Of a DNA stretch of 42,247 nucleotides, positions 1 to 42,247 are shown piece after piece. How positions within the stretch are numbered: position 1 is the first letter of the stretch; each line of letters starts with the position of its first letter. Below the pieces are notes generated by a model, which was given only the letters and a program-made list of their open reading frames with translations, made no database searches and was not told where the DNA came from. The stretch is from Microbacteriaceae bacterium (lineage in GTDB: Bacteria > Actinomycetota > Actinomycetes > Actinomycetales > Microbacteriaceae). The position numbers were made by a program, and so were the translations under genes. The DNA is taken from contig SKHB01000005.1 in the NCBI GenBank assembly GCA_007117135.1, forward strand, positions 1 through 42,247, given 5' to 3'.

Positions 1-14
1 ACGACATCGTGCCT

Positions 15-100
15 GCGCGGGTGGCGGAATTGGCAGACGCGCTAGCTTGAGGTGCTAGTGCCCGTATTAGGGCGTGGGGGTTCAAGTCCCCCCTCGCGCA
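15..100 (+). tRNA. tRNA-Leu (anticodon GAG)
   Basis: A complete class II tRNA of 86 nt. The 7-bp acceptor stem pairs 15-21 with 93-99 (one G-U pair), and A100 is the discriminator base. The anticodon stem is 42-46 with 54-58, giving a 7-nt loop whose anticodon GAG (49-51) reads CUC/CUU leucine codons. A long variable arm around CCCGTATTAGGG and a T arm GGGGG-TTCAAGT-CCCCC follow. The terminal CCA is not encoded (CGA follows A100), so it would be added after transcription. A strong terminator hairpin follows at 108-145, so this is probably a single-gene transcript. Confidence 0.96.
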
Positions 101-107
101 CGATGAC

Positions 108-145
108 CAGGCGGTCCCACACCAGTGGGGCCGCCTGTGTGTTTT
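108..145 (+). terminator. Intrinsic terminator of tRNA-Leu
   Basis: A 13-bp stem (108-120 with 125-137, one G-U pair) closes an ACCA loop and is followed by GTG then TTTT at 142-145. It lies 8 nt past the tRNA end and separates the tRNA from the SOS promoter downstream. Confidence 0.85.
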
Positions 146-150
146 CCGGG

Positions 151-180
151 TTGTGTGATGTCAGTGGACAGTGGCACAAT
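151..180 (+). promoter_or_regulatory. Putative promoter of imuA'-imuB-dnaE2
   Basis: A -35-like TTGTGT (151-156) and a -10-like CACAAT (175-180) are 18 bp apart. The predicted transcription start is about 187-189, which coincides with the ATG at 188. The mRNA would then be leaderless, which agrees with the absence of a Shine-Dalgarno sequence. The -10 abuts and shares one base with the LexA box at 180-195, so repressor binding would block it. This is assigned by eye; the hexamers are only moderate matches. Confidence 0.45.
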
Positions 181-195
181 CGAACATATGTTCGA
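180..195. promoter_or_regulatory. LexA-binding site (SOS box)
   Basis: The 16-bp sequence TCGAACATATGTTCGA is a perfect palindrome and matches the actinobacterial SOS box TCGAAC-N4-GTTCGA in every fixed position. It overlaps the putative -10 and the proposed imuA' start codon (188-190). Its position ahead of a DNA-damage mutagenesis cassette is the expected one. I found no second copy in the window. Confidence 0.93.
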
Positions 196-946
196 ATCAA
201 CGGTGGCTTCACTCCCCCAGACTCACGGTGTGCGCTCGCTTAAAGCGACCACCCTGGGGGAGCTTCGCCAGCGGATTCGACACCTTGAACACGGTCGTTT
301 TCCCCTCCAAACCATTCCCGTCTCACCCGGTTTGGACAGTCTTTTTCCCGAAAAAGGCCTCACCCCGGGGGTTGTGTATAACCTCTCCCCGCACACCTCA
401 GTGATGTGGGCACTGATTGCTGAGGCGACTCAAAACGGCCACTATGTGGCCACGGTGGGGAGGCACCACTTAGGGTTTCACGCCGCTATCGAATACGGGG
501 TCGTCTTAGAGCGCCTGATCGTGGTTCCCCCGATTGGCCACCAGTGGTGGTCGGCAGTTGCGGCGCTGGTTGACGTGGTGTCTATCGTGGTGTTTTCCGC
601 CAGCGGTCCACTGCCTTCACCCCGTGCCAGAGACACGTTGACGGCCCGAGCAAGAGAGCGCGGGTGTGCTCTCTTGGCCACTTCTTCCTGGCCGGGAGCT
701 TACGGCCAGGTTGTTGTTGAAGACACCCAGTGGGAGGGCCTGGGCTCGGGACACGGAGTGCTATCCAGCCACGAACTTACCCTGTGTTACACCCCCAGAC
801 ACGGGGCTTCTGCTCACCGAGTGAGACTGGTGAGGAACGGCAGCGGATCCCACGTCCTTCCCCACACGATCACCCCGGTAGTGCACCTCACTCCCGTCAC
901 GCAGGAGGGCCGTGTCATCGCCAGTGACCAGCGGGAAGCAGGCTAG
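188..946 (+). CDS. imuA': ImuA' SOS mutasome accessory protein
   Basis: About 252 aa, a RecA-fold-like accessory protein of the translesion mutasome, in which it works with ImuB and DnaE2 during damage-induced mutagenesis. Recognisable family segments are the N-terminal LGELRQRIRHLE helix, the PVSPGLDSLFP...GLTPG segment, VATVGRHHLGFHAAIEYGVVLERLIVVPP, and RARERGCALLATSSWPGAYGQ with WEGLGSGHGVLSSHEL. No intact Walker A is visible, as is usual for ImuA'. I chose the ATG at 188 because the SOS box and -10 place transcription initiation there. The in-frame ATG at 158 and a start at 125 would put the operator inside the coding region. imuB begins 2 bases after the stop, so this is the first gene of a three-gene operon. 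Confidence 0.85.
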   Translation: MFESTVASLPQTHGVRSLKATTLGELRQRIRHLEHGRFPLQTIPVSPGLDSLFPEKGLTPGVVYNLSPHTSVMWALIAEATQNGHYVATVGRHHLGFHAAIEYGVVLERLIVVPPIGHQWWSAVAALVDVVSIVVFSASGPLPSPRARDTLTARARERGCALLATSSWPGAYGQVVVEDTQWEGLGSGHGVLSSHELTLCYTPRHGASAHRVRLVRNGSGSHVLPHTITPVVHLTPVTQEGRVIASDQREAG

Positions 947-948
947 CC

Positions 949-2520
949 GTGTCTAGTCGGGTGTGTGTTGTGGTGTGTGCGGAGTGGCCGATAGCAGCGG
1001 CGTGTATTGACCCGGACACACCGGAGGGGGTGTCGGGAGAGCCATTGATGATTGTTCACGCGGGTCGTGTCACCAGTTGCTCCACTGAGGCGAAGGCGGA
1101 GGGAGTAAGAATCGGTCAGCGACTACGCGACGCGCACACCACCTGCCCCGCGGTGCGTCGTGTTCCGTGGTCGCCTGAGCGCGACCAGAGAGTGTTCGAC
1201 CGACTGCTGGCCACACTGGCTGACGTAGTCCCTGTTGCCGGGGTGGTGGAACCGGGTGTGGTGTATGTGGGCGCGGAAGGAGTCATTCGCTACTACGGCT
1301 CTGAAGACAGTGCTGCTCGCGCAATAACCGGCGCCCTAAAAAGCCTCGGAGAGGGCATGAGAGTGTCCGTGGGATACGCGGACACTCTGTTTGCTGCCCA
1401 CCAGGCGGCCGTTTATGCCGCCCACCACCCTGCAGGTCTCATCAGCGTTGCATCAGGGGGTGGTCGAGATTTTCTTGAGCCACTACCCATTACTGCCCTG
1501 GCAGATGACAATGTGGCAGCGCTGTCTGTGCAGCTGGGGATCACAACATTGGGCCAGTTTGCAGCTCTAGAACGTGACCAGGTGGCGGAGCGCTTTGGGG
1601 ACCGTGGAACACTGCTTCATCAGCTGGCCTCAGGTGAAGACCCGAGGCATCACGCCAGGAAAGAAATTCCACCGCTTAGTGATGTGGTGTGGCGAAGCGA
1701 TGACCCGGTGTTTTCTGGCGAACAGTTGTCATTCGCCGTGGCATCGTCTACCACCACGTTTGTGTCGCAGCTTCTTGACCAAGGGTGTGTGGTGCAAACA
1801 GTGGACATCACGCTGGTTGATGACCGAGGTGAACCCCACCCCAAAAGGTGGTCTCACCCCAGGTATTTCACCGCCCCTGACCTTGTTCACCGGGTGCGAT
1901 GGCAGGGCGAATCGTTGCAGAAAAACACTGCACACGACGAATACCAGCGGGGAATTGTTGAGGTGTGGTTTGTCGCACAACACCCCCATAGCGCTGCCGG
2001 ATACGAAGATTCGCTGTGGGGTAACGCCCACCGTGACACCGCTCTCCACCACGCTGTGTCGTCACTGCAAGCAACGCTTGGGCACCAAAACGTCACCCGT
2101 GTCACCACCCATCCGGGCCACGACTTTGCTGACAGCCAACAGGTGGTGGCCTGGGGAGACAAACCACCAGTGAGCACCCTCGACCAGGGGGAAGCCTGGG
2201 CGGGACAATTACCCGCCCCCCACCCTGCGACCGTCTTCACCACGCCCCTACCGGTCGCAGTGGTCGACGAGGTGGGGCGTCCCGTTCACACCACTGCGGT
2301 GGGCGCTGGTCTCACCTCCCCGCCCTACGCCTTGGTGTCACAGAACCGTCACCGACGGGTTGTGGGGTGGGCGGGGCCGTGGCCGGTGATGGAGCGCTGG
2401 TGGGAGCGAAAACCGGTGGTCCACCGTGTCCAGTTGGTCGATGACACAGGTATTGGTTGGTTAGTGAAAACAACGGGTAGCAGCGATGGCGGCTGGCTAG
2501 TGGAAGCGAGGTATGACTAG
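949..2520 (+). CDS. imuB: ImuB, catalytically inactive Y-family polymerase-like protein
   Basis: 523 aa with a GTG start. ImuB proteins share the DinB/UmuC fold but act as the hub linking DnaE2, ImuA' and the sliding clamp rather than as polymerases. The first motif reads VVVCAEWPIAAACID, where active Y-family enzymes have a DxD-type acidic site. The third motif region EPGVVYVGAEGVIRYYG lacks the catalytic SxDE, so loss of catalysis is expected. CSTEAKAEGVRIGQRLRDAHTTCP is the conserved fingers segment. Where mycobacterial ImuB carries the clamp-binding QLPLW, this protein has EDSLW at residues 353-357, a degenerate form. The stop shares one base with the dnaE2 start (TAGTG), implying translational coupling. 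High confidence in the family. Confidence 0.92.
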   Translation: MSSRVCVVVCAEWPIAAACIDPDTPEGVSGEPLMIVHAGRVTSCSTEAKAEGVRIGQRLRDAHTTCPAVRRVPWSPERDQRVFDRLLATLADVVPVAGVVEPGVVYVGAEGVIRYYGSEDSAARAITGALKSLGEGMRVSVGYADTLFAAHQAAVYAAHHPAGLISVASGGGRDFLEPLPITALADDNVAALSVQLGITTLGQFAALERDQVAERFGDRGTLLHQLASGEDPRHHARKEIPPLSDVVWRSDDPVFSGEQLSFAVASSTTTFVSQLLDQGCVVQTVDITLVDDRGEPHPKRWSHPRYFTAPDLVHRVRWQGESLQKNTAHDEYQRGIVEVWFVAQHPHSAAGYEDSLWGNAHRDTALHHAVSSLQATLGHQNVTRVTTHPGHDFADSQQVVAWGDKPPVSTLDQGEAWAGQLPAPHPATVFTTPLPVAVVDEVGRPVHTTAVGAGLTSPPYALVSQNRHRRVVGWAGPWPVMERWWERKPVVHRVQLVDDTGIGWLVKTTGSSDGGWLVEARYD

Positions 2521-5500
2521 TGGGGTGGCATAACCCACCTATTGCGTGGACAGAATACGAACGATTGCTCCGAGATGCATCCAGGCCCGGAAGTTCGCCA
2601 CCTATCGGCGCTGATGCCGGTGACTCCCCCGCGTGGTCGACGAAACGCGCCCCTTACCAGCCGCCAGTCGATGGCGACGGAGAACCACAACACACCGAAG
2701 TGTTGGTGCCCTATGCGGAACTTCACGTTCACAGCAGTTTCAGTTTCTTAGACGGGGTGTCATCACCGGAAGACTTGGTGGCGCAGGCGGCCAAAAAACG
2801 GCTACACGCCATCGCCCTCACCGACCACGACGGATTTTACGGTGTTGTTCGCTTTGCCGAAGCAGCACAGGCCCACCAGATACCCACCGTGTTTGGGTCA
2901 GAGTTGTCGCTTGGTGCCGGGGGGTCCAGGACGGAGCATCCCGACCCGCCAGGACCCCACCTGTTGGTGTTGGCCAGAGGACCGGACGGCTATCACCAGA
3001 TGGCGTCGGCATTGACGACCGGACATTTAGAGTCAGGCGAAAAAGGTGTGGTGGCCTATGACGACGATGCCTTAGCTGACCAGTTACGAGACCACGTGGT
3101 GGTGCTGACAGGCTGCCGCAAAGGGGCAGTCAGGCAAGCACTTCAGGGGCCCAAAACTCCGTCAGCATCGCAGGTTGCTGACGCTGAGCGAGAGCTTGTC
3201 CGACTAGTTGAACGCTACGGCCCAGACAACGTGGTTGTCGAGTTGTATGACCACCAACACCCGCTTGATTCTGTTCACAACGACATTTTGAACACGTTGG
3301 CTATCCGCCACCGATTGCAAGTGGTGGCAACAGGGCTTGTCCACTACGCCACTCCCGACGAGGCCCCTCTTGCCCATATGATGGCCGCTGTTCGATCCAG
3401 ACGCTCACTGGAGCACATGCGCCCCTACCTTCCCCCGGCCCCCACCGCTTTTATCCGCTCCGGTTATGACCAGGCCACCCGTTTTGCAAGGTTTCCTGGG
3501 GCGGTGTCCAACACGGTGACGCTGGCAGATGAGGTGGCGTTTTCTTTGAAAAAAGTGAAGCCCGATTTACCGCTGTCGATGGTGCCCTCCGGGCATACGT
3601 CAATGAGTTATTTGCGAATGCTGATCGCAGACGCCATCCCCCGGCGATACCCGAATGCCAGTGGGCACGTGGTGGAGCGGATTGAACGCGAGCTGGCACT
3701 AATTGAACAGAAAAATTTTGCCGGATATTTCCTCATCGTCCACGACATTGTCCAGTGGGCGAGGGCGCGGGGTATTTTGTGTCAGGGTCGAGGCTCTGCA
3801 GCTAACTCGGCGGTGTGTTTTTTGTTGGATATCACCGCTGTTGATTCGGTGTATTACAACCTGCCCTTTGAGCGTTTCCTCTCCGCTTTGAGAGATGAAG
3901 AACCTGACATTGATGTCGATTTTGAGGCCAACAGGCGTGAAGAAGTCATCCAATACGTTTACCAGCGATATGGCAGAAAGAATGCAGCCCAAGTGGCCAC
4001 CGTCATTGAATACCGGGCAAAGAATGCGGTTCGTGATGTGGCGAGGGCGCTCGGATATAGCCCCGGCCAACAGGATGCGTTTTCGAAAAACATTGAACGC
4101 CGTGGCGCCCTCGCAGAATCTGACGCCACCGCACTGCCCACACAGGTGGTGAGTTTGGCCAGGCGCATTCTCACTCTTCCCCGGCATTTAGGTATTCACT
4201 CTGGTGGCATGGTGTTAACCGATCGGCCCATCGGTGAAGTGGTACCCATCGAACACGCAAGAAAAGCCGACCGCACTGTGTTGCAGTGGGACAAAGACGA
4301 TTGTGAGTGGATGGGGCTTGTCAAGTTTGACCTGCTGGGGCTCGGTATTTTAGAAGCCATCCAACACACCCTCACGACTGCCCGCACCGTGTTGGATGAA
4401 GACTGGGAATTGGCCACTCTTCCCCGCGATGAACCCGCCGTCTACGACATGCTGTGCCGGGCAGACTCCATTGGAGTCTTCCAAGTGGAATCGAGAGCGC
4501 AGATGGCGCTTTTGCCCAGACTCCAGCCGAGAAAGTTTTACCACCTGGCTATCCAAATTGCGATGATTCGACCGGGCCCGATTCAAGGCGGCGCGGTTCA
4601 CCCGTTTGTTCGTCGAAAAGCAGGCGTTGAACCGGTCGAATATTTACACCCGGCACTCGAGTCGTGTCTGGAACGAACGTTGGGTGTTCCGGTGTTTCAG
4701 GAACAAATCATGCAAATAGCGATGGCGGTTGGTGGCTGTACCGGTGAAGACGCCGACTTGCTCAGGCGGGCCATGGGATCCAAGCGGGGCTTGGAGCGTA
4801 TAGAGAAACTTCGAGAAACGTTGTATCGAGGAATGGCGGACAGCGGCATTGACCAGGTGACCGCTGACCGTATTTACCGGATGATTCAAGCGTTTGCGAG
4901 TTTCGGTTTCGCCGAATCCCACTCGCTGAGCTTCGCCCTTCTGGTCTATGCCAGCTCGTGGTTGAAACTCCACTACCCGGCCATCTATCTGATGGGTCTT
5001 CTTCGAGCTTGGCCGATGGGTTTCTACTCCCCTGCCACCCTGGTGTCTGACGCTGAGCGTCACGGGGTGAGCGTTCTCACCCCAAACGTTCAACACTCAG
5101 ACGTTTTAGCAGGTGTTGAATCAATCGACCCTGACAGACCCCCCACAGCAACCGGCCTGCCCGACTGTTTGCACGACGTGCAACCAGATTCGGGCGAGTT
5201 TGACCCGGCTGCACCCGACATGTCTGCTCACCATCGGCGAGACGGTGAGTTGGCTGTCCGGCTGGGGTTAGCCAGCATTGATGGCATGGGGTCAGACACT
5301 GCCACCCGCATTGTTGAAGAGAGACAGCGCGGTGGTCCGTTTGCTGGCATTTATGACCTGACCAGGCGGGTGGGGCTCGGGACAAAGCAGGTGGAAGCGC
5401 TCAGTGTTGCTGGAGCGCTAGATGGCCTCGGTGTTGGCCGCAGGGAAGCGATGTGGCTGGCGGGGCCAGCCGCGACAGCGAACCCCCAGTTTTTGGCCGG

Positions 5501-5954
5501 AACCCACCAGGACATTACCCCTCCCCTTTTCCCGCCGATGAGCGACGAGGAGCTGATGCGGGCAAACCGCATCAGTACCGGCATGTCTCCAGGTGATCAT
5601 CCGATGACGTATCTGCGGGAGTGGGTGGGCGGCCAAGGTGTTGTGTCCACTGACGACCTTCGACACGTCGAGTCGGGGCGTCGGGTGTGGGTGGCGGGGG
5701 TGATTACCCACCGGCAACGTCCCGCCACCGCGAAGGGTGTGACGTTTCTCAATCTTGAAGACGAATACGGTTTGGTGAATGTGATCTGCAGCGTGGGGAT
5801 GTGGAAAAAGTATCGGCTCATTCTCCGGCACAGTACGGCAATAATTATTCGGGGCATTGTGGAGGCAAGCCCAGAAGGGGTGATATCTCTGGTTGCTGAC
5901 GGGGTGAGTGGGTTGGCCCTCTCCACACCGGTTGTGGCCAGAGACTTTCAGTAG
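2520..5954 (+). CDS. dnaE2: Error-prone DNA polymerase DnaE2
   Basis: 1144 aa, a C-family polymerase alpha subunit used for SOS-induced translesion synthesis. The N-terminus (GWHNPPIAWTEYERLL) is typical of actinobacterial DnaE2, which supports the GTG at 2520 with GAGG upstream. The PHP domain starts near residue 67 (AELHVHSSFSFLDG, H69 and H71; then ALTDHDGFYG). The catalytic acidic cluster PDIDVDFE is at D463/D465/D467, with the third Asp in KFDLLGL at D604. A helix-hairpin-helix region (GLASIDGMGSDTATRIVEER) and a C-terminal OB fold (VWVAGVITHRQRPATAKG) follow. The protein ends soon after the OB fold without the tau-binding tail of replicative DnaE1, which is usual for DnaE2. The 3' end overlaps the convergent methyltransferase gene by 7 bases. 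Confidence 0.97.
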   Translation: MGWHNPPIAWTEYERLLRDASRPGSSPPIGADAGDSPAWSTKRAPYQPPVDGDGEPQHTEVLVPYAELHVHSSFSFLDGVSSPEDLVAQAAKKRLHAIALTDHDGFYGVVRFAEAAQAHQIPTVFGSELSLGAGGSRTEHPDPPGPHLLVLARGPDGYHQMASALTTGHLESGEKGVVAYDDDALADQLRDHVVVLTGCRKGAVRQALQGPKTPSASQVADAERELVRLVERYGPDNVVVELYDHQHPLDSVHNDILNTLAIRHRLQVVATGLVHYATPDEAPLAHMMAAVRSRRSLEHMRPYLPPAPTAFIRSGYDQATRFARFPGAVSNTVTLADEVAFSLKKVKPDLPLSMVPSGHTSMSYLRMLIADAIPRRYPNASGHVVERIERELALIEQKNFAGYFLIVHDIVQWARARGILCQGRGSAANSAVCFLLDITAVDSVYYNLPFERFLSALRDEEPDIDVDFEANRREEVIQYVYQRYGRKNAAQVATVIEYRAKNAVRDVARALGYSPGQQDAFSKNIERRGALAESDATALPTQVVSLARRILTLPRHLGIHSGGMVLTDRPIGEVVPIEHARKADRTVLQWDKDDCEWMGLVKFDLLGLGILEAIQHTLTTARTVLDEDWELATLPRDEPAVYDMLCRADSIGVFQVESRAQMALLPRLQPRKFYHLAIQIAMIRPGPIQGGAVHPFVRRKAGVEPVEYLHPALESCLERTLGVPVFQEQIMQIAMAVGGCTGEDADLLRRAMGSKRGLERIEKLRETLYRGMADSGIDQVTADRIYRMIQAFASFGFAESHSLSFALLVYASSWLKLHYPAIYLMGLLRAWPMGFYSPATLVSDAERHGVSVLTPNVQHSDVLAGVESIDPDRPPTATGLPDCLHDVQPDSGEFDPAAPDMSAHHRRDGELAVRLGLASIDGMGSDTATRIVEERQRGGPFAGIYDLTRRVGLGTKQVEALSVAGALDGLGVGRREAMWLAGPAATANPQFLAGTHQDITPPLFPPMSDEELMRANRISTGMSPGDHPMTYLREWVGGQGVVSTDDLRHVESGRRVWVAGVITHRQRPATAKGVTFLNLEDEYGLVNVICSVGMWKKYRLILRHSTAIIIRGIVEASPEGVISLVADGVSGLALSTPVVARDFQ

Positions 5955-6757
5955 CGAAGAGCCCACATCGCCACAGCCCCGGCAGCTGCAACGTTGAGCG
6001 AATCCACCCCGTTCCTCATGGGGATTTTCACCACGTGGTCGGCCGCCACAATCGATGCTGCCTGCAGGCCATCGCCCTCTGTTCCCAAAACAAGGGCCAA
6101 GCGTTCCGGGAGGTCACGGGAAAAAGTGTCAATGTCGAGCGCCGTGTCGGTAAGTGCCAGGGCGGCCGTCTCCCACCCAGCGGCCTGCAACGTGGCGGCC
6201 ATGTCCCAGACGTGGCCAATTCGCGCCCACGGCACCTGAAAAACTGTTCCCATGGACACGCGAATGCTCCGCCGATAGTAGGGGTCTGCGCACCGCTCAC
6301 TCACCCACACCGCGTCCGCCCCAACACCGGCGACTGAGCGAAAAAGTGCCCCCACGTTGGTGTGGTCGACGATGTCTTCCAAGATCACGAGTCGCTTCGC
6401 GCCCTCCAGGATCGACATCGGGGGTGATGGTTCTGGCCGGTGCATACTCGCGAGTGTTCCGCGATGAACAGCGAACCCGGTGACTGATTCGATGACGGTG
6501 TCGTGTGCAACCAGTACGTCAGTCTCCTGGGCATTCTTTTCCGCCAGAAGCCTGTCGAGGGCGGGAAGCCATTTGCGGCTGGTGAGAACTGACCGGGGTG
6601 TGTGACCGGCGTCTAAAGCTCTTCCCAGAATGGTCAAAGATTCGGCGATGTAGAGGCCATCTGCGGGTTCTCTCACGCGTCGAAGCGCCACGTCAGTGAG
6701 CCGCAGATAGTCATTGAGGCGGGGATCAGCCGAATCAGTCACGGTGTGGTGTGCCAC
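5948..6757 (-). CDS. SpoU/TrmH-family RNA 2'-O-ribose methyltransferase
   Basis: 269 aa. SPOUT-class enzymes transfer a methyl group from S-adenosylmethionine to a ribose 2'-OH in tRNA or 23S rRNA; the substrate cannot be read from sequence. The N-terminal substrate-binding part spans about residues 1-125. The catalytic domain shows motif 1 NVGALFRSVAGVGADAV, motif 2 LALVLGTEGDGL, and motif 3 IPMRNGVDSLNVAAAGAVAMW, which form the trefoil-knot cofactor site. I chose the GTG at 6757 because GGGAG lies 6 nt upstream; a GTG at 6742 is the alternative. Further upstream extension to 7135 would overlap the Sir2 gene and looks spurious. It converges on dnaE2 with overlapping 3' ends and diverges from the Sir2 gene. 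Confidence 0.9.
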   Translation of the reverse strand: MAHHTVTDSADPRLNDYLRLTDVALRRVREPADGLYIAESLTILGRALDAGHTPRSVLTSRKWLPALDRLLAEKNAQETDVLVAHDTVIESVTGFAVHRGTLASMHRPEPSPPMSILEGAKRLVILEDIVDHTNVGALFRSVAGVGADAVWVSERCADPYYRRSIRVSMGTVFQVPWARIGHVWDMAATLQAAGWETAALALTDTALDIDTFSRDLPERLALVLGTEGDGLQAASIVAADHVVKIPMRNGVDSLNVAAAGAVAMWALRY

Positions 6758-6856
6758 CAGATACTCCCCACGCAGTTGCGGCCGTTGGAAACATGCTCGA
6801 AAAAAATGCCCGTTAGCATTCAGCCTAATAACCCTTCGCTCAGACAAGGTGAGCCC

Positions 6857-7711
6857 ATGAACCTGGCACCCCCCACAGCGGTCGCTGAGGCTGTGCTGAA
6901 CGCTGATGTGGAGCGGGCAGTTCACCTGCTGTCTGGCCGCGTGTTTGCAGCCCTGACCGGCGCAGGCATTAGTACCGACTCGGGGATCCCCGACTACCGC
7001 GGTGAGGGCGCGCCAAAAAACCACCCCATGAGTTATCGCGAGTTTCTCACCTCCTACGAGCGGCGCCAACGCTATTGGTTTGGTTCCCACTTGGGCTGGT
7101 TGGCGTTTGCCAATGCTGCGCCCAATGTTGGACACACCGCTTTGGCTGAGGCAGAAACCATGGGTGTGTCACGGGGTGTCGTGACCCAAAACGTTGACGG
7201 TTTACACCACCAGGCAGGTTCTTACCGTGTTGTCGATTTACACGGTCGTCTCGACCGTGTGCGCTGTATTCACTGTGGTCAGTCGTATTCGAGGCATTCC
7301 ATCGCCGAGCAGATCAGCTCGAGCAACCCGGGTATTGCCGCGAGTGTCGCTGACGGTCTCGTCCAACCAGACGGTGACGTTGCCGCTGACGTCACCACAG
7401 GGTTTGTGGTTCCCGAGTGTGAACTGTGTGGAGGGACCCTAAAACCCGAAGTGGTGTTCTTTGGCGAATTTGTGCCGCCGGACGTTTTTACCCGGGCGGA
7501 GACACTACTGAAAGACGCTGACGCGCTTATTGTCGCCGGGTCGTCGTTGGTGGTGAATACGGGGATGCGTCTAGTTGAGCGGGCAAGAAAACAGAAAAAA
7601 CCTGTCATCGTCATTAACAGAGGCCCCACCAAGGCTGATAGTGTCGCAACAGTTAGAATAGAAGGCGGCACGTCGGAAGCTTTGAGTGCGATAGTCCGCC
7701 ATATTTCGTAA
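6857..7711 (+). CDS. Sir2-family NAD-dependent protein deacylase
   Basis: 284 aa. Sirtuins remove acyl groups from lysine using NAD+, making nicotinamide and O-acyl-ADP-ribose. The NAD-binding GAGISTDSGIPDYRG, the TQNVDGLHHQAG segment with the catalytic HG (VVDLHGRLDRVRC), and the zinc ribbon CIHCG...CELCGG are all present, followed by PEVVFFGE and AGSSLVVNTGMRL. The GAGISTDSGIPDYRG form resembles class II (SIRT4-like) sirtuins. The ATG at 6857 is preceded by AAGGTGAG at good spacing, which decides against a longer start at 6746. It probably leads an operon with the phosphatase (43-nt gap) and the YbaK-like gene. Confidence 0.93.
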   Translation: MNLAPPTAVAEAVLNADVERAVHLLSGRVFAALTGAGISTDSGIPDYRGEGAPKNHPMSYREFLTSYERRQRYWFGSHLGWLAFANAAPNVGHTALAEAETMGVSRGVVTQNVDGLHHQAGSYRVVDLHGRLDRVRCIHCGQSYSRHSIAEQISSSNPGIAASVADGLVQPDGDVAADVTTGFVVPECELCGGTLKPEVVFFGEFVPPDVFTRAETLLKDADALIVAGSSLVVNTGMRLVERARKQKKPVIVINRGPTKADSVATVRIEGGTSEALSAIVRHIS

Positions 7712-7754
7712 AAATCTGACCCAGCGGCGGGCCAGGTGACAGTCTGGGAGTCCA

Positions 7755-8390
7755 ATGACCCGCTTTTTTCTTGTGCGCCACGGCGAAACCGAATGGAATC
7801 GGATTCGCCGAATTCAGGGTGCCAGCGACATTCCCCTGAATGACACCGGACGCAAACAAGCCCGGCAGGTGGGCGACATTTTGGCCGGTCACCGCTTCGA
7901 CCTGCTAGTCTCCAGTCCGTTGAGCCGCGCCATGGAAACGGCACTTATTATTGCGAAGCGGTTAGGAATGCCGGCCCCTCTGCCAGTGGGAAATCTGACC
8001 GAGCGCCACTATGGCGAAGCAGAAGGAAAAACGGGGCCAGAGTTGGATGAACTTTTCCCCGGGGAAACCCCTGTGCCCGGCCGCGAACCCCGCGAGGATG
8101 TTCAAAAACGTGTTGTTCACGCTTTGAAAGACCTTGCCATCCGTCACCCACACGCAGACATCATCGCGGTGTGTCACGGTGGTGTCATTCGCTCAGTTGT
8201 CGAATACGCGGCCCCGGGGAAGTTTGTGGAGCCCATTACCAACTGTTCCATTCACAGTTTCGAACATTCGCATCGGGGCCTCGAGCTGATCGCCTTTGAC
8301 GACCCGATGGAAACCGATTCTCACACCATTGCTGCAGACGAATTTGTTGACCAGAACCCGGCCGAGTCTAGGCAGGGCGCATACCGGTGA
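7755..8390 (+). CDS. Histidine phosphatase family protein (phosphoglycerate mutase-like)
   Basis: 211 aa. The catalytic RHGETEWN motif contains R8 and H9, the histidine that becomes phosphorylated. The second histidine is in VCHGGVIRS, and SSPLSRAMETA and LTERHYGEAEG supply the remaining pocket. It could be a phosphoglycerate mutase, a broad sugar phosphatase or another small-molecule phosphatase; the sequence does not decide. A GGAG sequence precedes the ATG. The stop overlaps the next start as GTGA, so the two proteins are translationally coupled. Confidence 0.92.
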   Translation: MTRFFLVRHGETEWNRIRRIQGASDIPLNDTGRKQARQVGDILAGHRFDLLVSSPLSRAMETALIIAKRLGMPAPLPVGNLTERHYGEAEGKTGPELDELFPGETPVPGREPREDVQKRVVHALKDLAIRHPHADIIAVCHGGVIRSVVEYAAPGKFVEPITNCSIHSFEHSHRGLELIAFDDPMETDSHTIAADEFVDQNPAESRQGAYR

Positions 8391-8848
8391 GTGTGTCAAA
8401 GGGTGTCGTCCGGTTTTTGGCGGCAACCACGGGCCTTGATCTGAGTGTCACCGAAATGGCTGACAGCACTCACACCGCCCAGGAGGCTGCTGACGCAGTG
8501 GGGGCCCCGGTGGCAGCGATTGTCAAGTCCCTCGTGTTTTTAGCGGACGGTGAACCACTTCTGGTACTGGTGTCAGGACCCAACCGGGTTGATGTTGGCG
8601 CGTTGGGTGAACGTCTTGGTGTGACACTCCAGAAAGCAGATGCCGATGCGGTGAAAGCTGCCACCGGATATTCGATTGGTGGAGTCCCCCCCTTCGGTCA
8701 CCCCACGCCGCTTCGATGCGTCATGGATGAAGACTTCATGGCGTTAGAACAACTGTGGGCGGCGGCGGGCAGTCCGAAGGCAGTGTTTCCGATCAGCCCG
8801 GAAAAACTTTTGGAACTTTCTCAGGCGTCGCTCGTTCGAGTGACCTAA
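8387..8848 (+). CDS. YbaK/EbsC-family aminoacyl-tRNA deacylase
   Basis: 153 aa with a GTG start overlapping the upstream stop by 4 bases. This family hydrolyses mischarged aminoacyl-tRNAs, typically Cys-tRNA(Pro) or Ala-tRNA(Pro), acting in trans to prolyl-tRNA synthetase. The diagnostic segments are IVKSLVFLADGEPLLVLVSG, the invariant lysine in that stretch, and ATGYSIGGVPPFGH near residues 92-106. A rho-independent terminator 17 nt after the stop closes the operon. Confidence 0.9.
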   Translation: MSVSKGVVRFLAATTGLDLSVTEMADSTHTAQEAADAVGAPVAAIVKSLVFLADGEPLLVLVSGPNRVDVGALGERLGVTLQKADADAVKAATGYSIGGVPPFGHPTPLRCVMDEDFMALEQLWAAAGSPKAVFPISPEKLLELSQASLVRVT

Positions 8849-8864
8849 CCCCCTAGACTTTTTG

Positions 8865-8887
8865 ACGGGTGCGCAGGCACCCGTTTT
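8865..8887 (+). terminator. Intrinsic terminator after the Sir2-phosphatase-YbaK operon
   Basis: A perfect 8-bp stem ACGGGTGC (65-72 of this line, 8865-8872) pairs with GCACCCGT (8877-8884) around a GCAG loop, and the T of the stem continues into TTTT (8884-8887). It separates this operon from treS. Confidence 0.85.
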
Positions 8888-8914
8888 CGTCCCACTGCCA
8901 CTATTGGAGTATGT

Positions 8915-10612
8915 GTGAGCTTTAGCGCCCCCTTTGCCCACCCCGGTTTACACCACGACCCCCAGTGGTATCGGCGGGCAGTGTTCTACGAGGTGATGGT
9001 TCGAGGTTTTGCTGATTCTGACGGCGACGGTGTGGGAGATTTGCCGGGGCTTATCGCGAAGCTTGACTACTTGGAGTGGTTGGGGGTGGACGCCCTATGG
9101 TTGCCCCCGTTTTATTCCTCTCCCCTGCTGGATGGAGGGTATGACGTTGCTGATTACCGTTCCGTTTTGCCAGACTTTGGCACCCTCGATGACTTCCAGG
9201 AACTCGTCACACAGGCACACCAACGAAACATGCGGGTAGTTATTGACTTGGTACTCAACCATACGTCTAGCGAACACGAGTGGTTCCAAATGTCCCGCAG
9301 TGACCCCAACGGCCCCTACGGTGACTATTACGTGTGGAGCGATACGGACGAGATTCGCCAAAACATTCGCATCATTTTCACCGACACGGAACAATCCAAC
9401 TGGGCGTTTGACGCAGAGAGGCGCCAGTTCTACTTCCACCGCTTCTTCTCCCACCAACCAGACCTCAACTACGGCAATCCGGCGGTCCACCAAGAAATGT
9501 TTGACGTCGCCCGGTATTGGTTAGACATGGGTGTTGACGGTTTCCGTTTAGACGCCGTGCCCTACCTGTATGAATCGGATGAGGGCACCGGGGAATCTGA
9601 GCCGGAAACCCATGATTTTATTCGGGCGATGCGCGCCATGATGGACAAAGAGTATCCGGGTCGGGCGCTGATTGCGGAGGCCAACCAGTGGCCCAGAGAA
9701 GTGGCGGCCTACTTCGGCACCGAAGATGACCCCGAATGCCACATGGCATTCGATTTTCCCGTGATGCCAAGAATTTTCTACGCCCTCCGGTCACAAGACA
9801 CGTCCAGTTTGAAAGAAGTGTTGAGTGAGCAGACAGAAATTCTCCCGGGGACAAGCTGGGCAGTGTTTTTGAGAAATCACGACGAGCTCACCCTTGAAAT
9901 GGTGACCGACGAAGAACGCCAAGCCCTCTACGGCTGGTATGCCTATGACCCCAGAATGAGGGTGAATGTCGGCATCAGGCGGCGCCTAGCGCCCCTTCTG
10001 GACAACTCGCGCCACGAACTGGAATTAGTGCACGCCATCCTGTTGTCGCTTGCTGGGTCACCGTTTTTGTATTACGGGGACGAAATTGGCATGGGGGACA
10101 ACATTTGGTTGAACGACAGAGACTCGTCGAGAACACCGATGCAGTGGACACCAGATCGAAACGCTGGTTTTAGTGCTTCTGACCCGGGAAAACTGTTCCT
10201 CCCCGTCGTCCAGTCGCTCGTCTACCACTACAGCGCGGTGAATGTTGAAACAGAACTTGCACAGCCACGATCCCTCCTGCACTTTGTGAGGAAAATTGTT
10301 CACCTGCGCAAAGCCCACCCGGTTTTCGCCGTCGGTGACCTGATGGTGTGCCCCACGGACAATGGCTCCGTGTTGGCGTATGTCAGACAGACCACCCAGG
10401 AGAATTGTCAGCCCGGTGAGCGGCCAGAGACCATCCTCTGTGTGTTTTCGTTCGCCCACTACCCCACCACCGCTAACGTGACGCTCCCCGACCAGGTGGT
10501 GGCCGATAGGGTCACCGACCTGTTCGGCGGGGCCACGTTCCCGTCGGCGGTTGACGGAAAAATTACTCTCACTCTTGGCACCCAGGGTTTCTACTGGTTG
10601 TCACTGTCTTAG
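8915..10612 (+). CDS. treS: Trehalose synthase (maltose alpha-D-glucosyltransferase)
   Basis: 565 aa, GH13 family. TreS interconverts maltose and trehalose by intramolecular transglucosylation, linking trehalose with glycogen/alpha-glucan metabolism in actinobacteria. The start of the barrel is WYRRAVFYEVMVRGFADSDGDGVGDLPG. The catalytic residues are visible: nucleophile D213 in GFRLDAVPY, acid/base E255 in LIAEANQWP and D323 in FLRNHDELTLE. YYGDEIGMGDNIWLNDRDSSRTPMQW, a TreS-type stretch, follows. Length is usual for stand-alone TreS, with no fused maltokinase. The start is a GTG with TTGGAG upstream. It is followed by only 32 nt before the exonuclease. Confidence 0.94.
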   Translation: MSFSAPFAHPGLHHDPQWYRRAVFYEVMVRGFADSDGDGVGDLPGLIAKLDYLEWLGVDALWLPPFYSSPLLDGGYDVADYRSVLPDFGTLDDFQELVTQAHQRNMRVVIDLVLNHTSSEHEWFQMSRSDPNGPYGDYYVWSDTDEIRQNIRIIFTDTEQSNWAFDAERRQFYFHRFFSHQPDLNYGNPAVHQEMFDVARYWLDMGVDGFRLDAVPYLYESDEGTGESEPETHDFIRAMRAMMDKEYPGRALIAEANQWPREVAAYFGTEDDPECHMAFDFPVMPRIFYALRSQDTSSLKEVLSEQTEILPGTSWAVFLRNHDELTLEMVTDEERQALYGWYAYDPRMRVNVGIRRRLAPLLDNSRHELELVHAILLSLAGSPFLYYGDEIGMGDNIWLNDRDSSRTPMQWTPDRNAGFSASDPGKLFLPVVQSLVYHYSAVNVETELAQPRSLLHFVRKIVHLRKAHPVFAVGDLMVCPTDNGSVLAYVRQTTQENCQPGERPETILCVFSFAHYPTTANVTLPDQVVADRVTDLFGGATFPSAVDGKITLTLGTQGFYWLSLS

Positions 10613-10632
10613 GAAATGTCAGTAGTGACAGT

Positions 10633-10638
10633 TAGGCT
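10633..10638 (+). promoter_or_regulatory. Putative -10 box of the exonuclease gene (leaderless)
   Basis: TAGGCT ends 6 nt before the ATG at 10645, with no Shine-Dalgarno between. This is the spacing expected when transcription starts at the start codon. A 6-bp inverted repeat ACTGTC/GACAGT (10603-10608 and 10627-10632) lies directly upstream. The -35 is weak. Confidence 0.5.
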
Positions 10639-10644
10639 CCCCTC

Positions 10645-11334
10645 ATGACGCACTGGTCCGACACTCTCGCTGTATTCGACACGGAAACGACAGGAATCAA
10701 CACCCGCGATGACCGTTTGGTGACCGCGTATATCGGGGTGATTAATCGCGAGGGTGACCTCTTGGAATCCCATTCCTGGTTGGCGAACCCGGGTATTCCC
10801 ATTCCCGATCGCGCCGCCGAAGTTCACGGCATTACCACCGAAAAAGCGATTGCCGAGGGTGCAGACGCTGCGCAGGTCGTTGCTGAGGTGGTGGCGGTAT
10901 TGCGGGAAATTCTTGCTCGCCCGCTTCCCCTCGTTGTCTACAACGCAAGTTTTGATCTGTCACTGATTCACCACGAAGCACTCCGGCACGGCGTCGACTG
11001 GTTGGACACCCCCAGGCCCGTCATTGACCCACTGGTGATTGACCGCGCTCTTGACCAGTATCGAAGAGGGAAAAGAACACTCGAGACAGTGTCCACCCAC
11101 TACGGGGTGGTCAATCCCGCCGCTCATGACGCCGAAGGCGACGCCATCACCACGGGGCTGGTGGTTCACAAACTGGTGGACAAGTTTCCCGACCAATTGT
11201 CGCTGAGCGCTGATGAGCTTCACGATCAACAAATTGTTTGGGCACAAGCCTGGGAAGACAACTTTTACGACTATTTGGAACGCAACGGTAAACCCCGCCC
11301 ACAATCACGGGGTGCATGGCCTGTTGGCCGGTAA
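10645..11334 (+). CDS. DnaQ-like 3'-5' exonuclease (DEDD family)
   Basis: 229 aa. The exonuclease fold shows ExoI VFDTETTG (D12, E14), ExoII VVYNASFDLSLI, and ExoIII AAHDAEGDA. Domains of this kind proofread as the polymerase III epsilon subunit or act as stand-alone single-strand exonucleases or RNases. This is a single-domain protein with a short tail ending RPQSRGAWPVGR, so its role is open. Its stop lies 3 nt from the end of the convergent rpmE2 gene. Confidence 0.9.
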   Translation: MTHWSDTLAVFDTETTGINTRDDRLVTAYIGVINREGDLLESHSWLANPGIPIPDRAAEVHGITTEKAIAEGADAAQVVAEVVAVLREILARPLPLVVYNASFDLSLIHHEALRHGVDWLDTPRPVIDPLVIDRALDQYRRGKRTLETVSTHYGVVNPAAHDAEGDAITTGLVVHKLVDKFPDQLSLSADELHDQQIVWAQAWEDNFYDYLERNGKPRPQSRGAWPVGR

Positions 11335-11337
11335 GCG

Positions 11338-11589
11338 CTAGGAGCCGAAGTTTTTGAACCGCTGGTTGAACTTCTCTACGCGACCGGCAGAGTCAAGAAT
11401 GCGCTGCTTGCCGGTGTAAAACGGGTGTGAGGCGCTCGAAATTTCGACATCGATCACAGGATAGGTGTTGCCGTCTTCCCATTCGACGGTTTTTTCGCTG
11501 GTCGCTGTCGACCGAGTCAAAAATGACTCGCCGGAGGTGAGGTCGCGAAAAACAACCGGCTGGTAGGAGGGGTGAATCTCTGCCTTCAT
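11338..11589 (-). CDS. rpmE2: 50S ribosomal protein L31 type B
   Basis: 83 aa. It begins [23 protein letters not shown] and contains [13 protein letters not shown] and [28 protein letters not shown], which is diagnostic of L31. It has no CxxC zinc ligands, so it is the zinc-independent C-minus type. In many actinobacteria this paralogue is induced by zinc starvation through Zur. I could not see a convincing Zur operator upstream. The ATG at 11589 has AAGG 8 nt upstream and matches the family start, so I reject the in-frame extension to 11619. Confidence 0.95.
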
Positions 11590-11655
11590 CACATGCACCT
11601 TTACAAAGTCTTGAGCCACGCGCGTTGCTGGCCAACATTCAACATTACCAGGTTT

Positions 11656-12441
11656 TTAGCCAGCCGACACAGCCTGGTATCGGCCATGGTTATTGGACAT
11701 GGTGAGGCGGCGACCAAAAGCGTCGGAAATGTGTTCGCTGGTGAGCACATCAGCGATAGGCCCCGCCGTCACCATTTGTCCGTCGCGCAGAAGCATGGCG
11801 TGAGTGAAGGCAGGAGGGATTTCTTCCAAATGGTGGGTGACCATCACCATGGCGGGCGCGCCCTCCCACGCCGCAAATTGGTTGAGCAGGTCAATAACAT
11901 CCTCCCGGCCCCCCACATCTAAACTTCCCGCCGGTTCATCCAGTAACAACAATTCGGGGTCAGTCATCACCGACCGGGCGATTTGAACACGTTTGCGTTC
12001 CCCATCAGACAGTGTTCCCACCAGCCTGTCGGCCATATGGTCGAGGTTCCACTCCCCCAACACTCGTGTTGCCCGCCGAACATCAACGTCATCGTAGTGT
12101 TCATTCCACCGGCCAGTCACCGCCAGTGAAGCGGTCAATACAGCATCCAACACCGTTTCATTGGCCGGTATTCGTCTGGCCATCTCACTGGAGGCAAAAC
12201 CCACCCGCGGGCGAAGGTCAAAAACGTCCGTTTTTCCGACGACTTCGTCTAACACTTCGACCCGACCAGAACTTGGGTGAATCAGTGAGGCGAGGAGGCT
12301 CAACAGTGTGGTCTTTCCCGCCCCGTTTGGGCCCATGATGACCCACCGTTCAGACGCATCAACCTGCCAGTTGATGGCATCCAGGATGGCGCGGCCATCC
12401 CTCACGACGCGGACATCTTCGAGGGAACACACAGTGGTCAT
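11656..12441 (-). CDS. ABC transporter-like ATP-binding protein
   Basis: 261 aa. A single nucleotide-binding domain with Walker A GPNGAGKTT (about residues 37-45), signature LSDGERKRVQIARSV, Walker B LLLLDEPAGSLD and H-loop MVTHHLEEIP. No permease or binding protein is encoded next to it, so the substrate, or whether it transports at all, is unknown. The ATG at 12441 fits a leaderless transcript: TAGGCT (12450-12455) sits 8 nt upstream with no Shine-Dalgarno. The gene diverges from glgC. Confidence 0.88.
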   Translation of the reverse strand: MTTVCSLEDVRVVRDGRAILDAINWQVDASERWVIMGPNGAGKTTLLSLLASLIHPSSGRVEVLDEVVGKTDVFDLRPRVGFASSEMARRIPANETVLDAVLTASLAVTGRWNEHYDDVDVRRATRVLGEWNLDHMADRLVGTLSDGERKRVQIARSVMTDPELLLLDEPAGSLDVGGREDVIDLLNQFAAWEGAPAMVMVTHHLEEIPPAFTHAMLLRDGQMVTAGPIADVLTSEHISDAFGRRLTMSNNHGRYQAVSAG

Positions 12442-12449
12442 GATGACCA

Positions 12450-12455
12450 AGCCTA
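12450..12455 (-). promoter_or_regulatory. Putative -10 box of the ABC ATPase gene (leaderless)
   Basis: On the minus strand TAGGCT is followed by 8 nt and then the ATG. There is no Shine-Dalgarno. The -35 position (GTGCCG with a 17-bp spacer) matches the consensus poorly. Confidence 0.45.
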
Positions 12456-12497
12456 GCCTGGCTATCCCCACCCGGCACGCTGACGGCCCCGGTGGCC

Positions 12498-12503
12498 TAA
12501 ACT
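12498..12503 (+). promoter_or_regulatory. Putative -10 box of glgC (leaderless)
   Basis: TAAACT is followed by GAATAT and then the GTG start at 12510. A 6-nt gap without a Shine-Dalgarno suggests transcription starts at the start codon. It lies 43 bp from the divergent -10 of the ABC ATPase gene. Confidence 0.5.
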
Positions 12504-12509
12504 GAATAT

Positions 12510-13748
12510 GTGATCGGGCCGAAAGTGTTCGGAATTGTCCTCGCTGGAGGTGAGGGCAAGAGACTGATGCCCTTGACGAAGGACCGCGCGAAGCCCGCCG
12601 TGCCTTTTGCCGGCCATTATCGACTGATTGACTTCGCCATTTCGAACCTGATCAATTCCAGTCTTCGGCAGATCGTTGTTCTCACTCAATACAAGTCACA
12701 TTCTTTGGACCGTCACGTGTCACAAACCTGGCGGCTCAGCGGCATGCTCAACGCATACGTGGCGAGTGCTCCGGCGCAACAGCGGCTCGGCAAAAGATGG
12801 TTTGCTGGCTCAGCAGATGCGATTTATCAGAGTTTGAACCTGATTCGGGACGAAAATCCCGACATTGTGGTGGTCGTCGGAGCAGACCACGTTTATCGGA
12901 TGGACTTCGAGCAGATGGTCCGCGCTCACAGGGAGTCTGGCGCCGGGGTCACCGTGTCGGGAATTCGTCAACCTAAAGAGTTGGCTCATCAGTTTGGGGT
13001 TATTCAAACTGACCCGAATGACCCCACCAAGATTGCCGAGTTTTTAGAAAAACCCACTGAGGTGGAGGGTCTGGCCGACTCCCCCGACGAAGTACTCGTC
13101 TCGATGGGTAATTACGTCTTTGATGCGGATGTGTTGATTGCCGCTGTCACCGAAGATGCCGACCATGACGATTCCGACCATGACATGGGCGGCGACGTGA
13201 TCCCGGCTTTCGTGGAGAGAGGCGACGCCCGCGTTTACGACATGTCACTCAATGAGGTTCCCGGGGCGAGGGCGCAAGACCGCCTCTATTGGAGAGACGT
13301 GGGAACTATTGACTCGTTCTACGAAGCCCACATGGATCTCATCTCCTCCGACCCGATATTCAATTTGTATAACGCGCAGTGGCCGATATACCTGCAACAG
13401 TGGAACACCCCTCCGGCCAAGTTCGTCCAAGACGCGAACGGCAACCCTGGCCGCATGGCGGACTCGATTGTCTCACTGGGATGCGTTATCCAAGGGGGAA
13501 CAGTTGTTGGCAGTATTTTGAGCCCGGGAGTGCACTTGCTCTCAGGGGCCACCGTCGAACAGTCTGTCGTTTTTGAACGATGCGTTATTGGCGAGGGCGC
13601 GACTGTTCACCGGGCCATCTTGGACAAAGGTGTTCGGGTGACTCCTGGTGCGAGTATTGGGGTTGACCCGGTCGAAGACCGTGCGAGGGGATATACGGTA
13701 ACCCCGTCGGGCATTACTGTTGTGGCGAAAGGTCTCGTCGTCACATGA
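12510..13748 (+). CDS. glgC: Glucose-1-phosphate adenylyltransferase (ADP-glucose pyrophosphorylase)
   Basis: 412 aa. GlgC makes ADP-glucose from ATP and glucose-1-phosphate, the committed step for bacterial glycogen and alpha-glucan synthesis. The nucleotidyltransferase motif [13 protein letters not shown] is at residues 11-23, followed by [11 protein letters not shown], the [12 protein letters not shown] segment, [11 protein letters not shown] and the effector/sugar region FLEKPTE. A C-terminal left-handed beta-helix (repeats such as [22 protein letters not shown]) follows. Length is normal. No glgA or glgB is in the window; treS is 2 kb upstream and could use the same glucan pool. serB follows after 13 nt. 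Confidence 0.96.
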
Positions 13749-13761
13749 GAGGGTGCGGTCG

Positions 13762-14409
13762 GTGACAAACCGTGTTTTGGTTGTGTTGGACATCGACTCA
13801 ACTCTGATCAATGAAGAAGGCTTGGACCTGCTTGCCGGCCATGCCGGCAGTGATATTGCCTCCGCGGTGGCGTCAATAACCGATCAGGCAATGGCGGGGG
13901 AACTTGATTTCGCCGACAGCCTCGTCAAACGTGTCGCACTATTGGAGGGCCAGCCGGTTTCACTGCTGCAACAAGTTGCCCAGACACTCACACTCACCGA
14001 CGGCGCCACCGCCCTGATTGACGCCATTCATGACGCCGGCGGACTCGTGGGGGCTGTCTCAGGAGGGTTTCACGAACTGGTTGACCCACTGGCCTCTCGG
14101 ATTGGTCTCGACCACTGGCTAGCCAACCGTTTTGAGGTCCATGGTGGGCGGCTCACCGGGCGGGTTATTGGTGACATTGTTGACGCCCACGCGAAGGCCA
14201 CGTTTCTCACCCACTGGGCTGATCATTATGGGATCCCGCAGGCCCACACCATTGCGGTTGGCGACGGGGCAAACGATGTGGCAATGTTTGCGGCCGCCGG
14301 CGTGTCCGTATCGTTTTGTGGGAAGCCGGTGGCGAATGAGCAGGCGACGGTCTGCATCGAACAGCGCGACCTTGCCCGTGTCCTCGACTACGTGCCAGCT
14401 GGTGCCTAG
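13762..14409 (+). CDS. serB: Phosphoserine phosphatase (HAD family)
   Basis: 215 aa. Dephosphorylates O-phospho-L-serine, the last step of serine synthesis. HAD motif I is LDIDSTL (D10 nucleophile, D12), motif II lies around VGAVSGGF and motif III/IV is AVGDGANDVAMFAAAGVSV. It has no N-terminal ACT domain, so it is the short form. I chose the GTG at 13762 (MTNRVLVVLDID), which has GAGAGG upstream; a start at 13720 would overlap glgC. The 3' end overlaps the convergent fabG by 4 bases. Confidence 0.92.
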   Translation: MTNRVLVVLDIDSTLINEEGLDLLAGHAGSDIASAVASITDQAMAGELDFADSLVKRVALLEGQPVSLLQQVAQTLTLTDGATALIDAIHDAGGLVGAVSGGFHELVDPLASRIGLDHWLANRFEVHGGRLTGRVIGDIVDAHAKATFLTHWADHYGIPQAHTIAVGDGANDVAMFAAAGVSVSFCGKPVANEQATVCIEQRDLARVLDYVPAGA

Positions 14410-15116
14410 TGGCCCATTCCGAGGCCGCCATCGACTGGAATGACAGCTCCGGAAATATATCCGGCCGCATCCGACGCGAGCCACGTCACGACTCCTGCGA
14501 CTTCTGCCGGCTCAGCAAACCGTCCGGCGGGAATAGCGGCCAGGTAGGTGGTTTTTTGTTCCTCGGAGAGCTCTTTTGTCATATCCGTGTCAATAAAACC
14601 TGGGGCAACCACGTTGGCGGTAATACCTCGACTGCCTAACTCTCTGGTCACAGACCGGGCAAACCCGACAAGCGCCGACTTTGAGGAAGCGTAGTTCACC
14701 TGCCCGGCAGACCCATACAGTCCCACCACGCTGGATATCAGGATCACGCGGCCAAATTTCCCGCGAATCATCGACTTGATGCTGCGTTTCACCACCCGGA
14801 AAACCCCGCCCAGGTTGGTGTTGATGACATCGTCGAAGTCGTCATCGCTCATCCGCATCAGCAGAGTGTCGCGAGTTATCCCGGCGTTTGCGACCAACAC
14901 TTCGACGGGGCCAAGCTTTTCTTCGACCTCAGCGATAGCGTTATCCAGGCTGTCACCGTCGGTGACATCTGCGGTGACAGTGAGGGAGCCGTCCGGACCC
15001 AGACCGTTTCTCGCGGTTACCGCAACGCGGTGACCTTCTGAAAGAAACGCTTGGGCAATGGCGTAACCGATTCCGCGGTTACCACCGGTGATGAGGACAG
15101 TTCGAGGCTGGTTCAT
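14406..15116 (-). CDS. fabG: 3-oxoacyl-ACP reductase (SDR family)
   Basis: 236 aa. FabG reduces 3-oxoacyl-ACP with NADPH in fatty acid elongation. The Rossmann cofactor site TGGNRGIG is at residues 10-17, NAG is in VANAGITRD, the catalytic Ser is in ILISSVVG, and YASSK provides Tyr and Lys. PGFIDTDMT and the C-terminal VIPVDGGLGMGH are typical. I chose ATG 15116, since TATGCT (15125-15130) ends 8 nt upstream as in a leaderless transcript; GTG 15122 lies too close to that box. Confidence 0.9.
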   Translation of the reverse strand: MNQPRTVLITGGNRGIGYAIAQAFLSEGHRVAVTARNGLGPDGSLTVTADVTDGDSLDNAIAEVEEKLGPVEVLVANAGITRDTLLMRMSDDDFDDVINTNLGGVFRVVKRSIKSMIRGKFGRVILISSVVGLYGSAGQVNYASSKSALVGFARSVTRELGSRGITANVVAPGFIDTDMTKELSEEQKTTYLAAIPAGRFAEPAEVAGVVTWLASDAAGYISGAVIPVDGGLGMGH

Positions 15117-15124
15117 AAACACTA

Positions 15125-15130
15125 AGCATA
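15125..15130 (-). promoter_or_regulatory. Putative -10 box of fabG (leaderless)
   Basis: TATGCT on the minus strand is followed by TAGTGTTT (8 nt) and ATG, without a Shine-Dalgarno. It lies 18 bp from the divergent -10 of the DUF3099 gene. Confidence 0.5.
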
Positions 15131-15147
15131 TGCGGAGGCTTAGGGGT

Positions 15148-15153
15148 TAGCAT
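15148..15153 (+). promoter_or_regulatory. Putative -10 box of the DUF3099-SURF1 operon
   Basis: TAGCAT is followed by 9 nt and ATG at 15163, with no Shine-Dalgarno. This is consistent with a leaderless or nearly leaderless transcript. Confidence 0.4.
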
Positions 15154-15162
15154 GGCCCTAAC

Positions 15163-15438
15163 ATGACTGAGCCCCATTCCATCACCTCCCTTCCTGTTGC
15201 GCCGGAAGTGGAGAGAAAATCGCGCATGATCAAATATTCAATCGCGATGGGTGTTCGCATTGTCTGTATTGGCCTGTGTTTTGTCACACCGGGATGGTGG
15301 TTGCTATTGCCGGCGACCGGAGCAGTTCTTTTGCCCTACTTTGCTGTGCTGGTCGCCAACCAAGTGGTCAAAACTCCCTCCACTGCGGAGGCTTACAACC
15401 CCGGTGCGCTGGTTCGAGTGGAACAACCACCCTCATAA
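15163..15438 (+). CDS. DUF3099 family small membrane protein
   Basis: 91 aa. After a polar N-terminus (about 25 residues) come two hydrophobic segments, roughly IAMGVRIVCIGLCFV and WWLLLPATGAVLLPYFAVLVAN, joined by a short TPG turn, then a polar tail. This matches the actinobacterial DUF3099 layout; no function is known for the family. The stop overlaps the next ATG as TAATG, so the small Cys/His protein that follows is translationally coupled, and SURF1 is coupled to that. Confidence 0.75.
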   Translation: MTEPHSITSLPVAPEVERKSRMIKYSIAMGVRIVCIGLCFVTPGWWLLLPATGAVLLPYFAVLVANQVVKTPSTAEAYNPGALVRVEQPPS

Positions 15439-15656
15439 TGCTGGGGATGTCAGGGCCCGGCCGGGCCATGTGTTCCAAAAAGGACTGTGCGCTCGATGCG
15501 TCGCGGTCGATTGTGTGGCGCAATCCGAAAATTCATGACGAGACGCGTGAAAAAGTGTGGCTGTCGTGTGGGGAGCATGAAGAATTCTTTTTGGAATATT
15601 TAGGGGCACGGAATTTTCCTGTCCGGTCGGACGAGTTTGTGGTGAGTGAATCGTGA
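15438..15656 (+). CDS. Small Cys/His protein of unknown function, coupled to SURF1
   Basis: About 72 aa. It has C12, C17, C44 and H47, a C-x4-C-x26-C-x2-H pattern that could hold a metal ion such as zinc. The segments VWRNPKIHDETREKVWLSCGEHEEFF and YLGARNFPV are like small conserved proteins I recall from other Microbacteriaceae, which sit before SURF1 and are often given an unreliable enzyme name. The ATG at 15438 overlaps the DUF3099 stop (TAATG); ATGs at 15447 and 15468 are alternatives. Its stop overlaps the SURF1 GTG (GTGA). No signal peptide or membrane segment is seen, so it is probably cytoplasmic. Function is unknown. Confidence 0.75.
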   Translation: MLGMSGPGRAMCSKKDCALDASRSIVWRNPKIHDETREKVWLSCGEHEEFFLEYLGARNFPVRSDEFVVSES

Positions 15657-16471
15657 AAGCGCTCTCCTTGGCCTTCACCCCCCGGTGGTTAGGGTATTTG
15701 GCTCTGGCGGTTGTCTTCGCGCTGGTCAGTGCCGTTTTTGGCGTCTGGCAGTGGGACCGGCGGGAGCAAGCAGTCACAGAAATCAGACTCATACAAACCA
15801 ATTTTGACCAGGCGCCTCAGGCCATGGGTGACGTGTTTCCGGCGACAGCGCAGTGGCATGACGACTTAAGGTGGTTACCCGTCGCACTCGAGGGCGAATA
15901 CGTGACCGAGGAGCAGCTCCTGGTGCGCACGAGGCCGCGTGGCGGGCAAGTGGGGTTCAACGTTTTGGTGCCATTGGAAACATCGTCGGGCGACGTTTTT
16001 GTGGTTGACCGTGGCTGGATTCCCACCGGTGAAACTCGTGACGAACCAGATTTCATCCCGGCTCCCCCAAGCGGCTCAGTAACGGTTGTTGTCCGGCTGT
16101 TTCCCAGTGAGCCGGAAATCGCGGGTCGTGGAGCCCCGGAAGGCCAAGTGCCGTCGGTGGCATTGGGACTCATTGACCGGATGCTTGATCAGAGGGTTGA
16201 CACCCGTGCATACGGACAGATGGTGAGCGAGGACCCGGCACCGGTGACGAGGCCGCTTGCCGCGCTCACCCCGGTCCCCGACGAAGGTCCCCATTTGAGC
16301 TACAGCATCCAATGGTTTGTTTTTGCGGCTCTTGGTTTTGTGGCGTGGGTATACCTGTTTGTGCAGGAATATCGTTATGGTCCGGCAGAGCGCAGCAAAA
16401 AACCTTCGAGAAAACGGGGCCGCGACGAAGAGTTCGAAGACGCCGTGTTTGACAGGCTCGCCGCCGGGTAG
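15653..16471 (+). CDS. SURF1 family protein (cytochrome oxidase biogenesis)
   Basis: 272 aa. SURF1/Shy1 proteins help insert heme a into subunit I of cytochrome c oxidase. A first membrane helix lies near residues 13-31 (LGYLALAVVFALVSAVFGVW), followed by the conserved WQWDRREQ. The extracytoplasmic domain includes EGEYVTEEQLLVRTRP, GFNVLVPLE and VDRGWIPTG. The second helix is SYSIQWFVFAALGFVAWVYLFV, and the tail is basic. Start GTG 15653 overlaps the previous stop. CtaA and CtaB in the same window provide the heme. Confidence 0.9.
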   Translation: MKALSLAFTPRWLGYLALAVVFALVSAVFGVWQWDRREQAVTEIRLIQTNFDQAPQAMGDVFPATAQWHDDLRWLPVALEGEYVTEEQLLVRTRPRGGQVGFNVLVPLETSSGDVFVVDRGWIPTGETRDEPDFIPAPPSGSVTVVVRLFPSEPEIAGRGAPEGQVPSVALGLIDRMLDQRVDTRAYGQMVSEDPAPVTRPLAALTPVPDEGPHLSYSIQWFVFAALGFVAWVYLFVQEYRYGPAERSKKPSRKRGRDEEFEDAVFDRLAAG

Positions 16472-16486
16472 GCGCGGAGGCTTGTT

Positions 16487-16819
16487 CTAGATGCTGAAGC
16501 CGAGGGCGCGCATCATGGCGCGGCCGTCTTCAGTGATTTTCTCCTGACCCCACGGCGGCATCCACACCCAGTTGATCCGGAAGCGGTCTGCAACGCCATC
16601 AAGACATTTGGTGATTTCTTCTTCGATGATGTCCGTCAGTGGACAGCCGGCTGAGGTGAGAGTCATGCTGATGATGAGCGCATCTTCCTCATCGTCCCAG
16701 CTCAGATCATAAATGAGCCCCAGGTCAACAATGTTGACACCCAGTTCGGGGTCAATAACGTCCTTTAGAGCTTCCTGGACTTCATCAAACTTGCTATCAG
16801 TTAGTGCAATGGTTCCCAT
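16487..16819 (-). CDS. sufT: SufT-like DUF59/MIP18 metal-sulfur cluster assembly protein
   Basis: 110 aa. The DUF59 domain is clear: EVQEALKDVIDPELGVNIVDLGLIYDL, MTLTSAGCPLTDIIEEEI with the conserved Cys, and VWMPPWGQEKITEDGRAMM. Proteins of this group mature or deliver Fe-S clusters, and it closes the suf operon, 2 nt after sufC. The symbol is given by context; PaaD-like proteins share the fold. Confidence 0.88.
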   Translation of the reverse strand: MGTIALTDSKFDEVQEALKDVIDPELGVNIVDLGLIYDLSWDDEEDALIISMTLTSAGCPLTDIIEEEITKCLDGVADRFRINWVWMPPWGQEKITEDGRAMMRALGFSI

Positions 16820-16821
16820 CG

Positions 16822-17580
16822 TTAGCTCGCTTTCGCTCCGTAACGGTCGTATCCTTCAGCTTCCAAACGCTCGGCCAACTCAGGCCCGCCGCTCTCAACA
16901 ATTCGGCCGCCAACAATGACGTGAACAAAGTCTGGCCGGATGTAATTGAGAATGCGCGTGTAGTGGGTGATCAGGAGAGTGCCGAGGTTGGTATTCTCTT
17001 TGGCACGGTTCACGCCCTCAGCCACCACTTTCAACGCGTCAACGTCCAAACCGGAGTCAGTTTCATCCAACACCGCAAAGCGGGGTTTGAGAAGCTCCAG
17101 CTGCATGATTTCGTGGCGTTTCTTTTCCCCACCGGAGAAACCTTCGTTGACGTTTCTGTCCGCGAAACCCTGCTCCATTTTTAGCTGGTCCATTGCTCCG
17201 CGAAGGTCTTTGACCCACTCGCGAAGCGCCGGAGCCTTGCCGTCGATGGCAGTTTTGGCGGTTCGCAGGAAGTTGGTAACGGTAACTCCGGGCACTTCAA
17301 CCGGGTACTGCATGGCTAAAAACAGGCCTGCCCGGGCGCGTTCGTCAACTGCCATGTCTAAAACGTTGTCACCGTCTAAGGTAATGGTGCCCTCGGTGAC
17401 CTCATACCGGGGGTGACCGGCGATGGTGTAAGCGAGGGTGGATTTACCGGACCCATTGGGTCCCATGATGGCGTGAGTTTCCCCTTCGTTGATGGTGAGA
17501 TCAACGCCTTTGAGAATGTCGACCGGGCCCTGCTCGGTGTCGATGGTGACGTGAAGGTTACGAATTTCAAGAGTAGACAT
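16822..17580 (-). CDS. sufC: SufC, ATPase of the SUF Fe-S assembly complex
   Basis: 252 aa. SufC is the ABC-type ATPase of the SufBCD scaffold. Walker A GPNGSGKST is at residues 40-48, the signature is FSGGEKKRHEI, and the Walker B region LDETDSGLDVDALKVVAEGVN is the SufC form. The ATG at 17580 (MSTLEIRNLHV) matches the family start; an extension to 17721 would run into the Rieske gene. It lies 19 nt after the Rieske gene. Confidence 0.96.
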   Translation of the reverse strand: MSTLEIRNLHVTIDTEQGPVDILKGVDLTINEGETHAIMGPNGSGKSTLAYTIAGHPRYEVTEGTITLDGDNVLDMAVDERARAGLFLAMQYPVEVPGVTVTNFLRTAKTAIDGKAPALREWVKDLRGAMDQLKMEQGFADRNVNEGFSGGEKKRHEIMQLELLKPRFAVLDETDSGLDVDALKVVAEGVNRAKENTNLGTLLITHYTRILNYIRPDFVHVIVGGRIVESGGPELAERLEAEGYDRYGAKAS

Positions 17581-17599
17581 GGTGTGCTTTCTGTGAATC

Positions 17600-17929
17600 T
17601 TAAGAAATAGGAACAGTGACCTGGGGGTCCAAGTACACATCACCGTCGGTGATGGTGACCTGGTAGACGGGAACGGGTTCAAAGGCGGGGAAGTTTTGAG
17701 GTTTTCCAGTGGCGAGCTCAAACTTGGAACCGTGCGCCCAACATTCCAAGGTGTCGCCTTCGACGAAGCCTTCGCTCAATGAAATTTCGCCGTGAGTGCA
17801 AGTGTCGCCGATCGCGTGAACGGTGCCGTCAGAATTCTTGACCACGGCAATCGGAACGCCTTCAACGACGACCTTCACGGCTTGACCGGGTTTGATCTCG
17901 TCTTCCCCACAAATTTTTACCAGGGCCAT
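17600..17929 (-). CDS. Rieske-type [2Fe-2S] ferredoxin of the suf operon
   Basis: 109 aa. The cluster ligands C44 and H46 (CTHGEISLSEG) and C63 and H66 (CWAHG) give C-x-H-x16-C-x2-H. The fold matches the ferredoxin component of non-heme dioxygenases, but no oxygenase is nearby. Its ATG follows directly on the sufD stop (TAA-ATG). In this setting it may donate electrons for Fe-S assembly or be an early client; that is inference. Confidence 0.92.
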   Translation of the reverse strand: MALVKICGEDEIKPGQAVKVVVEGVPIAVVKNSDGTVHAIGDTCTHGEISLSEGFVEGDTLECWAHGSKFELATGKPQNFPAFEPVPVYQVTITDGDVYLDPQVTVPIS

Positions 17930-19108
17930 TTAGGCCTCCTCTTCTGTCGCCCGAAGTTTATTGATAACCCGGTCCATCAGGTGTTCACGGACAGTCTCGT
18001 CGGTGATTTTTTGTAAAACCTCAATGAGGAAGCCTTGCACGACCAGACGCCTGGCTTGAATCTCGGGAACACCCCGAGACATGAGGTAAAACAGGTGCAT
18101 GTCGTCGAAGCGACCGGTCGCACTAGCGTGACCAGCGCCCTGAATATCACCCGTCTGGATTTCGAGGTTCGGAATAGAATCAGCCCGTGTTCCATCCGAG
18201 AGAACCAGGTTACGGTTCTGCTCATAAGAGTCAGTCCCCACAGCATCCGGTCCGATCAGCACATCACCAATCCACACTGTCCGGGCGCCTTTACCGTGTA
18301 GCGCGCCTTTGTAGGTGACACGGGACACCGTGTTGGGCCCCACGTGGTGGGCGAAGACACGGTGTTCTAAATGTTGCGTCTCGTCGGCAAAATACACGCC
18401 GTACATCTCCCCCGTCGCGCCTTGCCCTTCAAGCCGGCACGACGGGTTGACGACAACCACATCACCGTCAATGCTCGCAACGGTGTGAACCAGCCTGGCG
18501 TCTTGGGCGACGGTGGCAAAGTGGGCAGCGTAGTGGATTGACCCTGCGTTCCACTCTTGGATGCTCACCATTTCGAGCGACGCCCCCCTGTCCACAATGA
18601 TTTCTACCGCTTCACCCAGAAGGGCGTCGCCTGCGGAGCTGAAAATGAGTGTGGTGTGACTTCCCTCCTCAGCGTGAATGATGGTGTGCGCAGCGCGAGC
18701 AGCTGAGCCCACCCCCAAGCGGTCCACCCGCAGGGTGGTGGGTGTGTCACCAGAGAGTGTCACCTGCAACACCTGATCGGTTTGTGACCAGGCGTTCGCG
18801 ACCAGCCGATCTTCGGGAAGCCCAGCGAGTCCGCGCTTGGCCGCCGTGGCGGCAACAAATTCGGCGCTTCCGCCGTCGCCGGTCACCACAATGTCGTAGG
18901 CGGACCCGTCCAGGTCGCCGTCGATGAGGGGGCGCAGCTTCTCCACCGGGCTGAGTTTCCAGTCCAATTCACGACCGGTGACTGGAGCGAAATCGCCCAC
19001 ATTGGTGGAGCGGGGACGCTCAGATCGGGTTTGGACGGGAACGAAAGCGCCCGCGTTTTTTTCTGGCGCCTCAGTGGTTGAACTGGCGCCGGGGGTGGTG
19101 GACGTCAT
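17930..19108 (-). CDS. sufD: SufD, scaffold protein of the SUF Fe-S assembly complex
   Basis: 392 aa. A right-handed beta-helix protein that pairs with SufB to form the Fe-S scaffold. Recognisable segments are GVYFADETQHLEHRVFAHHVGPNTVSRVTYKGAL, NRNLVLSDGTRADSIPNLEIQTGDIQGAGHASATGRFDDMHLFYLMSRG and the C-terminal RRLVVQGFLIEVLQKI. The ATG follows the sufB TAG without a gap. The first 45 residues are low in conservation and Ser/Thr/Pro rich. Confidence 0.95.
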   Translation of the reverse strand: MTSTTPGASSTTEAPEKNAGAFVPVQTRSERPRSTNVGDFAPVTGRELDWKLSPVEKLRPLIDGDLDGSAYDIVVTGDGGSAEFVAATAAKRGLAGLPEDRLVANAWSQTDQVLQVTLSGDTPTTLRVDRLGVGSAARAAHTIIHAEEGSHTTLIFSSAGDALLGEAVEIIVDRGASLEMVSIQEWNAGSIHYAAHFATVAQDARLVHTVASIDGDVVVVNPSCRLEGQGATGEMYGVYFADETQHLEHRVFAHHVGPNTVSRVTYKGALHGKGARTVWIGDVLIGPDAVGTDSYEQNRNLVLSDGTRADSIPNLEIQTGDIQGAGHASATGRFDDMHLFYLMSRGVPEIQARRLVVQGFLIEVLQKITDETVREHLMDRVINKLRATEEEA

Positions 19109-20527
19109 CTAGCCGACAGACCCTTCCATGTTCAGTTCAATGAGTTTGTTCAACTCGAGCGCATACTCCATGGGGAGTTCGCGTGCGATGGGTTCGATGA
19201 ACCCGCGAACAATCATCGCCATAGCTTCGTCTTCGGGCATCCCCCGCGACTGCAGATAAAACAGTTGTTCTTCGCTGACACGTGACACGGTTGCTTCGTG
19301 TCCTAGCTGGACGTCGTCAACACGTATGTCGATGGCCGGGTAGGTGTCGCTACGGGAAATGGTGTCGACCAGCAGAGCGTCGCACCGGACCGTATTTGCC
19401 GAGTGGTGGGCTTTTTCTTCAATGCGAACCTCACCGCGATATCCGGCTCGGCCACCACCGCGGGCCACCGACTTGGAAACGATAGATGACGTGGTGTTCG
19501 GAGCCATGTGCACCATCTTGGCTCCCGCATCCTGGTGCTGGCCGGGACCGGCAAAAGCAACCGACAAGGTTTCGCCCTTGGCTCCTTCGCCAACGAGGAA
19601 CACCGACGGGTATTTCATGGTCACTTTGGAGCCCAGGTTCCCGTCAATCCATTCCATGGTGGCACCTTCGTGAGCGATGGCACGCTTAGTCACCAGGTTG
19701 TACACGTTGGTGGACCAGTTTTGGATAGTGGTGTATCGAACGCGTGCGTTCTTTTTGACAATGATCTCGACGACGGCGGAGTGCAACGAGTCGGAGGAAT
19801 ACACCGGAGCGGTGCAGCCTTCAATGTAGTGAACGTAGCTGCCCTCGTCAGCAATGATCAGAGTCCGCTCAAACTGGCCCATGTTTTCGGTGTTGATACG
19901 GAAGTAGGCCTGCAGCGGAATTTCCACGTGAACACCCGGCGGGACATACACAAACGACCCGCCCGACCAGACGGCCGTGTTCAAAGCGGCAAACTTATTG
20001 TCCCCGGCAGGAATAACGGTGCCGAAATACTCTTTGAAAAATTCAGGATGCTCGCGAAGAGCCGTGTCGGTGTCGAGGAACAAAACGCCCTGCTCTTCGA
20101 GATCCTCACGAATCTGGTGGTACACCACTTCAGATTCGTATTGGGCGGCGACACCTGCGACGAGGCGTGAGCGCTCAGCTTCTGGAATGCCAAGCTTTTC
20201 ATAGGTGTTGCGAATGTCTTCGGGGAGGTCTTCCCAGGTTTGTGCTTGACGTTCCGTCGAGCGAACAAAATATTTGATGTTGTCGAAATCAATCCCCGAC
20301 AGGTCGGCACCCCACGCGGGCATCGGCTTGCGGTAAAAAACATCGAGAGATTTCAGGCGCATCTCACGCATCCAGGCAGGCTCGTCTTTCAGGTCAGAGA
20401 TTTCTTCCACAACCTGTTGCGACAAACCACGTTTAGCAATCGCTCCAGCGGTGTCGCTGTCGTGCCAACCAAATTCGTAGTTGCCCAATCCGTCGAGGTC
20501 GGGGCGGTCCAGGAGGATGTCTGACAT
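19109..20527 (-). CDS. sufB: SufB, scaffold protein of the SUF Fe-S assembly complex
   Basis: 472 aa, full length. The FeS scaffold subunit that binds SufC and SufD. Conserved blocks include [57 protein letters not shown] (with the conserved Cys), [33 protein letters not shown] and [12 protein letters not shown]. The ATG at 20527 has GGAAGG 9 nt upstream. It is the first gene of the operon sufB-sufD-Rieske-sufC-sufT. The usual SufR repressor, SufS and SufU genes are not in the window. Confidence 0.97.
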
Positions 20528-20604
20528 GGTGTTGACCTTCCAATCATGATTTCTCGGGATTCACCTGCGAGCTATCAGAAAGAGTTAGGGCGTCTCGCCT
20601 ACAC

Positions 20605-20615
20605 TCAACCTTGAT
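20605..20615 (+). repeat. Direct repeat copy 1, TCAACCTTGAT
   Basis: An 11-bp repeat with internal dyad TCAA-CC-TTGA. The second copy lies 56 bp downstream, start to start. Confidence 0.6.
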
Positions 20616-20622
20616 AGAACTG

Positions 20623-20635
20623 GGGCAATTTGCCC
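20623..20635. repeat. Palindrome GGGCAATTTGCCC
   Basis: Perfect 6-bp arms around a single T, between the two TCAACCTTGAT copies. The short spacer fits a protein-binding site better than an RNA hairpin. Confidence 0.55.
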
Positions 20636-20660
20636 GTCGAGGTGTGTGGCTCCCGTGCCA

Positions 20661-20671
20661 TCAACCTTGAT
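20661..20671 (+). repeat. Direct repeat copy 2, TCAACCTTGAT
   Basis: Identical to copy 1, here with 5-bp dyad arms (ATCAA-CC-TTGAT). It lies 39 bp before the ctaA start. Confidence 0.6.
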
Positions 20672-20709
20672 CTTATCGGCCCCAGTTGAGTTAGTGAAGG
20701 GTTTTAGGT

Positions 20710-21675
20710 GTGAAAACGCTGTGGACGTGGTTACCCACCACTGTGACGGGCCGTGTGAAGTTTTTTGCCTGGGCGTCGCTTGTCAGCCAAACACTAATTA
20801 TTGGTACCGGTGGCGCGGTGCGTCTGACCGGTTCAGGTCTCGGCTGCCCCACCTGGCCCCGATGCACTGAAGAATCTTTTGTCTCCACCCCGGAAATGGG
20901 TTTTCACGGCCTGATCGAGTTCGGTAACCGACTTCTCACCTTTTTGCTCATCATCATCGCCATAGGAATGTTTTTGATGGTGGTGCGTCAAAGAGCAACC
21001 CGCCCAGAACTTCTCCGCCTGGCCGTCATTTTGGGTCTGGGCATTCCCGCCCAGGCTGTTATCGGCGGAATTACGGTTCTGACCAATTTGAACCCGTATG
21101 TGGTGGGGCTTCACTATCTGCTTTCCGCCGTTCTGGTTGGGCTTGCCGCCTGGTTGCTCTACCGAGTGCGGGTAGGTCCGGCGTCGGGGATTCGCCAAGC
21201 TCCCCGCGGATACCGCGGGCTCATCGTTTCGGCTCTGGTCACCCTGGGTGTGTCGATCAACGTCGGTATTCTTGTGACCGGTTCTGGCCCGCACGCCGGT
21301 GACGGTGGTGCGGCGAGAAATAACCTCGACTCCGAGTTTCTTCAACATTTGCATTCCTGGCCGTCATATGTGACCGCTGGGCTGGTTCTGGCGGGAATGG
21401 TGTGGAGTTTAGCTGTGGGCGTTCCGGCTGTCACCCAGCGGGCTAAACGCGCCGTTGTGGGTGCTTTTGTTCTCACTGTCGCTCAGATTGGTGTCGGTTT
21501 GTATCAGGCTAGAAACGGTTTGCCAGAACTTTTCGTCGGCATCCACATGGTCCTTGCCGCCGTCCTCGTTGCAGTATTTGTCACCTGGCTTCTTGCCTCG
21601 TCGGCTGACCCGTTGACATCGGCCGATGATGGAGATAAAGAAAACAATCGAGAGCGCTCCCCCGCCGTCGCTTAA
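20710..21675 (+). CDS. ctaA: Heme A synthase
   Basis: 321 aa, an integral membrane protein with about eight hydrophobic segments. CtaA oxidises heme O to heme A for cytochrome aa3 oxidase. Diagnostic stretches are GTGGAVRLTGSGLGCPTWPRC near residues 32-52, the histidine-bearing helices (GFHGLIEFGNRLLTF, VGLHYLLSA, LQHLHSWPSY, GIHMVLAAV), and VTGSGPHAGDGGAARN. The two Cys of the first loop are present. The C-terminus is polar. The start is a GTG; the gene diverges from the suf operon. Confidence 0.94.
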   Translation: MKTLWTWLPTTVTGRVKFFAWASLVSQTLIIGTGGAVRLTGSGLGCPTWPRCTEESFVSTPEMGFHGLIEFGNRLLTFLLIIIAIGMFLMVVRQRATRPELLRLAVILGLGIPAQAVIGGITVLTNLNPYVVGLHYLLSAVLVGLAAWLLYRVRVGPASGIRQAPRGYRGLIVSALVTLGVSINVGILVTGSGPHAGDGGAARNNLDSEFLQHLHSWPSYVTAGLVLAGMVWSLAVGVPAVTQRAKRAVVGAFVLTVAQIGVGLYQARNGLPELFVGIHMVLAAVLVAVFVTWLLASSADPLTSADDGDKENNRERSPAVA

Positions 21676-21680
21676 CCGTC

Positions 21681-21697
21681 GGATCCGCTTCGGATCC
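21681..21697. terminator. Hairpin between convergent ctaA and ctaB
   Basis: A perfect 7-bp stem GGATCCG-CTT-CGGATCC lies 5 nt after the ctaA stop and 13 nt from the ctaB stop. It has no T-run on either side, so it may be a weak bidirectional terminator. Confidence 0.4.
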
Positions 21698-21710
21698 CGC
21701 CCGGTAACTG

Positions 21711-22664
21711 CTACCAGGGAAGAAGCGGGTCGACTCCCACCGCGATAAATAGCAGGGTGAGGTAGCTGATGCTGGAGTGGAATACGCGCATCGGTTTCGG
21801 GTCAACGGTTTCTTCTGTGATGACCCGGCCAAACAGTTTGTGTGACTCAACGAGGAACCACGCCCCAGCTCCCACCGCAACGACGGTGTACACGATACCC
21901 ATGGGGGCGACAGGTATGAGCATCAGCGACGCGGCGACTGTCGCCCAGGCGTAGAGAATGATTTGAACACCCACGATGGGCGCTGGCCGGACCACGGCAA
22001 GCATGGGAACGTTCACACCCGCATAGTCGTCTCGGTATTTCATCGACAGCGGCCAGTAGTGGGGCGGGGTCCACAAAAACACGACAAGGAACAAAATGAT
22101 GGGCTCCCAGGCGAGCGAACCGGTGACGGCCGCCCAGCCAATCAACACCGGAAAACACCCAGCGATCCCTCCCCAAATAATGTTCTGCTCGCTGCGCCGC
22201 TTGAGCCACATGGTGTAAACGAAAACGTAAAAAAGAATTGCGGCAAGGGACAGTACCGCGGCCAGCCAGTTCGTTGCCCACCACAGAAGCGCCACAGACC
22301 CCATGGCCAGTGCGGTGGCAAACACGAGGGCTTCCCGGGCGCTCACCTCACCCGTCACTAACGGGCGATTGTTGGTTCTGCCCATGTGGGCGTCAATGTC
22401 ACGGTCGATGACCATGTTGTATGCGTTGGCGCTTCCCGCACTCAGTGACCCACCGACCAGAGTCCACAGAACGAGCCACAGCGACGGGATGCCCCCGTGA
22501 GCGAGAATCATCACGGGAGCCGTGGTGACAAGCAAAAGTTCGATAACACGCGGTTTTGTCAATGCCACGTATGCCCGGGTTTTTCGCGACAGCACAGACC
22601 TTGTCGCGGGCGTGCCCGACGGGGCCTGTGAGCGGGCAGGCGAAGCGGACACGTCGGAGATCAT
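21711..22664 (-). CDS. ctaB: Protoheme IX farnesyltransferase (heme O synthase)
   Basis: 317 aa, UbiA-type membrane prenyltransferase that converts protoheme to heme O, the substrate of CtaA. The first aspartate motif is [22 protein letters not shown], followed by the conserved [26 protein letters not shown]. About nine hydrophobic helices are visible. The ATG at 22664 is preceded by TAGAAT 7 nt upstream, a leaderless arrangement, which decides against the longer start at 22685. Confidence 0.94.
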
Positions 22665-22671
22665 CGCGCTT

Positions 22672-22677
22672 ATTCTA
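22672..22677 (-). promoter_or_regulatory. Putative -10 box of ctaB (leaderless)
   Basis: TAGAAT on the minus strand, then 7 nt (AAGCGCG), then ATG. Strong -10 match; no Shine-Dalgarno. Confidence 0.55.
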
Positions 22678-22739
22678 AAGGGCAATTTTTTGCTGTCCCT
22701 GGGAGCGCCAGGGCATCAAGAGCACCCCACCTGCACAGA

Positions 22740-22745
22740 TATACT
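22740..22745 (+). promoter_or_regulatory. Putative -10 box of the tkt operon
   Basis: TATACT matches the -10 consensus in five of six bases. The predicted start near 22752 would give a leader of about 97 nt before the tkt ATG at 22849. The -35 is poor. The leader has small GC-rich dyads (for example around GTGTCGCACAC) but no recognisable riboswitch. Confidence 0.4.
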
Positions 22746-22848
22746 GGCGATGCTCCTCGACGCTGTGTCGCACACTGTGTTGCAGGGGGTCGCCGTAGAG
22801 GCCCCGCGGGTAAACCTTCGCCACTTAGCTGATTGGATTGTTTTTTCG

Positions 22849-24936
22849 ATGACCCCCATCTTCTCCGCCGAAGACCGACGTGCTGTTGATACTGCCCGAC
22901 TTTTAGCCGCCGACGCGGTCGAGAAGGTAGGGAACGGTCACCCGGGCACAGCCATGAGCCTTGCCCCTATCGCCTATCTGCTGTATCAGAAAGTCATGCG
23001 CCACGACCCGGCAGATCCCACCTGGGTGGGTCGCGATCGTTTTATTCTCTCCGCCGGCCACTCTTCTCTCACCCAGTATGTGCAGCTGTACTTGGGGGGT
23101 TTCGGGTTAGAGCTTGATGACCTAAAAGCCCTTCGGACGTGGGATTCGCTCACCCCCGGTCACCCCGAATACGGCCATACCAAGGGTGTGGAGATCACGA
23201 CCGGGCCTCTCGGGCAAGGCCTCGCCTCAGCGACGGGATTTGCCTACGCGCAGCGGTTCGAACGTGGACTTTTTGACCCTCACACGGCACCTGGACACTC
23301 GCCCTTTGACCACTTCACGTACGTCATTGCCTCCGATGGTGACATTCAAGAGGGTGTGACCAGTGAAGCGGCTTCTCTCGCCGGTCACCAAAAACTGGGT
23401 TCCCTGATTGTTCTCTACGACGCAAACCAGATTTCCATCGAAGACGACACCAACATTGCTTTCACCGAAGACGTCGCGGCGCGTTACCGCGCCTACGGTT
23501 GGCAGGTTCTCGAAGTTGATTTCGGGCCCGAAGACGCATACACCGAAGATGTTGACGCTGTTTTTGAAGCAATCCAAGCCGGGCAGGCGGAGACCTCCAA
23601 ACCCACGTTGATTATTGTCAAAACCGTCATCGGCTGGCCCGCACCAGACAAGCGCAACACGGGCAAAATCCACGGGGCGGCGATTGGCGCGGACGAGATT
23701 GCCCGCACAAAAGACATTCTTGATTTTCCCCGCGATGAGCACTTCTTTGTCGAAGATCACATCATCGAACACACCAGAAGCCTCGGTCACCGCGCGACCC
23801 AGGCGAGAAAAGCGTGGCAGGAAGGTTTCGATTCCTGGGCGCTGCAAAACGCAGAAAAGAAAGCACTCTTTGACCGCATTCAGTCGGGTGAACTCCCCGA
23901 TCTTGCCCAGGTGTTACCCGACTTTGAGCCGGGTTCGAGCGTTGCGACCAGGCAAGCGTCGGGTAAAGCCATCAACGCTATTGCGACGGTGATGCCGGAG
24001 CTGTGGGGTGGCTCGGCGGATTTGGCCGAATCGAATCTCACCACCATCACTGGAGCGAAGTCGTTTGCCCCAGTGGAGCATTCCACAGCCCACTGGTCTG
24101 CTGATCCGCACGGCCGGGTGTTGCACTTCGGTATTCGTGAACACGCGATGGCGTCAATTTTGAACGGGATAGCCCTTCACGGAAATACTCGCGCGTTTGG
24201 GGGAACGTTCCTCATTTTCTCCGATTACATGCGTCCGGCCGTTCGGCTGGCCGCGCTGATGGGCGTGCCCACCATTTACGTGTGGACACACGACTCGGTT
24301 GCTCTCGGTGAAGACGGCCCCACCCATCAGCCGATTGAACAGTTGGCTAGTCTTCGTGCCATTCCTGGCCTGTCGATGATTCGGCCTTCGGATGCCACCG
24401 AAACGGCCTGGGCGTGGAAGGCGATGTTGGAGCGGACAGACGGCCCTCAGGGTATCGCTTTGACCCGCCAGGGTGTTCCCGTTTTGGAGCGTGGGGATGG
24501 CCAGGCAACAGCCGATACGATCGCCCACGCTTCGAATGTGGTCTTCGGCGGCTACGTGTTGCAGGAGTCATCGACCGATTCACCCCAGCTGATTCTCATC
24601 GCCACGGGCTCGGAAGTGTCCGTCGCACTGGAAGCGAAAGCTGCCTTGGAAGCGAAAGGTGTGGGGACGCGAGTGGTGGCGATGCCCTGTGTTGAGTGGT
24701 TTGATGCTCAAGACCAGGCCTACCGAGACACAGTGCTCCCGCCTGCCGTCACCGCGCGCGTCAGCGTCGAGGCCGGCATTTCTCTCGGCTGGCACCGGTT
24801 TGTTGGTGACCGCGGAGAGTCCGTGTCCATTGAACACTTCGGCGCCTCCGCCGACTACAAAACCCTGTTTGACAAATTTGGAATCACGCCGGATGCCGTT
24901 GTTGCAGCAGCCGACCGTGTTCTCGCCCGCAGCTAA
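22849..24936 (+). CDS. tkt: Transketolase
   Basis: 695 aa. A thiamine diphosphate enzyme that moves two-carbon units between ketoses and aldoses in the non-oxidative pentose phosphate pathway. [16 protein letters not shown] (H31), the [15 protein letters not shown] block, [19 protein letters not shown] with NQISIEDDT (cofactor binding), and the second-domain [11 protein letters not shown]-like stretch plus [14 protein letters not shown] are all present. I chose ATG 22849 because it gives the normal length and N-terminus; longer starts would overlap ctaB. The Shine-Dalgarno is weak. First gene of tkt-tal-pgi-zwf-opcA-pgl. Confidence 0.96.
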
Positions 24937-24947
24937 GGAGCTAGCAC

Positions 24948-26054
24948 ATGTCCCCCACAAAAGAACTGTCTGATTTGGGTGTGAGCATCTGGTTGGACGA
25001 CTTGTCCCGCCAACGCCTCACCTCCGGAAACCTGGCCAGCCTCATGGCGAGCCACCACGTTGTTGGGGTGACCACAAACCCCACCATTTTCGCCGCTGCC
25101 CTGTCCGATGGCGACAGCTACCGCAACCAGATCGCAGAGTTGGCTGCTCGTGGTGTGGGCGCAGAGGAAGCTGTCGTCGACATCACTTCAGACGACGTCC
25201 GAGACGGGTGCGACCTCTTCACAGACGTTTTTAACGCCACCAAGGGTGTTGACGGTCGAGTCTCCATTGAGGTCTCTCCCCTTCTCGCCCATGACACGAA
25301 CGGCACGATTGCGCAGGCGAAAGACTTGTATGCACGAGTGAACCGACCCAACGTGTATATCAAGATTCCTGCCACCAAAGCGGGACTTCCTGCCATCACT
25401 GAAGTATTAGCTTCTGGCATCAGTGTCAACGTGACCCTGATCTTCAGTATCGAGCGTTACCTCGAGGTGATGGAGGCCTTCCTGGCCGGCGTTGAGCAGG
25501 CTCAGCAACGCGGCCACGACATTTCAACTATCCATTCGGTGGCGTCATTCTTTGTGTCACGGGTTGACACGGCTGTTGATGCCCTGCTTGACAGCGTTGG
25601 CTCAAGTGAGGCGCAAGCACTCCGCTCTCAGGCCGCCATCGCGAACGCTCGTTTGGCCTACAAAGAATGGCAGCGAGTGTTCGGCACGGACAGAGCGCAC
25701 ACCCTCGTTGCCGGTGGCATGAATGTTCAGCGACCGCTGTGGGCGTCGACCGGAGTGAAAGACCCCGCCCTTCCCCCCGCCTTGTATGTCACCGAGCTGG
25801 CGGCCGCCGACACGGTCAACACCATGCCGGAGGCCACCCTTTTTGCCACCGCTGACCAAGCTGAGGTCGTCGGAGATCGCGTGACCGGGATGTTTGATGA
25901 CGCCGAATCGGTGATGGCCAGCATTGGCGCACTGGGCATTTCAATGGCCGACGTGACGCAACAACTAGAAGACGAGGGGGTGGAAAAGTTTATTGCGAGC
26001 TGGCACGACCTGTTAGGGACGGTGTCGGATGCTTTAGACGCCGCCGCCCAATGA
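24948..26054 (+). CDS. tal: Transaldolase
   Basis: 368 aa, the longer actinobacterial form. Transfers a dihydroxyacetone unit between sugar phosphates. [16 protein letters not shown] is the N-terminal signature, and the Schiff-base lysine is K139 in [36 protein letters not shown] follows. AAGGAG lies 7 nt before the ATG. Its stop overlaps the pgi start (ATGA). Confidence 0.96.
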
Positions 26055-27643
26055 TCCACATCCACCTCAACACCCTGCCCGCCGACGCTGTCGCTGACAG
26101 CGTCGGGCAGCTTGTTACCCACAACATCCCCTCCCGTATTCGAGCCCAAGACGATGCGGTGTGGGGTCCGGAAGCCGCACACGAAGCCAGTATCCGCCTG
26201 GGGTGGACCGTTGACCCCTCCCCTATGTTCGCCCTCATCGACCAAGTGGTCTCTCTGCGAGAGGACATGCTCTCCCGGGGAATCAACCACGTGGTGTTGT
26301 GCGGGATGGGTGGGTCGTCACTGGCCCCCGAAGTGATTGCCACCAGAAACGGTTTGCCGCTCACCATTCTGGACTCCACCCACCCCGACCAGGTGGAGCG
26401 TGCCCTCTCCCGGCCGCTCAGTGAGACTGTCGTTGTGGTGTCGTCAAAATCGGGCACCACCGTGGAGACAGCGGCGGCAAAAGTTTCCCTCGAACAGGCT
26501 TTTGTTGACGCTGGGCTGGCCCCCACCGACCACATGGTGTTTGTGACAGACCCCGGGTCCCCTCTTGACCAAGAAGTCACCGCAGCGGGGTTCCGAGTGT
26601 TCCACGCCGACCCGACCGTCGGTGGCCGGTTTTCCGCCCTCACAGCTTTTGGGGTGGTCCCCACCACTCTGGCTGGCGCCGACACCCACACACTGGTGCG
26701 AGAGGCCGCCGGCGTGGTGTCGGCGTGTAGTGAAGACGAGGCGACTAACCCGGCAGTCGTTCTCGGTGCTGCCCTGGCGCACCGGGCGACCCCTTTTGCT
26801 GTCATTGTTCCCGATTCGGCGAGCCTTCCCGGTCTTGGCGACTGGGTGGAACAGTTGGTGGCCGAATCGACGGGTAAAGACGGCAGAGGTGTGTTACCCG
26901 TTGTGGTGTCTGGCCCCGACCACCCCACAGTCACCGATGCGCCAGACGATGCGCTCCTCATTGGGGTGAGTGCCACAGAAACGGCAGTTGACGGGGCACA
27001 CCTCACCGTAACCGGGTCACTCGGTGAACAGTTTGTGGTGTGGCAGTGGGCGACCGCCATGGCCGGGTTCCTGCTTCACCTCAACCCGTTTGATCAGCCT
27101 GATGTGGAAAGCGCCAAGTCTGCGGCGAGGAGTCTTCTCGAGCAGCGACCAGAGTCCACTGAGCCGGTTTTCACCGAATCCGGCGTTGAGGTGTCAGCGT
27201 TGCACCTGGACCTCGACCCTGCCGCAGGAATTGCCGGCGTGTGGCAGTCGGTGGTGGAACGTGCGGGTCGCGATGGTTACATTGCACTGCACGTTTATGC
27301 CGACCGCGAGGCAACAGGCCCGTGGGACGAACTTGCCACGGCCCTTGCCGCTTCGTCTCGCCGGCCAGTGACTGTCGGTTTTGGGCCCCGCTTTTTGCAC
27401 TCCACCGGCCAGTTCCACAAGGGCGGCACACCGTCTGGAACATTCGTCCAAATAGAGGTTTTGCCCACCCAGGCTGTCGCTATCCCCGGATACCCATTTG
27501 GGTTTGCCGAACTCATTGACGCCCAGTCGGCGGGTGACCGCCAGGTGTTGGCCGCCCGCGGACTACCCGTCGTCACCCTGCGGGTCACCGACAGCGCGGC
27601 CGTGCGGCTTCTTGCCGGCTGGGTGGGGTCCCGTGACCATTAA
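26051..27643 (+). CDS. pgi: Glucose-6-phosphate isomerase
   Basis: 530 aa. Interconverts glucose-6-phosphate and fructose-6-phosphate. It has two sugar isomerase (SIS) domains: [15 protein letters not shown] and [17 protein letters not shown] are the phosphate-binding stretches of the first, and [13 protein letters not shown] follows. It diverges from the classical E. coli Pgi, as expected for the form found in actinobacterial tal-pgi-zwf operons. It overlaps tal by 4 bases and zwf by 11. Confidence 0.92.
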
Positions 27644-29153
27644 CCCTTTGCGGCTTGTCGGGGATCGACGCCTTGCCCGCATTGCCGGACCGAGCGCGCT
27701 GGTCATTTTTGGGGTGACCGGTGACCTGGCCAAAAAGAAACTGCTCCCGGCGATCTACGAGCTTGCGGCGAGTGGCTTTCTGCACCCCGGTTTTTCTGTT
27801 GTCGGGTTTGGCCGCCGCGACTGGGACGACGACCAGTTTCGGGACTATGCACGCGGCGCAATAGCTGAACATTCCCGAACCACTTTTCATGACAGCGTGT
27901 GGGCGAGTATTGCTCCGGGTATGCGTTTTGTGTCCGGAAGTTTTGACGACACGGCCGCTTTTCACACTCTTCGCAGCACCCTTGATGAGCTACGGCAAGC
28001 CCGCGGAACTAAGGGAAACCACGCCTACTATCTGTCGATTCCTCCGTCACAGTTCCCCGTGGTAACCACCGCGCTTCGAGAAGCAGGTTTGGCTGACACT
28101 GATGACTCATCGTGGCGGCGGGTAATCGTCGAAAAACCGTTTGGCCAGGATCTTGCCTCCGCCACGGCCCTCAACGCCACTGTCGAATCAGTGTTTGCTG
28201 CTGACTCAGTATTTCGAATCGACCACTATTTGGGCAAAGAAACGGTTCAAAACATGTTGGCTGTTCGCTTCGCGAACTCCATGTATGAACCGGTGTGGAA
28301 TAGCAATTACATTGACCACGTCCAAATCACCATGGCGGAAGACATTGGGGTGGGGACGCGCGCCGGCTATTACGACGGTATTGGGGCTGCCCGAGACGTG
28401 CTCCAAAACCATTTGTTGCAGCTGTTGGCGCTGACAGCGATGGAAGAACCGGTGTCATTTCAGGCCGGTGACGTTCGGGCGGAGAAAGAAAAAGTTCTCG
28501 CCGCTATTTCTCCCCCCACCCACATTCCCACGGAGACAGCCCGTGGGAGATATGTCGGCGGCTGGCAGGGGGGCAACCCTGTTGCCGGATACCTCGATGA
28601 GGAGGGTATCCCCGGTGACTCGATGACTGAAACCTATGCCGCGGTTCGATTGATGGTGAACACCAGGCGGTGGCAGGGTGTGCCGTTTTATCTTCGAACC
28701 GGGAAACGGCTGGGGCGTCGTGTGACGGAAATCGCGATCGTGTTCAAAGACGCCCCCTCTCACCTTTTTCCTGAAATTGCGTCGGGTGAGTTGGGTCAAA
28801 ATGCGATGGTGATTCGTGTCCAACCAGACGAGGGTGTGACGATGCGATTCGCGTCAAAAGTTCCCGGTCCAGCCATGCAAGTCAGAAACGTCACCATGGA
28901 CTTTGGGTATGGCCATGCCTTCACCGAGGCGAGCCCGGAAGCCTATGAGCGGCTCATTTTGGACGTCTTGCTGGGAGACCCGCCCCTGTTTCCCCACCAG
29001 CGGGAAGTGGAACTATCGTGGCGGATTTTAGATCCCGTGATTTCCCACTGGGCCGAAAACGGCCCCCCGGACGATTATGTTCCGGGAACGTGGGGGCCGG
29101 ACTCGGCTGACCACCTGTTGCTTCGAGACAACCGCGTGTGGAGGCGGCCGTGA
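27633..29153 (+). CDS. zwf: Glucose-6-phosphate 1-dehydrogenase
   Basis: 506 aa. Oxidises glucose-6-phosphate with NADP+, the entry to the oxidative pentose phosphate pathway. The cofactor site is VIFGVTGDLAKKKLLPAIYE and the substrate site is RIDHYLGKETVQN (R195 to K202 region with D197 and H198). Ends in the usual WGPDSADHLLLRDNRVWRRP. I chose the GTG at 27633 inside the pgi 3' end, as GGTGGGG lies just upstream and the protein length becomes normal. Confidence 0.96.
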   Translation: MTINPLRLVGDRRLARIAGPSALVIFGVTGDLAKKKLLPAIYELAASGFLHPGFSVVGFGRRDWDDDQFRDYARGAIAEHSRTTFHDSVWASIAPGMRFVSGSFDDTAAFHTLRSTLDELRQARGTKGNHAYYLSIPPSQFPVVTTALREAGLADTDDSSWRRVIVEKPFGQDLASATALNATVESVFAADSVFRIDHYLGKETVQNMLAVRFANSMYEPVWNSNYIDHVQITMAEDIGVGTRAGYYDGIGAARDVLQNHLLQLLALTAMEEPVSFQAGDVRAEKEKVLAAISPPTHIPTETARGRYVGGWQGGNPVAGYLDEEGIPGDSMTETYAAVRLMVNTRRWQGVPFYLRTGKRLGRRVTEIAIVFKDAPSHLFPEIASGELGQNAMVIRVQPDEGVTMRFASKVPGPAMQVRNVTMDFGYGHAFTEASPEAYERLILDVLLGDPPLFPHQREVELSWRILDPVISHWAENGPPDDYVPGTWGPDSADHLLLRDNRVWRRP

Positions 29154-30088
29154 TCATCACTCTTCCTTCGACGTCAACATCGGTAATCGCCAAAACCCTG
29201 ATTACCGCCCGAGATGAAGGCGGCCAAGTTGCCCTCGGTCGTGTGCTCACCTGCGTCATCGCCACGAGGGATACGTCTGAAGAAAAAGTGATCCAGGCGG
29301 CAAATGATGCGAGCCGGGAACACCCGATGCGGCTCATTGTCGTTTCCCACCCGGTGTCTCCCATTCCGGGTGAAGAAGACGGTTTAGATGCGGAAATCAG
29401 GTTAGGTGGTGACGCGGGAGCAAGCGAAGTGTTGGTACTTCGACCCCGCGGAGAAAGTGCTCAACACATCCCCGGTCTGATTAACGGATTGTTGTTGCCC
29501 GATGCGCCGGTGGTGAGCTGGTGGCCGGAGGATTGCCCTCCGTGCTTGGGGAGCACTCCCCTGGGCCAAATGTCACAACGTCGGATCATGGACAGCCAAT
29601 CCGAAGTGGACCCGGCTGAGACTTTGCGTTTGCAGGCAGCAGGTTATCGACCGGGTGATACTGATCTTGCCTGGGCGAGGATCACCGGTTGGCGTAGCCA
29701 GCTAGCTGCCACTCTTGACAATTTGGGTGATGCCCGTATTTCGCAGGCCAGCGTCACGGGTCACCATGCCAACCCGTCGGTGACACTGTTGGCGGCCTGG
29801 TTGGGGTATTGCTTGGGAGCAGACATCACAGTTCACACGAACGTGCCGGACGGTATTACCGGTGTTTTCCAAGTGGCCTTGGAGATACCTGGTGGTGTGG
29901 TGAGTCTCACTCGAGTGGATGACAACACGGCAGAGTTGAGCCAACCCGGTCAGCCAAATTTTCCCGTTTTTCTTCCCCGGCGAGGATTGCCGCAGCTGCT
30001 TGCTGAAGAATTGAGACGCTTGTCACCGGACCCCGTCTTTGGCGACGTACTCGTGAAGGGCCTCACAAGGGTTCGCAATATCTCCTAG
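29150..30088 (+). CDS. opcA: OpcA, assembly/allosteric factor of glucose-6-phosphate dehydrogenase
   Basis: 312 aa. In actinobacteria and cyanobacteria OpcA supports the activity of Zwf. Recognised by the N-terminal VIITLPSTSTSVIAKTL...GGQVALGRVLTCVI, the LRPRGESAQHIPGLINGLLLPDAPVVSWWPEDCP block and the C-terminal ELRRLSPDPVFGDVL. I chose GTG 29150, which overlaps the zwf stop as GTGA and matches the family N-terminus, over the ORF start at 29138. Confidence 0.93.
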   Translation: MIITLPSTSTSVIAKTLITARDEGGQVALGRVLTCVIATRDTSEEKVIQAANDASREHPMRLIVVSHPVSPIPGEEDGLDAEIRLGGDAGASEVLVLRPRGESAQHIPGLINGLLLPDAPVVSWWPEDCPPCLGSTPLGQMSQRRIMDSQSEVDPAETLRLQAAGYRPGDTDLAWARITGWRSQLAATLDNLGDARISQASVTGHHANPSVTLLAAWLGYCLGADITVHTNVPDGITGVFQVALEIPGGVVSLTRVDDNTAELSQPGQPNFPVFLPRRGLPQLLAEELRRLSPDPVFGDVLVKGLTRVRNIS

Positions 30089-30113
30089 TCTGGGGAATCA
30101 AGGAGAGGAATGT

Positions 30114-30932
30114 GTGACAGGTAAACGTGCGGTTGTGGCGGGCTCCAGGGCCGAATTGGCTGAACTCGTTGCCGATAAGTTTGTGGTCCGGGTCCGCAAA
30201 AGCGTGAAACGCCAAGGTGTCGCGAATGTTGTGTTGACCGGCGGGTCGGTGGCCAGAGACGTTCACCGCGCGATTTCTGCCCACCCAGACCGGGACAGTG
30301 TTGACTGGTCGGCTGTTCATTTTTGGTGGGGCGACGAACGATACCTGCCAGCCGGTGACGCTGAACGCAACGAACAGCAAGCCACCGAAGACATGCTGGA
30401 GAGTCTTGCCGTCCCCGCATCACATATTCACCGTATGCCGGCCCAGATTGCGGGTGTCAGCGTTGATGTTGCGGCAGCTCACTACGCGGAAGAATTGGCT
30501 TCTCTCGCGCCCGAGGGGGCTTTGTGGCCTGCTTTCGATATTGTTTTCGCCGGTGTTGGCCCAGACGGTCACGTGTTGAGTGTTTTTCCCGGGTTCCCCC
30601 AGGCAAGCCTGAGCACCCGTGCGGTGGTCGGCGTGGACAACTCCCCCAAACCTCCATCACAGCGGATCACCATGTCGATTCCGCTTGCTAACAGCGCTCA
30701 GCGAGTATGGCTGGTCGCGTCAGGGTCGGATAAGGCATCCGCCATTGGTTTAGCGCTGGCGGGTGCTCACACACCGGAGGTCCCGGCGGCGGGCCTGCGC
30801 GGAACACAATCAACGAAGGTGTTCATTGACGCCGAGTTGGCTGCCGGAGTTGCTGAAGATTTAGTGGAGCGTCAACGTTTCTGGTCGGCCGATGATGAAC
30901 GCGCCGACTACATTCCCAACGCCTTACGCTGA
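30114..30932 (+). CDS. pgl: 6-phosphogluconolactonase
   Basis: 272 aa. Hydrolyses 6-phosphogluconolactone, the product of Zwf. VVLTGGSVARDVHRAI, VHFWWGDERYLPAGDAERN and FAGVGPDGHVLSVFPG are the family motifs. The start is a GTG with GGAGAGG upstream. It is the last gene of the pentose phosphate operon; 6-phosphogluconate dehydrogenase is not present. It converges on rbpA with a 7-nt gap. Confidence 0.95.
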   Translation: MTGKRAVVAGSRAELAELVADKFVVRVRKSVKRQGVANVVLTGGSVARDVHRAISAHPDRDSVDWSAVHFWWGDERYLPAGDAERNEQQATEDMLESLAVPASHIHRMPAQIAGVSVDVAAAHYAEELASLAPEGALWPAFDIVFAGVGPDGHVLSVFPGFPQASLSTRAVVGVDNSPKPPSQRITMSIPLANSAQRVWLVASGSDKASAIGLALAGAHTPEVPAAGLRGTQSTKVFIDAELAAGVAEDLVERQRFWSADDERADYIPNALR

Positions 30933-30939
30933 ACCGTTT

Positions 30940-31296
30940 TTACGCTGAGCCTTTTTTCTTCCGCAACTTTTCGAGAGCTTCGTCAAGGATAGCTTTCGCT
31001 TCTTTCTCGGTTCGGCGCTCTTTGACATACGCGAGGTGGGTCTTATACGGCTCATTGGAGGGCAACTCTGGCGGGTTATCTTTATCACGACCAGCCGGCA
31101 AACCACTCGACGGCGAATCAATAATGTCGGGAATTTCTTCCGGGTCAACTTGGGCGGAAAAGTACCGAACGGTTTGATTGCCCAGTGCATCCCAGTAGGA
31201 CACTTCAATGCGGTCAGCAAGAATCCCCCGGTCTTGTTCCCCCATGGGGCCAGAACCCACCCGAGTTCCACGAATTGCGCTGCCGCCTGATGCCAT
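30940..31296 (-). CDS. rbpA: RNA polymerase-binding protein RbpA
   Basis: 118 aa. RbpA is an actinobacterial factor that binds RNA polymerase and the principal sigma factor and stabilises open promoter complexes. SAIRGTRVGSGPMGEQDRG is the N-terminal/core link. The C-terminal helical region HLAYVKERRTEKEAKAILDEALEKLRKKK fits the sigma-interacting domain. AGGAGG lies 5 nt before the ATG at 31296, the strongest Shine-Dalgarno in the window, suggesting high expression. It follows secG by 32 nt. Confidence 0.93.
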   Translation of the reverse strand: MASGGSAIRGTRVGSGPMGEQDRGILADRIEVSYWDALGNQTVRYFSAQVDPEEIPDIIDSPSSGLPAGRDKDNPPELPSNEPYKTHLAYVKERRTEKEAKAILDEALEKLRKKKGSA

Positions 31297-31328
31297 GTTG
31301 TCCTCCTGATATCCCCGATGGGGTGAAA

Positions 31329-31574
31329 CTAAATGTTGAAACGTGTGAACAGGCCAAGGACCACGATTGATGCCACCCACACCAAACTGATGACCACGGT
31401 GATGCGGTTAAGGTTTCTTTCTGCCACCCCGGACGAACCCAGATTTGATGTCACTCCCCCGCCAAACATGTCCGATAGGCCACCACCGCGACCCTTATGA
31501 AGCAAGATCATGAGGGTCAACAAAATACTGGTCAGGGCCAAGATGACCTGAAAAATGACCTCAATGATTTCCAT
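31329..31574 (-). CDS. secG: SecG, preprotein translocase subunit
   Basis: 81 aa with two membrane helices, about residues 4-24 (IEVIFQVILALTSILLTLMIL) and 58-77 (ITVVISLVWVASIVVLGLF). The HKGRGGGLSDMFGGG loop is diagnostic. SecG joins SecYE in the membrane. GAGGAG precedes the ATG. It follows tpiA by 49 nt, the usual actinobacterial order gap-pgk-tpiA-secG. Confidence 0.95.
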   Translation of the reverse strand: MEIIEVIFQVILALTSILLTLMILLHKGRGGGLSDMFGGGVTSNLGSSGVAERNLNRITVVISLVWVASIVVLGLFTRFNI

Positions 31575-31623
31575 GATGCTCCTCTACCAGCCTGAACCAG
31601 TGTAATGGACGATACGTCAAGCC

Positions 31624-32415
31624 CTAATCGAGGGTGACGTGGTCGGGGAACCGAACAATGGCTGAAAACTCGTCCACATCCAAACTGGCCCCACCGACCA
31701 GTGCGCCATCAACGTTGGGCCGTTTCATGAAACCGGCAATGTTGCCTGACTTCACTGACCCGCCGTAAAGAATTCTGGTGCTCTCTGCGCGTTCCTGGCC
31801 GTGAGAGTTGGCGATGGTGTCACGCAGAACCGCGCAGACCTCTTCCGCTTCATCAGCGGTGGCGGGTGTTCCCGACCCGATAGCCCACACTGGCTCGTAG
31901 GCGATGACATAGTCGGAGTCTTGGCTAATAGCCTCGAGCACCACGCGAAGCTGTTCGACAGGTATTTTTGCCGCACCGTGGGTGTCACGATCTTCTGCCG
32001 TTTCACCGACGCACACCACGGGAATGAGACCGTGCTTCACCGCGGCAAGTGTTTTTGCCGCAACAAGTTCATCAGCTTCGTGGTGGTCAGCTCGCCGCTC
32101 CGAGTGGCCAATGATGACGTATTGGCAGTTCAGCTGGGCGAGAAAAGCACCAGAGATGTCACCGGTGTGCGCGCCGGAGTCGTGGGGTGACAGGTCTTGG
32201 GCGCCAAGGTGAAGGGGAAGTTTGTCTGCGGCGATCAGTGTTTGAACACTGCGCAGGTCAGTAAATGGGGGGAACACCGCCACTTCCACCTTGTCGGCCG
32301 AATAGTCGTGGTCTTTGAGAGACCACGCAAGTTTTTGGACAAACGCGATGGCTTGCAGGTGGTCGAGGTTCATTTTCCAATTGCCCGCAATGAGCGGTGT
32401 TCTTACGACGTCCAT
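31624..32415 (-). CDS. tpiA: Triosephosphate isomerase
   Basis: 263 aa. Interconverts dihydroxyacetone phosphate and glyceraldehyde-3-phosphate. IAGNWKMN, the catalytic His in YVIIGHSERR, the catalytic Glu in IAYEPVWAIGSG and the phosphate loop YGGSVKSGNIAGF are intact. The ATG lies 13 bases inside the end of pgk, with GGAGG 7 nt upstream, so the two are translationally coupled. Confidence 0.97.
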   Translation of the reverse strand: MDVVRTPLIAGNWKMNLDHLQAIAFVQKLAWSLKDHDYSADKVEVAVFPPFTDLRSVQTLIAADKLPLHLGAQDLSPHDSGAHTGDISGAFLAQLNCQYVIIGHSERRADHHEADELVAAKTLAAVKHGLIPVVCVGETAEDRDTHGAAKIPVEQLRVVLEAISQDSDYVIAYEPVWAIGSGTPATADEAEEVCAVLRDTIANSHGQERAESTRILYGGSVKSGNIAGFMKRPNVDGALVGGASLDVDEFSAIVRFPDHVTLD

Positions 32416-33620
32416 CCGACAGCCTCCAGTCCAGGTAATACTTTGCCTTCTAAAAATTCCAAACTTGCGCCACCACCGGTGGAGATGTGTCCAAAGTCGC
32501 TATCTCGATACCCGAAAGCTCTCACGGCAGCAGCCGAGTCTCCCCCGCCGACAACGCTCAAACCGTCAACACGGGTGAGAGCTTCAGCCACGGTGCGGGT
32601 TCCGTGGGCAAATGCGGCCATTTCGCTCACACCCATAGGCCCGTTCCACAGCACGGTGTGTGAGCGTGCAATGACGTTGGCGAAATGGCGTGCCGACTCG
32701 GGGCCGATATCAAGTCCCAGCGCGGTGGAACCAAAAGTGCCCGTTTCCAACTCGGTCACCCCCCGCACTTCATGACCAGCGTCGGCAGAGAATTTGTCCG
32801 CCATGACAATGTCGGTGGGGAGAACGATGTCCACTCCCGCTTCCTCGGCTTTGCGCAAATACTGGGAGACAGTGTCAATTTGGTCGGCTTCGAGAAGGCT
32901 TCCTCCGACCGCCATGCCTTGAGCGGCGAGAATGGTGAACACCATCCCCCCGCCAACGACCAGGGTGTCCACGGTGGGCAGCAGGGCATCAATAACACCC
33001 AGCTTGTCGGACACTTTAGACCCACCGAGCACAACCGTGTACGGGCGCTCGGGGTGCTCGGCGAGGGCGCTCAACACTCCGACCTCTTTTTCTACCAATA
33101 GCCCAGCGCAACTGGGCCGAAGCCCGGCCAGTTCATACACACTCGCCTGTTTGCGGTGAACTACGCCAAAACCGTCAATGACGACGGCGTCGAGAGGGGC
33201 AGCCAACAGGGCAGCAAAGTCTGCCCTGTCTTTCTCCTGTGAGGAGGTTTCTCGGGCATCGAAGCGCAGGTTTTCGGTCACGATAATGTCACCGGGTTTC
33301 GCAGCGGCCACTGCTTCGCCGACCAAATCTCCCACAACTTCGGGAACGAACACGACCGCCTGGTCCCATAGCTCTCTCAGCCTGGCTGCGACCGGTTCCA
33401 GACTGTATGCGGGGTCAGGAGCGCCCTGGGGACGCCCCAAATGGCTAAAGACGACAAGTGTGGCACCTGCGGAAGCCACATGTTCCAGGGTGGGAAGGAC
33501 TGCTCTAATGCGACCGTCATCGGTAATGCGGTCACCGTCGAGGGGCACGTTCAGGTCGGCGCGTACCCCGACAACTTTCCCGGAGAGGTCCCCGAGGTCA
33601 GCGAGTGTTCGAAGACCCAC
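32403..33620 (-). CDS. pgk: Phosphoglycerate kinase
   Basis: 405 aa. Makes ATP from 1,3-bisphosphoglycerate. The N-terminal substrate site VGVRADLNVPLDG, FSHLGRPQG, VVIDGFGVVHRKQASV, VLGGSKVSDKLGVI and the nucleotide-site VVGGGDSAAAVRAFG are all visible. The usual DAFG appears here as DGFG. The GTG start lies 3 nt after the gap stop. Confidence 0.97.
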   Translation of the reverse strand: MGLRTLADLGDLSGKVVGVRADLNVPLDGDRITDDGRIRAVLPTLEHVASAGATLVVFSHLGRPQGAPDPAYSLEPVAARLRELWDQAVVFVPEVVGDLVGEAVAAAKPGDIIVTENLRFDARETSSQEKDRADFAALLAAPLDAVVIDGFGVVHRKQASVYELAGLRPSCAGLLVEKEVGVLSALAEHPERPYTVVLGGSKVSDKLGVIDALLPTVDTLVVGGGMVFTILAAQGMAVGGSLLEADQIDTVSQYLRKAEEAGVDIVLPTDIVMADKFSADAGHEVRGVTELETGTFGSTALGLDIGPESARHFANVIARSHTVLWNGPMGVSEMAAFAHGTRTVAEALTRVDGLSVVGGGDSAAAVRAFGYRDSDFGHISTGGGASLEFLEGKVLPGLEAVGWTS

Positions 33621-33623
33621 GGG

Positions 33624-34655
<1,032 letters not shown>

Positions 34656-34675
34656 TTACGCTGAGTGGCAAACGA

Positions 34676-34696
34676 AGAAGAGGCGTGGCCTCTTCT
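34676..34696 (-). terminator. Intrinsic terminator of the superoxide dismutase gene
   Basis: On the minus strand a perfect 9-bp stem AGAAGAGGC-CAC-GCCTCTTCT begins directly after the stop codon and is followed by TCGTTT. The T-tract is short, but placement and stem strength support a terminator separating it from gap. Confidence 0.65.
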
Positions 34697-35323
34697 CTAC
34701 GACATTAGCAGTGACGCGGCAGCGTTTTCACGGGCAGCAGCGAACCGCTGGTGAACGTTTTCCCAGTTGATGATGTTCCAGAACGCTTGGACATAGTCGG
34801 CCTTCACGTTTCTGTAGTCCAAATAGAAGGCGTGCTCCCACATGTCTAACTGCAACACGGGAATCGTCCCCTGGGCGGTGTTTCCCTGCTGGTCAAAGAG
34901 TTGCTGAATGACCAGCTGCGCGCCAACGGGGTCATAGGACAAGACAGCCCAACCAGAGCCCTGAATGCCCATTGCGGCCGCAGTGAAGTGCGCTTTGAAC
35001 TTGTCAAAAGATCCGAAGAACTCGTCAACGGCTGCTCCCAGTTCGCCTTCCGGGGATCCATCAGAGCCGGGGGCGAGATTGGTCCAGAAGATGGAGTGGT
35101 TCACGTGCCCGCCGAGGTGGAAGGCAAGATCCTTTTCCAACCGGTTGATGTTCTGGAACTGACCGGTATCGCGAGCCTCAGCCATCTGCGCCAAGGCGTT
35201 ATTCGCGCCGTCAACATACGCTTGGTGGTGTTTGGAGTGGTGGAGTTCCATGATGGTGGCGGAGATGTGCGGCTCGAGGGCCGCGTAATCGTAGGGAAGC
35301 TCGGGAAGCGTATAGGGGGCCAT
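34697..35323 (-). CDS. sodA: Superoxide dismutase, Fe/Mn family
   Basis: 208 aa. Converts superoxide to hydrogen peroxide and oxygen. Metal ligands are H28 (ELHHSKHH), H76 (HVNHSIFW), D160 and H164 (LDMWEHAFY). Gly72 and Gln145, the position where M. tuberculosis SodA has His, suggest manganese rather than iron; that is inference from family alignments. GGAGGA lies 7 nt before ATG 35323. Longer starts to 35695 would overlap whiA. Confidence 0.95.
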   Translation of the reverse strand: MAPYTLPELPYDYAALEPHISATIMELHHSKHHQAYVDGANNALAQMAEARDTGQFQNINRLEKDLAFHLGGHVNHSIFWTNLAPGSDGSPEGELGAAVDEFFGSFDKFKAHFTAAAMGIQGSGWAVLSYDPVGAQLVIQQLFDQQGNTAQGTIPVLQLDMWEHAFYLDYRNVKADYVQAFWNIINWENVHQRFAAARENAAASLLMS

Positions 35324-35357
35324 TGGGTGTTCCTCCATTGTGCGAATCGGACACTCT

Positions 35358-35363
35358 ATTCTA
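35358..35363 (-). promoter_or_regulatory. Putative -10 box of sodA
   Basis: TAGAAT on the minus strand, 35 nt before the sodA start, so this transcript would have a leader with a Shine-Dalgarno, unlike the leaderless set. No good -35 is seen. A short dyad GGCAG-TTGC-CTGCC (35368-35381) lies just upstream. Confidence 0.45.
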
Positions 35364-35393
35364 GGCCGGCAGTTGCCTGCCCGCTCACGGGTT

Positions 35394-36383
35394 TCAGTAA
35401 GTTGGCAGGTCTGGCGGGATGGCGTGAACCGTGGACGGAATGCCCATTTCTTCCGCTTTCTTGTCGGCCATGGCGAGCAGCCGGCGGATCCGGCCCGCAA
35501 CCGCGTCTTTGGTGAGTGGAGGGTCGGCGTGGTGGCCGAGTTCGTCGAGGCTTGCATCCTTGTGGTTAATGCGAAGAGTCCCCGCATAGTGCAGGTGTTC
35601 CGGCACGTCATCGCCAAGAATTTCGAGTGCCCGCTCCACCCGGGCGCATGCCGCCACGGCGGCCTGCGCGGAGCGGCGAAGGTTGGCGTCATCAAAATTC
35701 ACCAGGCGGTTGGTGTTGTTTCGAACTTCGCGGCGTTTGCGTAACTCATCCCACGAGTCTCGGGTTTCTGCCGCGCCCATGTGTTGAAGCAGGCTGCTAA
35801 TCGATTCGGGTTCTCTCACGAACACCCGCTGGGCCATGCGGACTTCTCGGGCTTTCGCTGTCACACCCATCCGTTGGGCGATGCCCACCATCGCCATGGC
35901 GGCCTCAGAGGTGGGCGACACCAGTTCGATCGAGGACGAACGTCCGGGTTCGGTGAGCGTGCCGCGAGCGAGGAAAGCTCCCCGCCAAATGGCGGCGAGA
36001 ACATCGGGGGGACTGGTGGTCAGCTTATTTGACAGCCCCCTGATCGGGCGTTTTCTCTCATCCATTAGCCCAGCCTGCCTGGCGAGAATGTCGCCCCCTC
36101 GCCTCACTCGCACCACATACATGGGGTAGGAACGTTGAGAGTTGGCTTGCATGACAGCCGCATCGGATGCGAAACCGAGCAGTTCGTGAAGCTCTTTGCG
36201 TAACCTTTTTGCGGTGGCCACGTGGTCCACCTCCACCTCGACGGCGACTTGCCCGGAGATGACGTGGAGTCCTCCTGCGAAACGCAAGAGGGAGGACAGT
36301 TCGGCGAGGCGCTGCTGCTGGTTTCCTTGTGGGACTTTGACCAGCTCATCTTTCACGGCTTGCGTGAGGGTATCAAGCGACAA
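35394..36383 (-). CDS. whiA: WhiA, DNA-binding regulator
   Basis: 329 aa. WhiA has an N-terminal degenerate homing-endonuclease-like (LAGLIDADG) domain and a C-terminal helix-turn-helix. It controls sporulation genes in Streptomyces and division in other Gram-positives; its job in non-sporulating actinobacteria is less clear. Matches are AVKDELVKV at the start, YVVRVRRGGDILARQAG, AIWRGAFLARGTLTEPGRSSSIELV and the C-terminal DELGHHADPPLTKDAVAGRIRRLLAMAD. I chose the TTG at 36383, as GGGAG lies 9 nt upstream at the rapZ stop. Confidence 0.95.
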   Translation of the reverse strand: MSLDTLTQAVKDELVKVPQGNQQQRLAELSSLLRFAGGLHVISGQVAVEVEVDHVATAKRLRKELHELLGFASDAAVMQANSQRSYPMYVVRVRRGGDILARQAGLMDERKRPIRGLSNKLTTSPPDVLAAIWRGAFLARGTLTEPGRSSSIELVSPTSEAAMAMVGIAQRMGVTAKAREVRMAQRVFVREPESISSLLQHMGAAETRDSWDELRKRREVRNNTNRLVNFDDANLRRSAQAAVAACARVERALEILGDDVPEHLHYAGTLRINHKDASLDELGHHADPPLTKDAVAGRIRRLLAMADKKAEEMGIPSTVHAIPPDLPTY

Positions 36384-36389
36384 CAGGTT

Positions 36390-37265
36390 TTACTCCCGCC
36401 CGGCGTCTCTATGTCGGATAGACACGGTGACACCTGGAATCTCTTTTAGGCGATCCGCTAATTCGATGGCCGTTGCGACAGACCGGTGTTTTCCTCCGGT
36501 GCACCCAATGGCCAACGTGGCGAATCGCTTGTTTTCTTCGCGATAACCACCCAAGACGATGCGTAGGGCATCGACTTGTTTGTCCAGGTACTGCGCCACG
36601 CCTTCTTGAGTCAAGACGTAGTCGCTCACCGCAGAATCTGTACCGGTCAATGATTTTAGCTCAGGCTGCCAGTAAGGGTTTGCCACAAACCTCATATCCC
36701 ACACCATGTCCACATCGGTGGGCAGTCCGTATTTGAATCCGAAGCTTAACAAAGTCAGGGAGACACCGGGTTCTTTGCCCCCGTGAAAACGCTCAGTGAT
36801 GACGGTGGAGAGTTGGTGAAGGTTCATCTCAGACGTGTCAATAACGATGTCAGAACGCTCCCGAATTTCTTGCATGAGCTCTCGCTCGCGGGTGATGCCT
36901 TCGAGCAAAGTTCCTTGTCCCTGCAAGGGATGCGGCCTGCGTACCTGTTCAAATCGTCTCACCAGAACATCGTCGGTGGCATCGAGATACATGATCTGAA
37001 CATTGGCCCGCTCGGCCAAATCCATGATGGCTTCGCGAGCGTGTTCAAAAAGTTTTCCGCCTCGAACATCGACCACGCAGGCGACACGTTTCATGTCGCT
37101 CTCAGCGCCCTGCGCAACATCAACCAATGGTTGAAGCATTTGTGGGGGAAGGTTGTCCACCACATACCAACCGAGGTCTTCCAATGCGTTTCCGGCAGTG
37201 GAGCGGCCAGCCCCGGACATCCCGGTGACAATCAACACATCGTGGTCGCTCGACGACTGGGGCAT
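36390..37265 (-). CDS. rapZ: RapZ/YvcJ-family nucleotide-binding protein
   Basis: About 291 aa. Walker A is GMSGAGRST near residues 15-23, and VVDVRGG, YLDATDDVLVRRF, RRPHPLQG, DTSEMNLHQL, FGFKYGLPTDVDMVWDMRF NPYW and GCTGGKHRSV are RapZ family motifs. In E. coli RapZ is an RNA adapter controlling GlmS; the actinobacterial role is not established. The ATG at 37265 follows GGGAGG closely; ATG 37298, one base after the uvrC stop, is a real alternative adding 11 residues. It lies between uvrC and whiA, the conserved Gram-positive order. Confidence 0.92.
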   Translation of the reverse strand: MPQSSSDHDVLIVTGMSGAGRSTAGNALEDLGWYVVDNLPPQMLQPLVDVAQGAESDMKRVACVVDVRGGKLFEHAREAIMDLAERANVQIMYLDATDDVLVRRFEQVRRPHPLQGQGTLLEGITRERELMQEIRERSDIVIDTSEMNLHQLSTVITERFHGGKEPGVSLTLLSFGFKYGLPTDVDMVWDMRFVANPYWQPELKSLTGTDSAVSDYVLTQEGVAQYLDKQVDALRIVLGGYREENKRFATLAIGCTGGKHRSVATAIELADRLKEIPGVTVSIRHRDAGRE

Positions 37266-37299
37266 TACCCTCCCAACTAGGGGTTTAGTGGTCCCCATG

Positions 37300-39222
37300 C
37301 TACCGGCTTCCACCCGAAGAACTTCCGCCGTTTGGGGCTTTCTCCGGGTGTAGTGCGTGGAAAATCTTGTCGACCATCGCCGGGCCAATGCCTGGGACTA
37401 GGCGGAGGTCTTCCCGGTCAGCCTGTTTGAGTGCGGTGACGGAACCGAAGTGTGTCAACAGCAGTGTCACCGTTTTTTTCCCCACCCCGGGTATGTCAGA
37501 CAGTTGGCTGGAAATGGAGCGCCGCCGAGTGGTTTTTTGGTAGCTGAGGGCAACGCGGTGTGCTTCATCACGAACACGTTGCAAGACAAATAATGCTTCA
37601 GATGATCTGGGCAAAATGACCGGATAGTCAGAATCTGGCAGCCATACTTCTTCTAACCGTTTCGCGAGCCCGCAAATGGGAATATCCAGGCCAGATTCGG
37701 CCATGGCCCGCCTGGCTGCGGATACTTGTGGCGCGCCGCCGTCCACCACGAGCAGGCCCGGCGGGTAGGCGAAGCCGCTTTTCTTGGGTGGCTCATCTTG
37801 CCGGTCACCGTCATTAGTTTCATCGGCGTCGCCAATGAGCCTTCGTAGACGCCTGCTGACGACCTGGTAGATCGCATCGGTGTCGTCGCGCGCATCGTCG
37901 ATGGCAAACTTTCGGTAGTGGTCACGGCGAGGAAGGCCGTCTTCAAAGACCACCATGGACGCCACCTGGTTTTCCCCTCCCAGGTGCGAGACGTCAAAAC
38001 ATTCAATCCGCAATGGTGCCTCGTCAAGACACAATGCGTCGCCCAGCTCCGCCAACGCGGCAGACCGTGCAACAACGTCGGTGGAACGTTTCTGGACATA
38101 TGTTTGGAGCGTATGTTTGGCGTTGAGTTTTACGGTGTCAGACAGCGTTGCCAGTTCGCCGCGTTTCGCGACCCGAATCTCCACTCCCCCTTTTTCTCCG
38201 GCCACCCCTCGGGCTTCTGTGAGACGTTCAGAAAACAGGTCAACGTCTCTGGGAAGTGTCGGGACAATAACGAGCTTGGCTGGTGGAAATTGGTCATCAA
38301 ACCCGTCTCGTAGCGCTGCCTCGACCAAGTCGTGGGGTCGTGGTTCGGTGTCGGTGTCCATGACCCAGCCACGCGCCTGTTTTACTCGACCCCCTCGAAC
38401 ACGGAAAACGTAGCTGGCGGCGTGGAGCGAATCGTAGGCGATCCCAAAGATGTCGGCGTCAACCCGGTCGGACAAGACCATGGTGTTTTTGATGAGAATT
38501 GTTTCGATGGCTTCGAGGCGATCTCGCAGCTTTGCCGCCCTTTCGAAGTCGAGGCGTTCAGCTGACTGCAACATGTCGAGCCGGAGGGTGTCGATGATCC
38601 GGTCGTCTTTGCCGTCCATAAATGAGGCCAGCCCGAGGGCAAGAGCTTTGTGTTCGGCCGGTTCAATTCGGCCCACACACGGTGCTGCGCACTTACCAAT
38701 GTCGCCCAGCAGGCAGGGGCGGTTTTCTCGCTGCGCTCGGCGGTAGGTGGTTTCTGTGCACGAGCGAACAGGAAAAGCTTTCAGGAGGGTGTTCAAGGTG
38801 TCTCGCAGCGCCCACGAATTAGCAAACGGCCCAAAATATTTCGCACCGGGAATATCTTTCCGACGGGAGAGAAAAACTCGGGGGATGGTGTCGGTGACGG
38901 TCACCACCAGGTAGGGATACGACTTGTCGTCGCGGAAGCGAATGTTGAACTCTGGTTGGAATTCTTTAATCCAGGCATATTCGAGCTGTAGGGCGGCGCG
39001 TTCTGTGGGCACCACCGTCCAATCCACGCTCCTCGCCGTGTCCACCATGCGCCGTGTGCGTTCCATAAGCGACTCTGGCGGGCCAAAGTAGGTGGATAGG
39101 CGGTTGCGAAGATTTTTGGCTTTGCCCACATAGAGCACAGTTCCGCGCTGGTTCATGAACCGATACACCCCAGGGCTGGTGGGGATGTCGGAGGTGGCGG
39201 GCCGCCAGGCCCGGCTGGTCAT
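37300..39222 (-). CDS. uvrC: UvrABC system protein C
   Basis: 640 aa. UvrC makes both incisions flanking a lesion in nucleotide excision repair. The N-terminal GIY-YIG nuclease is [31 protein letters not shown], the UVR domain is [23 protein letters not shown], and the second nuclease domain begins [21 protein letters not shown]. The tandem helix-hairpin-helix is near the C-terminus ([33 protein letters not shown]). It overlaps the uvrA stop as ATGA. Confidence 0.97.
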
Positions 39223-42089
39223 GACTGGTGTCTCCCGATAGCCTCGGCGAGGAATACGCCGGTGTGTGAGTGGGTGAGGGTGGCGAGCTTTTCGGGTGTT
39301 CCCTCAGCAACCACCTGGCCGCCCCCTGAGCCGCCTTCCGGGCCCAGGTCGATGATCCAGTCTGCACTCCTGATCACGTCCAGGTTGTGCTCAATCACAA
39401 TCACGCTGTTGCCTTTGTCGACCAGGCCGTGGAGAACGGTCAACAGTTTGGCGACATCGTGAAAGTGGAGACCGGTGGTGGGCTCGTCGAGGACATAAAT
39501 GGTGCGACCGGTGGATCGGCGTTGCAGCTCAGTGGCTAACTTCACCCGTTGCGCTTCCCCGCCGGACAGTGTGGTGGCTGATTGGCCGAGCCTGACATAC
39601 CCCAGGCCCACATCGACCAATGTTTGCAAGTACCGGTGGATTGACGTAATCGGCTCAAAAAATCCGGTGGCTTCCTCGATTGACATGTCGAGAACATCGG
39701 CGATTGTTTTGCCCTTGTAATGCACCTGAAGGGTTTCTCTGTTGTACCGCTTCCCGTGACACACCTCACACGGCACATACACATCGGGTAAAAAGTTCAT
39801 TTCGATGGTGATCGTTCCATCACCGGCGCAGTTTTCGCAGCGCCCCCCTTTCACGTTGAAGGAGAACCGCCCAGGCAGGTAGCCGCGCAGTTTTGCTTCT
39901 GGGGTTTCGGCAAAAAGTGCACGGATTTTGTCGAATACTCCGGTATACGTCGCCGGGTTGGAGCGGGGTGTCCGCCCGATGGGGCCCTGGTCCACGTGAA
40001 CAATCTTGTCCAAATGTTCGCTGCCTCTAATGCGCAGATGCTTTCCGGGCACCAACTTGGCCCCGTTGAGACGATTTGCGAGCGACCGATACACAATGTC
40101 GTTCACCAGCGACGACTTACCCGAACCACTCACACCGGTGACGGTAACAAAAATTCCGAGCGGAAAATCAACCGTGGTGTCGCTGAGATTGTTCTCCTTG
40201 GCCCCCTCAACAGTGAGAAGGCGTTTCTTGTCAACGGGGCGTCGTTTGCGCTCCTGCACCACCTGAAGTCGGCCGTCCACGTATTGGGCGGTGATGGACT
40301 CTTTCGCCTGAGACAGTGTTCCCACCGGACCCGAGTGGACAATCCGTCCACCGTGCTCCCCCGCCCCCGGTCCAATGTCAACCAACCAGTCGGCTGTGCG
40401 GATGGTGTCTTCGTCGTGTTCAACAACAATGAGTGTGTTCCCCAAGTCTCGAAGCCTCACCAGCGTGTCGATGAGTCTCGCGTTATCCCGCTGGTGCAAC
40501 CCAATACTGGGCTCGTCGAGAACATAGAGCACGCCGGTCAGGCCGGACCCAATTTGGGTGGCCAGCCGAATGCGCTGCGCTTCACCGCCGGACAGCGATC
40601 CGGCTTGCCTCGCCAAGGTCAAATATCCAAGACCCACTTGCAATAAAAAGTCCAACCGGGCGGAAATCTCTCGAACAATGGGGGCCGCAATGGTCTCTTG
40701 GGATGATTCGACCACCAGGGTGGTGATGTATTCGTGGGCGTCATCGAGACTCATCCGCACCACATCGGCAATGGAGCGACCGTGAACGGTGACGGCCAAC
40801 ACGTCAGGCTTCAGTCGGTCACCGTCACACGCTTCACAGGGGATTTCTCTCAAGTATTCGGCGTATCGCTGTTTGGACCAGTCGGAGTCAGTTTCGTGGT
40901 ATTTCCGCTCCACCCACGGCAACACCCCCTCGAAACCGCTTGAGTATTTGACGTCCCGGCCATAACGGTTGCGCCACTTGACCACCACCTGAAAGTTGTT
41001 GCCCCGAAGAATGGCGTCCTGAATGTGTTCAGGAAGGTCTTCCCAGGCGGTGGTGAGGTCAAAGTCGAGATCCTTGGCAAGCCCCCCGAGAATGTTCTTG
41101 AAGTAGCCGTAGAGGCCACCTTTGGATTGGGTCCAAGGAATAATGGCCCCGTCCAAAACACTGAGCGCCGGGTCGCCGATAACCGAGTCGGCGTCGACCG
41201 CCATTTGGAAACCTAACCCTGAACATTTTGCACACGCCCCAAACGGGGAGTTGAAAGAAAACGTGCGGGGCTCAATTTCGGTTAAGCCAATGTCATGCCC
41301 TTCGGGGCAGCTGAGCTTTTCACTGAAAGTGCGCTCAGTGGTGGTCTCCCCGTCGATGACCTGAATGGTGATGACTCCGTTGGCTAGCCCGAGTGCGGTT
41401 TCGAGTGAGTCGGTGAGGCGTCCCACAAGGTCGGGTTTCATCACCAACCTGTCGACCACAACGTCGATGCTGTGCTTCTTTGTTTTCTGCAGGGTGGGCG
41501 GTTGTGCAAGAGTGACCATCTCGCCGTCGATAATTGCCCGGGAATAACCTTGGGATTGCAGCGACGACATCAGGTCAACAAATTCGCCCTTGCGGCCGCT
41601 CACGACTGGGGCGAGAACCTGGAAACGGGTCCCCTCTGCCATGCCCATCAACTGATCAGCAATCTGTTGCACGGTGGTGCGCTCAATACGCCCCCCGCAT
41701 TCCACGCAGTGCGGAATGCCAATGCGGGCAAAAAGAAGCCTCAGGTAGTCATAGATTTCGGTAATCGTGCCCACCGTGGAGCGGGGGTTACGGTTGGTCG
41801 ACTTTTGGTCTATCGACACGGCCGGGCTGAGGCCATCAATGGTGTCAACGTCTGGCCTGTCAACTTGCCCCAAAAACTGGCGGGCATAGGCAGACAAGGA
41901 TTCGACGTATCGTCGTTGGCCTTCAGCAAAAATCGTGTCAAACGCGAGTGAACTTTTTCCTGACCCTGACAGCCCGGTGAACACCACGAGGGAGTCTCGG
42001 GGAATATCCAGGTCCACGTTGTTCAGGTTGTGAACCCTCGCTCCACGAACACTCAGCAGCGCGGTATTGCGGGGTGTTTCAATGGGCAC
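39219..42089 (-). CDS. uvrA: UvrABC system protein A
   Basis: About 956 aa. UvrA is the damage-sensing ATPase that loads UvrB. Two ABC modules are seen: Walker [13 protein letters not shown] and [13 protein letters not shown], signatures [12 protein letters not shown] and [12 protein letters not shown], and Walker [12 protein letters not shown] and [11 protein letters not shown]. Zinc-binding stretches are [17 protein letters not shown] and [11 protein letters not shown]...CEVCHG. I favour the GTG at 42089 ([21 protein letters not shown]), which gives the usual N-terminus; a TTG at 42143 overlapping the uvrB stop is the alternative and adds 18 residues. No SOS box is visible before it in the window. 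Confidence 0.96.
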
Positions 42090-42139
42090 ACTCCAGTCTA
42101 TGGCGCCCCGGTAACCGGTCGCTGACTTCCAGCCGGGTG

Positions 42140-42247
42140 TCAACGACCGAGTTGGGTCATTTCCCGCAGTGCCCGTTTGAGTTCCATGATTTCGTCCCGA
42201 AGTCTTGCTGCCAGTTCGAACTTGAGGTCGTGTGAGGCTTGCATCAT
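42140..42247 (-). CDS. uvrB: UvrB C-terminus (partial, cut by the window edge)
   Basis: The last 35 residues of a protein entering from beyond the window. They contain the UVR motif [21 protein letters not shown], the UvrC-interacting coiled hairpin at the end of UvrB. The stop lies 50 nt before the favoured uvrA start, making a uvrB-uvrA-uvrC-rapZ-whiA run. UvrB identity rests on this motif plus gene order. Confidence 0.85.

Follow-up and report, generated by a model that had tools for sequence, protein, structure and literature searches.

Results

The window, by which we mean the whole 42,247-nucleotide stretch of Microbacteriaceae DNA analysed here, begins with a tRNA-Leu gene (positions 15-101), followed by an SOS box and then by imuA', imuB, and dnaE2 as a cassette of adjacent genes. 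The SOS box (180..195, + strand), at the head of the cassette, agrees fully with the actinobacterial LexA/SOS box TCGAAC-N4-GTTCGA; the DNA pattern search returned this one exact match, against a chance expectation of 0.22 when up to one mismatch is allowed. The imuA' reading frame (125..946, + strand), 273 aa when read from GTG 125, matches NCBIfam NF058630 (ImuA', Rv3395c type) above the cut-off with an E value of 1.9e-42. As the SOS box falls inside this frame and overlaps an ATG at 188, the GTG start is probably too early, and the true start may be, for example, ATG 188. The third gene, dnaE2 (2520..5954, + strand), encodes an error-prone C-family polymerase of 1144 aa that matches NCBIfam NF004225 above the cut-off (1342 bits).

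Between them, imuB (949..2520, + strand) encodes a protein of 523 aa whose identity is supported by a match to Pfam IMS PF00817 above the cut-off and by synteny. An AlphaFold model built with 42 sequences (mean pLDDT 85.8) finds its PDB matches among Y-family polymerases, namely Dpo4, Dbh, Pol IV, and Rev1. Inspection of the alignment shows CAEWPIAAA and GAEGVIRYYG in place of the VDMDCFF-type and SIDE-type motifs of Pol IV, and judged by these replacements ImuB is a catalytically inactive Y-family homologue. In the model, residues 355-364 have pLDDT below 50 and are flanked by a little-finger strand (336-344) and a helix (364-377; 2038..2079, + strand), while the C-terminus (428-522) is beta-rich. 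The predicted helix is a candidate RecA-NT, lying where mycobacterial ImuB carries its ImuA'-binding motif of that name (residues 360-387 in M. smegmatis). ImuB was also the sole Y-family protein found in the window's genome (G000) and in three relatives from its genus (G030, G213, and G203), whose assemblies are partly incomplete. No DinB was found in these four assemblies, and larger-genome relatives have one; the four may thus depend on the mutasome as their sole translesion system.

In mycobacterial ImuB, the pentapeptide QLPLW at residues 352-356 is followed by RecA-NT at 360-387, and its replacement by AAAAGG abolishes clamp foci and phenocopies the loss of imuB (PMC11791113, PMC10421592). 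The preliminary description of the window placed EDSLW at ImuB residues 353-357, at nearly the same residue number as QLPLW, and took it for a degenerate clamp-binding motif. The placement is correct: EDSLW lies at positions 2005-2019, within the site YEDSLWG (2002..2022, + strand; residues 352-358), with Y352 before it and G358, N359 ... ALHHAVSSLQATLG ... VVAWGD after it. The two motifs also share an alignment column, EDSLWG aligning with QLPLWG from a mycobacteria-like family (f21); mycobacteria-like genomes carry either QLPLWG or QLGLWG at this site, and the Leu-Trp core is common to nearly every family examined.

Degeneration is a different matter. Across 102 ImuB sequences (from 16 genomes in the window's genus and 86 further Microbacteriaceae genomes), the site has the consensus H-E-x-G-L-[W/F]-G. 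Residue 352 is His in 94 of the 102 (Tyr in the window), position 1 of the motif (residue 353) is Glu in 96, Met in 3, Gln in 2, and Val in 1, position 3 (355) is Gly in 99, with the Ser of the window unique, position 4 (356) is Leu in 101, position 5 (357) is Trp in 85 or Phe in 16 (101/102 together), and residue 358 is Gly in 98. Entropy is 0.08-0.48 bits at residues 352, 353, 355, 356, and 358, and 0.70 at the W/F residue 357, but 2.2-2.9 bits at the neighbours 348-351, 354, and 359, against an ImuB median of 1.66; position 2 (residue 354, Asp in the window) reaches 2.9 bits. Such low entropy beside variable neighbours marks the motif as a selected island more conserved than expected by chance, and since a degenerating motif would vary, whereas Glu1-x-Gly-Leu-Trp-Gly is kept family-wide within a variable, low-confidence linker, the site cannot be called degenerate. 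The mycobacterial Gln1 is indeed absent, as the preliminary description held, but as a lineage trait. A degeneration peculiar to the window's genome, considered separately, is ruled out by the family-wide Glu1. In a set of named strains, Glu1 was present in 47/47 ImuB from Microbacteriaceae outside Microbacterium; named Microbacterium had Gln in 9, Glu in 2, and Val in 1, and named Micrococcaceae had Ala in 11 and Gly in 6.

Compared with the canonical clamp motif, Q-phi-x-[L/M]-[F/L] (as in QL[S/D]LF), the ImuB site is likewise a pentapeptide in a flexible linker with Leu at position 4 (101/102) and an aromatic residue at position 5, and the Ser3 of the window is itself a canonical residue. 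It differs in lacking Gln1, where the window and 96/102 relatives have Glu, in lacking an aliphatic position 2, which is Asp in the window and variable in the family, and in having Trp (85), the residue of the proven mycobacterial motif, more often than Phe (16) at position 5. Relative to mycobacterial ImuB, the changes are Gln1 to Glu, the aliphatic position 2 to a variable residue (Asp in the window), and Pro3 to Gly in Microbacteriaceae (Ser in the window). Differences in clamp motif among groups of ImuB have been noted earlier (PMC12926913).

It had been proposed that QLSF (1723..1734, + strand; residues 259-262) might serve as a substitute, but it lies inside a confidently ordered little-finger helix (257-277), and a Q-motif is present there in just 11/102 relatives. 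Set within an ordered helix and not conserved as a Q-motif, it is not a credible substitute, and we reject it as a clamp motif. Nor does an intact Q-motif persist elsewhere in ImuB: scanning all 102 sequences for Qxx[LMI][FWLY] gave no other conserved occurrence and none above 11/102.

The binding pocket of the sliding clamp was compared between 31 Microbacteriaceae and 24 other actinobacterial DnaN (the latter including two second copies), with residues numbered as in E. coli K-12 DnaN. The dnaN gene was read at contig starts for 12/40 genomes and was located through GC skew in one (G148); in the window's genome, it is split over two contig ends, both of which were read (G000:C72:1-1000 and G000:C30:19700-20134), and the encoded clamp has K320 and a QPNLLMR tail. 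With the G148 sequence (LKPSF...QPNLLLR) as a 32nd clamp, subsite II is remodelled in 32/32 Microbacteriaceae clamps read. N320K is found in 29/31, the exceptions being two Microbacterium with the Asn of the other Actinobacteria (24/24), and Y323F in 27/31, while M362Q, M364N, and R365L are each present in 31/31; the other Actinobacteria have Met (20), Val (3), or Gln (1) at 362, Ile or Val at 364, and Arg at 365 in 22 of 24. Residue 152 is Thr in Microbacteriaceae and Leu in other Actinobacteria, L155I and L177V occur as well, and the clamp ends in ...YLLQPNLL[L/M]R rather than ...YLLMP[V/I]R. Among columns conserved within both groups, to which the comparison was limited, 7/15 in the pocket are changed, compared with 16/111 elsewhere (Fisher p 0.007). 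The changed columns include subsite-II residues listed previously (PMC11139829). Gln1 hydrogen-bonds the backbone carbonyls of clamp M362 and P363 (PMC3716654), and N320 sits in the subsite that Gln1 contacts (PMC11139829). The pocket is described as nearly invariant across bacteria, with only E. coli G174 and V344 listed as unconserved, and Gln1 as a signature of clamp ligands (PMC11139829). A literature search found no paper on the Microbacteriaceae sliding clamp or on N320 or M362. The clamp of a genome from another Micrococcales family (G273, f17) has Asn320, M362Q only, and a QPVR end, and is a possible intermediate.

Both clamp and ImuB were read in 50 genomes; the clamps of G056, G289, G303, and G165, whose ImuB carry Gln1 or Ala1, fall outside this sample. 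The 27 genomes with Lys320 have Glu (25), Met (1, G119), or Val (1, G148) at position 1 of the ImuB motif, whereas the 23 with Asn320 have Gln (13), Ala (5), Gly (2), Ser (2), or Thr (1) and never Glu, and the two Microbacterium genomes read for both proteins pair an Asn320 clamp with a Gln1 ImuB. Fisher's test gives 5.6e-12 for the association of Glu1 with Lys320, a value that ignores descent. On a tree built from both proteins with the sites in question removed, two changes fall at clamp position 320, with ImuB position 1 concordant in most independent pairings; given only about two events, one of them on fully supported branches, a test on independent pairs could not yield a significant association. 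Microbacterium is nested in Microbacteriaceae at 86% SH-aLRT, and its Asn320 and Gln1 may reflect either reversal or retention. Counter to the association, Lys320 also accompanies Gln1 in three DnaE1. In sister families, position 1 of ImuB is Ala, Gly, or Ser, and the clamp keeps Asn320 and a mostly canonical tail, so the loss of Gln1 does not require a remodelled clamp, and a strict coupling between clamp and ImuB is not supported.

Other clients of the clamp differ in how far they have departed from the canonical motif. Five outgroup genomes carry QFDLF (4) or QDSLF (1) as their DnaE1 motif. Within Microbacteriaceae, QVDLF or QIDLF is kept in 2/10 genomes, and the other 8/10 have [D/Q/A]-[VIF]-G-F-D-F-D-[S/A]-L-[FWLY], with Asp1 in 6/10, including the window's genome. 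A near-consensus motif is present in 99% of DnaE1 (PMC3919608), which makes the Microbacteriaceae version unusual; the motif could be a hexameric D-x-G-F-D-F or a shifted F-D-A-L-F. The DnaE1 of the window's genome (G000:C156) reads GDVGFDFDALF, compared with QFDLF in other Actinobacteria. In Microbacteriaceae, the SLF motif of the clamp-loader subunit delta is retained, which along with the Leu-Trp of ImuB represents a kept user of subsite I, and DinB C-termini, inspected by eye, retain L-W or a comparable pair, and only some have Gln1. In DnaE2, a motif between the HhH and OB domains reads Q-P-P-L-[F/L/M] in Micrococcales (Gln 70/76, Leu 74/76), of the QLPLx kind already predicted for some actinobacterial DnaE2 (PMC3919608). 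Its column in the window holds TPPLF (5517..5531, + strand; residues 1000-1004), a putative second clamp motif from which Gln1 is gone and which is weakened in the window's genus, where position 1 is D, V, R, or Q, or Thr in the window itself.

Discussion

The ImuB site and the clamp pocket have both changed in Microbacteriaceae, with the clamp showing the larger of the two changes, and taken together, Glu1 and the altered pocket suggest a contact that has been re-specified rather than broken. The site shares with the M. smegmatis and M. tuberculosis mutasome its protein family, operon order, alignment column, Leu-Trp-Gly core, and location just before RecA-NT, and from this homology and the conservation of the motif, we infer that ImuB binds the clamp through EDSLW. 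Outside the written definition of a clamp motif for want of Gln1 and an aliphatic position 2, the site most likely works like a canonical one. We consider it somewhat better than an even chance that Microbacteriaceae ImuB contacts the clamp through the linker site that mycobacterial ImuB uses, with Glu1 fitted to a re-specified subsite II. Leu4 and Trp5 (L356-W357) would enter the hydrophobic subsite I, which is unchanged in the Microbacteriaceae clamp, as in mycobacterial ImuB, while Glu1 would face the remodelled subsite II (N320K, Y323F, M362Q, M364N, and R365L). Lys320 is its likely partner, although this pairing, which draws on two concordant changes, is put forward with less assurance than the docking itself. 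For SOS-induced translesion synthesis, the site would then tether ImuB to the clamp and, by way of ImuB, bring in DnaE2 and ImuA' as well, ImuA' joining through the RecA-NT helix just downstream of the motif; a mutagenic role for Microbacteriaceae ImuB is presumed by analogy with mycobacteria. Against a fitted Glu1, a QLDLF peptide loses much of its affinity for the E. coli clamp once its Gln is changed to Glu (PMC11139829).

A natural clamp ligand without Gln1 is already known in the AMSLF of delta, and Leu-Phe by itself suffices for clamp binding (PMC11139829), and it is accordingly conceivable, if unlikely, that recognition of Gln1 has simply been relaxed, with ImuB binding mainly via Leu-Trp together with other mutasome contacts, position 1 unspecific, and Glu kept for solubility, steering, or some other property. 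The Ala, Gly, or Ser of sister families and the occurrence of Met and Val alongside Lys320 fit such a relaxation. Delta differs from ImuB in that it combines its Ala1 with a large folded interface, ImuB having a conserved acid in an unstructured linker. However, relaxation alone does not predict a Glu1 kept in 96/102 sequences, and in all 47 named strains outside Microbacterium, directly beside a position 2 at 2.9 bits.

The preliminary description had also suggested that clamp contact moved to DnaE2, in which case the ImuB site would be weak or dispensable and the Q-P-P-L-[F/L/M] motif would carry the working contact. This has some footing in relatives, whose DnaE2 keep Gln1 in 70/76 and Leu in 74/76 at the position of the DnaE1 clamp motif, in line with the earlier QLPLx prediction (PMC3919608), but not in the window, where Thr1 replaces the Gln, nor in its genus, with D, V, R, or Q. 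Since the ImuB site is moreover as conserved as ever, and mycobacteria require this ImuB motif both to form foci and for mutagenesis (PMC10421592), we regard this transfer as improbable. Slightly more improbable still is that HExGL[W/F]G is kept as an extension of RecA-NT for another partner, be it ImuA', DnaE2, or RecA, instead of the clamp; the segment directly precedes the RecA-NT helix and His352 is conserved too, but it aligns column for column with the proven mycobacterial clamp motif, and its Leu-Trp core extends to nearly every family examined.

Docking of ImuB at the linker site might form part of a broader change, namely a family-wide shift in the docking code of the clamp, in which subsite II (Lys320, Gln362, Asn364, and Leu365) selects an acid instead of Gln1 and the clients followed, ImuB with Glu1, DnaE1 mostly with Asp1, and DinB with a drifted position 1, Microbacterium having reverted to Asn320 and ImuB Gln1. 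We offer this extension tentatively, at somewhat less than even confidence. If true, it would constitute a natural case of re-specified clamp recognition across a whole family, with several pocket residues replaced and clients without Gln1, and would bear on the ways in which a hub serving many partners can alter its code. It would also have implications for clamp-ligand searches built on Q-motifs and for pocket-directed antibiotics such as griselimycin, as the mycobacterial residues they target differ in Microbacteriaceae.
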